Virus record (IMG/VR): IMGVR_UViG_3300019776_000691
Location: 1-43,654 of that record
Reading direction: 5' to 3' (one strand)
Source of the DNA: a virus
Length of the DNA stretch: 43,654 nucleotides
Shown here in pieces: positions 1 to 43,654 of the stretch. The number at the start of each line of letters is the position of its first letter. Within the stretch, counting starts at the first letter, position 1. The notes below the pieces were generated by a model. It was not told the DNA's origin. It saw nothing but the letters and a program-made list of their open reading frames with translations, and did no database searches. A program made the position numbers and the translations under genes.

Positions 1-73
1 AAATGGTAGTGATTCCAGCAGCAAATACACCAGCAAAAATGCGGGCGGACATGGGAATCTGATAATCGCTCAT
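1..73 (-). CDS. Partial small hydrophobic protein at window edge
   Basis: The reading frame starts at 73 with MSDYQIPMSARIFAGVFAAG and runs off the window, so only 24 residues are visible. Its ATG overlaps the TGA stop of the replication gene (ATGA, 70-73), a typical translational coupling, so it is the next gene of the same minus-strand operon. The visible part is hydrophobic and could begin a membrane segment. I cannot name it. If the sequence is circular, joining base 43654 to base 1 would place TGA directly after residue 24; this may be chance. Confidence 0.5.
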   Translation of the reverse strand, partial: MSDYQIPMSARIFAGVFAAGITTI

Positions 74-1017
74 GCCGCGCATGATACTTCCTTCCATGTA
101 CTTAAGCCCAAGGCATCCATTGCCATTTTGAGGCGGCCATAGGAAACTTGCACACCAGAGCGGCGCAGGGCAATAGTTTCCTCTGCCCACGCCAGTTTTG
201 GTTTTGCCACCACCGTGGATTTAATGCGTTCTGCAATAGCACGGAAAGCCTCTCGCTCCTGTGGTGACAGTGGTGGCGCATCTTGCACGGGTGCCGCTTG
301 CGCTGCCATTTTTTTCAGAATGGCCGTGTCCACAGGTGCAGCAGATGGCACGGTGGCCACGGGCTTTTCTGGTAACCATGCTGCCTTGAATCGTGCCCAG
401 CCGCTGTTGACGCATTCACGCACGGCGTCTGTCAAAGAGATGCCTGCTTGGGCAGCTTCAGCGCGTATATCGGAAAGCTCGCTGTTGGTCAGAACCTTGC
501 GGCCTTTGCTCTTGCGCACCAGCATCCAGTCGGCAAGAAGGTTTGCTGGTATTTCGGCAATTTCATTGGCAACAACAACTACAGGCTGCGCCGCAGGCGT
601 AGCTATTGGTTGTTTTACAGATTGAGTGACGGGTTCAATTGCAGGTTCTGTTGGCAGATTCTGCCGGTCATGACCGGCAAAGTCTGCCGGTCGTACCGGA
701 AAATTCTGCCGGTCATCTGCCGCTGGAGCGGGAACTCCTGCCGGTTGCAGCTTACTCAGTTCAATGCGGTACATCGAGGACAGCATGCCACGGCGGCGAC
801 GGCTAACGTAACCCTGTTGGATCAGGGCACGTACATGGTCACGGGCGCTGCGTTCGCTGATGCCGCAGTCTGATGCAACGGTGTCTAGGCTGGGCCAGCA
901 GTCGTAGTGTTGTTGGCCAGTGTGGTCTTTTGCGCGGCTGCAAAGAGACAGAAAAACGAGTTTGCGGACGCCTTCAACAGGAGTATTCCAAGCGCGATCA
1001 ATGAGTTCGTAGGCCAT
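70..1017 (-). CDS. Phage O-like replication protein (HTH)
   Basis: This 315-aa protein begins MAYELIDRAW, an N-terminal winged-helix region typical of O-type phage replication proteins (motifs CWPSLDTVASDCGISERSARDHV, about residues 40-62). A long Pro/Ala-rich linker follows. A second conserved block, DWMLVRKSKGRKVLTNSEL through WARFKAAW, is also usual for phage replication proteins of beta-proteobacteria. By family knowledge it binds an origin and recruits host helicase; that role is inferred. The start at 1017 is preferred over the upstream ATG because MAYELIDRAW is the usual N-terminus of this family. No clear Shine-Dalgarno site is visible. It is separated from the recombinase by a leader that carries a candidate antisense RNA. 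It is distinct from the other HTH replication-type protein at 33549-34517. Confidence 0.75.
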   Translation of the reverse strand: MAYELIDRAWNTPVEGVRKLVFLSLCSRAKDHTGQQHYDCWPSLDTVASDCGISERSARDHVRALIQQGYVSRRRRGMLSSMYRIELSKLQPAGVPAPAADDRQNFPVRPADFAGHDRQNLPTEPAIEPVTQSVKQPIATPAAQPVVVVANEIAEIPANLLADWMLVRKSKGRKVLTNSELSDIRAEAAQAGISLTDAVRECVNSGWARFKAAWLPEKPVATVPSAAPVDTAILKKMAAQAAPVQDAPPLSPQEREAFRAIAERIKSTVVAKPKLAWAEETIALRRSGVQVSYGRLKMAMDALGLSTWKEVSCAA

Positions 1018-1033
1018 GATTGATAAGGTATGC

Positions 1034-1063
1034 GTGACAGGGCACACCGAATCTGGCTACAAT
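1034..1063 (+). promoter_or_regulatory. Sigma70-like promoter for a candidate antisense RNA
   Basis: The plus strand has GTGACA (1034-1039), an 18-nt spacer and TACAAT (1058-1063). These are 5/6 and 5/6 matches to the sigma70 consensus. The predicted start is near 1070. No plus-strand coding sequence with a ribosome binding site follows; instead there are two stem-loops and a terminator. Confidence 0.5.
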
Positions 1064-1069
1064 CCGCAC

Positions 1070-1159
1070 ATAAACGTGCAGACGGCCTTCTTCGGTGGGT
1101 TGTTTAGTACCTCTGCACTAGCCAAGAGCCCAGAACTTTCCACGGTCGCTGGGCTTTTT
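1070..1159 (+). ncRNA. Candidate ~90-nt counter-transcript RNA
   Basis: Between the promoter at 1034-1063 and the terminator ending near 1159 lies a potential RNA of about 90 nt. Stem-loop 1 pairs GTGCAGA (1076-1082) with TCTGCAC (1112-1118). Stem-loop 2 pairs AGCCCAG (1127-1133) with CTGGGCT (1149-1155) and is followed by T5. The RNA is antisense to the expected 5' leader of the replication gene that starts at 1017 on the other strand. This arrangement resembles the counter-transcript RNAs that limit plasmid rep translation. Promoter, folding and terminator are seen in the sequence; function is inference. Confidence 0.45.
1127..1159 (+). terminator. Rho-independent terminator of the candidate RNA
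   Basis: A 7-bp stem AGCCCAG/CTGGGCT with a 15-nt loop is followed directly by five T residues (1155-1159) on the plus strand. It ends the candidate RNA from 1070. On the minus strand there is no downstream T-run, so it should not stop rep transcription. Confidence 0.6.
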
Positions 1160-1218
1160 GCTGTCTGGATGCTTTTCAGCACCCGGCGCAGAGCGGTTGG
1201 CATCTTACCACTGGGCGG

Positions 1219-1824
1219 CTACTTTGGCTGTAGCAATGTGTTGCTGATCGTGTCTGGCGCAGGAGCTGCTGCCTTGGCTGCTTGCAGTGCTGCATATAGA
1301 GCCGTCTTACCAATCTTGAGACGTACTGCGGCCTCTCTCACATTCAGCCCATTGGCAATGTGTTCGCGTGCCCGCTGTAACTTATCTGCTGTCACAACTG
1401 GCTTGCGCCCACCTTTACGCCCACGCGCAGCGGCGGCACTTAACCCGGCCTTGGTGCGCTCACGAATGAGATCACGCTCGAATTGGCCCAGCGCACCGAA
1501 TACATGAAAGACCAGTCGCCCGCCCGCTGTAGTGGTGTCGATGCTTTCGGTCAACGACTGGAACCCAACGCCACGCGCTTGCAGTGCGCTTACCGTTTCG
1601 ATCAGGTGGGGCAGGGATCGTCCCAATCGATCAAGTCGCCAGACCGCCAGCACATCGCCATCGCGTAGATAACCCAGCGCGCCAGCCAAACCGGGGCGCT
1701 CGGCCTTGGTGCCAGAGGCCACATCCTCAAAAACCCGTTCGCACCCTGCCTTGCGCAGTGCATCTGTCTGCAAGGCAGTGTCCTGATCTGTCGTGGATAC
1801 CCGTGCATAGCCAATCAGTGCCAT
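1219..1824 (-). CDS. Serine recombinase (resolvase/invertase family)
   Basis: The 201-aa protein opens MALIGYARVSTTDQDT, with catalytic Ser10 in the YARVST motif. It continues with the conserved arginine block WRLDRLGRS (about residues 62-70), the E-helix region GALGQFERDLIRERTKAGL, and a C-terminal helix-turn-helix (GLNVREAAVRLKIGKTALYAAL). Length and order fit small resolvases/DNA invertases rather than large serine integrases. It is divergent from brnT, and the spacer between them holds a res-like repeat array (1837-1939) that probably also contains its promoter. A multimer-resolution role on a plasmid-like element is likely. A fibre-gene inversion role is less likely because no inverted segment is visible. 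Confidence 0.9.
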   Translation of the reverse strand: MALIGYARVSTTDQDTALQTDALRKAGCERVFEDVASGTKAERPGLAGALGYLRDGDVLAVWRLDRLGRSLPHLIETVSALQARGVGFQSLTESIDTTTAGGRLVFHVFGALGQFERDLIRERTKAGLSAAAARGRKGGRKPVVTADKLQRAREHIANGLNVREAAVRLKIGKTALYAALQAAKAAAPAPDTISNTLLQPK

Positions 1825-1836
1825 AACTGCCTCTTT

Positions 1837-1939
1837 TGTCCGTTTTTAAGTCCGCTAATCATCTTGTCCGAGAACTTGATAAATTAGCATACTAACGGAC
1901 AATGTCCGCAGTACCCATCAAACGGTCGTTTGGCGGACT
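1837..1939. promoter_or_regulatory. Candidate res site (TGTCCG/CGGACA array)
   Basis: Upstream of the recombinase lie TGTCCG (1837-1842), AGTCCG (1849-1854), TGTCCG (1865-1870), CGGACA (1896-1901), TGTCCG (1903-1908) and CGGACT (1934-1939). The last four form two adjacent inverted modules of exactly 37 bp each (1865-1901 and 1903-1939). A recombination/autoregulation site directly upstream of a resolvase gene is the usual arrangement. The unit length is larger than classical Tn3 subsites, so assignment is by position and symmetry only. It could also carry promoters for both divergent genes. Confidence 0.55.
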
Positions 1940-1994
1940 TGATGCAAGCGCAACAACAATCAACTTTCTGAAAATTTGTAGTTACAATTAAGTA

Positions 1995-2276
1995 ATGAAA
2001 ATCGCATTCGACCCAGCCAAAGATGTCGCCAATCAGGCTAAGCATGGGTTGCCATTGTCGGATGCTGCCGGATTGGAATGGGAAGCAGCTTTGCTGTGGC
2101 CCGACCAGCGCAAAGACTACCAAGAAGAACGCATGGTGGGCTTGGTACCGGCTGGTGGCCGGTTGTTTTGCGTGGTGTTTGTGGATCGCCCGCCAGAGCG
2201 GCCGACACAGCGACGTATCATCAGTTTGAGGAAGGCTAACAGCCGAGAGGTGCAACGATATGCAAGCAACGATTAA
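1995..2276 (+). CDS. brnT: BrnT family type II toxin
   Basis: This 93-aa protein (MKIAFDPAKDVANQAKHG through RRIISLRKANSREVQRY) has the BrnT features: the starting FD.AK...N..KHG block and the C-terminal R.ISlRkA..rE...Y block. The family is an RNase toxin, structurally RelE-like, neutralised by BrnA. A TACAAT hexamer lies at 1983-1988, only a few bases before the ATG, and no Shine-Dalgarno site is visible. A leaderless or very short-leader transcript is therefore possible. It overlaps brnA by 17 nt, as expected for a toxin-first pair, and likely stabilises the element. Confidence 0.88.
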   Translation: MKIAFDPAKDVANQAKHGLPLSDAAGLEWEAALLWPDQRKDYQEERMVGLVPAGGRLFCVVFVDRPPERPTQRRIISLRKANSREVQRYASND

Positions 2277-2556
2277 GACTCGCAGCGGGCGGATGCTCCA
2301 TCTGCCAACCCCAGAGGAAGATGCGGCCATCACTGCCGCCGCGCTGGCTGACCCTGACGCTGTACCCCTGACAGATACACAGTGGGAACAGGTCAAGCCC
2401 CTAGTGCGCCGTGGTCGCCCGCTGGGCAGCGGCACCAAGGCCCAAGTGACGCTACGCCTTGACATTGACGTTCTGGAAAAATTCAGAGCATCGGGCGATG
2501 GCTGGCAAACACGCATCAATGACGTGCTGAAAAGCTGGGTTCGCACGCACGTCTGA
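2260..2556 (+). CDS. brnA: BrnA family antitoxin
   Basis: The 98-aa protein follows brnT with a 17-nt overlap and a GAGAGGTG ribosome binding site. Its C-terminal half (QVTLRLDIDVLEKFRASGDGWQTRINDVLKSWV) is the ribbon-helix-helix DNA-binding domain of BrnA. The preceding RRGRPLGSGTK segment is the usual linker. BrnA proteins bind BrnT and repress their own promoter, so autoregulation from the region left of 1995 is expected. It is convergent with the Rz1 gene, whose stop is 20 nt downstream. Confidence 0.88.
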   Translation: MQATIKTRSGRMLHLPTPEEDAAITAAALADPDAVPLTDTQWEQVKPLVRRGRPLGSGTKAQVTLRLDIDVLEKFRASGDGWQTRINDVLKSWVRTHV

Positions 2557-2576
2557 TGAGGGTTGGGGCTGCCTCG

Positions 2577-2837
2577 CTATCGCATTGGTGCTGTGCAAGC
2601 CCGCAACCCCGCCAGCAACTGCCGTTCATAGCCCTCGCGGCGCTCAATTTCAGCCATTGCGGCTTGGGCAAAGGCATCCAAGCCCACCGGGGGCGATAGG
2701 TACTCAGTGGGCATCACAGGCCGGTCGGGCACCGGCTCACTGCACGCCACCGGTACCGGCACTTTGATCTGTTGCACATGCACCACCGGCTGTGCAGCAC
2801 ACCCGGCCAGCAGCAGCGGTAAAAATAGCACCCTCAT
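2577..2837 (-). CDS. Rz1-like outer-membrane spanin lipoprotein
   Basis: The 86-aa product starts MRVLFLPLLLAGCAAQPVV, a lipoprotein signal with lipobox LLAGC (Cys13). A Pro/Val-rich stretch (IKVPVPVACSEPVPDRPVMP) follows, as in Rz1 o-spanins. Its ATG overlaps the Rz stop as ATGA at 2834-2837. It is the last gene of the lysis cassette. Rz1 joins Rz across the periplasm to disrupt the outer membrane. Unlike lambda, where Rz1 is nested inside Rz, the two genes here are end to end. Confidence 0.8.
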   Translation of the reverse strand: MRVLFLPLLLAGCAAQPVVHVQQIKVPVPVACSEPVPDRPVMPTEYLSPPVGLDAFAQAAMAEIERREGYERQLLAGLRACTAPMR

Positions 2838-3208
2838 TGCTGCACCCTCCCTTGCAGCCAGCTTTGGACTCGCACTTGGGCGCTGGCGCAATCGTTGCCC
2901 GGTACCGCAGCCGGGGCGACCAAGATAGCGTCGGCCCGCTGTGCAGCTGCACGGGCTTGTGTGGCGGCAGTGGCACGGGCGGTAGCAGCCTCGCTGGCGC
3001 GCCGGTCAGCAAGTGTGCGCAGGTCGTCCACAGCATCGCTGCACGCACTAGCCGCCTGCCGAGCTGTGTCACGCTCTTTCTCACGCGCCCCGGTTTCAGA
3101 CTTGGCCAGCGTCAGCTCATCGCGCAAACCAATGTAAAGCCATGCCTGCCCTGCATTACCAGCCAACGCCAGCACCGCTACCGCAGCGGCAATCAGTAGT
3201 AAATTCAT
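2834..3208 (-). CDS. Rz-like inner-membrane spanin
   Basis: The 124-aa protein begins MNLLLIAAAVAVLALAGNAG, one N-terminal transmembrane segment. It then has a long Ala/Arg/Glu-rich periplasmic region (AKSETGAREKERDTARQAA..., residues about 35-100) predicted to be coiled coil. This is the i-spanin architecture. The start at 3208 overlaps the endolysin stop (ATGA) and replaces longer upstream starts that would read through the lysozyme gene. With Rz1 it completes lysis of the Gram-negative envelope. Confidence 0.8.
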   Translation of the reverse strand: MNLLLIAAAVAVLALAGNAGQAWLYIGLRDELTLAKSETGAREKERDTARQAASACSDAVDDLRTLADRRASEAATARATAATQARAAAQRADAILVAPAAVPGNDCASAQVRVQSWLQGRVQQ

Positions 3209-3786
3209 GCGCCAGCCCCTCCGGGGTAGCCGGGGCGACCCCAGTGCAAGCACAGCTCCTGCGTAGCCTCGCGCCGGTTCACTAGCCCCGGCAGGGCTAC
3301 CATTTGCCCATTGACCCGGCCATTGACCCAGCGCACCAGCTCACGGCACCCGCCATCGATGTCGCCAGAGCGGAACTTGCGCACCAGTGTCGATTTGACG
3401 ACCGCAGGGGTTTCGCCCGCGTTGTAGAAAAAATCAATCAGGCCACCCTGAATCCAAGGATTGAGCGTGCTGTAGCGGCTAATGTTGCGCTTGGCCGCAT
3501 CCTCCGCAATCAACTTCCGCTCATGCTCCATCGCGCTGCACTCGGCTTCGGTGTAGAGGCGGCCCTGTATGACGCCCTTCCCCGTCACACCCCGGCACAC
3601 CGTCAAAATGCCCACGGGGTCGATGTAGGGCCGGTAGTACAGCACGCCATTTTTTTTGATCGTGGGGCCAGTGCCCTCGAAATAATCACCCAACACGCCA
3701 GCGACGTTGAGCGCACTGACAGAGGTTCCCGCCAGCGCAGCAGTGGCGACAAGCGCCACCAAGCGATTACGCAATGCAGCATCCAT
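3205..3786 (-). CDS. Endolysin, lysozyme GH24 family, SAR-like N-terminus
   Basis: The 193-aa protein has an N-terminal hydrophobic segment (LVALVATAALAGTSVSALNVAG) consistent with a signal-arrest-release or signal sequence. The GH24 lysozyme domain follows: candidate catalytic Glu in DYFEGTGP, Asp in YIDPVGILT, and Thr/Cys in LTVCRGVTGKG. The block INPW...DFFYNAG...STLVRKFRSGDIDGGC appears here as LNPWIQGGLIDFFYNAG. The stretch between Glu and Asp is longer than in the phage P21 enzyme. The start shares one base with the holin-like stop (TGATG). It cleaves peptidoglycan glycan strands. Confidence 0.88.
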   Translation of the reverse strand: MDAALRNRLVALVATAALAGTSVSALNVAGVLGDYFEGTGPTIKKNGVLYYRPYIDPVGILTVCRGVTGKGVIQGRLYTEAECSAMEHERKLIAEDAAKRNISRYSTLNPWIQGGLIDFFYNAGETPAVVKSTLVRKFRSGDIDGGCRELVRWVNGRVNGQMVALPGLVNRREATQELCLHWGRPGYPGGAGA

Positions 3787-4091
3787 CACCCACCCCCCAG
3801 CAAGCCAACCCAACTGGCTATTTTTGCGCGCAAGAAGGACTCAATCCCGAAGCTAAAAATCGTGAACGCCAAAGCGACGGCCCCTACGATGATTCGTTTG
3901 GTGGCAGCCTGCTTGTAATCATCCATCGTCTTAGCTTGTTCCACGCGCACGCGGTGGTCGTTGCGGTGGCCATCGTAGTCCTCGGCATCCAGATCGTTGC
4001 GCAAAAAAGCTGTTTTGATGCGGTCAACATCCTGCTCTACACGCCCGACACGGGCCGCAAGATCACGCACATCGTTAGAGCAATCCGGCAT
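3786..4091 (-). CDS. Holin-like/hemolysin XhlA-type small protein
   Basis: The 101-aa protein has an N-terminal charged coiled-coil region (DVRDLAARVGRVEQDVDRIKTAF). One hydrophobic C-terminal segment follows (RIIVGAVALAFTIFSFGIESFL), then a Gly-rich tail. This layout resembles XhlA-type membrane-associated lysis proteins. The start at 4091 (MPDCSND) is chosen over an upstream ATG that lies inside the previous gene; even so the two genes overlap by 17 nt. Its position directly before the endolysin supports a holin or holin-accessory role, which is inferred. Confidence 0.6.
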   Translation of the reverse strand: MPDCSNDVRDLAARVGRVEQDVDRIKTAFLRNDLDAEDYDGHRNDHRVRVEQAKTMDDYKQAATKRIIVGAVALAFTIFSFGIESFLRAKIASWVGLLGGG

Positions 4092-4509
4092 GGCGTTCTC
4101 CTTTGGCGATGATGTAAGGGCGCACAGCAATCCACAGTGCCGAAGCCATCAAAGCAACCTCTCCACCCACCGCAGCCGGGGGCGGATAGACGCTGGCCAG
4201 CATCAAAACGATGGTGCTCACCCACAGGCAGGCATTCCACACCGCAAACCACTGCGCCCACCGCGTACCGCACAAATCCAGCGCCACAATCCGAATTTGT
4301 AAAAACGCACTCAGCGCAAACGCCGTGGCCCACCACAGTTCACCAGCAACCATGTTCATCAAAGAATACGTGGGGCGGCTAAACGTATCACCGGGCCAAA
4401 ACAACATGGCTGCCCAGAAAAATTCAGCCAAAAACAGGCACACCCTGGTGGCAACCAAATCGCTATCAAAAAACGCCCGGCTCATTCCGGTAACAATGCG
4501 TGGGCTCAT
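4075..4509 (-). CDS. Multi-pass membrane protein of the lysis region
   Basis: The 144-aa protein has about four hydrophobic segments (FLAEFFWAAMLFW, LWWATAFALSAFL, WFAVWNACLWVSTIVLMLASV, VALMASALWIAV). It precedes the holin-like and endolysin genes. No family is recognised. It could be the holin itself, with the XhlA-like protein as accessory, or a lysogenic-conversion membrane protein. Its ATG at 4509 overlaps the stop of a 12-codon leader ORF (ATGA), and a GGGGGTG site lies 6 nt upstream. Confidence 0.7.
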   Translation of the reverse strand: MSPRIVTGMSRAFFDSDLVATRVCLFLAEFFWAAMLFWPGDTFSRPTYSLMNMVAGELWWATAFALSAFLQIRIVALDLCGTRWAQWFAVWNACLWVSTIVLMLASVYPPPAAVGGEVALMASALWIAVRPYIIAKGERHAGLL

Positions 4510-4544
4510 ACTGGCACCCCCGCATTTTTGTGGTTAGATGGCAT
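4506..4544 (-). CDS. 12-aa leader peptide coupled to membrane protein
   Basis: A tiny ORF, MPSNHKNAGVPV, begins at 4544. It is preceded by an almost perfect ribosome binding site, AAAGGAGG, 5 nt before the ATG. Its TGA overlaps the ATG of the membrane-protein gene (ATGA). The very strong site on such a short frame, with stop-start overlap, suggests it exists to set translation of the lysis-region membrane protein by coupling. The peptide itself has no recognisable motif. Confidence 0.5.
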   Translation of the reverse strand: MPSNHKNAGVPV

Positions 4545-4567
4545 CGTGGCCTCCTTTTATTAGGGCA

Positions 4568-5434
4568 TTAGCCCACGAGGATGTACGACACGTACAGAGC
4601 AGCGCCATTAGCACTCCAAGAAAAGCGCCGCAACCCATTAGCGGCAGCAACAAAATTACCAGTGGCATCATTGGACGTAGGTACAGCACCGTTGCTGGTA
4701 TATGTTCCAGGTACGCAGCCCAGTGCTTGTGCCCTGGTGTCCAAATTGCGCCCACCACCAGACGGGCCTTGCCCTGCTGCGTCAGAAGTGCTGCCGCGTT
4801 CCCAGTCGATCATGTCGTGCTCAGTGCCGCTGTAATAGCGGCGCAGCAAGATCACTTTGGTGCCGTTTGGTACAAAAACAAAGGTCGATGTGGTAGTGCT
4901 GGCGTTTATCGCCCCGTTGGCCACTTTCCGCTGTACTTGGGCCGGGGTGGCTTGTAATGCCGCCAAAGCAACATCGCTGTTGTAAACAGCGAGGCGCGCT
5001 GTAGCGCTGGCAAGAACGGCGTCCGCTGCCGTGTTAGACGCCCAGACCGTAGCCATAGCGTTTGAGTTTGCTGCCAACGTGTTCATGGCCGAAGCACTAG
5101 CAGCCACCGCATCCATAGCGTCGGCGTTGGTGACCAATGTGTTCATGGCCGCTGTATCGGCAATGATGGCACTGAAGGCTGCGGTGTTGTCCATCACCGC
5201 GCTCATGGCCGTAGCGCTCGCGGCCACTGCGTTCATGGCCCTAGCACTGGACATTACTGCACCCATAGCAGTGGCGCTGGCAGCCATGCGACGGGTTTGA
5301 CCGCGCATCCCAAGTAGCACATTTAGTTCGGCTAACCGGCCAGAATCTCCGGTCAATAGGGTTTCGAGCTGAGCGCCGGACAGCGCCCCAGCCTCTATGG
5401 CGTTGAGCATACGCATTGCGCGAACCATTGGCAT
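4568..5434 (-). CDS. Tail fibre protein with 10-residue repeats
   Basis: The start at 5434 has an AAAGGA site and gives a 288-aa product. After a short N-terminal region, residues 51-160 are eleven back-to-back 10-residue units of consensus xASATAMxAV. The C-terminal 120 residues contain a beta-rich domain with FVFVPNGTKVILLRRYYSGT and end in ALYVSYILVG. Alanine/serine/methionine decapeptide repeats of this sort are common in phage fibres and probably form a trimeric shaft with the C-terminal domain as tip. It is the last structural gene before lysis, the usual place for the distal fibre. Confidence 0.75.
   Translation of the reverse strand: MPMVRAMRMLNAIEAGALSGAQLETLLTGDSGRLAELNVLLGMRGQTRRMAASATAMGAVMSSARAMNAVAASATAMSAVMDNTAAFSAIIADTAAMNTLVTNADAMDAVAASASAMNTLAANSNAMATVWASNTAADAVLASATARLAVYNSDVALAALQATPAQVQRKVANGAINASTTTSTFVFVPNGTKVILLRRYYSGTEHDMIDWERGSTSDAAGQGPSGGGRNLDTRAQALGCVPGTYTSNGAVPTSNDATGNFVAAANGLRRFSWSANGAALYVSYILVG
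4955..5284 (-). repeat. Eleven 30-bp coding repeats (10-aa shaft units)
   Basis: Codons 51-160 of the fibre gene fall in an exact 10-residue register, with Met/Phe/Ala at unit position 7 and hydrophobic residues at 9-10. Units are degenerate rather than identical, so they are old duplications under selection. There is no frameshift in the array. Confidence 0.8.
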
Positions 5435-5444
5435 GGCGATTCCT

Positions 5445-6815
5445 TTACGATTTGATAACAGTGATTGGCCATGCGGTGCGGATGGCCGTATTTGTGGTGG
5501 CTGCGGCTGCACTGGCATTTGTGAGCACGATGGTCACGGTATTTGTGGCACTGACGAAGGCGTGAAAAGCTAATCGCCCAGTGTTTGCCATCGTGTCGCC
5601 AAGGGTGCTCGGTGGTGTTGCAATCACGCGGTCGCCAACTACTGCGCCAGTAACCGCACCGGTAAAACTGGTGCTTGAGGTGGCAGCCACACTGGTGACA
5701 GTGCATGTGGCCGTGCCGGTTAGCACTTTGCTTGCAAAACTACTAGCGAAACTGCTTGCAAAGCTACTGGCGAAACGTGTCGCCTCGTCTTCATCATCCT
5801 CATCACGCACAGCATCATCCGGGGCTTGCCACGCAGCCACTAAATCCCAGTGGACAGCCTGCAAAAGCCAACATCCAGTAGCTGTGGCAAAGCAGCTTTC
5901 ATCGTCGTCGGGCTCAGTGCTGCCTACTACATGCTGGAATAAACCAAGGCCATCGACCAGCGCGTGCGTATCCGTGGTGTTGGAGCGAAGACTGGCGCGG
6001 TCATCGTAGCTGTAGTCGATGATTGCCTTGTAGTTTGGGTGTGGGTGCGGGTCTGCTTTGTGCTCATCAACCAATGCAGCCGCCACGCCTTTGGCCTCCT
6101 TGCCATCGACAACTAAGGCCAGCGCAGCGGCAGCGCCCTCGTTGTCCTGCAACTCAGCAGCAAGCTCACGCAAGGTATCCAAGGCAAGCGGCGCACTATC
6201 AACCAATTGATCAATACCGGACGTCACCAGCGCTTGCGTTTCGGCTTTAGTGAACGTGTCTGATTTATCCGCCTTGCCCGCCAGCGCGGTCTCCATTTCA
6301 GCGCCTGTGGCGTAGTTCGGGTGTGGGTCAGACGCCGCCATGTGTGCCTGGAGGGCAGCGTCTGTAGCAGCACCAATTTGCTGACTTGTTGTGCCATAAG
6401 CATATTTGTAATGCAGCTTCTGACCATCAAACTCACCGGGCGTGTCCGTCAAAAGCGTAATGCCAGCACCGGCCACGCTCCACTGCACTTGCGATGCAAC
6501 CTTTGTCGCTTCATCCAGAACGTACACATCCCAGACAACCCCGTTTGAAGGGATATTGGATGCCATAACACTATCGCCAGCGATGGTTTTTGCTTCTTCA
6601 GCAAACGTCAGCGTATCGACATTCTCTTTAGTAATCAGCAACCAAGAATCGGTAGTTGCATTCCATTTATAAACCGCCTTTCCGCCCAGCACATTAATAT
6701 CCCCTGTGGCGTCCAAAACCACCACGGTCATGTGATCTGGCCGGAGGGCAATTGCATTGCGCGCAGCAATAGTGGCCACGGTTCTATCCGAAGACCGGTA
6801 ACGAAGATTTGCCAT
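5445..6815 (-). CDS. Tail fibre / receptor-binding protein
   Basis: This 456-aa protein begins MANLRYRSSDRTVATIAAR. It carries a fibre-type N-terminal region, then two His-Pro signatures (DPHPNYAT and DPHPHPNYK) often seen in tail fibres as chain-interaction elements. An acidic stretch (RDEDDEDEA) and a short perfect motif reiteration SSFA x3 (about residues 354-366) follow. A Ser/Thr/Ala-rich beta C-terminus ends it. An AGGGG site precedes the ATG. It lies between the coiled-coil fibre (upstream) and the decapeptide-repeat fibre (downstream), so the three likely build one fibre or tip complex. Confidence 0.7.
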   Translation of the reverse strand: MANLRYRSSDRTVATIAARNAIALRPDHMTVVVLDATGDINVLGGKAVYKWNATTDSWLLITKENVDTLTFAEEAKTIAGDSVMASNIPSNGVVWDVYVLDEATKVASQVQWSVAGAGITLLTDTPGEFDGQKLHYKYAYGTTSQQIGAATDAALQAHMAASDPHPNYATGAEMETALAGKADKSDTFTKAETQALVTSGIDQLVDSAPLALDTLRELAAELQDNEGAAAALALVVDGKEAKGVAAALVDEHKADPHPHPNYKAIIDYSYDDRASLRSNTTDTHALVDGLGLFQHVVGSTEPDDDESCFATATGCWLLQAVHWDLVAAWQAPDDAVRDEDDEDEATRFASSFASSFASSFASKVLTGTATCTVTSVAATSSTSFTGAVTGAVVGDRVIATPPSTLGDTMANTGRLAFHAFVSATNTVTIVLTNASAAAATTNTAIRTAWPITVIKS

Positions 6816-6877
6816 TGCTATACCCCTGAAAAGGGGCAGCCCGCAGCCACCCCGTTTATCTGGTCAGTGACCTACCG

Positions 6878-7819
6878 TTACAGGGTGTAGGGATACTGCA
6901 CCGTCACCGTCTTGGTATCAAGCTCACCAGCAACGTCAGTAGCCAACACGTAGGTTTTACCGGTCAGATCGGCAACATCCGCGATGACTGGGATGTCCTC
7001 AGCGACGCTGTTGGCGTCAACGTGGCGCACGGTGGCGAAGTTGAGGATCATTCCGTCCTTGGGCTTGAAGGCCAAAACGATCTTGCCGTTGGTCACAACG
7101 AGGTTTTGCGTGTTGAACAGCGCACCACCAGCATTAGCAGCGGCCTGCACATAGGCTTTGACGGCGGCAGCGCTGGCAAGCTGGGTGTCAGTCACACCGG
7201 CCAACGTCGGGTCGGTCACAAACTCATCGTTTTGGATGACCTTGTCCAGGTCAATGGCCGAAGTCGCGCTCACCAAGGCCAACTTGGCTTTTTCGGCGTC
7301 GGTGAAAGCCTGGGTGTTGGGGTTGGACTCGTAAGCTGCCTTGATAGATGCAGCAGTGTTGGCGTTGAGGTAGGTATCCTCATCGGACATGACAGTCCAT
7401 GCCGTACCAGCGCCGTTACCGTCGATAGCGTATGGTTGGTAGGTGGCCCACTTGCCATCACCAGCGTCGGTGACAAACACGATGTCGGCCAAGTCCAGAC
7501 CCGTCAGCGCATCACGGCCAGCAATGTCGTCAGCGCGATAACGGGTGCCCAGTGCCAGTTTAGCGGCGACGATAGCTGCATCACGGGCGGTAATTTCGGC
7601 AGCGTCGGCAGCAGCACGGGCCGTGGCTTCACCAGTGATAGCCGTATTCAGCGCAGCTTCGGCAGCTTCGGCACGGGCCTTTTCATCAAGCACAGCTTGG
7701 GTCAAGGCAGCTTCGGCAGCCTGTGCGCGGGCCAGTTCAGCAGCGTTGGCTGCGGCCAGTGCAGCCAGTTCGGCATTCAAGCCGTAAATGTGGTTCTTGG
7801 AGCGAAGTATCTTAGCCAT
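6878..7819 (-). CDS. Tail fibre protein with alanine-rich coiled coil
   Basis: The start at 7819 (MAKILRSKNHIYGL) has a GAGGA site, giving 313 aa. Residues about 15-90 are an Ala/Glu/Arg-rich coiled coil (AARAQAAEAALTQAVLDEKARAEAAEAALN...). A fibre knob-like segment (DIVFVTDAGDGKWATYQPY) follows. The C-terminal region has the same ...VRHVDANSVAEDIPVIADVADLTGKTYV style seen in the neighbouring fibre. It is the first of three consecutive fibre genes. The role in trimeric fibre assembly is inferred from the coiled coil and position. Confidence 0.72.
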   Translation of the reverse strand: MAKILRSKNHIYGLNAELAALAAANAAELARAQAAEAALTQAVLDEKARAEAAEAALNTAITGEATARAAADAAEITARDAAIVAAKLALGTRYRADDIAGRDALTGLDLADIVFVTDAGDGKWATYQPYAIDGNGAGTAWTVMSDEDTYLNANTAASIKAAYESNPNTQAFTDAEKAKLALVSATSAIDLDKVIQNDEFVTDPTLAGVTDTQLASAAAVKAYVQAAANAGGALFNTQNLVVTNGKIVLAFKPKDGMILNFATVRHVDANSVAEDIPVIADVADLTGKTYVLATDVAGELDTKTVTVQYPYTL

Positions 7820-7903
7820 TTCGGAAATCCTCAAGTCAGGTTGCCGCCTTCGGAGCGGTAAAGAGACTGGATTTCCGTCGCAGGGGACGCCTGAGCGTTG
7901 CGC

Positions 7904-8113
7904 TCAAGTTGTGCAAGTCCGTTGTTTTTGGAGTCGCGTGATCTTTTGCAAAATCGGGTGATAGTCTACCCGATAGCGCTGGCACAGCGCTAAAAAATCA
8001 GCATCGGATATGCGGATTTTGTAAGACCCATCCGTGTTTTGCTGGCAAGAGTAGCCGTGGTGCTGCATAAACGCAACGATGGCAATATCAAAAGTGCAGT
8101 TCTTATCAATCAT
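7904..8113 (-). CDS. Small hypothetical protein in the fibre operon
   Basis: A 69-aa protein (MIDKNCTFDIAIVAFMQHHGYSC...) whose ATG overlaps the stop of the preceding gene (ATGA at 8110-8113), so it is very likely translated. It is rich in Cys, Tyr and charged residues, lacks a membrane segment, and ends in a basic tail. It looks unlike its low-complexity fibre neighbours. No family is recognised. A small regulator or fibre chaperone is possible but unsupported. Confidence 0.6.
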   Translation of the reverse strand: MIDKNCTFDIAIVAFMQHHGYSCQQNTDGSYKIRISDADFLALCQRYRVDYHPILQKITRLQKQRTCTT

Positions 8114-8535
8114 GGCACTGCTGCAACGTAACTGACCACCGCGTGCAAGCCATCGTCGGGGGCAGGTTGGGTAAAGAGGATGCCGTCCGCAGTGGTCTGC
8201 ACCAAGTAATCGTCCACTAGGTAATCCCGGTCGGCCCGCAATGCGCCAGTGGCATCAAAGTCGTCGGGCGTCAGATCGAGATAGACCAGCGCCATATCCC
8301 AGACTACGGAGCCCAGCGGGGCATAGGGCAGCGTGCAACGGCCTGCGACAATCGGTAACGGATCGGTCGTGATGAGGCGCAGGGTGACAGTAGGGCTTGG
8401 GTCGCCTTTATCGCCCTTGGGCCCAACCATCACCGCCACCAGCTCCACAGGCAACGCCGCACCGGGGGCCGCTATCACCAAATCAATCTTTGGTGGCTGG
8501 CTTATCGTCAGAGCAACGCGCTGTGGTTCAGCCAC
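8110..8535 (-). CDS. Baseplate/fibre adaptor with collagen-like segment
   Basis: The 141-aa protein has an N-terminal beta region, a short collagen-like Gly-X-Y stretch (VGPKGDKGDPSPT, about residues 37-49), and a C-terminal domain rich in Asp and aromatic residues. Short GPKGDKGD motifs are common in phage fibre adaptors. It overlaps the upstream gene by 8 nt. An attachment role between baseplate and fibres is inferred from position and this motif. Confidence 0.6.
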   Translation of the reverse strand: MAEPQRVALTISQPPKIDLVIAAPGAALPVELVAVMVGPKGDKGDPSPTVTLRLITTDPLPIVAGRCTLPYAPLGSVVWDMALVYLDLTPDDFDATGALRADRDYLVDDYLVQTTADGILFTQPAPDDGLHAVVSYVAAVP

Positions 8536-8851
8536 GGGTCACGTCCTTTTCGACATAGATCGGTGTGGTTGCAGAGCTGATCGTGTAGCCGTCAGGGCGG
8601 CGCAGTTGGATGTCAAACTGGGCTCGGCCCGGCTTCCAAGCGCTGGTGTCAAGGCACAGCAAGCGCAGCGCGCGCGTGGTAGCTTCGTCAATCCAATCGA
8701 CCTCTAAATCGGCAAACAGCTCATCTTTATCGCTGCGCACCTGCGCTGATACCGCCCATCCCGCAAAATGCCCATCGGCAAAATGGGAAGGGATGGTTGC
8801 CAAAAAATCCAGACTGTCGCCGCGTTTGATAGTGAGTGTTGGAGCGCTCAT
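8528..8851 (-). CDS. Baseplate-associated protein, BppU N-domain-like
   Basis: A 107-aa protein, MSAPTLTIKRGDSLDFLATIP..., with the layout of small beta-sandwich proteins that begin with a K-RGD-T/S pattern in the upper-baseplate/fibre-anchor family. The key block is WAVSAQVRSDKDELFADLEVDWID. It is preceded by a GGGGG site. Family assignment is by pattern only. Its place directly after the hub/spike genes supports a baseplate role. Confidence 0.55.
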   Translation of the reverse strand: MSAPTLTIKRGDSLDFLATIPSHFADGHFAGWAVSAQVRSDKDELFADLEVDWIDEATTRALRLLCLDTSAWKPGRAQFDIQLRRPDGYTISSATTPIYVEKDVTRG

Positions 8852-8859
8852 TTTTCCCC

Positions 8860-9081
8860 CTAGACCACGGCCTGCACATACGCCAGCATGGGCGCTGCCC
8901 CCTCTATCGCGCCATCGCGTACAAACACGCGCTGGCCCGCCGTGGCTACGCCGCGTGCGTGGATGTGGATGCCGCCGGGTAGCTCTATCAGCGCAGTGCC
9001 ATCGCTCACAGCCAGCACATCGCCCACTAGCAGCGGTGCGGTAGGTATCAAAGCTAAAAATCGCTTTTGAAAGTTGATCAT
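8860..9081 (-). CDS. Small baseplate protein, OB-fold-like
   Basis: The 73-aa product (MINFQKRFLALIPTAPLLVGDVLAVSDGTALIELPGG...) overlaps the hub stop by ATGA and so is co-translated with it. The alternating hydrophobic/Gly pattern VLAVSDGTALIELPGGIHIHARG suggests a small beta-barrel such as those at the base of a spike. No exact family is recognised. An assembly role next to the hub is inferred. Confidence 0.6.
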   Translation of the reverse strand: MINFQKRFLALIPTAPLLVGDVLAVSDGTALIELPGGIHIHARGVATAGQRVFVRDGAIEGAAPMLAYVQAVV

Positions 9082-10970
9082 GGGTGCGTCTCCAGCGTGA
9101 TGGTTTGTCGCAATTTGGGGCTGGCCCAGTTGATAGATGTGGCGCGCACGATGCCCAGATAGTCCCGGTCGTGGCCCCGGTAGAGCACGGCTTTGCCGGG
9201 GGTAATCACGCCGGTTTCGGGCAGCACTTGCATCGTCAAAGTGACGTGCTCTTGGGTGCCGGTATCCGCCAGCTCCGCCATGCCGCGCTGGCTGTGTGCC
9301 GTGGCATCAGTAATCAAGGGGTGCAGCACTTGTGGGGCCAGCACATCGCCAGCGGTGCCTGCACGGGTAACAGGGCCAAACACGCCCATACCTTGCCCGC
9401 CCACAAAAACGCCGTTGTAGGCCGGTTTGTCGAGGTACTCGGTGCCCTCCACTTCGCCCACTTCTTTGGGCAAGTCAAAGTCTGGCATGAGTAGCGTGGG
9501 CCAGTTCCAAGGCGCGTGCGGGTACTTGGGCAAGATGCGCAACACGGCATCGGTGGCGTGCGGCTGCACATAGCCGCCCACTGCTCCAGCAATGTCCGTA
9601 ATTGCCTCGATGTAGCTGCCCTGCATCGCCCAAGCCCCGGCAGGCACCATCCAATCTTGTAGTTGCCAGTCAAGGCTCCAGCCCAAGGGCACGCCGTTGA
9701 CGGTCAGCACATCCTGCATAAGCTGATGTGCCGTGCGCTCCAAGGTGTTGCCAAAGCTGGTTTTGACGGCCCAAGGTGCAGCCAGCGTGGCAGCCAAGCC
9801 CCGGCCTGACACTGCCCAGCGCGTGGGGTTAAAGCGCCGGTCACGCGATAGTTTTTCGAGGCGCAGCCGGAAGGGCTGGCCGTTGATTTCTGCCACCAGC
9901 ACAGGCGGGTCGCCGTTGGCGTCGCGGCCAAGGTGATCGGCGGCGTTGTGGTGCAAGCTGGCTGACCATTGCCAAGTCCAAGATTGGTAATCCAGCGACA
10001 TAGAAAACCCATGCGCGTGCAGCGGCGCACCCGTATCGAGCCGGTGCAAGGTGATGTTATTGAGCACGATATAAGCCCTCCGTGGGGTAACAACAATCGC
10101 CTGTTTTGGCGGGGCAACGCGATAGCAGACAAACAGCAGCTTCCAGCCCGTTGGGGCCGGGGTGTCAACCACCAACAAGCCAAGGCGGGCCGGGTCGTAG
10201 CAAATGGGTTGAGGCGGCTTGGGAGGCTTGGTTGATGCAGGCGATACCCCTGCCAAGGGCCGCATGGCGTCTTGCCAGTGCGAGCGCAAATGCACTGCCA
10301 CCGGCACGCCGTGGCCCCATGCCGGGTGCGTGGATGCCCGCCTGCCGATACCCTCTTGCCAGCGCTGGTGTGTGCTGGCGCGAAGGCGCGTAGCCTCTTG
10401 GTAATGCAGGCGCACGGCATGGCGCAGTAACTCACCCTGCTGCCAAACGGTAGCCACAGCCGCACGCAGGCGGGTAGCTTCTTGCCAATGCTGGCGTGTG
10501 GCGTGGCGCAATTTTTGCCCGTCTTGCCAGTGCTGTTGCGTGGCATGGCGCAGGGGTTTAGCTTGCTGCCAAGGTGCCTGCACGGCGCTTGCACTGCGCT
10601 GGCCTGCCTGCCATTGCGTGGCTGTGGCTATGCGCAAGGCTTTAGCCTGCTGCCAAGGCGCTTGCACTGCTGCGCTGGCCGTGGGCCGGGCCTGCTGCCA
10701 GTGGCTAGATACCGCATGGCGAATGCCGCCGCGCTGCACATTCGCATCCCATGCCAACGCCACGGCGCAAGGCATATCGGCATCAAACACAGCATCGACA
10801 CGCAAACCCACGCCCACGGCCAGCACCACGCTGGCCGGTAAATCTTGCGCAAAATCGGCATCAATAGCGATATGGCTATCGGGCGTTGCAGCTGCTGCGT
10901 GCGCATCGCCCAATACCAGCTTGGCGCTGCCGCTGGCCGGGCGCAAAAATATCAGCTTGCCGGATGCCAT
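9078..10970 (-). CDS. Tail hub / baseplate protein with 14-aa W-repeats
   Basis: A 630-aa protein with three parts. Residues 1-80 form a beta-rich N-terminal domain. Residues 84-240 form eleven tandem 14-residue units, consensus LRhAtxxhWQxaxx, with Trp (once Tyr190) spaced exactly 14 apart after the first step. Residues 255-630 form a hub-like domain (LDYQSWTWQWSASL, PVLVAEINGQPFRLRLEKLSRDRRF, AEINDIAGAVGG-type helix, ending VLYRGHDRDYLGIVRATSINWASPKLRQTITLETHP). The C-terminal part resembles gp27/late-control-type hub proteins of Mu-like and B3-like tails. That identification is from memory of the families, not a search. The repeats probably form a helical or solenoid insertion. Confidence 0.7.
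   Translation of the reverse strand: MASGKLIFLRPASGSAKLVLGDAHAAAATPDSHIAIDADFAQDLPASVVLAVGVGLRVDAVFDADMPCAVALAWDANVQRGGIRHAVSSHWQQARPTASAAVQAPWQQAKALRIATATQWQAGQRSASAVQAPWQQAKPLRHATQQHWQDGQKLRHATRQHWQEATRLRAAVATVWQQGELLRHAVRLHYQEATRLRASTHQRWQEGIGRRASTHPAWGHGVPVAVHLRSHWQDAMRPLAGVSPASTKPPKPPQPICYDPARLGLLVVDTPAPTGWKLLFVCYRVAPPKQAIVVTPRRAYIVLNNITLHRLDTGAPLHAHGFSMSLDYQSWTWQWSASLHHNAADHLGRDANGDPPVLVAEINGQPFRLRLEKLSRDRRFNPTRWAVSGRGLAATLAAPWAVKTSFGNTLERTAHQLMQDVLTVNGVPLGWSLDWQLQDWMVPAGAWAMQGSYIEAITDIAGAVGGYVQPHATDAVLRILPKYPHAPWNWPTLLMPDFDLPKEVGEVEGTEYLDKPAYNGVFVGGQGMGVFGPVTRAGTAGDVLAPQVLHPLITDATAHSQRGMAELADTGTQEHVTLTMQVLPETGVITPGKAVLYRGHDRDYLGIVRATSINWASPKLRQTITLETHP
10251..10721 (-). repeat. Eleven tandem 42-bp coding repeats in the hub gene
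   Basis: Trp/Tyr residues fall at 91, 106, 120, 134, 148, 162, 176, 190, 204, 218 and 232 of the hub protein. The unit carries WQ, then an Ala/Gly pair, then an Arg or Leu-Arg step. At DNA level the units are diverged, but several share a TTGCCA-type core in plus orientation. Confidence 0.85.
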
Positions 10971-10981
10971 GCGTGTGCCGT

Positions 10982-11407
10982 TTAGCCGATCAGGCCCGTA
11001 TCGAGCAGCACCAAGCCGCCCTCATAAAGCTGGGTGCCCGTGGTGCCACTGAGCACCCAAGGGCCAATGCCGCCGCTATCAATCAGGCCGCCCACGCCAT
11101 CGCTAACTTTGCCCGCAGCATCAGTAACCGGGCCGGTAGCCAGCACGGTGCCATCAGCGGCCAGCCATTCGCCATAGCTGGCTGGGCCGGTAGCGGCCAC
11201 CAAATCATTGCCAGCACTGGCAGACAAGGCAATGCGCCCGTCTTGCAGCACGCCGCAGGGCTTGGCCAACTGGCGCACAGCCAACAGAGTGCCGCCGGGG
11301 GCAGTGTAGAGGCGGATGCTGGCGTTGCCTGCGCCATCGTCGGCCTGCACAATGCTGGCGGCGTTGCGTGCTGCACGCGCTGGGGTGGTTAAAGCAAGGT
11401 TGCGCAT
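10982..11407 (-). CDS. Hypothetical tail/baseplate protein
   Basis: The start at 11407 (MRNLALTTPARAARNAASIVQ) gives 141 aa and avoids overlap with the preceding gene. The protein is Gly/Ala/Thr rich with a beta pattern (SIRLYTAPGGTLLAVRQLAKPCGVLQDGRIALS, GEWLAADGTVLATGPV). It sits between two other small tail-tip proteins and the hub, each gene spaced by about 8-11 nt, so it belongs to the same late operon. Function beyond tail tip is unknown. Confidence 0.65.
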   Translation of the reverse strand: MRNLALTTPARAARNAASIVQADDGAGNASIRLYTAPGGTLLAVRQLAKPCGVLQDGRIALSASAGNDLVAATGPASYGEWLAADGTVLATGPVTDAAGKVSDGVGGLIDSGGIGPWVLSGTTGTQLYEGGLVLLDTGLIG

Positions 11408-11415
11408 GTGGCCCC

Positions 11416-11826
11416 TTAAATAGCTTGCGTGGCCACCACTGGCCCGGCTGCATCGCACTCATGCGCGCCGCTCATGTCTATGGCCACCGGGTAATAAGCA
11501 ACGCCCACTTCTAGGCCCGTGGGCCAGTAGTAGCCTTGTGCATCGCTTTGGCCTTGCCAAGCGCAGTAGCCATCCGTTAGCCGGTGCAGGCGCACACGGG
11601 CACCCACAAAGGGCAGCTCGGGCGCACTCGGGTCAGCCTTGAGCATTACCCGGTTGTTGTTGCTGATGGTGCCGCTGGTGTTGCCTGTTAAAAGCCAGTT
11701 CTTGCCTGTGCCAGAGACTAGGCCCAATGGGTGGGCAGCAATGTGCGCCAGTGGCGCTACGCCATTGGGTGATGGCACCGCCCCTGCCAGCCCGACTAAG
11801 CTGCTGGGATAAGCTAAATTCGCCAC
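11416..11826 (-). CDS. Hypothetical tail-tip protein
   Basis: The 136-aa protein (MANLAYPSSLVGLAGAVPSPNG...) has a beta-sandwich-like centre (LPFVGARVRLHRLTDGYCAWQGQSDAQGYYWPTGLEVGVAYYPVAID). This resembles a carboxypeptidase-regulatory-like/Ig-type domain (VRL.r..dg...w.g.sda.G.Y.f..l..g..Y.v.aiD), common in tail proteins of Mu-like phages. It is spaced 3 nt from its upstream neighbour. Function is inferred from context. Confidence 0.62.
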   Translation of the reverse strand: MANLAYPSSLVGLAGAVPSPNGVAPLAHIAAHPLGLVSGTGKNWLLTGNTSGTISNNNRVMLKADPSAPELPFVGARVRLHRLTDGYCAWQGQSDAQGYYWPTGLEVGVAYYPVAIDMSGAHECDAAGPVVATQAI

Positions 11827-11829
11827 GGC

Positions 11830-13026
11830 TTATCTCCACGGCCCAGTGATGTCCACGACGTACACGCCGCAATTGGTTGCAGCTGCTGTAGCTGCGGTAT
11901 CGACTAGCAAGGCCATTAACTTGCGCCCTGCCATCAAACCGGTGCCGTCGAGCATATCGCGAGGCCCAATCGTGGCAGCTACCCCGCTTTGCGGTATGAC
12001 CAGAACACCTGGAACTTCGGCTCGTGGTGTGTTGTCAGTCGGGCTGTAAGATGCACCTAAAAACTGCTTGGTGTATTTGAGCTCCCCATCGACAGAAGAC
12101 GGGAACGCGCCCAAAGAGCTGTCCCGGCCACTGGTAGCATTTGATGCCGATGCGTAGCCCTTACCTGTTACACGCACAGCACCACCCAAACCAGAGATAG
12201 CGCGAGGCATAAAAATGCCTGCATTGCTGCTGTTGCTGGAACTACCAAACACAGAATCCTCAAGGTAGTTATTGGGATCAGCGCTGTTTCTGCACGACAA
12301 CGCCACTGCATAGGCATCGCCACCGGGGCGCAGCGGCAACATATCGCCAAAGCCGCGCAAAGGGGCATTCATGTAGCTAGCGCCATTAGCGGAACCTGGG
12401 GCAATGGCCCAATAAACGGTACGGCCATCGGCAAAAAAATCGTAGCGCACTGGATTGCTATTGGCAGATACACTTTTTGGCTGATAGCCGCCGCCGCTGA
12501 TCAGTGCGTCAGATGGGAATGGGCCGATGCCCGTGCTAATGTCTGTCATGCCCTCATAGCTACGCACGCGGGCAGCAGTAGTGCCGGTGTCATCTACATA
12601 CAAATAAGAGCGGCTGCCGGATACGTCTGTGCTGCGGTAAGCAGCTTTGTTGGTAGCGCTAAAGACCTTCTCCCAGCCGCCCATGGGGGCCACTTTGATC
12701 GTGATGGTGCCGGTAGCCGGGCCATCGGGGGCTGTAGTGGCCCACGTAATGCCCGTGTTGGTGGCTGTTAAAACCCGCTGCTCACCATTGAGCACATCAG
12801 GCGTGGCCCCAGCCACCAGTACCACGGCGTAAGGGTCAAAGCTGCTACCCGCATTGACAGTGGCGGTGGCAATGCCGCCAGACACTGTGACCGACAGCGC
12901 CGTAACTGTGCCAAATCCAGTCAATAAAAAAGCATCTAGCGCAGCAATCCAAGTGCCGGGTGCGCCTGAGATTTGCGGCGCTCCGCGCATGTTGTTATTG
13001 ATGAATTTAACGGGGAAGTTGGGCAT
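11830..13026 (-). CDS. Tail/baseplate protein (398 aa)
   Basis: The protein begins MPNFPVKFINNNMRGAPQISG and continues with a receptor- or baseplate-type beta domain (GTWIAALDAFLLTGFGTVTALSVTVSGGIATATVNAG). Its central block (APMGGWEKVFSATNKAAYRSTDVSGSRSYLYVDDTG) and C-terminal VVDITGPWR are of a type I recall from tail genes of B3/Mu-like and related siphovirus tails of beta-proteobacteria. No enzymatic motif is seen. It is co-directional with the baseplate genes on both sides. Confidence 0.65.
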   Translation of the reverse strand: MPNFPVKFINNNMRGAPQISGAPGTWIAALDAFLLTGFGTVTALSVTVSGGIATATVNAGSSFDPYAVVLVAGATPDVLNGEQRVLTATNTGITWATTAPDGPATGTITIKVAPMGGWEKVFSATNKAAYRSTDVSGSRSYLYVDDTGTTAARVRSYEGMTDISTGIGPFPSDALISGGGYQPKSVSANSNPVRYDFFADGRTVYWAIAPGSANGASYMNAPLRGFGDMLPLRPGGDAYAVALSCRNSADPNNYLEDSVFGSSSNSSNAGIFMPRAISGLGGAVRVTGKGYASASNATSGRDSSLGAFPSSVDGELKYTKQFLGASYSPTDNTPRAEVPGVLVIPQSGVAATIGPRDMLDGTGLMAGRKLMALLVDTAATAAATNCGVYVVDITGPWR

Positions 13027-13061
13027 GGTGCGTCAGTCCTTTAAGCAAAAGAGGGGGTGGG

Positions 13062-14972
13062 TTAGAACTCAGATTCGGGCGGTGCGCCCACATCGCCGCG
13101 CTGCACAAACCACGCGCTATCACTGGCACCAATGGGCGTGCCTGGTTGGGTGCAGCGCACGGCTGCAATTTGGAATTCGGCCCCGATGGTGTCGATAAAG
13201 ATGGTGTTGCCCGCCACCCAGCCCGAGCCCCAGCCACTGGCGCGCAGCGTGAAATACGGCGCACCGGCAGCCACGTTGACCGGCGCAAAATCCTCATTGA
13301 TAGTGCCGCTGGCGATTTGGCCAAGGTGCTGGCCGGTCAAGGTAAAGGTGGTACCACTGGCTCCAATGCGCAGCGCCCAACGCTCAGTAATCGCCCCACG
13401 GTTGTCCACTTCTATGGGGTAGCCGTTGTAGTTGTAGGTGGCGCTGGCCGGGCCTTTTTCTGGGTCTAGGCCATCGAGCCAAGTAGTGCCAGTCCAGCTA
13501 AATTGGTCATAAACCCGGCTCACCCGTGCAAAGCGGTCGCCCGAGCGCAGCGCGGTACTCAGCACAGCATCGGTATCAAAGGCGTAGCCAATGGGCTGCG
13601 TCAGTTTGATGCGGCCATCAATGCGCACCTCGGCGATTTGGCGATACACCTCGGTGCGGCCAATCACACGCACTTGTGCCGGGTAGCCGGTCAGGTCGGT
13701 AAAGGTGACGCGGCCTGCATCCAAGTCTGCCGTGTAGCCGGTTTGGATTTCTGCACCGGTGCTGGCATTGACCACCTGCACAAACGAGAGGCGCTCGTGG
13801 CCTACGTTGTAAACCTGCCCTTGCATGGCGGTAAAAGCAGGGGCGCTGTGCGTGACACCAATCACGCAAGTGTCGCCGGGCCTAGCAAAGGCTACGCGGC
13901 CATCGGCGGGCAAGGCTGCCGGGTCTATGCCCATCAAACTGACATCGACGGGCAGGTAGATAAAGCTCACTGCGCTGTAGCGCAAGGTGGTCGGGTCGAT
14001 AGGCCAAGGCCGCCAGATTTTGAGCGGCTCTACGGCGCCCACATCAGCTGCGTTGTACCACCACTCGGCTTTTTGGGCGTCAGTCAAATCGGTGGCCAGC
14101 ACATAGTCACCAAATTGCAGCTCGACACCGCCGCGCGCAAACTCGACACGGCCCCGCATGTGCAGGCCGGTGATGTTGCCTTGGCCGTCCACATTAGCCG
14201 TCAGGGGGGTGCCTTGGGTGTCGGTGCAGGTCAGCACAAAGCCGCCAGCACCGGCGCGGATGGGGGCAGTATCGACGTGGAAGAACACGCTAGCGGTTGT
14301 CCACTTTTGGCGCACTGTCCACAGACTTTCTAAGACAAAGTCTGTGGCTGCGCCCGACACCACGTAATCAGTGACCGTGGCAATGCCGCTGCTGTAGTTG
14401 ATCTGGCCAGCTACATATCCGGGATTAGTGGCTGTGCGGCCCCGGTACAGCACGCCCTCAAAGTCCTCAAAAACTTGGCCCATCCACTTGAACCGTACGC
14501 TACCAGGCACGATGTAATCGGTGGTGTAGGGGCACAAGTCGATGGTGACGACTGGGGGCGCGTAGCTAAACTGGTTAGCTATGGCCCCTGCAAAGCCCGT
14601 GGCGTAGGTGACGGACACCGTGCTGGCTGCCAGCACTTGCTCGCTGACAGCGTTGTCTGCATATTCGCCGCCCTTTTTGCTATCGCTGCCGCCAGCGTTG
14701 CCGCCTTCAAAAGCGGAAGAGTTTTCGTGATCGGATTTGTAGCCATCGGTTTTGGCATCCAGCTCGACAAAGCGCACATTGAGCGTCTTGCCCGCATAGT
14801 TAGCTGTGCCAAAGTTGCCAAAGCTGCCTGCGCCGTTGTCGGTCAGTTCGTGCAGCACGGTTTCTTGGTGGCGGCTGGTTTGGTATTTGCTCTCGGTTTT
14901 GCTAGAGCCGTTGGTGGTTTTTTTGGTACCGCCAGATAGCGCGGCGCTGTTGGGTACTTCGATATTGGCCAC
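13062..14972 (-). CDS. Large baseplate protein (636 aa)
   Basis: The likely start is GTG at 14972 (MANIEVPNSAALSGG), only 2 nt after the stop of the preceding gene; the ATG further upstream would read through that gene. The protein has a low-complexity Lys/Ser N-terminus (TKKTTNGSSKTESKYQTSRHQETV) and then several beta modules. Two modules resemble those of the 758-aa neighbour: LTDNGAGSFGNF... near residue 45 and GSVRFKWMGQVFEDFEG...GQINYSSGIATVTD near 165. It also shares the GRTEVY motif. Function is a structural baseplate component, inferred. Confidence 0.68.
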   Translation of the reverse strand: MANIEVPNSAALSGGTKKTTNGSSKTESKYQTSRHQETVLHELTDNGAGSFGNFGTANYAGKTLNVRFVELDAKTDGYKSDHENSSAFEGGNAGGSDSKKGGEYADNAVSEQVLAASTVSVTYATGFAGAIANQFSYAPPVVTIDLCPYTTDYIVPGSVRFKWMGQVFEDFEGVLYRGRTATNPGYVAGQINYSSGIATVTDYVVSGAATDFVLESLWTVRQKWTTASVFFHVDTAPIRAGAGGFVLTCTDTQGTPLTANVDGQGNITGLHMRGRVEFARGGVELQFGDYVLATDLTDAQKAEWWYNAADVGAVEPLKIWRPWPIDPTTLRYSAVSFIYLPVDVSLMGIDPAALPADGRVAFARPGDTCVIGVTHSAPAFTAMQGQVYNVGHERLSFVQVVNASTGAEIQTGYTADLDAGRVTFTDLTGYPAQVRVIGRTEVYRQIAEVRIDGRIKLTQPIGYAFDTDAVLSTALRSGDRFARVSRVYDQFSWTGTTWLDGLDPEKGPASATYNYNGYPIEVDNRGAITERWALRIGASGTTFTLTGQHLGQIASGTINEDFAPVNVAAGAPYFTLRASGWGSGWVAGNTIFIDTIGAEFQIAAVRCTQPGTPIGASDSAWFVQRGDVGAPPESEF

Positions 14973-14974
14973 GA

Positions 14975-17251
14975 TTATTTCCAGAGGTAATACTTGGTGT
15001 CGATGCCAGCCACCGAAGTAATGGTTTTGAAACCGGCAGCCAAATCGGAGGGAGTCCACCGAACCGCGCCTCCAGAATCAGGGTTTGGTAAGTCGTAGCC
15101 CATGCCGTCCGCATCTGCATAAATGCTGCCGGGCATTGCTGTGCGCGGCACTTTGACGTAAACGCGCCCTCCAGTATCTGACCACCAGCCAGCCAGCTCC
15201 ATGCGTGGCAGCGCTTGGGATGGGCCGGTCACTGGGGCGTCTGGGGTGACTGGTTCGCGGGTGGTGATTACCGGCGGTGGTGGCGTGGTGGGCCACGCGG
15301 GGGCCACTTGAGCGATTGCAGGCCCAACCCGAACAGAATTTGTTTCGGCAAATACAACGCCGTCTTGGTCTTTAATTTTCAGTGTAAAAAACAAATTAGG
15401 GCAAGCTGCATCCACGGTCAAATCAAAGTTACTTGTGTTAAGCCCCCCTGCTTGCGCAAGCATTTCAAATGTGCCAGACGACGCTCCAAACACCACAGAA
15501 TCATCACTTGCACTAGGCACATCCACAGTCCATGTGTAAATGCCTTGCACTCTGGGAGGCGCAGATCGAGCAAAAAAACCAACTACACCCCCCGGAGATA
15601 CGTAGTCTGTGTTTGCATAAATAGCTCCCCCCGTATTAGTAGTGACCCCAACCGCTACCGTGTTTGCTGCCTCTGCCCCACTACTCGAAACAATCTCAGA
15701 AGTGCCCGACGACGCCGACACCGTGCGGGTAGTAATCCAACGCAGCGTTATCGAGTTGGGTGCAGGCACCTCAGATAGCACCAAGCTGCCAAAGCCCCCA
15801 GCATCTATCGCCGGGGCGTTGAAATTCTCGGTGCGCGTGCTGGTGTACTCATACGCTGTCTGGAATTCGCCACCGGCATCAATCATGGCCGTGGGCCGCA
15901 GGTAAATTTTGCCGCTGGCGTAGTCAATCTCGCCAGCAGCATGGCCGGTAAACGCGCCACTGCCGTTGTCCGTGGCCGTTTTAAGCACCCCACCAGACAT
16001 CCATGTCACCACCACCGATCCGGGTTTGATGCCTTGGTGGGGCATGGCCCATGCAAACTCTGGTGCGCGGTATCCCGCTTGGCCGCTGCGGTTTGTATAG
16101 GCGCTTTTTTCGCCGTGGCTGATGGTGATGGAGCTGCCAATATCGGGCACGCTTTTGAGCGTGATATTGAGCGCGCCCGTCAAGTAATTGACAGAGCCGC
16201 TACCTTGGCCGGTAATGCGCCCTTCGCCGTTGTCGGTCAGCGTGTAGCGGTTGCCCAGACTCCAAAAGTCCACAAACACCGTGCCGGGGGCTGGCAAGGG
16301 CTTGAGCAGGGCCACATGCACCATGCCAGAGTTTTCTTCCAAAATGCGGATACGCTGGGTGTGCGGCGTAATGCCCACTTTCACCTCGCGGGGCGTGCTG
16401 GCCAGCGTGAGTGTTTGCCGGGCGCTGGGGTACTGATCAACGCTGGCTACATCGGTGCGGCTGTTGGGCACAATTTGCGTATAGACGCTGGCCACCTCTA
16501 GCCAGACATCATTCATGGCTGTGGCGTGCGCGAGTCTGCTGGCACCGTAAAACATGCCGCTGTCTGAATAGACGGTTTCGCGGATCATGGTTTTGGTGCT
16601 GCTACGCGCAAAGGTGCGCGAGGGCGGCGAGCCGGGGTAGTCGTGCATCAGGCCGTCAAACAGCTCACAGGTAGTTACCTGCGCCAAATAATCGACCGGG
16701 CCGCTTCCGGTATTGTCCGTAAACATGCGCTGCTCAGTGGTGGTGGCTTTGATACGCACGCGCTGGCGGCGCTCGGTGCTTTTGCCTTCATCAAAAATCA
16801 GCAGGTAGGTGCGGCCAATGGTTGGCGGCACAGTGCCGGGGCGTTGCAGTACCGTGAGACTGCGCATGGTCTCGAAATGGTTTTCGAGCAGGTAGCCATT
16901 CCACTCGGTACCGGCAGACATGCCCGACTCAATCCGCTTGACAATATCGGCACGGGTAGCAAACGGGTTTTTAAGCGTCAACAGGGTGATGCTGATGTTG
17001 GGGTCGTCTGGGGGTTGGGCCAAAATCACATTGCCACCCAGCAACGGTGTGCTATCGCTGTTGCGCAGTATGCTGAAGATTTGGTAAATCTCCGTTCTGC
17101 CTACAGTTCGGGTCTCTTCGCTGAGGTCAGGGAAAATTTCGTTACTGCGGCCACTGGTCAGCAGTTGTGCAGACGGTGGCCCACCACCTTCGGGCACGTC
17201 AGCCATATTGGCAGAACGGGCAAAGCGAATATCGCCAGCAAGCAGGGGCAT
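14975..17251 (-). CDS. Large baseplate protein (758 aa)
   Basis: It begins MPLLAGDIRFARSANMADVPEGGG and contains ISITLLTLKNPFATRADIVKRIESGMSAGTEWNGYLLENHF. These blocks are typical of a large tail protein family in Mu-like and beta-proteobacterial phages (recalled, not searched). Two internal beta repeats have the form GxVxVxxW...TDNGxGxxTGxxxGxxxYxxGxxxl: one near residue 345 and one near 415. A Pro/Thr-rich segment (TTPPPPVITTREPVTPDAPV) links to a C-terminal domain. It stops 3 nt before the start of the 636-aa neighbour. Confidence 0.68.
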   Translation of the reverse strand: MPLLAGDIRFARSANMADVPEGGGPPSAQLLTSGRSNEIFPDLSEETRTVGRTEIYQIFSILRNSDSTPLLGGNVILAQPPDDPNISITLLTLKNPFATRADIVKRIESGMSAGTEWNGYLLENHFETMRSLTVLQRPGTVPPTIGRTYLLIFDEGKSTERRQRVRIKATTTEQRMFTDNTGSGPVDYLAQVTTCELFDGLMHDYPGSPPSRTFARSSTKTMIRETVYSDSGMFYGASRLAHATAMNDVWLEVASVYTQIVPNSRTDVASVDQYPSARQTLTLASTPREVKVGITPHTQRIRILEENSGMVHVALLKPLPAPGTVFVDFWSLGNRYTLTDNGEGRITGQGSGSVNYLTGALNITLKSVPDIGSSITISHGEKSAYTNRSGQAGYRAPEFAWAMPHQGIKPGSVVVTWMSGGVLKTATDNGSGAFTGHAAGEIDYASGKIYLRPTAMIDAGGEFQTAYEYTSTRTENFNAPAIDAGGFGSLVLSEVPAPNSITLRWITTRTVSASSGTSEIVSSSGAEAANTVAVGVTTNTGGAIYANTDYVSPGGVVGFFARSAPPRVQGIYTWTVDVPSASDDSVVFGASSGTFEMLAQAGGLNTSNFDLTVDAACPNLFFTLKIKDQDGVVFAETNSVRVGPAIAQVAPAWPTTPPPPVITTREPVTPDAPVTGPSQALPRMELAGWWSDTGGRVYVKVPRTAMPGSIYADADGMGYDLPNPDSGGAVRWTPSDLAAGFKTITSVAGIDTKYYLWK

Positions 17252-17254
17252 GGG

Positions 17255-17653
17255 TTAAATCTCCAGAAAATGGAACATGGGCAGGTACTTCAGCTCAGAA
17301 GTAATTGCGCCGTCCAGCAACCTCCAAGTGGGGCTGGCCGAAAAGCCGCCTTTGGCATGGTCAAAAATCACGGTGCGTGCAATGCCCCGTAGGGTTAGTA
17401 CAAACTCAGCATCGGGCAGCGCTGCCCACGTTTGCAACGTGATGCAGTCATCGCGGCGCAGCCACACCTTGGTGACTGTCCCGTCAAGCGTGATGGGCCG
17501 TCCAGCCTGCTTGACAGCCACGTCAATCAGAAAAGCGCCATTCGTGCTGTAAGCGCTGGCCTGATCGACGGGCGTCCACTCAAACTCGTTCGTCCAATCC
17601 AGCCGGTCGCTGATGTCTAGGGTGGTAGTGCCATAGGCAAGGGTGATGCTCAT
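17255..17653 (-). CDS. Distal-tail-like protein downstream of tape measure
   Basis: A 132-aa beta-rich protein (MSITLAYGTTTLDISDRLDWTNEFEWTPVDQ...). Its ATG overlaps the tape-measure stop (ATGA, 17650-17653). Position directly after the tape measure and the pattern ...GRPITLDGT...WLRRDDCITLQTWAALPDAEFVLTLRG fit a small distal-tail or tail-tip adaptor. Exact family is not recognised. Translation is probably coupled to the tape measure. Confidence 0.65.
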   Translation of the reverse strand: MSITLAYGTTTLDISDRLDWTNEFEWTPVDQASAYSTNGAFLIDVAVKQAGRPITLDGTVTKVWLRRDDCITLQTWAALPDAEFVLTLRGIARTVIFDHAKGGFSASPTWRLLDGAITSELKYLPMFHFLEI

Positions 17654-20600
17654 TGGGCTACCCCGGCAGCGCTAGTGAGGGCACGCAGCATGGATTCCAG
17701 CTGCGCTTGGTCGCTGGGGTTGTCAAATTTGGCTGTGGCCCGGCCTATGCCGGGGATAGTGATGTGGCTGACGTGGGTAGGCGCAGGGGTAATACCCATG
17801 CTGCCGCCTTGGCCCCCGGTTTGCGGGGGCGTGGGGGCTGGGGTAGGTGCTGGCGTTGTAACTGGGGTGGAGGTAGGTACAGGGGCAGGCAGCGCTGGCG
17901 GGCGTTGTGTGGTGGACTGCTTTTCAAGACGCTCGACAGCGTCTCCAATCCGCTTTGTAGATTGACCAGACTCCTTTTGCTGGTTTGCGGCCTGCTCCGC
18001 ATCCAGTTCGTTTTGCTGGCGAAGCTGGTTAAGCTCATTCCAGAAGGCGTTGTTGTCAAACATGGGGCCGCCTTGCCGGGGTGCGTATTGGTCGGCTAAT
18101 CGCCTGGATTGTTCCGCTGTCAGGCCAGCGTCTTTGGCCTTGTTGTATAGCGAGGCTTGGGTTTCTGCGGTTACCACAATGCGGTTGCCGTTGGCGTCTA
18201 CCGAGTAGCCTTCTTTGTCAACCTTCCAATACTTGCGCTTTGCCTCAGCTGCTGCCTCAATGGCTTCCGTTTCTTCTTTTAGTAGCTCAATTTGACGCTT
18301 GGTGTAATCAGCAGACAGCGTGTACTGCATCATGATTTTTTCCCAAGCGTCAGACCTGCGGTTTGTAGCAGCCGTGTTTGCGTTGGTTGCTGCGGTGTGC
18401 TGGCCGATAGCCCCGGTGCCGGTGCTTAGAGCGCGAATCTCGGCTTCTAGCGCCTTGGTGGATTGCCCTGTAGCGTTTGCCAGATTGACCTTGGCTTGCG
18501 CAGTCTTAATTGCCACTTCCAGCTCAGTCCGTTTGGCGTCGGTCAAGTCGCCTGACGCTTTTAGCTCAGCCATTTTGGCTTGGGCCACAGCTATTGCACC
18601 TTCGGCTTCAATCTTCTGAACAGCCACCGTGGCCTTGATAATTTCAATCTCTATCCGCTTGAGGTCGATTTTCAGGCGGGTAGCTGTAGCCTCATCACCC
18701 TGCGCTTCAGCCACTGCGATAGCGGCGCTAACGCTTGCCTTTTTTAGGGTTAGGGCCGACAGCGCGAGTTCGGCATCTGCTTTTTCCAGTTGTGCCTTGC
18801 GCTCAAGTGCAACAGACGTGCCCTCTACAGCCTTGGAAAGTTCCTTATTGGCGGCTGCGTTTTGCTGAGTTGCTACACTGGCCTGCTTGCTTATGGCCTC
18901 GCCTTCCTTGATCTTGGCATTGATTTCTTGATGTAGCCTGCTTACCGCCTCCCAATCCCCAGTCTTGATGGCTTGGGCGTATTCAGCCTTCAGTTCCTTG
19001 ATGGCCTTGGAGTTTTCCGCCAAAGCCAAAGCATGCTTTTGAGCAGCAATGGCGGCAGCCGTATCCGCTTCCTCTTTTTTAGTGGCAGCCTCGATAGCAG
19101 CATAAGCCGCCTCTGATTCCTTGCGCAAGGCTTCGCGCAACACCTCCACTGCGTCCGCGCCTTGCGTTGTAGCTACCTTGGTTTCTTGCGCTGCATTTGC
19201 AAGCCCCTCAAAACCCGATACCGCTGTCTCTGCGCTATCGGCCATGTCGTTGAACGCTTCGACAGCCTTTACCCGCATGGCTACCGACGCCTCGCCAAAG
19301 CCTTGGGCCGTGCTGCGTGCATCTTCGGCTGCGAGCTTGAACGACTCGGACAATTCGCCAAAGGTGATTTTTGCCAGTCCATCGCGGATAGTGGCCACGC
19401 CCAGCATGACATCACGGGCCACACCAGCAAACGCCTCCCCGATGCTATAGATGCCGGTCAGCACGAAATTGGTGCCAGCAGACATCACGCCATAGGCTAG
19501 TTTGACGATGTTGCCCGCGTTGGTAGCGTACCCGCTGATCTTGTCAAAAACCTCATTGGCATGCGAGACGAATGTCTGCATATCCGCTGCGGTTTTGTTG
19601 AAGTCAAAGCTCGCAGAAAATTGGCGCACCCATTCAATGGCGCTTTGAAACGCCGTGGCTAGTGCCGTCCCGAACTTGGCAATGGTGCCGTTATCTACAG
19701 CCACACGCAGCGCGGCAGTTAGCTCCTCCACGCCAGCTTTGAGCACCGGCAATACGGGTGTGCCCAGCGTATTTTTTACGCCATCCCACGCACTGCTCAG
19801 CCCCTTGAGTGCCCCGTTAAGGTTGTCACCCATGATCTTGGCTGTAGCGGCAGCGCTGCCTTCTGCGCCTTTGAGCTTGGTGCGCAATTCCTCCAGCGCC
19901 GGTATGCCAAGGTTAAGCGCCGCCTGCAATGCAGGCCCAGCCTCTAAGCCTACCGCGCGGATTGCTTCTGCACCGTTGGGGCCAGCCGCTGCCAGTTGCT
20001 TTAATGCCTGGTCAAAGTCCCGCGTGTTAATCCCCAGCGCCGACAGCTCTTCACGGAACTTGCTGGCCGGGTCAGAGAACTGGGCCAAGATGCTATTGAG
20101 CGCCGTACCCGCCCGGCTGGCGTCAATGCCAGCGTTTGCGAACTGCGCCATGATGGCCACAGTGCTTTCCAGTGGCAGGTTGAGGCTTTTGGCGATGGGG
20201 GCTGCGTAGCTCAAAGCTTCGGCCAAGCCAGTGATGCTGGTGCGCGAGGCATTGGCTCCCATAGCCAGCACGTCGGCCACCCGGCCAGATTCCTCAAATT
20301 TCAGGCCCATGCCCATGACTACGCCAGTCAGGCGCTCGGAGGCGTCAGCAAGCGACACGCCCCCAGCTTGGGCCATGTTCATCACAGCAGGCAATGCTGC
20401 GATGGCCTGCTCACTGTTCAAGCCTGCCTTGGCTAGGTTTTCCAGTGCAGATGCTGCCTCAATGGCCGTAAATTTTGTGGTGGCCCCGGCTTGTTCCGCC
20501 GCCACTTTCAGCTTTTCGAGTTCAGCGCCGCTAGTGTTGGTAGCAGCCTGCACCCGGCTCATGGCCTCTTCAAAATTGCCCGCGCCTGTGATAACGTTGC

Positions 20601-20730
20601 TAAAAGCATTGACACCAAAATAGCCAGCAATAGCCGCAGCGATGGCCGTCATCTTGGCGTTCAATCCATCAAACACCTTGGATGCGTTGTCCTTGGCGTT
20701 GAGAACAATTTCAATGGGCTTGAGTGCCAT
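17650..20730 (-). CDS. Phage tail tape measure protein, TP901-type core
   Basis: The 1026-aa protein has a typical N-terminal TP901 tape-measure core (residues about 40-330: NFEEAMSRVQAATNTSGAELEKLKVAAEQAGATTKFTAIEAASALENLAKAG ... GTALNSILAQFSDPASKF). A long Ala/Lys/Glu helical region (500-850) follows, then a Pro/Thr-rich stretch (PPALPAPVPTSTPVTTPAPTPAP) and a short C-terminal beta tail. By the usual tape-measure scaling (about 1.5 angstrom per residue), a tail of roughly 150 nm is expected. It follows the tube gene with only a 92-bp gap and no chaperone genes. Confidence 0.92.
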   Translation of the reverse strand: MALKPIEIVLNAKDNASKVFDGLNAKMTAIAAAIAGYFGVNAFSNVITGAGNFEEAMSRVQAATNTSGAELEKLKVAAEQAGATTKFTAIEAASALENLAKAGLNSEQAIAALPAVMNMAQAGGVSLADASERLTGVVMGMGLKFEESGRVADVLAMGANASRTSITGLAEALSYAAPIAKSLNLPLESTVAIMAQFANAGIDASRAGTALNSILAQFSDPASKFREELSALGINTRDFDQALKQLAAAGPNGAEAIRAVGLEAGPALQAALNLGIPALEELRTKLKGAEGSAAATAKIMGDNLNGALKGLSSAWDGVKNTLGTPVLPVLKAGVEELTAALRVAVDNGTIAKFGTALATAFQSAIEWVRQFSASFDFNKTAADMQTFVSHANEVFDKISGYATNAGNIVKLAYGVMSAGTNFVLTGIYSIGEAFAGVARDVMLGVATIRDGLAKITFGELSESFKLAAEDARSTAQGFGEASVAMRVKAVEAFNDMADSAETAVSGFEGLANAAQETKVATTQGADAVEVLREALRKESEAAYAAIEAATKKEEADTAAAIAAQKHALALAENSKAIKELKAEYAQAIKTGDWEAVSRLHQEINAKIKEGEAISKQASVATQQNAAANKELSKAVEGTSVALERKAQLEKADAELALSALTLKKASVSAAIAVAEAQGDEATATRLKIDLKRIEIEIIKATVAVQKIEAEGAIAVAQAKMAELKASGDLTDAKRTELEVAIKTAQAKVNLANATGQSTKALEAEIRALSTGTGAIGQHTAATNANTAATNRRSDAWEKIMMQYTLSADYTKRQIELLKEETEAIEAAAEAKRKYWKVDKEGYSVDANGNRIVVTAETQASLYNKAKDAGLTAEQSRRLADQYAPRQGGPMFDNNAFWNELNQLRQQNELDAEQAANQQKESGQSTKRIGDAVERLEKQSTTQRPPALPAPVPTSTPVTTPAPTPAPTPPQTGGQGGSMGITPAPTHVSHITIPGIGRATAKFDNPSDQAQLESMLRALTSAAGVAQ

Positions 20731-20774
20731 AGCGTTTAGGTATCAGTTCTGAGGTGAAGGCAATGCAGCAGCCC

Positions 20775-20798
20775 GCACTGCCATGTTTTTGGCAGTGC
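20775..20798 (-). promoter_or_regulatory. Strong hairpin between tail tube and tape measure
   Basis: GCACTGCC (20775-20782) and GGCAGTGC (20791-20798) form a perfect 8-bp stem with an 8-nt loop, extendable to AGCC/GCT outside. It sits in the 92-bp gap where tail-assembly chaperone genes would be expected. There is no U-run after it on the minus strand. It may be an RNA-stability or attenuation element lowering tape-measure expression relative to the abundant tube protein, rather than a full terminator. Confidence 0.5.
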
Positions 20799-20822
20799 TA
20801 CGGCTATCGAACGTGGACTGGG

Positions 20823-21584
20823 TTAGACGAAGCTGGTGCGGTAGTAGCGGCTGATGCCCACACCCGTCTTGGTGTGATCGAGGAGCACCGAGCCCTCTAC
20901 CTCAAGCTCGCCAAAATCCTTGTTAATCAGGGCCAAGGTTTTGGTCACAGACTGGCTGACACGGAAGATTTCCACGCGCTGGGGCTTGCCGTTGCCCACT
21001 GAGTTCAGGCCGCCAAACACCAGTTCGAGTTCCACAGCTTTGGTGGTCAGCGCTTCGATGTTGGCGTACTCACCGTGGCTGTATGAAATCCACAACTTGG
21101 CTGCTTCGTCAATGTCTTTCGCTGTGGGCAGTAGCAAGATGCCTTCGGGACGCACTTCAAAATTGTCGATAGCATCTACGGGGGTGGCAGTTGCTTTGTC
21201 TGCACCCATCTTCACAACCACATTAGTCGGCTGGATGTGGGCCAGTGGCAGTAGGCCACCCAGTGAGGCGGTAAATGGCTCATCCACTATGGCCCCAGCG
21301 GCTACCAGTGCGGCAGTGCCCAGCACGGCGCGGCACAGATTGATGGTGTTCAGATCAGCCATCTTCATTTTCATCGTCACCTCAGTGACGCGGCGGTCTT
21401 CGGCATGGGTGCCGCCGCCCAAGGCGGTCATGTCGTCCTGCTTTTGCACATCTTCTTTGTGCTCCAGCACAAGCTCCTTAACGTTGCCAACTGGCATGTG
21501 GGCTGTAGCAGAGCCGCGAACACGGGCATACAGTTGCCCCACCATCTTGGAGGGGCGATAAGTTTGGGTCAGAACATTGCTCAT
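20823..21584 (-). CDS. Major tail tube protein
   Basis: The 253-aa protein (MSNVLTQTYRPSKMVGQLYARVRG...) has the tube-protein pattern: N-terminal strand, central EHKEDVQKQDDMTALGGGTHAEDRRVTEVTMKMKMADL, and C-terminal YANIEALTTKAVELELVFGGLNSVGNGKPQRVEIFRVSQSVTKTLALI...LEVEGSVLLD. These match the major tail/tube family of siphoviruses with lambda-like heads. Position between the tail terminator and tape measure is as expected. It should be one of the most abundant virion proteins. Confidence 0.82.
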   Translation of the reverse strand: MSNVLTQTYRPSKMVGQLYARVRGSATAHMPVGNVKELVLEHKEDVQKQDDMTALGGGTHAEDRRVTEVTMKMKMADLNTINLCRAVLGTAALVAAGAIVDEPFTASLGGLLPLAHIQPTNVVVKMGADKATATPVDAIDNFEVRPEGILLLPTAKDIDEAAKLWISYSHGEYANIEALTTKAVELELVFGGLNSVGNGKPQRVEIFRVSQSVTKTLALINKDFGELEVEGSVLLDHTKTGVGISRYYRTSFV

Positions 21585-21592
21585 GGTGGTGT

Positions 21593-22015
21593 CTATTGGT
21601 CAGTGAAAGAGCAGCCGTGGAACGTGGTGCTGCTGGTAAACGAGGCGATGTAAGAGTCGTAGCCGCCTTCTTGGTACAGTTGGTTTCGCACACCGATAAG
21701 AGCGATGCGGCCATAGAACTTCTCGCCAATCTGGTTGGGGTGCCAGTTGTGCAGGCGTGCAATCACTGTTTCCAGTGCTGCATCGAGCAGCGCATCCGAA
21801 TCGTCAGAATTGCGATGGATCAGCCGCAGGTCATACACCGGCACCAAGCCCACCGGGCGGTTTTCGCTGTCTTCGGCAGGCGCTTGTGAAAAGCTGATTT
21901 CCACAGCCGGGGTGCTTTGGCGCTCTTGGGTGTCGGTGTACTTACGCACGGCCCAGCCCGACAGTTGGGGTGCTGCTTTGAGGCGTTCCATCATGGGGGT
22001 AATCAGGGAACGCAT
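21593..22015 (-). CDS. Tail terminator / tail completion protein (gpU-like)
   Basis: A 140-aa protein (MRSLITPMMERLKAAPQLSGWAVRKYTDTQERQSTPAVEISF...) with the alpha/beta pattern of tail-terminator proteins. It has an N-terminal helix, a beta region, VPVYDLRLIHRNSDD, a helix DALLDAALETVIARLHNW, and a C-terminal beta hairpin. It sits between the head-tail joining gene and the tube gene, the canonical position of lambda gpU. It caps the tail tube and joins it to the head. Confidence 0.72.
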   Translation of the reverse strand: MRSLITPMMERLKAAPQLSGWAVRKYTDTQERQSTPAVEISFSQAPAEDSENRPVGLVPVYDLRLIHRNSDDSDALLDAALETVIARLHNWHPNQIGEKFYGRIALIGVRNQLYQEGGYDSYIASFTSSTTFHGCSFTDQ

Positions 22016-22018
22016 GGC

Positions 22019-22339
22019 CTACTCCTTGGGGTAGAGCGGGACGCGCACCCAGCCGCTGGAGTCGGGTTGCACAGGGCCAGAGACGATATAGATGACGCCA
22101 TCAATCACCAACTCATCAGCCTTGGCCAAGCCGGGGGCATGGCTCAGACTGAAAGAGCAGGAATAGCCGGTGGCATCGAGCGCACCATCAAACGGGTCGT
22201 CCCCAGCACGGGTAAAAAGTACCCCAAAGGGCGTGCCATCTTGGTACACCGCCACGGCGTTGGACAGGAGATGCTCCACCGACTGGTTGATAAGTGCATC
22301 GACGCCCGCAAAAGGAGCCAGCGTGCTGGTATCAGGCAT
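22019..22339 (-). CDS. Head-tail joining protein (lambda FII-like)
   Basis: The 106-aa protein (MPDTSTLAPFAGVDALINQSVEHLLSNAVAVYQDGTPFGVLF...) has the small-beta-barrel pattern of the FII/head-tail attachment family (AVYQDGTPFGVLFTRAGDDPFDGALDATGYSCSFSLSHAPGLAKADELVIDG). It follows the major capsid gene by 13 nt and precedes the tail terminator. It completes the connector and prepares heads for tail joining. Confidence 0.75.
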   Translation of the reverse strand: MPDTSTLAPFAGVDALINQSVEHLLSNAVAVYQDGTPFGVLFTRAGDDPFDGALDATGYSCSFSLSHAPGLAKADELVIDGVIYIVSGPVQPDSSGWVRVPLYPKE

Positions 22340-22352
22340 GGCGATCTCCAGA

Positions 22353-23393
22353 TCAGGCGCGCTTGCCGCGTAGCAACATGCCGGGGCGGGTACACATGAA
22401 CAGTGGGTAGCTGTAGACCTCTGGGCGCACCCAAGCTTGGCGATCCTTGTCCTGCACCACCATCGCGTACACGTCTTGGCCCGGTGTATTCACAAAGGGC
22501 AAGAATTCTGCGGGCGAGAAACCAGCAATGAACGCATCGGGCGCGTTGACTGGGAAGAACTTGCACTTGTCCGATGCCACGGCCACCGTGCTGCCGTCAT
22601 CCGTGCCCCGGTAGTTCACAAAGACGATGTTGCCGTAGGTAAAGGTGCCAAAGGCTTGCCCAACGTTGTTGCGCAAGTCGCTGGCTTCTTGCTGGTTGAG
22701 GTAGGTGCTGCGGGTTTCTTTGTTCTGGGTGAGGTCGTCAAAGAAGTTGTCACCGCACAGGGCCATTGGATAGGTTTGGCCGTTGATCCATGCCCCGGCG
22801 CTGGCCTTGACCATTGCCCGGATGACCTGATTGCACTTCTTGCGAATAGCGCCATCATCAGCATTGGCATTGCCCAGATCAAAATTGATCTCAGCAGGTT
22901 GGCTGATATCGAACTGGTCGAACCAGTTGAACAGCACCTTGCCATCCACATCAGTGACGACGCCCTGCACGGCCCCCAGACGCATGTTTTCGTGGGTCAG
23001 CTCTACCGCAGCACGCAGGCCCGTTTTGCCATCCATGATGTTGGCCACCTCTTGCTGCACAGCCACCAGTTCCGAGGTAGTGCCAAAGGCCCGGATGCCG
23101 TCGATCTCAGAGGCTTGAAGGGTTTTGCCACGGGCAATACGCACGGTGCGAAATTCCCGTGCGGTCGTGTTTTCGCCTCGGCCTTCTTCGATGGGGCTGC
23201 CTCGTTCGCTGGTCTGGATGAGCGACAGTACGCCACCTTTGCTTTCCACCGAAATGGACTTGGTACGCACCCGTTTAGGCGTGAACACGGCCAGCGAACC
23301 CAAAAAGCGCGGAACGTAAGGTGCTTCCTGAATCGCCGCAGACAGCGATGTCATGTGAAAGCGCGAGTGGTTAAAAACTGCAATATCTGCCAT
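22353..23393 (-). CDS. Major capsid protein, lambda gpE family
   Basis: The 346-aa protein fits the phage E major-capsid family in length (lambda gpE 341 aa). It has characteristic blocks VFTPKRVRTKSISVESKGGVLSLIQTSERGSPIEEGRGENTTAREFRTVRIARGKTLQASEIDGIRAFGT and a C-terminal KCKFFPVNAPDAFIAGFSPAEFLPFVNTPG...EVYSYPLFMCTRPGMLLRGKRA. It forms the icosahedral shell with the decoration protein encoded directly upstream in transcription order. No signal or truncation is seen. Confidence 0.93.
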   Translation of the reverse strand: MADIAVFNHSRFHMTSLSAAIQEAPYVPRFLGSLAVFTPKRVRTKSISVESKGGVLSLIQTSERGSPIEEGRGENTTAREFRTVRIARGKTLQASEIDGIRAFGTTSELVAVQQEVANIMDGKTGLRAAVELTHENMRLGAVQGVVTDVDGKVLFNWFDQFDISQPAEINFDLGNANADDGAIRKKCNQVIRAMVKASAGAWINGQTYPMALCGDNFFDDLTQNKETRSTYLNQQEASDLRNNVGQAFGTFTYGNIVFVNYRGTDDGSTVAVASDKCKFFPVNAPDAFIAGFSPAEFLPFVNTPGQDVYAMVVQDKDRQAWVRPEVYSYPLFMCTRPGMLLRGKRA

Positions 23394-23419
23394 GTGGTGG
23401 CCTCGTCCTTTCCGCGCGG

Positions 23420-23791
23420 TTAGCGCGCAACAATGCCCAGTGGCTCAAGTTCAGCCAAGGCGGTAGATTTCTGTTCAGGGGTGATGCCGGTGGGCCAGAT
23501 CAGGGCGTGACCGACCACTTCGGTGTCGCGGGCGGTAATGACGGCAGGCTGTGCGGCGGTGATGGCATCGACTGCGGCAAACAGTACGGCCACCGCCTTT
23601 TCGCTGCCGTCAGCAGGAGCTGCTGCCGGGTCAAGTTGCACCAGTTCGCCAGAGGCGGTCAGGCGGCCCAGCACGGTGCCCGGTTGCAGGTTCTGACCCA
23701 TCGCCAGCGTCTCGACTTCGCGTGAGCGGGTGCCATTGGCCTCGCTGGCGATATAGCCGCCGTTGCGGGGGCCATCGGTGTAGGTAGTCAT
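23420..23791 (-). CDS. Head decoration protein, lambda gpD family
   Basis: A 123-aa protein with the gpD pattern: flexible polar N-terminus (MTTYTDGPRNGGYIASEANGTRSREVETL), then LQPGTVLGRLTASGELVQLDPAAADGSEKAVAVLFAAVDA and ALIWPTGITPEQKSTALAELEPLGIVAR. It trimerises on the expanded capsid to stabilise it. It lies between the protease/scaffold gene and the major capsid gene, as in lambda. Confidence 0.93.
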   Translation of the reverse strand: MTTYTDGPRNGGYIASEANGTRSREVETLAMGQNLQPGTVLGRLTASGELVQLDPAAAPADGSEKAVAVLFAAVDAITAAQPAVITARDTEVVGHALIWPTGITPEQKSTALAELEPLGIVAR

Positions 23792-23810
23792 CGGTGGTGT
23801 TCCTTATCAA

Positions 23811-25178
23811 TCAATGCTTTTTCTGGGTCGTGCCAAAGGCGCTGGCCCAAGAGTTCTGGATCAGGGTGGGATCGTTTTCATCGGGGGCTGCGCCAGACGC
23901 CTCGACGCCAGAAACCTTGGGATTGCCCAGTGCCTGCATGGCTTGGGCAAACTGGCTATCAGCCGCCTTGGGGGGCACTGGCGCTGCGGCTTGAGGCAAA
24001 GCACCCAAAATGCCACTGGCTTGTTCGGCGCTCAGGCCGGTGGCAATGCACTGCTGCGCCAGAGCGGGATGCGTGGCAGCGGCAGGGTGGCCCAAAATGG
24101 CACTAACGCGGGTGCGTTCTGCCGTAGCGGCTTCGGCACGGGCCTTGTCCAGATCGACTTGGGTAAAACCGGCAGCCGGTGCTGCTGGGGTGGTGGATGC
24201 GGCAGGTGCAACCGGCTGCACTGCTTGGGGAGTTCCAGGAGTACTCATGGCATTGGTCTTGGATGGAGAGTGGTTGGTGGTGGGATAGATACGGGTGCGC
24301 TGCGCTGCCAGTTCGGCAATCAAGGCGTCTGTGGTGCTGATGCGACGGGCCAGTCCGGCAGCAATGGCGGCTTCGCCCATGTAGGTCTGCGCTTGGGTGG
24401 CGCGTACAGCGGCTTCGGCCATGCCCAGATGGCGGGAGACGGCCTGTACAAACATCGTGTACAGGCCATTGATGTCGGCCTGAAACGCTGCCCGAACCGA
24501 TGCAGGCAGCGGCTCGTAGGGGTTGCCGTCTACCTTGTGGGCACCGGCAAAGATGCTGGTAACGTGGATGCCGTCATTGGCCAGAGCGCGTGAGAAATCG
24601 ACATGGCGCATCACGACGCCAATGGAGCCGACATAGGCCGTGCCGGTCAGCACTACCTCGTCTGCTGCACTGGCGGCGAGGTAAGCGGCGCTGGCGGCCA
24701 TGCCATCAGCGATGGCGATCATGGGTTTGCGCCCGCGCATCTCAAACACCCGCTGTGCGTGCTCAAACGCACCAGCTACCTCACCACCGGGGGAGTCGTA
24801 TACCTGAAGCACGGCATGAACATCTGTGTTGTCCATGGCGTTTTCGACATCAGCGGCCAAATCGTTGTAGCCAATCAGCATGGTGCTGTCGGCATCCATG
24901 CGGGTGCGATGCACCAGTGCGCCCATTGCAGAGACCACGGCCACACCATCGACCACGCGATAGCCACGGTCACTGCGCACGCCACGCTGGGTGCTAAACA
25001 GTTCGGGCGCTAGGGCCTGAATGCCCTCTTGCACCACGGCCTCTGGCAGCACAATCTGCTGGTTGCCGCCCAGCAACCGGGGGCCAATGCCAGCGATAAT
25101 GGCGTCGAGCTTTTGCGGGTGCAGCAGTAGCGGGGTGTTAAACAGGCGCGCTGCCACATGGGGGTAGGACATGCTCAT
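23811..25178 (-). CDS. S49-family head maturation protease with C-terminal scaffold region
   Basis: In this 455-aa protein, residues 70-280 form a ClpP/SppA-like S49 fold. It includes DSPGG (129-133), the nucleophile motif GMAASAAY (Ser163) and TGTAYVGSIGVVM. Residues 311-455 are an Ala/Pro/Gln-rich helical region like the lambda C/Nu3 scaffold part. An in-frame ATG at Met311 (24248) could start a separate Nu3-like scaffold, but no ribosome binding site is visible there. It overlaps the portal stop by ATGA. It likely cleaves scaffold and portal during prohead maturation. Confidence 0.9.
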   Translation of the reverse strand: MSMSYPHVAARLFNTPLLLHPQKLDAIIAGIGPRLLGGNQQIVLPEAVVQEGIQALAPELFSTQRGVRSDRGYRVVDGVAVVSAMGALVHRTRMDADSTMLIGYNDLAADVENAMDNTDVHAVLQVYDSPGGEVAGAFEHAQRVFEMRGRKPMIAIADGMAASAAYLAASAADEVVLTGTAYVGSIGVVMRHVDFSRALANDGIHVTSIFAGAHKVDGNPYEPLPASVRAAFQADINGLYTMFVQAVSRHLGMAEAAVRATQAQTYMGEAAIAAGLARRISTTDALIAELAAQRTRIYPTTNHSPSKTNAMSTPGTPQAVQPVAPAASTTPAAPAAGFTQVDLDKARAEAATAERTRVSAILGHPAAATHPALAQQCIATGLSAEQASGILGALPQAAAPVPPKAADSQFAQAMQALGNPKVSGVEASGAAPDENDPTLIQNSWASAFGTTQKKH

Positions 25179-26791
25179 GGGATGGCCTCCTCCTCTGGCG
25201 GGTCGTTTTTCTTATCGTTCTTGTCGTTTTCGTTGTCGTTCTGCTGTGGTGCAGAGGCCGCCGCCCGCGTCACCGGGGTATCCCCGTTCGGGTCTAAGCC
25301 ACGGTCGAGCATCATTTGCTTTTCAATGGCTAACTGGTCGAGCACCTCTTCGACATCAAAGCCCTGTTCGGCGCATTCATGCTCCAGCGTGCTGACCATT
25401 GATTCCCGTCGAATCTTGGAAGCCGTGGCTTCCTTGACCGGATCGACCCAGCCCCGGCCACCAAAGATGAAGCGGCAGCGGGTGTAGGCGTAGCGGTTTT
25501 CGTAGAAGCCGGGAGCATCGACCAAACCGGAATTGATGGCTTCTTCCAGCCACAGCTCATAGATGGGCCGCAGCCAGTAGTCGGTCAACCAGCGACGGCG
25601 GCCATGAAAGTAGCGCCACGCCTCCAGCAAGGCGGCACGGGCGCTGGAGTAGTTGCTTTGGCTGAAGTCCTTGAGCAGCAGCTCATACGGCAGGTTCATG
25701 CCTGCGGCAATGTGGCGCAGCGTAGCCATCATGAATGCCTCAAAGGCATCATTGGGGCGACCCGGTGTGAAGCTGTTGAGGCGCGCACCAACAGGCAGCG
25801 GAATGATGGCAGCGCCCTTCAGCTTGCGAATTTGCTGCGCTTGCCTCATCGACTCATTCCACGCTTCACGCGGCTTGTCACCAAACAGAGTGCCCGCAGA
25901 TTCGGGGTCTAGGTTCGATTCCAAGAACGCCGCCACCAGTGAGTTGGCCAAGCTCGCTTCCAGCTCGTTTTGCGAGTATTTGCCCGCCATGTGGAACTCG
26001 CGCATCACCGCTGTCACAATGGGTTTTCCCCGGCTTTGACCTGTGCGTTCTTTGTCGTGCAGATGCAGCACCCGACGACGCCCCCACGGGGTAAACGCTG
26101 GCACGCGCTCCCAGCGCATTAGGTTCATCGCTTCGCTGCCCGTCAGGTGAAAGGCATCACCGGGGTGGGCGGCTTGGATGTGGTAGGCCAGTGGAGCACC
26201 GTAAAACTCCTCCTCGATGCCGCCCCGCATCCCGGCCATGCCCATCAGGCCCGGTGGGGTGCTCAAGCGGTCAGATTCGATCAGGCTCAGGCGTGTGTTC
26301 CAGCGCAGGCCCGGCCTAGGCAGCCACAGCGGCAGCGCCAAGGCGTCACCATTGACCATTGATCCACTCAAGGCCAACAAGGTCAGGCCCAGCAGGTTCA
26401 GGGTGCGGGCAGCATCACACTCGGTGGTTTCGGCCCAACTGCGGAAATGGGCCTCAGTGTTGTTGCTCCATTCGCGGGCCTGCTCTAGGCTCCAACCGAG
26501 CAGCCGGTAATCGGGCTTGGCCGATAGGCGAAGCACGGCACCGACGATGTTGTCACGCAGGGTTTGGATGCCACCGGCCACCAAGCCGTTGTTGCGGGTC
26601 AGGTCACGCGAACGGCTGGCCAAGGTGCCAAGTTCGGGCAGCAGGTCGGCATCAGCACTACCGGCAAATGGGTTCCATTCGGACAGGGCCAGATCGGTGT
26701 GTGATGCCGCTTGGTAAGCGGTCATAGCCGGGCCAGAGCGCACGGATGCAGCGGCACGCTGACTGCGGGAGAGGTGGTTCTTGCGTCCCAT
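25175..26791 (-). CDS. Portal protein, lambda gpB family
   Basis: The 538-aa protein has lambda-portal hallmarks: EWNPFAGSADADLLPELGTLASRSRDLTRNNGLVAGGIQTLRDNIVG near the N-terminus and W-rich HFRSWAETTECDAARTLNLLGLTLLALSGSMVNGDAL. It also has the active-domain block GAAIIPLPVGARLNSFTPGRPNDAFEAFMMATLRHIAAGMNLPYELLLKDFSQSNYSSARAALLEAWRYF. Its C-terminus is Asn/Asp/Lys rich (QQNDNENDKNDKKNDPPEEE). It forms the dodecameric portal vertex and begins 2 nt after gpW. Confidence 0.94.
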   Translation of the reverse strand: MGRKNHLSRSQRAAASVRSGPAMTAYQAASHTDLALSEWNPFAGSADADLLPELGTLASRSRDLTRNNGLVAGGIQTLRDNIVGAVLRLSAKPDYRLLGWSLEQAREWSNNTEAHFRSWAETTECDAARTLNLLGLTLLALSGSMVNGDALALPLWLPRPGLRWNTRLSLIESDRLSTPPGLMGMAGMRGGIEEEFYGAPLAYHIQAAHPGDAFHLTGSEAMNLMRWERVPAFTPWGRRRVLHLHDKERTGQSRGKPIVTAVMREFHMAGKYSQNELEASLANSLVAAFLESNLDPESAGTLFGDKPREAWNESMRQAQQIRKLKGAAIIPLPVGARLNSFTPGRPNDAFEAFMMATLRHIAAGMNLPYELLLKDFSQSNYSSARAALLEAWRYFHGRRRWLTDYWLRPIYELWLEEAINSGLVDAPGFYENRYAYTRCRFIFGGRGWVDPVKEATASKIRRESMVSTLEHECAEQGFDVEEVLDQLAIEKQMMLDRGLDPNGDTPVTRAAASAPQQNDNENDKNDKKNDPPEEEAIP

Positions 26792-26793
26792 CG

Positions 26794-27024
26794 TTACCCC
26801 AGCAGATAGATGGGGCCGTGGGCGAACCGACCATTGCGGCGATCCAACTCGGTGTTGATGGCGGCAATCTGGCGTTCCAGATCAGCGGTGCCTTGCTGAA
26901 ACTGCACAGAGCGGCCATTGCCAGAGGCTGCGGTGGGGCCAGTGAGACGGGCCTCTAGCGCGGCAGAGAGGCGGTCTCTTAGGCTGGTTAGCTTTTCAGT
27001 GCTGTAGTGGCTGTAGATACCCAT
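26794..27024 (-). CDS. gpW-like head-tail joining protein
   Basis: The start at 27024 gives 76 aa (MGIYSHYSTEKLTSLRDRLSAALEARL...AADLERQIAAINTELDRRNG pattern), close to lambda gpW (68 aa). The repeated helix with ERQIAAINTELDRR is typical of the family. Position between terminase-side genes and the portal is canonical. gpW binds the portal and stops DNA leaking before tail joining. The longer upstream start (27054) adds an unlikely N-terminus. Confidence 0.85.
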   Translation of the reverse strand: MGIYSHYSTEKLTSLRDRLSAALEARLTGPTAASGNGRSVQFQQGTADLERQIAAINTELDRRNGRFAHGPIYLLG

Positions 27025-27098
27025 GCACCGATAGTCAGTGCATTTTTGTGACAATCTCTAAGGATTTGTCAAAATTTTTTGCTTCCGAAGTCGGCTTT

Positions 27099-27424
27099 TT
27101 AGGCAGCGGTTGGCACTTTGGCGCACTCGGCGCGCAAGGCTTTGAGGTTGATTTTCAGCACGCTGCACGCCCTCTCAATGGCATACAGGCCAACGTGTTC
27201 GCCAGCACGGTAGCGACCCCCACAGCATCTACTGCCCACGCCGGGCCGCTAAGGTGTCGGGGCACAGTAGCCGCCGCGTCTTCTTTGGGTTTATTGGTAC
27301 CGTTCCAGCTTGCCGCTAGGGCCATCGCCTTGGCTTTGGCTGCTGCGGCTTGCGCTTCCAGTTTGGCCTGTTCTTCAGGGCTTAACACCGCTGGTAAGTT
27401 GTCTACTGTAAGTTTTTTCCACAT
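27099..27424 (-). pseudogene. Small unknown gene with a -1 frameshift at a C5 run
   Basis: From ATG 27424 the frame reads MWKKLTVDNLPAVLSPEEQAKL..., a helical Ala/Lys-rich protein. Just after PAWAVDAV it loses register at the CCCCC run 27217-27221 (GGGGG in coding sense). With one more G, the reading continues GGRYRAGEHVGLYAIERACSVLK and ends ...LRAECAKVPTAA at TAA 27099-27101, giving about 108 aa. Without the shift it ends in a 91-aa product with an implausible tail. A sequencing or replication slip in the homopolymer, a real mutation, or -1 frameshifting are all possible. The protein is not recognised. Confidence 0.6.
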
Positions 27425-27523
27425 CAAGCAGCTTGTCGTCTCTATGAGGAGGCATCAGGTCGAGTTCGCACAGTGAAAAAACTTTTTATAGCTAACTTAC
27501 CGGGGCAGGTGTCTGATAGAAAT

Positions 27524-27562
27524 AATGGCCTTGCAATCTTCTTTAATGGTTGTAAGGCCATT
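27524..27562 (-). terminator. 13-bp inverted repeat after tcmP
   Basis: AATGGCCTTGCAA (27524-27536) pairs with TTGTAAGGCCATT (27550-27562) with one G-T-type mismatch and a 13-nt loop. It lies 41 nt beyond the tcmP stop in the minus direction and is followed there by a U-rich but not pure U stretch (TATTTCT). It may terminate or attenuate transcription between the inserted pair and the head genes. Confidence 0.45.
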
Positions 27563-27602
27563 GGCACATCACATCACCTGATACTGAAACGAACCTGCAC
27601 CA

Positions 27603-28598
27603 TCAAGATATGCCGGTCTGCTCATTCAGAAGATAACTTTCTTCTGCCTGGTACTTGTCTGCGATATCTAGGTCAAATCCATCGCCTACAAAGCCAGTCT
27701 GTATATGATCCATCGGTTGATTTATCAAAGTAGCCGCCTTGTAGGCACGGTTCATTAACTTTGGAGCTTCATGGTGATCGGTCGCGTGGATCATGAAGTA
27801 CATGATCTTCCCCGGGGCAGAAGAGTCTGAGCGTTCATAGATAGGCCAGGCGGCAGCTGTGGCATACCCCAATTCACGCACGAAGCGATGACTGAACAGC
27901 TTTGCCAATTCGACAGAATTAGTGGTGTTGCGAGGCAAATCAATGTCATCACGCCCCCACCAGTCACGCAACTTTTGATCATCCTTAAGTGCAGAGATTG
28001 ATCGGGCGAGCCATCCGACTGCCAGAAAGTAGAAGATCTCGATCTTGGTGCCAGACTGCTTATAAGCAGCGATCTTACGAACTGAATCCCATTTACACTC
28101 AAAAGTGCGCTGATCAAGAAGACAGAAGGTAGCTTCCTTCTCCCTGATGGCCCCTGGAATCAGGATTTCACCGATGGATGCGTTGAAGTCACCCTGGTGT
28201 ATCTCGATTTTTCGCCCGTCACCTTGATCACGCCTGCTTTCCACCAATCGCTGTAGGTGTTTGATCTGCCGGGGTTTCATCTCGCACAAGATGAAACGAC
28301 GCATCCAAGCCGGTTGAATCTCCAGCACACGCTTAGCCGACCAAGAATCGTCGTTGTACTCCTCGACCTGCGGGCCAGAGAACCCATCGATGTAGGTTCC
28401 GTGCTTGGTTACCATGAGGAAATACTTGACGTAATTCTGGATAAGTTTAGATTTATTCTCGCTCCAGACAGCATAGCCATCTTGCTTGCTGGATTTGAAG
28501 GTTAGATTAACAATGCCATCTTTTATGGATGGAGAAGGCAAGTCGTCGCCGAACAAACCTAAGGTGCGGGTGTCCGCATCCCCGGAAACTGATCCCAT
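27603..28598 (-). CDS. tcmP: Three-Cys-motif partner protein TcmP-like
   Basis: The 331-aa protein is preceded by an AGGGAG site, which fixes the start at 28598. It contains YIDGFSGPQ (residues 69-77), the glycine-rich motif that resembles a Rossmann/methyltransferase loop. It also has LCEMKPRQIKHLQRLVE, ATFCLLDQRTFECKWDSVRKIA (with a D-Q-R-T element) and a C-terminal helical domain. These are the features of the TcmP family, which in many genomes is paired with a three-Cys DUF5131 protein. Its 5' end overlaps that gene by 40 nt. Base composition is visibly more AT-rich than the head genes, indicating acquisition as an insert. The biochemical activity is unknown. Confidence 0.82.
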   Translation of the reverse strand: MGSVSGDADTRTLGLFGDDLPSPSIKDGIVNLTFKSSKQDGYAVWSENKSKLIQNYVKYFLMVTKHGTYIDGFSGPQVEEYNDDSWSAKRVLEIQPAWMRRFILCEMKPRQIKHLQRLVESRRDQGDGRKIEIHQGDFNASIGEILIPGAIREKEATFCLLDQRTFECKWDSVRKIAAYKQSGTKIEIFYFLAVGWLARSISALKDDQKLRDWWGRDDIDLPRNTTNSVELAKLFSHRFVRELGYATAAAWPIYERSDSSAPGKIMYFMIHATDHHEAPKLMNRAYKAATLINQPMDHIQTGFVGDGFDLDIADKYQAEESYLLNEQTGIS

Positions 28599-29428
28599 GT
28601 TCTCCCTCTCAGAATGCGCCCGGCGACCGTTTTGCCGACATTGATGACCTGAATTTTTTTATTGCCCTGATAGAAATCGACTACTTTGTGGGCCGGGTAA
28701 CCATGTGGCACTTCCAAAGTGTTCGCTGGTGCCCAGTGCCCCCACTGCTTGAAATGAAAGGGTACTTTGGCTTCAGCACATTGCTTTTGGAGGCTTTCCG
28801 GCCAAGCCGGATCCATCGGGCGAGAGCCGTGACCACTTTCACCGCCAGCAATGACCCAATCAACACGAATGCCCCGCTCGTTAGGTTTCAGGTAGGACGT
28901 CAAATCGATTGCGCTCAACAATGGTTCACATGAAACGAACCGTACCGATGGCGATTCGATCTCCAGCAAATACTTCAGACGCTTGCGCGCATATTCATCA
29001 TTTTCGATGGTAGTACCGATCCAGACGTGCGATGGCAGCTGGTACCCTTTGGGTAGCAATTTTTTAACTAAGTGAATGCGCTTAGTCAAAAGAAGCCAAT
29101 CGAGCATCGGCGTTGCATCGATCAGATCTAAGAGTCTGCGGCGTGGCTCCATGAGATCTGGACGGTTTTCAAACACATCAGCCATAGATGCACAGAACAC
29201 TCGACGGCGAACGCCTTCTGCTTGAGCATCACGATTCCACTTGAGTGGTTCTTTCCAGTGATTGTCACTGAAGAAACGTCGGGAGGCATCAGCCCCCCAA
29301 ACATCTGATCCTACTCGCTTGGCCCACGACTCAGCATAGCAGTGATCACAGGCAGGCGAAACCTTCACACATCCCCACCAGGGGTTGAAGGTATGATGAG
29401 TCCATTCGATGCGAGAGTCTTTTCCCAT
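28559..29428 (-). CDS. DUF5131 / phage Gp37-Gp68 family three-Cys protein
   Basis: The 289-aa product begins MGKDSRIEWTHHTFNPWWGCVKVSPACDHCYAE. It has the C-x6-C-x2-C motif (Cys20, Cys27, Cys30) diagnostic of the Gp37/Gp68 family, thought to bind an iron-sulfur or zinc centre. It also has MADVFENRPDLMEPRRRLLDLI, DWLLLTKRIHLVKKLLP, VWIGTTIENDEYARKRL and GGESGHGSRPMDPAW, the usual order of blocks. Length is normal for the family. It starts 5 nt after the Mor-like gene, with little Shine-Dalgarno signal, so it relies on coupling. It forms an overlapping pair with tcmP. Function is unknown; a nucleic-acid-related or anti-competitor role is conjecture. Confidence 0.88.
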   Translation of the reverse strand: MGKDSRIEWTHHTFNPWWGCVKVSPACDHCYAESWAKRVGSDVWGADASRRFFSDNHWKEPLKWNRDAQAEGVRRRVFCASMADVFENRPDLMEPRRRLLDLIDATPMLDWLLLTKRIHLVKKLLPKGYQLPSHVWIGTTIENDEYARKRLKYLLEIESPSVRFVSCEPLLSAIDLTSYLKPNERGIRVDWVIAGGESGHGSRPMDPAWPESLQKQCAEAKVPFHFKQWGHWAPANTLEVPHGYPAHKVVDFYQGNKKIQVINVGKTVAGRILRGRTWDQFPGMRTPAP

Positions 29429-29432
29429 GAGG

Positions 29433-29789
29433 CTAATGAGTATAAGGGGGAACGGTAATCTCCCCAAAAGTTGGATTTGGGTCAGCAGTATGACCGGCAG
29501 CTTGACGCCCCTCCGAGATGATCCGGTACGCTGTTCGAGTAGAAACCCCATGCTTTCGTGCTACCTCAAGCAAGTTGACCCCATTGAAATCGCGCTTGAC
29601 CGCCTGCTCCACCTCTACCCGGTTGCGCACGGTAGTGCGAACATAAACACTTTGCCCACCTAGGCGCTTAACCACCCGGCGCAGCACACTATCGGCCATG
29701 TCATTGGCCCGATCCACGCCAAAGCACAGCCCAGCGGCGCGCAATTCGGCACCCAAGACATCGATCAGTTCTTCTGTGTTTTTGCTCAT
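29433..29789 (-). CDS. Mor-family transcription activator-like protein
   Basis: The start at 29789 (MSKNTEELIDVLGAELRAAG) lies 10 nt after the terminase stop and gives 118 aa. The block GGQSVYVRTTVRNRVEVEQAVKRDFNGVNLLEVARKHGVSTRTAYRIISEG matches the Mor/C family signature (GGqsvYiP...r...D..I...FnG.N..eLArkygvs...vy.ii). The C-terminal helix-turn-helix is intact. Mor proteins activate middle promoters in phage Mu. Here the gene is within a morphogenesis operon, directly before the DUF5131-TcmP pair, and may control that insert or downstream late genes. Confidence 0.85.
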   Translation of the reverse strand: MSKNTEELIDVLGAELRAAGLCFGVDRANDMADSVLRRVVKRLGGQSVYVRTTVRNRVEVEQAVKRDFNGVNLLEVARKHGVSTRTAYRIISEGRQAAGHTADPNPTFGEITVPPYTH

Positions 29790-29799
29790 ATTTTCAGAA

Positions 29800-31830
29800 T
29801 TAATACAGGCTGATAGGTGAAAAAATATCCTCTGGGCTTTTGCCCTCTTCGGGGCCTTGAAACCCTGTGGCCTGTAGCGCCACAGGCGGGACTGGTGCCA
29901 CCACCGGGGTGCTGAACAGGTCTTGAGAAGGCTGCACCACTCGCTCCAACTCCTGCCACCGGGCATCTGTCCAGCGGTGCAGTCCCAGCAGCAGTGCTGC
30001 GTGCAAGGCGTAGTTGCGGCAGTCCAGCACTTCATTGCGAGGCCGCCGCTTGACCCACTTGTAAGCTTCTTTGCCATTCACCTTGGTCAGAATGCGCTGC
30101 TCCGCCGTGAGCTGTTCGTACCACTCACGCGGTAATTCATGGCTGGTGTGTACGTAACCGGGGCCGGGAGCCTCAATTGCCAATTGGCCCAACAGCAAAT
30201 CCTTGGCCGCATCAACCCCCACCAGCCACAGCTTGATGCCTCGGGCAATCTTGCGCCCCCGGTGGTTGAGCTCTTGCAAACTGCTGGGGCCAACTACAGG
30301 CCGGTTGTCGTTGTTATCACCCCGAATAGCACGCAAGCCGGGTATCCGGTGCTGGTTCTCACGCACCCAGTGGTACACCGATTGGGTTTGGTCAGCACTG
30401 TCGATAGCGATGCCCGACAGGCCCAGACTGCCGCCATGCCATGCTTGGGGGTAGCGGCGTTGCAGGTATTCGGTCACAGGCTCCCAATCGGCTTCGTTGG
30501 CCGGGTTGCCATAAATGATGTGGTGATCCACGATCCAGCTTTCTAGCCCCCGTGCCCATGCCCAAACAGCAATCTCCCACCGGTCACGCTGCACATCCAC
30601 GCTGGCCGTCAAAATCAAGCCCCCCACTGGCACGATGCGCAGGGGGTACGGCTCCGCACGAGCTTGCAACGCATGTTCATCGCTGCGCTCACCGGCCAAC
30701 TCCCACGTTTCACCCAAGGTTTCATTGGTGAAGCTGGTCATCGGCCCCGCATCACCAGCTTGAAGCGCGCGATAGGCTTTCTCGAACTCATCTACGATGC
30801 TGGCCCAAGTGCGCTGCGGGCTGTACGCTGCCCACACATGCACACCCAGCGTCCGAGGCGGGCGGCACGGCTTGCCCTGTGCATCACACCAGATACGATC
30901 TGACCCATAGCGCATCCCCGTTTTACGGCACACCCATGCACCCGTCAGCGGCCAACCGCCCGGCAGGTAGTCTGCTTGGGTGATGGACTCATGGCAGTGA
31001 GGGCAAACATGGCGCACAGTTTCCGGCTTGCCCCGCTCCCATTTGAACCCGTGCAGCACATCCTTGCTGCCCCACTTCAAGGGATGCTCTAGCCCGCAGC
31101 GAGGGCAATCAATGTGGTAATCGAGTTGGGCGTCAGCCTCTTCTCCTGCCCGCTCAACGTGGCACAACCCCTTGATGCGTGGCGTGCTACCGCCGACAAA
31201 CTTCGGGAACGGTGCTCCTTCCAATCGCCCCTTGGCCAAGCTGCCGGGGTCGCCACTTTTCTCAATAGTCTGATCGAACGCTGACCACTCATCCAGAATC
31301 GACACCGCTACTGTGATCCGACGATAGGCCCGTGCTGCCTTTCCGCCCAATAGGTGCAACACACTATCGCGGAAAGGTTTGTACTTGATCGTCTCTTCCG
31401 TTCGCCCACCGAGCTTGCGGGATTTTTGAAGGGCCGGCACGCCACTTTCTGGGTCAAGCAGTGGGTCAATTTCGCTCTTAACGTAGCTGTCCCGGTCGTC
31501 ATCGGTGGGCTGCCACAGGGCCTGTTTGCGCCTCCGGTGGGCAATGTTGTAGCAGACGAAGGCCGTCACCATCTTCGTGTACCCCACCCTTTTAGATTTT
31601 CTGACCGCCAGCTCCTCGATGCGATCATCCGACATGAAATCCATGATGCCGATCTGAAACGGCCAAGCCACCCATCCGCCCTTCTGGTGACTGGACTCCC
31701 CAGCCAACAAAAAGTGATCTGCCGCCCAGTCACTCAGGGTTTGGGGCTTTTCGGCGCGCAGGCTGTCGAGTCCAAGGGTCACGGCGCGCTTGATTGCAAC
31801 TAAGGCTTCCTTCGCCAGAGGTGCATTCAT
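29800..31830 (-). CDS. terL: Terminase large subunit, gpA family
   Basis: This 676-aa protein is the expected size for lambda-type GpA terminases (641 aa). Blocks include LSDWAADHFLLAGESSHQKGGWVAWPFQIGIMDFMSDDRIEELAVRKSKRVGYTKMVTAFVCY and a zinc-like C-x2-C ... H-x-C-x2-C array (CPRCGLEHPLKWGSKDVLHG...HVCPHCHES). The nuclease-domain SVDVQRDRWEIAVWAWARGLESWIVDHHIIYGNP and IDSADQTQSVYHWV also fit. It cuts concatemers at cos-type or similar sites and pumps DNA into proheads. Its start overlaps the small-subunit stop by ATGA. Confidence 0.95.
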   Translation of the reverse strand: MNAPLAKEALVAIKRAVTLGLDSLRAEKPQTLSDWAADHFLLAGESSHQKGGWVAWPFQIGIMDFMSDDRIEELAVRKSKRVGYTKMVTAFVCYNIAHRRRKQALWQPTDDDRDSYVKSEIDPLLDPESGVPALQKSRKLGGRTEETIKYKPFRDSVLHLLGGKAARAYRRITVAVSILDEWSAFDQTIEKSGDPGSLAKGRLEGAPFPKFVGGSTPRIKGLCHVERAGEEADAQLDYHIDCPRCGLEHPLKWGSKDVLHGFKWERGKPETVRHVCPHCHESITQADYLPGGWPLTGAWVCRKTGMRYGSDRIWCDAQGKPCRPPRTLGVHVWAAYSPQRTWASIVDEFEKAYRALQAGDAGPMTSFTNETLGETWELAGERSDEHALQARAEPYPLRIVPVGGLILTASVDVQRDRWEIAVWAWARGLESWIVDHHIIYGNPANEADWEPVTEYLQRRYPQAWHGGSLGLSGIAIDSADQTQSVYHWVRENQHRIPGLRAIRGDNNDNRPVVGPSSLQELNHRGRKIARGIKLWLVGVDAAKDLLLGQLAIEAPGPGYVHTSHELPREWYEQLTAEQRILTKVNGKEAYKWVKRRPRNEVLDCRNYALHAALLLGLHRWTDARWQELERVVQPSQDLFSTPVVAPVPPVALQATGFQGPEEGKSPEDIFSPISLY

Positions 31831-32357
31831 GCGCTGCCCTCATCGTCCTCGTCATCAGCAGCTTGGAGCATGGCGTCGATGTCCTCGGCCACCAGCTTGG
31901 CCGTGGCCCGAATCCACTCGTTACGGGCATTGGCCATCACGGCCAGCACCGTGGTGCGGGCGTCCTCCGGCATGTCTGGACAGGCTTTGCGCAACTGGCC
32001 ATCTACCTGATCCATGCGATCCACCACCGCACTGGCGGCCCGGCCCAGTACGTCAGCCAGCAGACCAATGGGCGCGTACTCCCCTTTGGACACCGCATTT
32101 TTAAGGGCTTGGGCAATGCGCTGCTCACGCGCCAGCGCTGCACGCTCCTGCACCAAATCTAGGCCGCCGAATTCGCCCGATGAACGCCCAGCGGCTTGTT
32201 CGCGCAGCCGTTGGCAATAAGCCAATATCAGCTCCCCAAGCGCACCAGATGACGGTAATTTCCCTTCCTTCATCATGGCGCTAATGGCCTGTTGCGTTAC
32301 TCCTACAACTGTAGCAATACCTTCTTGCGTGGCCTTGCTTTCAAGGTCAATCATCAC
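31827..32357 (-). CDS. terS: Terminase small subunit, Nu1-like
   Basis: The 176-aa protein has an N-terminal helix-turn-helix (ATQEGIATVVGVTQQAISAMMKEGKLP), as in Nu1-type terminase small subunits. A long helical region (LDLVQERAALAREQRIAQALKNAVSKGEY) and an acidic C-terminus (AADDEDDEGSA) that could contact the large subunit follow. The start may be GTG 32355-32357, 7 nt after an AGGGGG site, rather than the ATG 3 nt downstream. It recognises packaging-initiation DNA, which is expected nearby but not identified. Confidence 0.85.
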   Translation of the reverse strand: MMIDLESKATQEGIATVVGVTQQAISAMMKEGKLPSSGALGELILAYCQRLREQAAGRSSGEFGGLDLVQERAALAREQRIAQALKNAVSKGEYAPIGLLADVLGRAASAVVDRMDQVDGQLRKACPDMPEDARTTVLAVMANARNEWIRATAKLVAEDIDAMLQAADDEDDEGSA

Positions 32358-32457
32358 AATACAACCCCCTTAGGAGACTTGCGCAACAGTCCGATATTGC
32401 CGCTCGAATATCCCGCACCGCCCCCGGCTGGTAAGGACCCAAGCATCACAAAGCTAC

Positions 32458-33315
32458 TCATAGCCCCAACTGCTCCACAGCCTGCCGAACCCGATAGCGC
32501 ACCCGCTTGTCGTAGTAGTCCTGCAAGTTGGCTTCGCGCACGATGCCGTCCATGCTGATGCGCGGCGTGTAATTGCCAGCTTTGACGAACATTAGGACAG
32601 GACTAACCTGAACGTCATGCAATCCCTTTGCTGCCCATATACCTGGTGCTAAATGTCGTGCCCTGCCATCGCGCAAGCCACCGTAGGCTACGAAGTAGCG
32701 CACGCCTAGCGTCGTTTTGTAGACCTTGCGTGGCCCGATATATCCAATACCCTGCTGGTTACGCAAATTGCTCTTCCGCTTCTCAGTCATGTTGGACTTG
32801 AAGCCTTGATCGCTAAAGGTTTTAAAGTAGGACAGCAATTGAGCAATAAATGCCCCACGCAGGTTGCCCCGTCCATCGTCGCTACCGGGGTAAGGACGCT
32901 CTGGGATAGCTGTCTGGTAGCCTGGAGGGAGGATGTCAGCACGGCGCAGCAACACTTCGCTCTTCTTGTCATCACGGCGGCCACCGAACTCTTGGGCTTG
33001 CAGTACGTGCTGTGGGTCAACACCTACCTTGCCACCCTTGCTGGGCCGGTTGTCATGACTCAGGGTAGGCGCAATGCTGGCCGTGAGGCGGTCAGGGGTA
33101 GCAGGAAACACCTTGGGCGCACGCTGGATGAATGGTGTGACACGATCAAAGGCGCTGGCAAACTTGGACTGCATGGCGCGCCGCGCCTGAAATCCCGTGT
33201 CGTTAGTGGCCTTGGCCAGTGCGTCATTAAGCTGGCCTTTACTCAGTTTGCTCACAGCATCGCGCACGCTATCGAGGTTTTCCATGCGCAGCTCTAGGCC
33301 CAGTCCGGTACTCAT
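32458..33315 (-). CDS. Minor structural protein (HK97 gp10/gpZ-like)
   Basis: The start at 33315 (MSTGLGLELRMENLDSVRDAVSKLSKGQL) is supported by a GGAGGT site 7 nt upstream, giving 285 aa. The N-terminal half (DALAKATNDTGFQARRAMQSKFASAFDRVTPFIQRAPKVFPATPDRLTASI) has the pattern of minor tail / tail-completion proteins such as gpZ or HK97 gp10-like. The C-terminus is basic. Its place before terminase, far from the tail genes, is unusual. It could be a DNA-packaging accessory with this fold. Confidence 0.6.
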   Translation of the reverse strand: MSTGLGLELRMENLDSVRDAVSKLSKGQLNDALAKATNDTGFQARRAMQSKFASAFDRVTPFIQRAPKVFPATPDRLTASIAPTLSHDNRPSKGGKVGVDPQHVLQAQEFGGRRDDKKSEVLLRRADILPPGYQTAIPERPYPGSDDGRGNLRGAFIAQLLSYFKTFSDQGFKSNMTEKRKSNLRNQQGIGYIGPRKVYKTTLGVRYFVAYGGLRDGRARHLAPGIWAAKGLHDVQVSPVLMFVKAGNYTPRISMDGIVREANLQDYYDKRVRYRVRQAVEQLGL

Positions 33316-33378
33316 GCTGCTACCTCCCATGCGCGCGCCGTAGCGTTGATGATGCAAATAGCTACTGTTCGTGCCATG

Positions 33379-33552
33379 TCAAAGCCCCTCCTGCTCAATG
33401 AAGCGCACCGTCATCTTGGCCACAGCCAATTGTTCTGGGTTGATGCGCTGGCCACCCTTTGCGGATGCAACGATGCGATAAGCCCAGCCCTTGAGGTAGC
33501 GCGCCGACCCCTCAAATTCAGCCAGCAATAAGTCGTACTGTTGCCAAGTCAT
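33379..33552 (-). CDS. Small hypothetical protein coupled to replication gene
   Basis: The start MTWQQYDLLL at 33552 overlaps the stop of the preceding replication-type gene (ATGA), giving 57 aa. The protein is mixed charged, with helix-like EFEGSARYLKGWAYRIVASAKGGQRINPEQLAVAKMTVRFIEQ. It looks like small phage proteins that sit at the end of the replication operon. Function unknown; coupling makes translation likely. Confidence 0.6.
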   Translation of the reverse strand: MTWQQYDLLLAEFEGSARYLKGWAYRIVASAKGGQRINPEQLAVAKMTVRFIEQEGL

Positions 33553-34517
33553 GTTTGCCCCCATTCCACGAGCGTGCTGTGCTCTACAGAAAACACCTTG
33601 CCATCCCGGATGGCTTGGGCCACCCCACCCAACTCAGCCATGCGCAGCCACGGCACATTGCCACCGGCCAGCACGGCATCCATCTCTGCACGCTTGAGCC
33701 AGCCGTCGATCCAAGCCCATGCACAGGTGCGTTTGGCACTGGTCAACAACCCGGTTTTGCTGGCTTCTTGCTCGACTAGCTCCATGTCTGCCTGTCGCTG
33801 TTCAGCTTCAGCGTCTTCTTGTGCCCGTGCCATATCCTCTTTTTGCACCGCTTGGGCCTGTGCTTCCCAGTCCTTGCCAGACAGAATTAGCTTGCGTACA
33901 TAGCAAAACGGCTTTGTGGCGTTCAGGATGCGTTTTCCTGTCGCTTGCACGATGGTGCCCAGCAAGTGGCCTGCTTTGGTAGCCATGCCCATGAGTTTGC
34001 GGATAGCTGGTACGGTAAGGCCGCAGTCTTGTAGCAGGTGCAAATCCTCTGGCACGGACTGGCTGTTTGGCTGTTCTGGCTGTTTTTCTTGAAAAACCCC
34101 TTTGGGCTGTCTCTCTGAAAGAGATTGCGATAAACAGTAGGCGTGCGCCAAGTTGGCACGCGCTGTATCTTTAGGTGTCGATGTATCTAGGCCCAGTACG
34201 TTCTGCGCCATTTCAGTAAGCCAGATATCCGCCACTTGCATACCGTGGCGACGCGATTGCTCTTGGCTGCGCTTGATCCAGCCCCCATCTTCGAGTAGGC
34301 GCTTGACTCTGGCAACGGTGCGCTTACTTGCCCCGATGACGGTGGCCAATGTGCAATTGCTGATCCGCACCGAAGCGCGTGGATTGTCTTTAGGCAAACT
34401 ACGCACGATTTTTTGCAGCAGCACACGCGCCCGCACATCGAGGGCTTGGATATCCGGGATTCGGTCATCGGTGGCTCTATCAGCGGCCAGAGTGATGACT
34501 TGGGGATAGCGGTTCAT
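33549..34517 (-). CDS. HTH replication-type protein
   Basis: The start at 34517 (MNRYPQVITLAADRATDDRIPDIQALDVRARVLLQKIV) has an AGGGGGG site, giving 322 aa. The N-terminal half has a winged-helix motif (ASVRISNCTLATVIGASKRTVARVKRLLEDGGWIKRSQEQSRRHGMQ) of the kind found in phage replication or RepA-like proteins. The C-terminal half is an Ala/Glu/Gln helical region (EDMARAQEDAEAEQRQADMELVEQ) followed by GWLKRAEMDAVLAGG. It is the last early gene before the structural genes. Together with the O-like gene at 70-1017 it gives the element two replication-type HTH proteins. Confidence 0.65.
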   Translation of the reverse strand: MNRYPQVITLAADRATDDRIPDIQALDVRARVLLQKIVRSLPKDNPRASVRISNCTLATVIGASKRTVARVKRLLEDGGWIKRSQEQSRRHGMQVADIWLTEMAQNVLGLDTSTPKDTARANLAHAYCLSQSLSERQPKGVFQEKQPEQPNSQSVPEDLHLLQDCGLTVPAIRKLMGMATKAGHLLGTIVQATGKRILNATKPFCYVRKLILSGKDWEAQAQAVQKEDMARAQEDAEAEQRQADMELVEQEASKTGLLTSAKRTCAWAWIDGWLKRAEMDAVLAGGNVPWLRMAELGGVAQAIRDGKVFSVEHSTLVEWGQT

Positions 34518-34617
34518 TGCGCCCCCCCTGCCTGCAATCTGGATATCCGTAATGCTTTGCACTTGCATGTGTTTACCAACTGCTCCATAATTGACCCGTT
34601 ATGTGTTTTGCAATAAG

Positions 34618-34648
34618 GCCGGTCGGGTTGCACCCCGCACCGGCTTTT
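34618..34648 (+). terminator. Strong hairpin with T4 downstream
   Basis: GCCGGT (34618-34623) pairs with ACCGGC (34639-34644), with an inner CGGG/CCCG pairing, and TTTT follows on the plus strand. There is no known plus-strand gene just upstream. It lies between the wHTH gene ending at 34693 and the replication gene starting at 34517. It might insulate, or act on minus transcripts as an RNA structure. Confidence 0.4.
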
Positions 34649-34692
34649 CCTTTGGTGCTTGCTGTTTGAATAGGCCGCAGACATCGCCAAAA

Positions 34693-35097
34693 TCATAGAA
34701 AGCTGGCCTGTTTTGCAGGCACATAGACCACGGTCTTGGTCTTGCCTGTTACGCGGCACTGGCGGGGCTGCTCGCGCTGGAGCAAGCGGCCAGCAGCTTT
34801 AAGGCCAGCCACCCGCGCACTCACGGTGCCCGACTCAATCACTTTGCCGTAAACGCGCTGGTACGACTCTTTGATCTCAGCGCGTGTCATGTCGTCAGCG
34901 CCATTGCGCATGGCACCTACCACCAGATCAAGAATTTCTTGCTGCTGACGGCCTAGGTTGCGCAGGCCCACGGCGGCTAGGCTGTCGCTGCTGATGTCCA
35001 TTGAGGTGATGACGGCGCTTTGATCGGCCACTGATACAGCCGCCCCGGCAGTGGGGATATCCGTGGTGGTAATCATTGGTGTGGCCTGATTTGTCAT
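34693..35097 (-). CDS. Winged-helix-like early protein with shared leader
   Basis: The start at 35097 (MTNQATPMITTTDIPTAG) has a GGGAG site, giving 134 aa. The centre (LRNLGRQQQEILDLVVGAMRNGADDMTRAEIKESYQRVYGKVIESGTVSARVAGLKAAGRLLQREQ) looks like a winged-helix DNA-binding domain. The N-terminal leader resembles those of two further minus-strand genes (35332-35844 and 35901-36395): [M][TPS]NQ.TP...T.DI. The three genes therefore share an origin or a common N-terminal signal. A transcription-regulator role is inferred. Confidence 0.6.
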   Translation of the reverse strand: MTNQATPMITTTDIPTAGAAVSVADQSAVITSMDISSDSLAAVGLRNLGRQQQEILDLVVGAMRNGADDMTRAEIKESYQRVYGKVIESGTVSARVAGLKAAGRLLQREQPRQCRVTGKTKTVVYVPAKQASFL

Positions 35098-35117
35098 GCC
35101 AATCTCCCAAGGGGGGT

Positions 35118-35183
35118 GGGCTGCTCTAACCCCATAGAATGAAAGTCCCTCAACTTCATCCATGTTTTCGGAAAGAGCAACCC
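35118..35183 (+). promoter_or_regulatory. Inverted repeat spanning divergent leader A
   Basis: GGGCTGCTCT (35118-35127) can pair with AGAGCAACCC (35174-35183) with one mismatch. The second arm ends directly at the ATG of the plus-strand gene (35184). The architecture repeats in leaders B and C with different sequences: an arm touching the start codon and pairing about 50-60 nt upstream. Translation control by sequestering the start region, or a palindromic operator, are both possible. Confidence 0.5.
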
Positions 35184-35444
35184 ATGAAATCGAAAGAATA
35201 CGAACAAAAGTACAGAACACACCAAACGGCAAGCAACACCAACTACATATTGGATGTATTTGGCGACACCTTGGCTGCACAGCAGGGCTACACAAATATT
35301 GACGGCATAGATGCCATCCACCTTTACTTGATTAACAAGCATGGCTGGCTCCCGCGCGACGTTCGATCAATGACTTGTGATGATTTGCGGCTTGCTCTGC
35401 ACGTAGAGATGCAAGGGTATGTCGTGCCAAAAGAAGCTCAGTGA
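35184..35444 (+). CDS. Small unknown protein of divergent cassette A
   Basis: The 86-aa protein (MKSKEYEQKYRTHQTASNTNYILDVFGDTLAAQQG...YLINKHGWLPRDVRSMTCDDLRLALHVEMQG) is translated from 35184, directly after the repeat arm. It is divergent from the winged-helix-like gene. Its last 113 nt overlap the 3' end of the next minus gene in antisense. No family is recognised. The LPRDVRSMTCDDLRLAL helix pair appears foldable and codon use is normal, so it is likely real. Confidence 0.65.
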   Translation: MKSKEYEQKYRTHQTASNTNYILDVFGDTLAAQQGYTNIDGIDAIHLYLINKHGWLPRDVRSMTCDDLRLALHVEMQGYVVPKEAQ

Positions 35445-35844
35445 CCACTTGGCCGTTGGTTCTGGCTTGTTCAATCCACTTAAGTAGTTGTTTTGCTTCC
35501 ATAGCTAGTTGACCTGCTTTTGCATCAGCACGCTCAATTTGCATCAATAGCATCCAGTCTTCTTCTGGGGGAGTGGCCTGCACTGCCACAGAAAGGCCAT
35601 GCCACTCTGCCAGCAACTCGGCAGCCAGTTTTTGCACTTCGGCAGGCAGTTTTTCAGCGGTCATTGCACGGTACCGGATGCCCAAACGGGTATTGGCATG
35701 GGTGATGACAGAGCCATTGAGCAACCAACCAAAAGGGCTAGGCTCGACAGTAATGGAGATGCCCGGCTTAATGCTTGAGCCAGCAGCAACCCCGGCCTTG
35801 GGGATATCCGTGGCAGTGGCTATAGGAGTAGTTTGGTTTGGCAT
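35332..35844 (-). CDS. Unknown early protein of cassette B (minus arm)
   Basis: A 170-aa protein beginning MPNQTTPIATATDIPKAGVAAG, sharing the leader seen in its two siblings. A beta segment (ITVEPSPFGWLLNGSVITHANTRLGIRYRAM) and helices (AEVQKLAAELLAEWHGLSV..., MLLMQIERADAKAGQLAMEAKQLLKWIEQAR) follow. The last ~37 codons are antisense to the 3' end of the cassette A plus gene, so the true end could be shorter. No family is recognised. Confidence 0.6.
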   Translation of the reverse strand: MPNQTTPIATATDIPKAGVAAGSSIKPGISITVEPSPFGWLLNGSVITHANTRLGIRYRAMTAEKLPAEVQKLAAELLAEWHGLSVAVQATPPEEDWMLLMQIERADAKAGQLAMEAKQLLKWIEQARTNGQVVTELLLARHTLASLRAEQAANHHKSLIERRAGASHAC

Positions 35845-35927
35845 GGTTATTGGCTCAAAAGGGTGGGCATCCGCAGACGATGGACAATGTGCTTCTCACT
35901 TCAAACCACCCAACGAAAGGGATGCCC
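35802..35927. repeat. 126-bp divergent leader, copy B
   Basis: This copy runs from the GGATATCC motif inside the minus gene leader, through the minus start codon (35842-35844), to the plus start codon of cassette B. It matches 36353-36478 with only five differences. GGGTGG (35861-35866) pairs with CCACCC (35906-35911). GGGCATCC (35865-35872) pairs with GGATGCCC (35920-35927). Two of the five differences are the compensating T-A/C-G change in the first stem. Confidence 0.85.
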
Positions 35928-36395
35928 GTGAAAACAGCAGACGGAAAAACCATCCGCTTGGACATCAACGCCGACTACGACACAGTCGCTTTGGATGAAT
36001 TGATCCACCAGTTGGCCATGGCGCGTGCATCCATGACACCAGCAATCCCTCTCAGCAGAGGCCGCGCTATTGAGGACGGCAGTCTTGCTACCATCGAGGA
36101 TGGTGGCAGTGCCGTCATTGCCCGGCGGCAGAGCGGCGGCTTTAGACTCTGGCTCAGGCATAGCGGCCTTGGCTGGATGGCTTGGGAGATCGACAACCGA
36201 TTTGCTAGGGGCATGGCCGACTACATCGTCACCAATACAACCCCGATAGAAGGTGCCAACCTCGTCAGTGACAAGGACACGAACTGGCACTAAGCGCAAC
36301 GTGGCCATCAACTCTTGCCCACCAGCCTTTGGTGTTTCGTGGTCATCCGCTTGGATATCCGTGGCAGTGGTTGTAGGAGTAGTTTGGTTTGACAT
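35901..36395 (-). CDS. Unknown early protein of cassette C (minus arm), probably truncated
   Basis: The protein begins MSNQTTPTTTATDIQADD and has a plausible folded part RLVPVRVLVTDEVGTFYRGCIGDDVVGHAPSKSVVDLP (about residues 33-71). From about residue 113 (position ~36057) it reads the antisense of the cassette B plus gene and contains AGG-type and Cys/His-rich unlikely codons. I infer that the real gene ends or is truncated near 36057. The leader is shared with 35332-35844 and 34693-35097. Confidence 0.5.
   Translation of the reverse strand: MSNQTTPTTTATDIQADDHETPKAGGQELMATLRLVPVRVLVTDEVGTFYRGCIGDDVVGHAPSKSVVDLPSHPAKAAMPEPESKAAALPPGNDGTATILDGSKTAVLNSAASAERDCWCHGCTRHGQLVDQFIQSDCVVVGVDVQADGFSVCCFHGHPFRWVV
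35928..36293 (+). CDS. Unknown protein of cassette B (plus arm), possibly chimeric
   Basis: By alignment with the cassette C leader, the start is GTG 35928, spaced 7 nt from AAAGG; the earlier in-frame ATG 35922 is too close to that site. The first ~43 codons (MKTADGKTIRLDINADYDTVALDELIHQLAMARASM) look like a real alpha/beta protein. Beyond about 36057 the frame is antisense to the minus gene and rich in AGA/AGG/ATA codons, which suggests an out-of-frame shadow. A tail-to-tail deletion junction between two genes at this point is the simplest explanation. Confidence 0.5.
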   Translation: MKTADGKTIRLDINADYDTVALDELIHQLAMARASMTPAIPLSRGRAIEDGSLATIEDGGSAVIARRQSGGFRLWLRHSGLGWMAWEIDNRFARGMADYIVTNTTPIEGANLVSDKDTNWH

Positions 36396-36478
36396 GGTTA
36401 TTGGCTCAAAAGGGCGGGCATCCGCAGACGATGGACAATGTGCTTCTCACTTCAAACCGCCCAACGAAAGGGATGCCC
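36353..36478. repeat. 126-bp divergent leader, copy C
   Basis: A second copy of the divergent leader, with GGGCGG (36412-36417) pairing CCGCCC (36457-36462) and GGGCATCC (36416-36423) pairing GGATGCCC (36471-36478). The arm GGATGCCC directly precedes ATG 36479 and includes part of the AAAGG ribosome binding site. The two stems share bases 36416-36417 and so are mutually exclusive at the edge. Confidence 0.85.
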
Positions 36479-36787
36479 ATGCACGATCCAGAGAAGTTCC
36501 AGGCAGAAACGATCAAGGCCATCACTGATCTTCAAAACACGTTTTCGCAAACCCTGAGTCGCCAGTTGGCCTTGGGCGCGATGGTGAAAGCGATACTGGG
36601 TCGGGTTCCGCTGGAGGCTCTGCCCTCGGTGCTGGAGGAATACGAGGATGAGGTTGACCACCAAGTGGCACTGCTGCACCCAAAGTGGCAACAACCAAAG
36701 TTTTGGCAGGAGTGGACAGACGTGATAGAAGCGCGGCAAAAGCAGCTTGCGCAACTGTCTGATCCAAAAAAGCAGGATTCAGCCTGA
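36479..36787 (+). CDS. Unknown helical protein of cassette C (plus arm)
   Basis: The start is ATG 36479 (MHDPEKFQAETIKAITDLQNTF...), 7 nt after AAAGG, giving 102 aa. The protein is largely helical with W/Q/E-rich C-terminal WQQPKFWQEWTDVIEARQKQLAQLSDPKKQ, reminiscent of phasin-like or small structural helices. It does not resemble the plus-arm products of cassettes A and B. Convergent with the 71-aa minus gene, with an 18-nt gap. Confidence 0.7.
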   Translation: MHDPEKFQAETIKAITDLQNTFSQTLSRQLALGAMVKAILGRVPLEALPSVLEEYEDEVDHQVALLHPKWQQPKFWQEWTDVIEARQKQLAQLSDPKKQDSA

Positions 36788-36805
36788 CGACATCAAAAGC
36801 GCGAT

Positions 36806-37021
36806 TCATCGCAATTGACTTTCAGGGCTAAGTGCTGCCACCAGCATTGAGGCTATTTGTGGGGTAAGCGCACGGGTAAGGGCGCGGCGACCAGAAAAAA
36901 CGGTCAGGGCCTCTGGCTCACCGCTGGCGTTACGGGTGACAGCAAACGCCGTAAGGGACTGAAATTTGATTTTTCTACGGCGCTTGGACATGGCCTTGTC
37001 ATGCTTAGGTGGAATGGCCAT
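36806..37021 (-). CDS. Small basic protein after the CII-like gene
   Basis: A 71-aa protein (MAIPPKHDKAMSKRRRKIKFQSLTAFAVTRNASGEPEALTVFSGRRALTRALTPQIASMLVAAL). Its ATG shares a base with the stop of the CII-like gene (TGATG). The KRRRKIK basic run suggests nucleic-acid contact. Unknown family. Coupling to the upstream regulator makes it a likely early gene. Confidence 0.6.
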   Translation of the reverse strand: MAIPPKHDKAMSKRRRKIKFQSLTAFAVTRNASGEPEALTVFSGRRALTRALTPQIASMLVAALSPESQLR

Positions 37022-37587
37022 CAGCGCTTCCCCCCAGCCTTTGGTGTTTCGCGGCGCAGGGCACGAAACGCGGCTTGTGCATCGCCAGTGGCTTCGATCA
37101 GCCCGGCGGCCATGAAATTCACCCGGTTTTCTTCGCTGATGCTCACCGATTCCAATGGGCCAGCACCGTCAGCCGTAGCCCGGTGAATGGGGTCGGCCAG
37201 TGCCTTCATCACGTTGGCAAACTCAGCGGAAAGGTTGGTCAGGGCTTCGTAGGGCGTCAGCACATCCGGGCGGCGTGCGCATGGGATAGCGACATAGCCA
37301 AGTTCGGCGGCAATGGCTTGCAGCAAGGACACATCGCGGGTGATTTTTTGCAGCTTGATGCACTCCCACATCGTGAGGTGGTACTGGCTGTTGTTCGGGT
37401 TGACTTTGTGGGCCAGCACCCCTTTGGATATCCCCATTGCCTCAGCAATGGCATTTAGCCCGCCAGGGAACTCATGCACCATACGGTGTACTGTGGCATC
37501 TACGCTGGGCCAGCCGCCATCACCATCTGTTTGATCCACACCGGCTATATAGCTCTCAGGGGTGGTGATCGAGATACTTGGTCGCAT
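37021..37587 (-). CDS. CII-like phage regulatory protein
   Basis: The start at 37587 (MRPSISITTPESYIAGVDQTDGDGGWPSVDATVHRMVHEFPGG) has a GAGGTG site 6 nt upstream, giving 188 aa. The region LNAIAEAMGISKGVLAHKVNPNNSQYHLTMWECIKLQKITRDVSLLQAIAAELGYV is the HTH of the phage CII/CP76 regulatory family. The C-terminal half (LSAEFANVMKALADPIHRATADGAGPLESVSISEENRV) is typical too. It lies between the Cro-like gene and the early genes and probably steers the lytic-lysogenic choice. Confidence 0.8.
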   Translation of the reverse strand: MRPSISITTPESYIAGVDQTDGDGGWPSVDATVHRMVHEFPGGLNAIAEAMGISKGVLAHKVNPNNSQYHLTMWECIKLQKITRDVSLLQAIAAELGYVAIPCARRPDVLTPYEALTNLSAEFANVMKALADPIHRATADGAGPLESVSISEENRVNFMAAGLIEATGDAQAAFRALRRETPKAGGKR

Positions 37588-37612
37588 GAAAACACCTCGC
37601 ATTAATTCAAAT

Positions 37613-37906
37613 TTAACAATTGGTAACAGGGCTAGTCTGGCTCCATACAACACTCAAGCCGCCAGCCCTGTTCGGATATCCGCGTGCAGGAGCAAGTTCG
37701 GGCCAGATGACCCCCCAGTCATCAGGACGCATATCGCGACGAGCCACAAGCCGATCAGTGAATGCTTCGATAGACGCCATGTGAACAACAGGAATTGGTC
37801 TAGCTCCCCTAGACCACTCCCCCACTGTGACAGGCGATATGGACAGATGGCGTGCGAGTGCCGCCTGTCTTCCTCGCTCTTTCGAGAGCCACTCCTTTAA
37901 TTCCAT
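37613..37906 (-). CDS. YdaS/Cro-like regulator
   Basis: The 97-aa protein starts MELKEWLSKERGRQAALARHLSISPVTVGEWSRGARPIPVVHMASIEAFTDRLVARRDMRPDDWGVIWPEL. This is the YdaS/Cro-type HTH with RGRQAALARHL and P..W.RG.RPIP. It is divergent from the CI-like gene across a 75-bp region holding two operator-like palindromes. No strong ribosome binding site precedes the ATG. The Cro-like gene probably starts the early minus transcript. Confidence 0.8.
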   Translation of the reverse strand: MELKEWLSKERGRQAALARHLSISPVTVGEWSRGARPIPVVHMASIEAFTDRLVARRDMRPDDWGVIWPELAPARGYPNRAGGLSVVWSQTSPVTNC

Positions 37907-37918
37907 CCATCAATGATA

Positions 37919-37952
37919 AGGCATTACCTAAGTTTAAAGCAAGGCATTGCCT
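37919..37952. promoter_or_regulatory. Operator pair O1/O2 in the repressor-cro spacer
   Basis: AGGCATTACCT (37919-37929) and AGGCATTGCCT (37942-37952) are similar 11-bp imperfect palindromes with centres 23 bp apart. They lie between the divergent Cro-like and CI-like genes. The second overlaps TTGCCT (37947-37952), which with GATATT (37970-37975, 17-nt spacing) could be a plus-strand promoter starting near 37982. They are probable binding sites of the repressor or Cro. Confidence 0.6.
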
Positions 37953-37981
37953 TATAAAGATCATCTGTAGATATTCAGCTT

Positions 37982-38446
37982 ATGGCCAAACCAATCAAAG
38001 AGAGAGATACACAGCACCCTTTTGGCCGCAAACTTAACGAGGTTATGCGTGAAAAGGGCATTGCTGGCGACTACAGTACGGCAGCTACTGTCTTCGGCGT
38101 CAAGACACCATCAGTCTATGACTGGGTAGATCACGGGCGCATTGCAAAACGACACTACAAAACCCTTGCCGAATGGTCAGGCCGCCCTCTGGAGTGGTGG
38201 TTTGAAGAGTTGAGGTCAGAGCAACAGGCAACAGAGGATTCTCCAGTGAAGCTTCATTCATCCGAAGAAGCGCCCGTCTGCCTGCGGGCCAAGCAGGAGG
38301 ATCGGTCGGATTCGCTGTGGCCATTTCGGCATCTACCAGTGACGGCGCTACGCGATCTAGATCCCGACGATCTAAGGCGAGTGGAGGACTTTGCTATGGC
38401 CTTGCTCGCCACAAAAAAAACCCCGAAAGTTCAAAACGGGTGGTGA
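37982..38446 (+). CDS. Short CI-like repressor (HTH, no S24 peptidase)
   Basis: The 154-aa protein begins MAKPIKERDTQHPFGRKLNEVMREKGIAGDYSTAATVFGVKTPSVYDWVDHGRIAKRHYKTLAEWSG, a helix-turn-helix of the type used by phage repressors (FGVKTPSVYDWVDHGRI). The remaining 80 residues lack a LexA/S24 self-cleavage domain. It ends in VTALRDLDPDDLRRVEDFAMALLATKK, a helix common in CI C-termini. The start is at or within a few bases of the predicted transcription start, so the mRNA may be leaderless. Induction by RecA-mediated cleavage is not expected. Confidence 0.75.
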   Translation: MAKPIKERDTQHPFGRKLNEVMREKGIAGDYSTAATVFGVKTPSVYDWVDHGRIAKRHYKTLAEWSGRPLEWWFEELRSEQQATEDSPVKLHSSEEAPVCLRAKQEDRSDSLWPFRHLPVTALRDLDPDDLRRVEDFAMALLATKKTPKVQNGW

Positions 38447-38571
38447 AAGCAGGGATGGGGTGAGGACAGCCAAAATTTACCAATTTCGACAACGGCCAGC
38501 CGACAGTCAGCTCGTCATGAATGCCATGCTGTAACTAACAACTAAGGCACTTCATCACACGCTAATAAATT

Positions 38572-38604
38572 AGGCTTTGCCTTGCTTTTTATTAGGCAAT
38601 ACCT
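38572..38604. promoter_or_regulatory. Second operator-like pair, O3/O4
   Basis: AGGCTTTGCCT (38572-38582) and AGGCAATACCT (38594-38604) resemble O1/O2 in the repressor-cro spacer (shared AGGC-N3-[AG]CCT). Their centres are 22 bp apart. They lie ~630 bp from O1/O2, so the repressor could bridge the two pairs by DNA looping across its own gene. Confidence 0.5.
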
Positions 38605-38780
38605 AATAATTGACCACCGGCCAGATGGTCAACCGGCAGCGCGTGAGCGCTGGGAACGGCGTTGCACGCCCACAGCTCCATGCTGCTCGTTAAAAATTAA
38701 CCTCTCTGCTGCACCGGGCTGGTAGCAGCAGACCACGCCCTAGGAATAGGGTGTTTTGGTGGTGGTCTTGTACTAAAAAT

Positions 38781-38830
38781 CTGCGCAGTTTTCTCCAGTC
38801 GCCTGCGCAGGGCAGATGCTAGGTGCGCAG
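38781..38830 (+). repeat. Three TGCGCAG iteron-like repeats
   Basis: CTGCGCAG (38781-38788), CTGCGCAG (38803-38810) and GTGCGCAG (38823-38830) are direct repeats spaced 22 and 20 bp, about two helical turns. A fourth TGCGCAG lies at 38976-38982. Spacing near two turns is typical of initiator-protein iterons, but three units of 7 bp is weak evidence. Confidence 0.4.
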
Positions 38831-38847
38831 GGCCACCACCAAAATCA

Positions 38848-38871
38848 GTTACATATGGTTGCACATGTAAC
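38848..38871. promoter_or_regulatory. Palindrome GTTACAT-N10-ATGTAAC, copy 1
   Basis: Arms at 38848-38854 and 38865-38871, 10-nt spacer. Inside the spacer the symmetry continues, giving 10-bp arms with one mismatch. It lies 44 bp before the start of the DUF4124-like gene (38916). The same arms and the same 10-nt spacer recur at 40263-40286. Confidence 0.65.
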
Positions 38872-38915
38872 CGCCACCGACTATTACCATTTGTTCCTTT
38901 TAAGTTGGGAACCGA

Positions 38916-39386
38916 ATGGGCTGCGTACAAACACAACAAAAATCGTACTTAATCCAAGCAACCATTGCAGCCCTGTGCGCAGTATGACTGGCTGGGCCGT
39001 CGTGGGCAGTAAACAAATGCACTGGTGCTGATGGCAGGGTTGTATACCAAGAGGCATCTTGCAGCACCGACAGTTCAAGTGCAGAGAAGGTAAAAAACTT
39101 CATGGGGCCACCTCAGTCACCGCACATTAGGCAGGAGGCGATTGCTTTGTGCGAGCAAGGCATTCGTGCAGCTGGCGCATGGAAAGACCCAGATAGCTTG
39201 AAGATTGATAATGCGGTGCGCATGGGATTTACCTCCATCACGCTGCACGATGTATCTACGTCGGTTGTCCAGTACGGTACTTTTGTGAACGGCAAAAACT
39301 CCTATGGCGCATACGTCGGCAAGAAGCCTGCTTTGTGCTACTTCGATCCAACCGAAACGCGGCTATTGAGTGTTAAGACGTTCTAA
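38916..39386 (+). pseudogene. Exported DUF4124-like protein gene broken by in-frame TGA
   Basis: From ATG 38916 the frame reads MGCVQTQQKSYLIQATIAALCAV, then TGA (38985-38987), then LAGPSWAVNKCTGADGRVYQEASCSTDSSSAEKV and on without interruption to the stop at 39386. A TGG-to-TGA change would explain a signal peptide ending near ...LAGPSWA. The part after it (KCTGADGRVYQEASC) resembles a DUF4124 start. The rest carries GAWKDPDSLKIDNAVRMGF and NSYGAYVGKKPALCYFD, like the C-terminal domain of the 39469-40212 protein. A 94-aa product from ATG 39102 would lack the signal. Either the gene is inactivated or the stop is read through. Confidence 0.7.
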
Positions 39387-39468
39387 AGAGCTACCACTGC
39401 CCTACAAAAAACAGGGCACCCCCACCCACAATCGCCTATTTGCACCAACATCTACGTGGCTTGATGAA

Positions 39469-40212
39469 TTAGTTCATGGAGAGCGAAATCAGCTCCCCTG
39501 TCGGGGATACCTCAGCAGTGGCACTACCGGGTACCACGGCATTGAATGAATTGCGGGCGCGGTATTTGGTGAACACTTTGATATTGCCCGCGCCGGAATC
39601 TATGTATTTGGTTTCGACATGCTTGTAGGAATCCGGGTCTTTCAGCCGGGTCTTTATCGCTGCTTCTACTGCATGCACTGATCCATCCCAACCGCTAAAC
39701 AACCGCTTCACGGCCTGCGCTCGATCTACAACTGCTTGGGCTTGGAGCTGTTGTATCCGAGCTGCTGTAGCCTTCGGGTGAATTTCTCCGATCATGGCAG
39801 GCCAAAGCGGATTAGACGGTTGCAAGGCGTTTAGCTCTTCGTAAATCGCCAGTGATCTGATCGCATCCGGTTTGGCAGCCAGTTCGTCCGATAAGGCTTG
39901 AATGCGCTTGGCAGTCTGTGCCAGCTGTTGCACATGGCTGATGTCTGGGTCTTTGTATTGCGCAAATTTTGCCAACGAAGCCACCGCATCATCAGGCTTG
40001 CCTTGGTCAATCAATCGCTTGGCTTGCTCAATCATCTGCTGTTTATTGGCTTCGAACTGGTCGCGCTTTTCTTGGGCCAGTTTTTGTGCAGCAAGCACTT
40101 TGGCTTTAGCCGCTTCCTCTTTTTGGTGTTCCTCAATGTTGTGCATGATGTTGCCAAAAATGCCCAGCGCAACAAGCAGGGCGACCAGGATAGAGATAGC
40201 TTTGAGTTTCAT
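39469..40212 (-). CDS. Membrane-anchored protein with C-terminal KDPDS domain
   Basis: The 247-aa protein has an N-terminal signal-anchor (LKAISILVALLVALGIFGNIMHNI) and then a long helical, Lys/Gln/Glu-rich coiled-coil part (EEHQKEEAAKAKVLAAQKLAQEKRDQFEANKQQM). A TPR-like stretch (KPDDAVASLAKFAQYKDPDISHVQQLAQTAKRI...YEELNALQPSNPLWPAMIGEI) and a C-terminal domain (AAIKTRLKDPDSYKHVETKYIDSG...KYRARNSFNAVVPGSATAEV) follow. That last domain is shared with the broken neighbour. It is likely periplasmic-facing. Divergent from the nuclease gene across the palindrome at 40263. Function unknown. Confidence 0.7.
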   Translation of the reverse strand: MKLKAISILVALLVALGIFGNIMHNIEEHQKEEAAKAKVLAAQKLAQEKRDQFEANKQQMIEQAKRLIDQGKPDDAVASLAKFAQYKDPDISHVQQLAQTAKRIQALSDELAAKPDAIRSLAIYEELNALQPSNPLWPAMIGEIHPKATAARIQQLQAQAVVDRAQAVKRLFSGWDGSVHAVEAAIKTRLKDPDSYKHVETKYIDSGAGNIKVFTKYRARNSFNAVVPGSATAEVSPTGELISLSMN

Positions 40213-40262
40213 ACGATGCAGTTTAGCTATGGCATCAACTTCCCACTAAATCGCCCTAATGC

Positions 40263-40286
40263 GTTACATACAGTTTCAAATGTAAC
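40263..40286. promoter_or_regulatory. Palindrome GTTACAT-N10-ATGTAAC, copy 2
   Basis: Arms at 40263-40269 and 40280-40286 (outer C/G extend to 40262 and 40287), 10-nt spacer, as in copy 1. It lies between the divergent membrane-protein (start 40212) and nuclease (start 40342) genes, 50 and 55 bp from their starts. The spacing of 44, 50 and 55 bp from three start codons suggests a shared binding site for a transcription factor not encoded recognisably here. Confidence 0.65.
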
Positions 40287-40341
40287 GTTTGCTTAACACA
40301 TTCAAATAGACCCATGCATCCTCTATGAAACAGAATGATGT

Positions 40342-41310
40342 ATGAACCAAACTACCCACAACATATTGATTGCCGCCATCGGCACCCTTGCTGCATCCAC
40401 CGCGCTAGCCCACTCTGGCCGCACCAATAGTTACGGCTGCCACAACCAAACGGGCGGCACTTACCACTGCCACACCAGCCCAGCACCTGCGCCCGCCCCA
40501 GCTCCAGCTCCAGCTCCAGCTCCAGCACCGGCACCGGCACCAGCTCCAGCTCCAGCACCGGCACCGGCATCAGACACCCCACCAGAGTCCGCCAAAAAGC
40601 CACCAACACCCAAAGGCACCTGCATCACAGCCAGCGTAGATCGGGTCATAGACGGCGACACCGTATCAATCCGCACTGAGCAAGGCACAGAGCGCGTGCG
40701 TATCAACCAAATTGATGCCCCCGAACGCAGCCAACCATACGGCCCAGAATCCACCCAATGTCTGGCCAGCCACCTCGGCACCAACTCATTGCAAGTCTGT
40801 AGCGATGGCAAAGACAAATATGGCCGCACCGTCGCCAGCATCACAGTCAATGGCAACGACGTCAGCGCAATGATGGTCGCCAGCGGTTGCGCTTGGGCCT
40901 ACACCAAATACCTAGAAGATGGCAGCGACCTGCCGTCCATACAAGCATCAGCGCAATATGCAGGCATTGGGCTATGGGCCAGTGGCATAGCCCAAGCCCC
41001 GTGGCAATACCGCGCGGGTGTGGGGCCAGTAACCACTACCACCACCGGCCAGCCCGCCGTCAACATCAGCGCCCCCACCACGGCGGCAGTGCATGAACGG
41101 GTATTTGATTGGGTAGAGCACAAATTCCCAGAGTACACAGCCAACGGCACAGCAACCACAGCAGACGACAACGCTTATGGACGCTGCTACACCAGCCTAT
41201 GCGTACGCTATCAAAACGGACGCTTTTCTATCGTCGATCAGGCAGGCAATGCCACTGATGCAGGTAGTGCAAATGACCTGATCCCGGCAGCGGCTTCAGA
41301 AGGATTCTGA
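40342..41310 (+). CDS. Secreted SNase-family nuclease with Pro-Ala linker
   Basis: The 322-aa protein has a signal peptide (ILIAAIGTLAASTALA, cleavage before HSG), a YHYH-like Cys/His segment (HSGRTNSYGCHNQTGGTYHCHT), and a long Pro-Ala linker (about residues 48-77). An SNase domain follows (VIDGDT, VRINQIDAPER, KYGRTVAS). The SNase Asp, Arg35-, Asp40-, Glu43- and Arg87-equivalent residues are present. A C-terminal domain (VFDWVEHKFPEYT...CYTSLCVRYQNGRFSIVD) is of a type I recall from Burkholderiales. No good ribosome binding site is seen. It probably degrades extracellular or periplasmic DNA/RNA, an accessory cargo function. Confidence 0.85.
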   Translation: MNQTTHNILIAAIGTLAASTALAHSGRTNSYGCHNQTGGTYHCHTSPAPAPAPAPAPAPAPAPAPAPAPAPAPAPASDTPPESAKKPPTPKGTCITASVDRVIDGDTVSIRTEQGTERVRINQIDAPERSQPYGPESTQCLASHLGTNSLQVCSDGKDKYGRTVASITVNGNDVSAMMVASGCAWAYTKYLEDGSDLPSIQASAQYAGIGLWASGIAQAPWQYRAGVGPVTTTTTGQPAVNISAPTTAAVHERVFDWVEHKFPEYTANGTATTADDNAYGRCYTSLCVRYQNGRFSIVDQAGNATDAGSANDLIPAAASEGF

Positions 41311-41534
41311 TAGCCATTCAAGAGTAAATCACTCCATCAAGGGGTTTGAACCACAAACCGCCGAAATTTCCGTCAAGCCTTGTTTAGGGGTATGGAGCGG
41401 CAGGTGCCGCCCATGCAATTCGAGAAAATTCTTATTTAAAATCAGTTACTTACGTCAAAAATTGTCGGGTTCCGTCCGAATCCCGGCCACCCCTCTATCA
41501 GTCTTGCAGCACTAACCCCGCCCTATCCATCACC

Positions 41535-41559
41535 AGCCCGCCACCAGCGGGCTTTTTTT
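41535..41559 (+). terminator. Strong terminator before the small-gene cluster
   Basis: AGCCCGC (41535-41541) and GCGGGCT (41547-41553) form a 7-bp stem with a 5-nt loop and T7 (41553-41559). It ends transcription from the nuclease side. The 270-bp stretch from 41311 to here holds no gene; it has a GCGGCA/TGCCGC hairpin near 41397-41410. Confidence 0.8.
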
Positions 41560-41583
41560 CGTCCAGCCAAAGGAGTTTCAACA

Positions 41584-41754
41584 ATGAAAACCGCTCACCG
41601 CCGCCAAAGCCACGCCAAGCGCCAGATGCGCTACGCCGATTTGCCAGATTTTTTCTATCCCGGCCCGCCGCCTGATGACCAGGATGAAGTGGAGGCACCA
41701 GAGCCGCCCAAGGGGCAGCCGCAGCGGCCACAGCAGCAGGGAGAGGCAGCATGA
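41584..41754 (+). CDS. Small Pro/Gln-rich hypothetical protein
   Basis: The 56-aa ORF, MKTAHRRQSHAKRQMRYADLP..., has an AAAGGAG site 8 nt before the ATG and a stop overlapping the next start (ATGA at 41751). The N-terminus is basic and the C-terminus acidic then Pro/Gln-rich (PPDDQDEVEAPEPPKGQPQRPQQQ). It is too short for most ORF callers. No function recognised. Confidence 0.6.
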   Translation: MKTAHRRQSHAKRQMRYADLPDFFYPGPPPDDQDEVEAPEPPKGQPQRPQQQGEAA

Positions 41755-42059
41755 CTACACCCAGCACCGGATGGACAAGAGCCACCACCACACCCGCCCA
41801 TATCGGCTGGTATGAGCGCCAATACCCGCTGATTAATGGCCTGTACCAACACCCTTGCCCGTTCGATTTTTGGAACGGTACTGCTTGGCTTGGTGGCTTT
41901 CCAGATAAGCAGGGCGACACCCTGCCCACCGGCCATAAAGTGCAGGCCGCAGTCATTGCCAGCGATCAGCGCCTGCCGTGGCGCAACCTGTCTGGCCACA
42001 AGCACCAGTTCATCAAAACCAAAGAAGGGGGCTCTTATGCCAAAAGCCGCAAAGCGTAA
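41751..42059 (+). CDS. Hypothetical small phage protein
   Basis: A 102-aa protein, MTTPSTGWTRATTTPAHIGWYERQYPLINGLYQHPCPFDFWNGTAWLGG..., translationally coupled to the upstream ORF. It is aromatic-rich (W, Y, F) with GWYERQYPL and FDFWNGTAWLGGFPD blocks. I recall similar small proteins from beta-proteobacterial phage right arms, but no function. It overlaps the next gene by 23 nt. Confidence 0.6.
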   Translation: MTTPSTGWTRATTTPAHIGWYERQYPLINGLYQHPCPFDFWNGTAWLGGFPDKQGDTLPTGHKVQAAVIASDQRLPWRNLSGHKHQFIKTKEGGSYAKSRKA

Positions 42060-42573
42060 AGGCCGCCAGCTCCACGGCCACCGCCGCACTGACCAAGCCA
42101 CGCCCTACACCTTGTTGCACGAGATGCAGGCCAGCACCACAGCGCCGGTACCGGAAGCACACCGCATCTACCAGCTCACGCGAATGTGGGAAGCACTGGC
42201 GGCGCTGGAGGCCCAACCATCGCCACCGGCTGATGATTGGCGCGTGTGCTCAGATGCGGTCAACCTGATGGAAACGCTGGTCGAATGCGGGCCGTGGATG
42301 GACTGCCAAGGGCAACTGGTCGATGTGCTCGACAGCAGTGGCTTACTGAAGGACGCCACCAATGCGATGGCCGGGCTGATACGGGCACCACAGCAGCAGG
42401 TTCCGCCACCGGGCAGTCTGCGCTGTGTACGCATGGTGCTGATCGACTATGCGGAGGCGCTGGGGCGGCTCAATCACCGCAGCATGATCCGCTGCCACCG
42501 TTTAACGGCAAAGCGGATTTTGGAGGTGCGGCGAGGGAAACGTGAGGTGGGGGATGTGGTGGTGGAGATTTGA
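42037..42573 (+). CDS. Hypothetical protein, helical (178 aa)
   Basis: The start at 42037 (MPKAAKRKGRQLHGHRRTDQATPYTLLHEMQAS) has an AAGGGG site; longer upstream starts would lie within the previous gene. The protein is mainly helical, with LTRMWEALAALEAQPSPPADDWRVCSDAVNLMETLVECGPWMDCQGQLVDVL and MVLIDYAEALGRLNHRSMIRCHRLTAKRILEVRRGKREVGDVVVEI. The Leu/Arg-rich C-terminal helix looks like a nucleoprotein-associated protein. No family is recognised. Confidence 0.65.
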   Translation: MPKAAKRKGRQLHGHRRTDQATPYTLLHEMQASTTAPVPEAHRIYQLTRMWEALAALEAQPSPPADDWRVCSDAVNLMETLVECGPWMDCQGQLVDVLDSSGLLKDATNAMAGLIRAPQQQVPPPGSLRCVRMVLIDYAEALGRLNHRSMIRCHRLTAKRILEVRRGKREVGDVVVEI

Positions 42574-42619
42574 GTGCAGGCAATGTAACGCCGATTAGAC
42601 GACGCCCCAGTCACCCACC

Positions 42620-42643
42620 AGCCCGCCCCGTGCGGGCTTTTTT
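42620..42643 (+). terminator. Terminator after the 178-aa gene
   Basis: AGCCCGC (42620-42626) pairs with GCGGGCT (42632-42638), 5-nt loop, T6 downstream. Its stem is identical to the terminator at 41535-41559, so the two are duplicated elements. Confidence 0.85.
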
Positions 42644-42654
42644 ACGCCACCACA

Positions 42655-42840
42655 ATGACCACTAAAAAACCAATCGTCCACTGCGCTGGCCTGTTCCACG
42701 CGTGCCAGCCATTCCCCCAGTGCGCCGATTGCCAGCGCCGGACAGAGCCAGTCCCTGCCCGTGGCGAGTGGATAGCACCGCCTGAGTTCGACGAGGTTTG
42801 CCCTGAGCGTCTACCCAGTCTAAGCAAAACACATGGCTGA
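42655..42840 (+). CDS. Small Cys-rich hypothetical protein
   Basis: A 61-aa ORF, MTTKKPIVHCAGLFHACQPFPQCADCQRRTEPVPARGEW..., with four clustered Cys (10, 17, 23, 26) that could bind a metal. No Shine-Dalgarno site precedes it, and its start lies only 12 nt after a terminator, so expression is uncertain. It is followed by a half-copy of the terminator arm (GTGCGGGCTTTTT, 42853-42865). Confidence 0.45.
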   Translation: MTTKKPIVHCAGLFHACQPFPQCADCQRRTEPVPARGEWIAPPEFDEVCPERLPSLSKTHG

Positions 42841-42996
42841 ATAGTCCTCACCGTGCGGGCTTTTTCGTTCAACAAGACAAAAGATACACAAATCAGGAAA
42901 ACATTCAAAGTTGAAAACCGCTAATCGCTTGATATTCTAATTACAGAAGGCACCCTTCTATTCCGTCTGCAATGCAGGCTTTTAATTGGAGTTTTT

Positions 42997-43476
42997 ATGA
43001 GTGAACAAAATCTCGTGTGTATTTCTGAGCCGTCATTTCCAGAATACTTCCTCACACTTGGCTTTGAGGTAAAAAGCGAAACGCATTTATCTGAATTACT
43101 CAGTCTTGAATGGAGCCAAAGGGCTGGCACTGACGCAATTTCCGAGCGTAATGCACTCAAAGACAAAGTTTCTGGTTTAGAAATCTCTATGGTGAGCCTT
43201 ATAAGCACTAGCCTTCGCAATCTTCGCAATGCAGCACAGTTAACCCCGCCCATCGCGTTGAGCCAAGCGTTGGTAGGCATCGATACCGGGCTTTGGGAGC
43301 AGAACAATACCATCGACCAAGCAGCAAAAGCCTTGGTGGAACAGTGGCACTTGATTTGCGGCATGAAGAGCATGGTGCAGCAGTTGCTCAACATGGCGAA
43401 AGAGGTGGGCCTGGATGGCCCGCTGGTTGACGAAATCGAAGCCGTAGCGGTCGAATCGCGTCAGGTTCCAACCTGA
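42997..43476 (+). CDS. Hypothetical protein (159 aa), regulator or early gene
   Basis: MSEQNLVCISEPSFPEYFLTLGFEVKSETHLSELLSLEWSQ... starts with a GGAG site 7 nt upstream. Central helices (NALKDKVSGLEISMVSLISTSLRNLRNAAQL) and a C-terminal helix (IDQAAKALVEQWHLICGMKSMVQQLLNMAKEVGLDGPLVDEIEAVAVE) suggest a coiled or helical bundle. No family is recognised. It is followed by an 18-bp perfect palindrome and a terminator. Confidence 0.65.
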   Translation: MSEQNLVCISEPSFPEYFLTLGFEVKSETHLSELLSLEWSQRAGTDAISERNALKDKVSGLEISMVSLISTSLRNLRNAAQLTPPIALSQALVGIDTGLWEQNNTIDQAAKALVEQWHLICGMKSMVQQLLNMAKEVGLDGPLVDEIEAVAVESRQVPT

Positions 43477-43492
43477 GTAGAGGTGGCGGCTA

Positions 43493-43510
43493 CCGGCCAA
43501 ATTTGGCCGG
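43493..43510. other. 18-bp perfect palindrome
   Basis: CCGGCCAAATTTGGCCGG lies 17 nt after the stop of the 159-aa gene. It is perfectly symmetric with no spacer. It may be a second stem in front of the terminator or a protein-binding site. Confidence 0.6.
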
Positions 43511-43528
43511 TGCTCCCATGCAGCAGCG

Positions 43529-43552
43529 CCACCCTTCGGGGTGGTTTTTTTT
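43529..43552 (+). terminator. Terminator with TTCG tetraloop
   Basis: CCACCC (43529-43534), TTCG loop (43535-43538), GGGTGG (43539-43544), then T8. A canonical intrinsic terminator closing the plus-strand small-gene cluster. The remaining 102 bases to the window end show no gene. Confidence 0.9.
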
Positions 43553-43654
43553 CGCCCTTGCCCAGCAGACTGGGGGATTTACACCCCCGACACGGTACTT
43601 AAAGAAGAAGAAAGCAGTACGCAGGCTGTGCCAAACCTACGCACCCACGCCCTC

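Follow-up and report, generated by a model that had tools for sequence, protein, structure and literature searches.

Genomic context of the duplicated leader

The window analyzed here is the whole of a 43,654-bp virus record, with its phage genes on the minus strand. Near the leaders described below, minus-strand genes comprise a YdaS/Cro-like gene, a CII-like activator gene (Phage_CP76; positions 37021 to 37593), small genes, and an O-like replication-initiation gene (33549 to 34568); the activator lies upstream and the replication gene downstream in the same minus-strand operon as the genes that diverge from the leaders. The plus strand carries a repressor-like gene (phrog_2328; 37982 to 38446) and, sharing its strand, the small antisense genes E (35184 to 35444; 86 aa), B (35928 to 36293; 121 aa, GTG start), and D (36479 to 36787; 102 aa).

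An earlier note on this sequence had described two 126-bp copies of a leader (35802 to 35927 and 36353 to 36478) that differ at only five positions. Direct comparison gave exactly five mismatches (35820/36371, 35822/36373, 35841/36392, 35864/36415, and 35908/36459), with the identity ending at 35802 on one side and running into the start codon (GTG versus ATG) on the other. The compensatory change highlighted in that note is also real: T/C at 35864/36415 and A/G at 35908/36459 yield GGGTGG/CCACCC in copy 1 and GGGCGG/CCGCCC in copy 2 (stem 1). A second stem, GGGCATCC/GGATGCCC (stem 2), reaches the base before the plus start codon in both copies, pairing 35865 to 35872 with 35920 to 35927 in copy 1 and 36416 to 36423 with 36471 to 36478 in copy 2, and has two bases in common with stem 1, as had been claimed. 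Stem 2 exceeds chance: only 0.1% of dinucleotide shuffles produce a −1-anchored stem of its quality. We further detected a third, diverged copy, missed earlier, at 35118 to 35183 before gene E (stem GGGCTGCTCT/AGAGCAACCC; P = 0.0017).

The proposed association of the element with divergent minus and plus genes is supported. The early-operon gene divergent from copy 1 spans 35332 to 35844 on the minus strand, and that beside copy 3 (34693 to 35097, minus; homologs in the related loci L005 and L006) begins similarly to the duplicated one (62-bp match, 73%). The N-terminal motif M(P/S/T)NQT.P..TATDI is common to otherwise different minus-strand proteins starting at 35097, 35844, and 36395 of the window, at 8727 and 9410 of L023, and at 4917 and 5591 of L005; as it sits inside the duplicated module, the module also brings a piece of the minus gene. 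Separately, a 25-bp repeat (36318 to 36342 and 37030 to 37054) that codes for the ETPKAGG end of the CII-like protein reappears where the minus frame at 36395 begins, which suggests a recombination scar.

Related leaders in other loci

A search with gene D recovered a viral locus (L004), a Burkholderiaceae locus (L005), and a locus from Giesbergeria sp. (L006), in the last of which the leader stands before three different plus genes. A sequence-only model built from five leaders (R1) had matches in 5 of 27 genomes of the genus of G001 and added the loci L023, L024, and L025, the last two of which also encode gene D homologs, as do L004, L005, and L006. The genes behind the leader are unrelated, including the D family, a cysteine-rich zinc-ribbon-like protein (L023), and others. 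BLAST searches of phage and plasmid collections with the region, the leader, and the genes returned nothing except distant phrog_1244 matches, no relatives came up when viral contigs were scanned at the protein level with gene B, gene E, and the minus gene, and pattern searches in viral contigs gave chance matches only.

A conserved hairpin ending at the start codon

The conserved structure in these leaders consists of stem 2 and an inner helix, which together form one nested, imperfect hairpin of roughly 63 nt ending at −1. In all 13 leaders, 2 of which (L024 and L025) themselves came from a hairpin scan, pairing joins the bases that adjoin the start codon to a stretch that begins 62 to 66 bases upstream; for three leaders that synteny or protein homology, and not the hairpin, had brought up, the stem at −1 has P values of 0.0017, 0.003, and 0.003. 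Scored on the minus strand with a covariance model of that strand built from 13 copies (R2), the window hairpins lie at 35865 to 35927 (copy 1; arms 35865 to 35872 and 35920 to 35927, inner helix at about 35878 to 35887 with 35902 to 35915; 84.9 bits), 36416 to 36478 (copy 2; arms 36416 to 36423 and 36471 to 36478; 90.2 bits), and 35118 to 35183 (copy 3, which also has inner pairs and reaches −1 relative to its ATG, at 35184; 47.9 bits, minus-strand z score of −4.8).

RNAalifold returned −21.8 for the minus strand of 13 leaders, with 19 pairs, 12 of them compensated, versus −13.9 for the plus strand of 12 leaders, with 8 pairs, 2 of them compensated. With the structure fixed, 90.5% of the cells are paired on the minus strand, and the covariation is 0.452 versus 0.192 ± 0.026 in column shuffles, which ignore relatedness; it is also far above slid controls, over which the structure, being taken from the same alignment, has an advantage. 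On the plus strand, 72.8% of the cells are paired and the covariation (0.210 versus 0.120 shuffled) is weaker, chiefly because the inner helix, 84.2% paired on the minus strand, is about half unpaired there (52.8%).

The selection for base pairing that the earlier note had read from the GGGYGG/CCRCCC change thus holds for stem 2 and the inner helix and not for stem 1 itself. In 12 homologous leaders, stem 1 shows no excess of covariation on the plus strand (0.184 versus 0.188 shuffled) and a weak signal on the minus strand (18 of 500 shuffles); it is broken by C·A on the plus strand at the compensating pair in L006, L024, and L025 and is missing from several diverged leaders. The duplicated feature is real and under selection for pairing, with the highlighted compensating pair lying outside its conserved part. 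Since stem 1 is without plus-strand covariation and is broken or absent in leaders, the suggestion that the two stems alternate as a plus-strand switch for both genes, which had drawn on the T·A-to-C·G change between the window copies, is unsupported, and we regard it as very improbable.

Some further structures and readings came up in these comparisons. Raw hairpin energy scans are uninformative in GC-rich DNA, although one revealed an extra L023 leader with a start codon at 9718; just before that codon ends a longer (84-nt) hairpin of other sequence (9634 to 9717), scored weakly by R2 (12.9 bits). A palindromic repeat around GATAGCTNNNNGCGCTTGATTGGCGGGCGCT adjoins plus genes in L006 (5370 to 6880), L024 (near 7920 and 8350), and L025 (near 7600). 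The leader as coding sequence was rejected: although leaders of the main class have an open in-frame peptide, the variable columns are spread 10/11/11 over the codon positions. Integron attC-like folded DNA was likewise discarded, as the GTT/AAC boxes are not in the required order.

Strand preference of the fold

As the A/C-rich plus-strand 5′ untranslated region (UTR) by itself raises G·U pairing on the minus strand, we replaced plain dinucleotide z scores with shuffles that preserve each half, and we set aside as proof of strand the plus-strand count of 57 A·C to 2 G·U, its 3′ half being A/C rich; the following controls lessen this bias and do not abolish it. With the outer nine pairs removed, half-preserving shuffles gave a mean z score of −1.93 for the minus strand versus −0.60 for the plus strand. 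In the inner helix, minus-strand G·U makes up 0.67 of the non-Watson-Crick cells versus 0.49 ± 0.03 when partners are permuted within columns. By itself, the outer helix does not tell the strands apart (4 G·U versus 3 A·C, read on the minus strand), and the unmodeled apical region favors the minus strand only weakly (z scores of −0.61 versus −0.23). Covariation, G·U usage, and folding energy favor the minus strand, the direction of the early operon, short of proof, which makes a plus-strand switch unlikely.

Folding and covariation on the minus strand could also mean that the hairpin acts on the early mRNA itself, as a signal for processing (by RNase III, for example) or stability, or as a shield that protects the antisense gene from silencing by the early RNA. 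The hairpin indeed lies about 20 to 26 nt ahead of a minus gene in the window copies, L005, L023, L024, and L025. However, its spacing to the next minus gene varies, with none close in L006b, whereas its spacing to the plus start codon is constant, which ties the element to the plus gene; we consider a role confined to the early mRNA unlikely.

Occurrence in Burkholderiaceae genomes

On the window, R2 confidently recovered the three known copies only. Among Burkholderiaceae genomes, it matched 43 of 401 at an E value of ≤0.05 and 31 of 401 (about 1 in 13) at ≤0.001, the latter count being made from the match table and the E values being rough and the filters strict. Each of the best 20 new matches ends on an ATG that opens a small gene, in most cases an unrelated one; as R2 includes the three ATG positions, this is partly expected, and the informative part is that 19 of the 20 frames have at least 55 codons. 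Further leaders stand in tandem in L050, L051, and L052, and gene B resembles, by eye, the element-led gene of L056. A joint alignment of 36 elements has a covariation of 0.569 versus 0.187 shuffled, in a set selected by and fitted to R2, the 23 later elements all having been found with this minus-strand model. The element is thus more general than the two window copies suggest. Rfam returned no match at an E value of ≤5 for part of the window or ≤1 for 19 loci, and the element is undescribed in Rfam and the literature searched, a comparison that leaves out Burkholderiales-1, a candidate motif with no Rfam number (PMC2864571).

Five element-led genes belong to one family, phrog_1244. An unbiased search for phrog_1244 genes found the element at 5 of the 15 strong ones, of which 4 were already known, so the element is not tied to this family; one more gene, in L085, has an element that was scored on its locus. 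Upstream of another phrog_1244 gene (L090) stands a possible variant hairpin that stops about seven bases short of the start codon and has a TACGAT hexamer. The named element-led genes include no transposase. In the surroundings of 18 elements, viewed over 16 kb, a phage repressor shares its strand with the element-led gene in all 7 cases tested, and a replication-type gene is opposite to that gene in all 6. Judged by this gene order, the element-led gene is antisense to the early operon, as in the window.

A putative start module of the antisense genes

The imperfect inverted repeat contains a conserved −10-like hexamer on the plus strand, GACAAT in copy 1 (35883 to 35888) and copy 2 (36434 to 36439) and TAGAAT in copy 3 (35135 to 35140). 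Across the 36 elements, this hexamer has A at the second position in 36 and T at the sixth in 34 and lies 35 to 43 bases from the start codon; about 17 bases upstream of it is a poorly conserved −35-like GGYG. The poor −35, with a CII gene present in the operon, invites comparison with lambdoid CII-activated antisense promoters (pRE type), which have CII-binding repeats at −35. Inspection by eye revealed no conserved minus-strand promoter at the element. A promoter-like hexamer flanked by two arms, with GGGCGCCC palindromic in several copies, would also be expected of a DNA operator pair at which a regulator bound to both arms loops or blocks the promoter. Against this, a single genome can hold different arms (35118 versus 35865 in the window; L006D versus L006a/b), which nonetheless change together, several pairs occur as three pair types, and the inner helix covaries too, leaving the operator quite improbable.

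The arrangement also resembles protection against read-through on the plus strand, in which the repeat would fold in RNA arriving from upstream and mask the Shine-Dalgarno site; a transcript of the gene itself, which starts within the repeat, would escape. The hairpins of phage T4 gene e and IS10 fold-back inhibition follow this logic, and there too an inverted repeat spans the promoter and ribosome-binding site so that the gene's own transcript alone stays unfolded. The stem adjoins the start codon and takes in part of the Shine-Dalgarno site, for most leaders, including the 5′ arm lowers the predicted openness of the site, and the genes are often in tandem (the window, L006, and L050 to L052). 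In contrast to T4 gene e and IS10, which fold on the coding strand, the element pairs better on the opposite strand, its inner helix being 52.8% paired on the plus strand versus 84.2% on the minus strand, and the main class keeps most of the site unpaired in the fold (copy 2, 0.47 versus 0.62 open). Protection against read-through is a doubtful explanation.

A proposed antisense mechanism

The reading that we prefer, at slightly less than even odds (a probability of about 0.48), is that the start region of an antisense accessory gene is covered by a hairpin in the early-operon RNA and that this hairpin serves as a pairing domain for silencing, in the manner of sas/sieB and of IS10 RNA-OUT/RNA-IN. 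Each copy would then be the start module of an accessory gene running antisense to the early operon, comprising, in plus-strand order, the −35-like GGYG, the −10-like hexamer, an A/C-rich 5′ UTR, and a Shine-Dalgarno site, with the inverted repeat spanning from the promoter spacer to −1 of the start codon. The module's own transcripts would start near the repeat center, without the 5′ arm, and would be accessible for translation. The early-operon transcript, from the other strand, would fold the same stretch into the long hairpin, whose 5′ side and loop would be complementary to the whole 5′ UTR of the antisense gene; once the early operon is on, the hairpin would let the early RNA silence that gene. 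Support for the structure and the architecture is good; the regulatory effect, with promoter use, transcript start, RNA pairing, and silencing as its components, is what we infer from them.

Comparison with known antisense systems

The sas RNA comes from the PL transcript. This antisense RNA switches sieB translation (PMC7067206, PMC12197685), and the present element resembles it in that an accessory gene lies antisense inside an early operon and, as predicted here from sequence, an RNA is antisense to its translation start region. The hairpins of sas carry a UGUAGG loop motif, which is present in 7 of the 36 elements (mean of 0.66 in shuffles). Leaders of the sas type likewise precede different genes, namely, sieB and a phrog_1244-like gene of the lambdoid phage HK446, which is placed antisense in the left early operon, with N on one side and the genes of the cIII side on the other. 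The HK446 leader is homologous over about 90 bases to the P22 sas RNA as printed in PMC13397905, and sas-related leaders are also found in lambda and P22, with different genes behind them in other lambdoid phages. In L110 (HK446; 3740 to 3884), the sas-homologous leader stands before the antisense phrog_1244-like gene at the place where P22 has sieB. However, sas comprises two hairpins, whereas the element is a single hairpin of about 63 nt that ends exactly at the start codon, lies mostly in the right operon, and is often in tandem. R2 found no match in the HK446 sas region, and with both sequence and fold differing, the element is outside the sas family.

In IS10, the first 35 nt of RNA-OUT are complementary to the transposase start region (PMC5006887), so that in both systems the 5′ part of a hairpin is complementary to the translation start region of the target. 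RNA-OUT is transcribed from a promoter of its own as a distinct 69-nt RNA, whereas the hairpin of the element would sit in a long operon transcript. On this evidence, the element would work like the sas/sieB and IS10 systems. The lambdoid morons and boundary sequences offer another likeness, being small accessory genes with their own start signals that are interchangeable behind a common leader; conserved antisense hairpins are not a generally reported feature of moron leaders.

Implications for prophage accessory genes

We tentatively propose, as a possibility somewhat short of an even chance, that the early operon of Burkholderiaceae prophages has a cargo slot, marked by this undescribed antisense-hairpin family, where newly arrived, unrelated genes take on the leader and the hairpin turns the cargo off at induction. 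If this is true, a structure search alone would list uncharacterized prophage accessory genes. Such genes often affect superinfection or the host, and the element would be a handle by which to find them. Antisense control of phage accessory genes has so far been represented by few cases, such as P22 sas/sieB; an element present in 31 of 401 genomes, at the starts of many unrelated small genes, would make it a general design.
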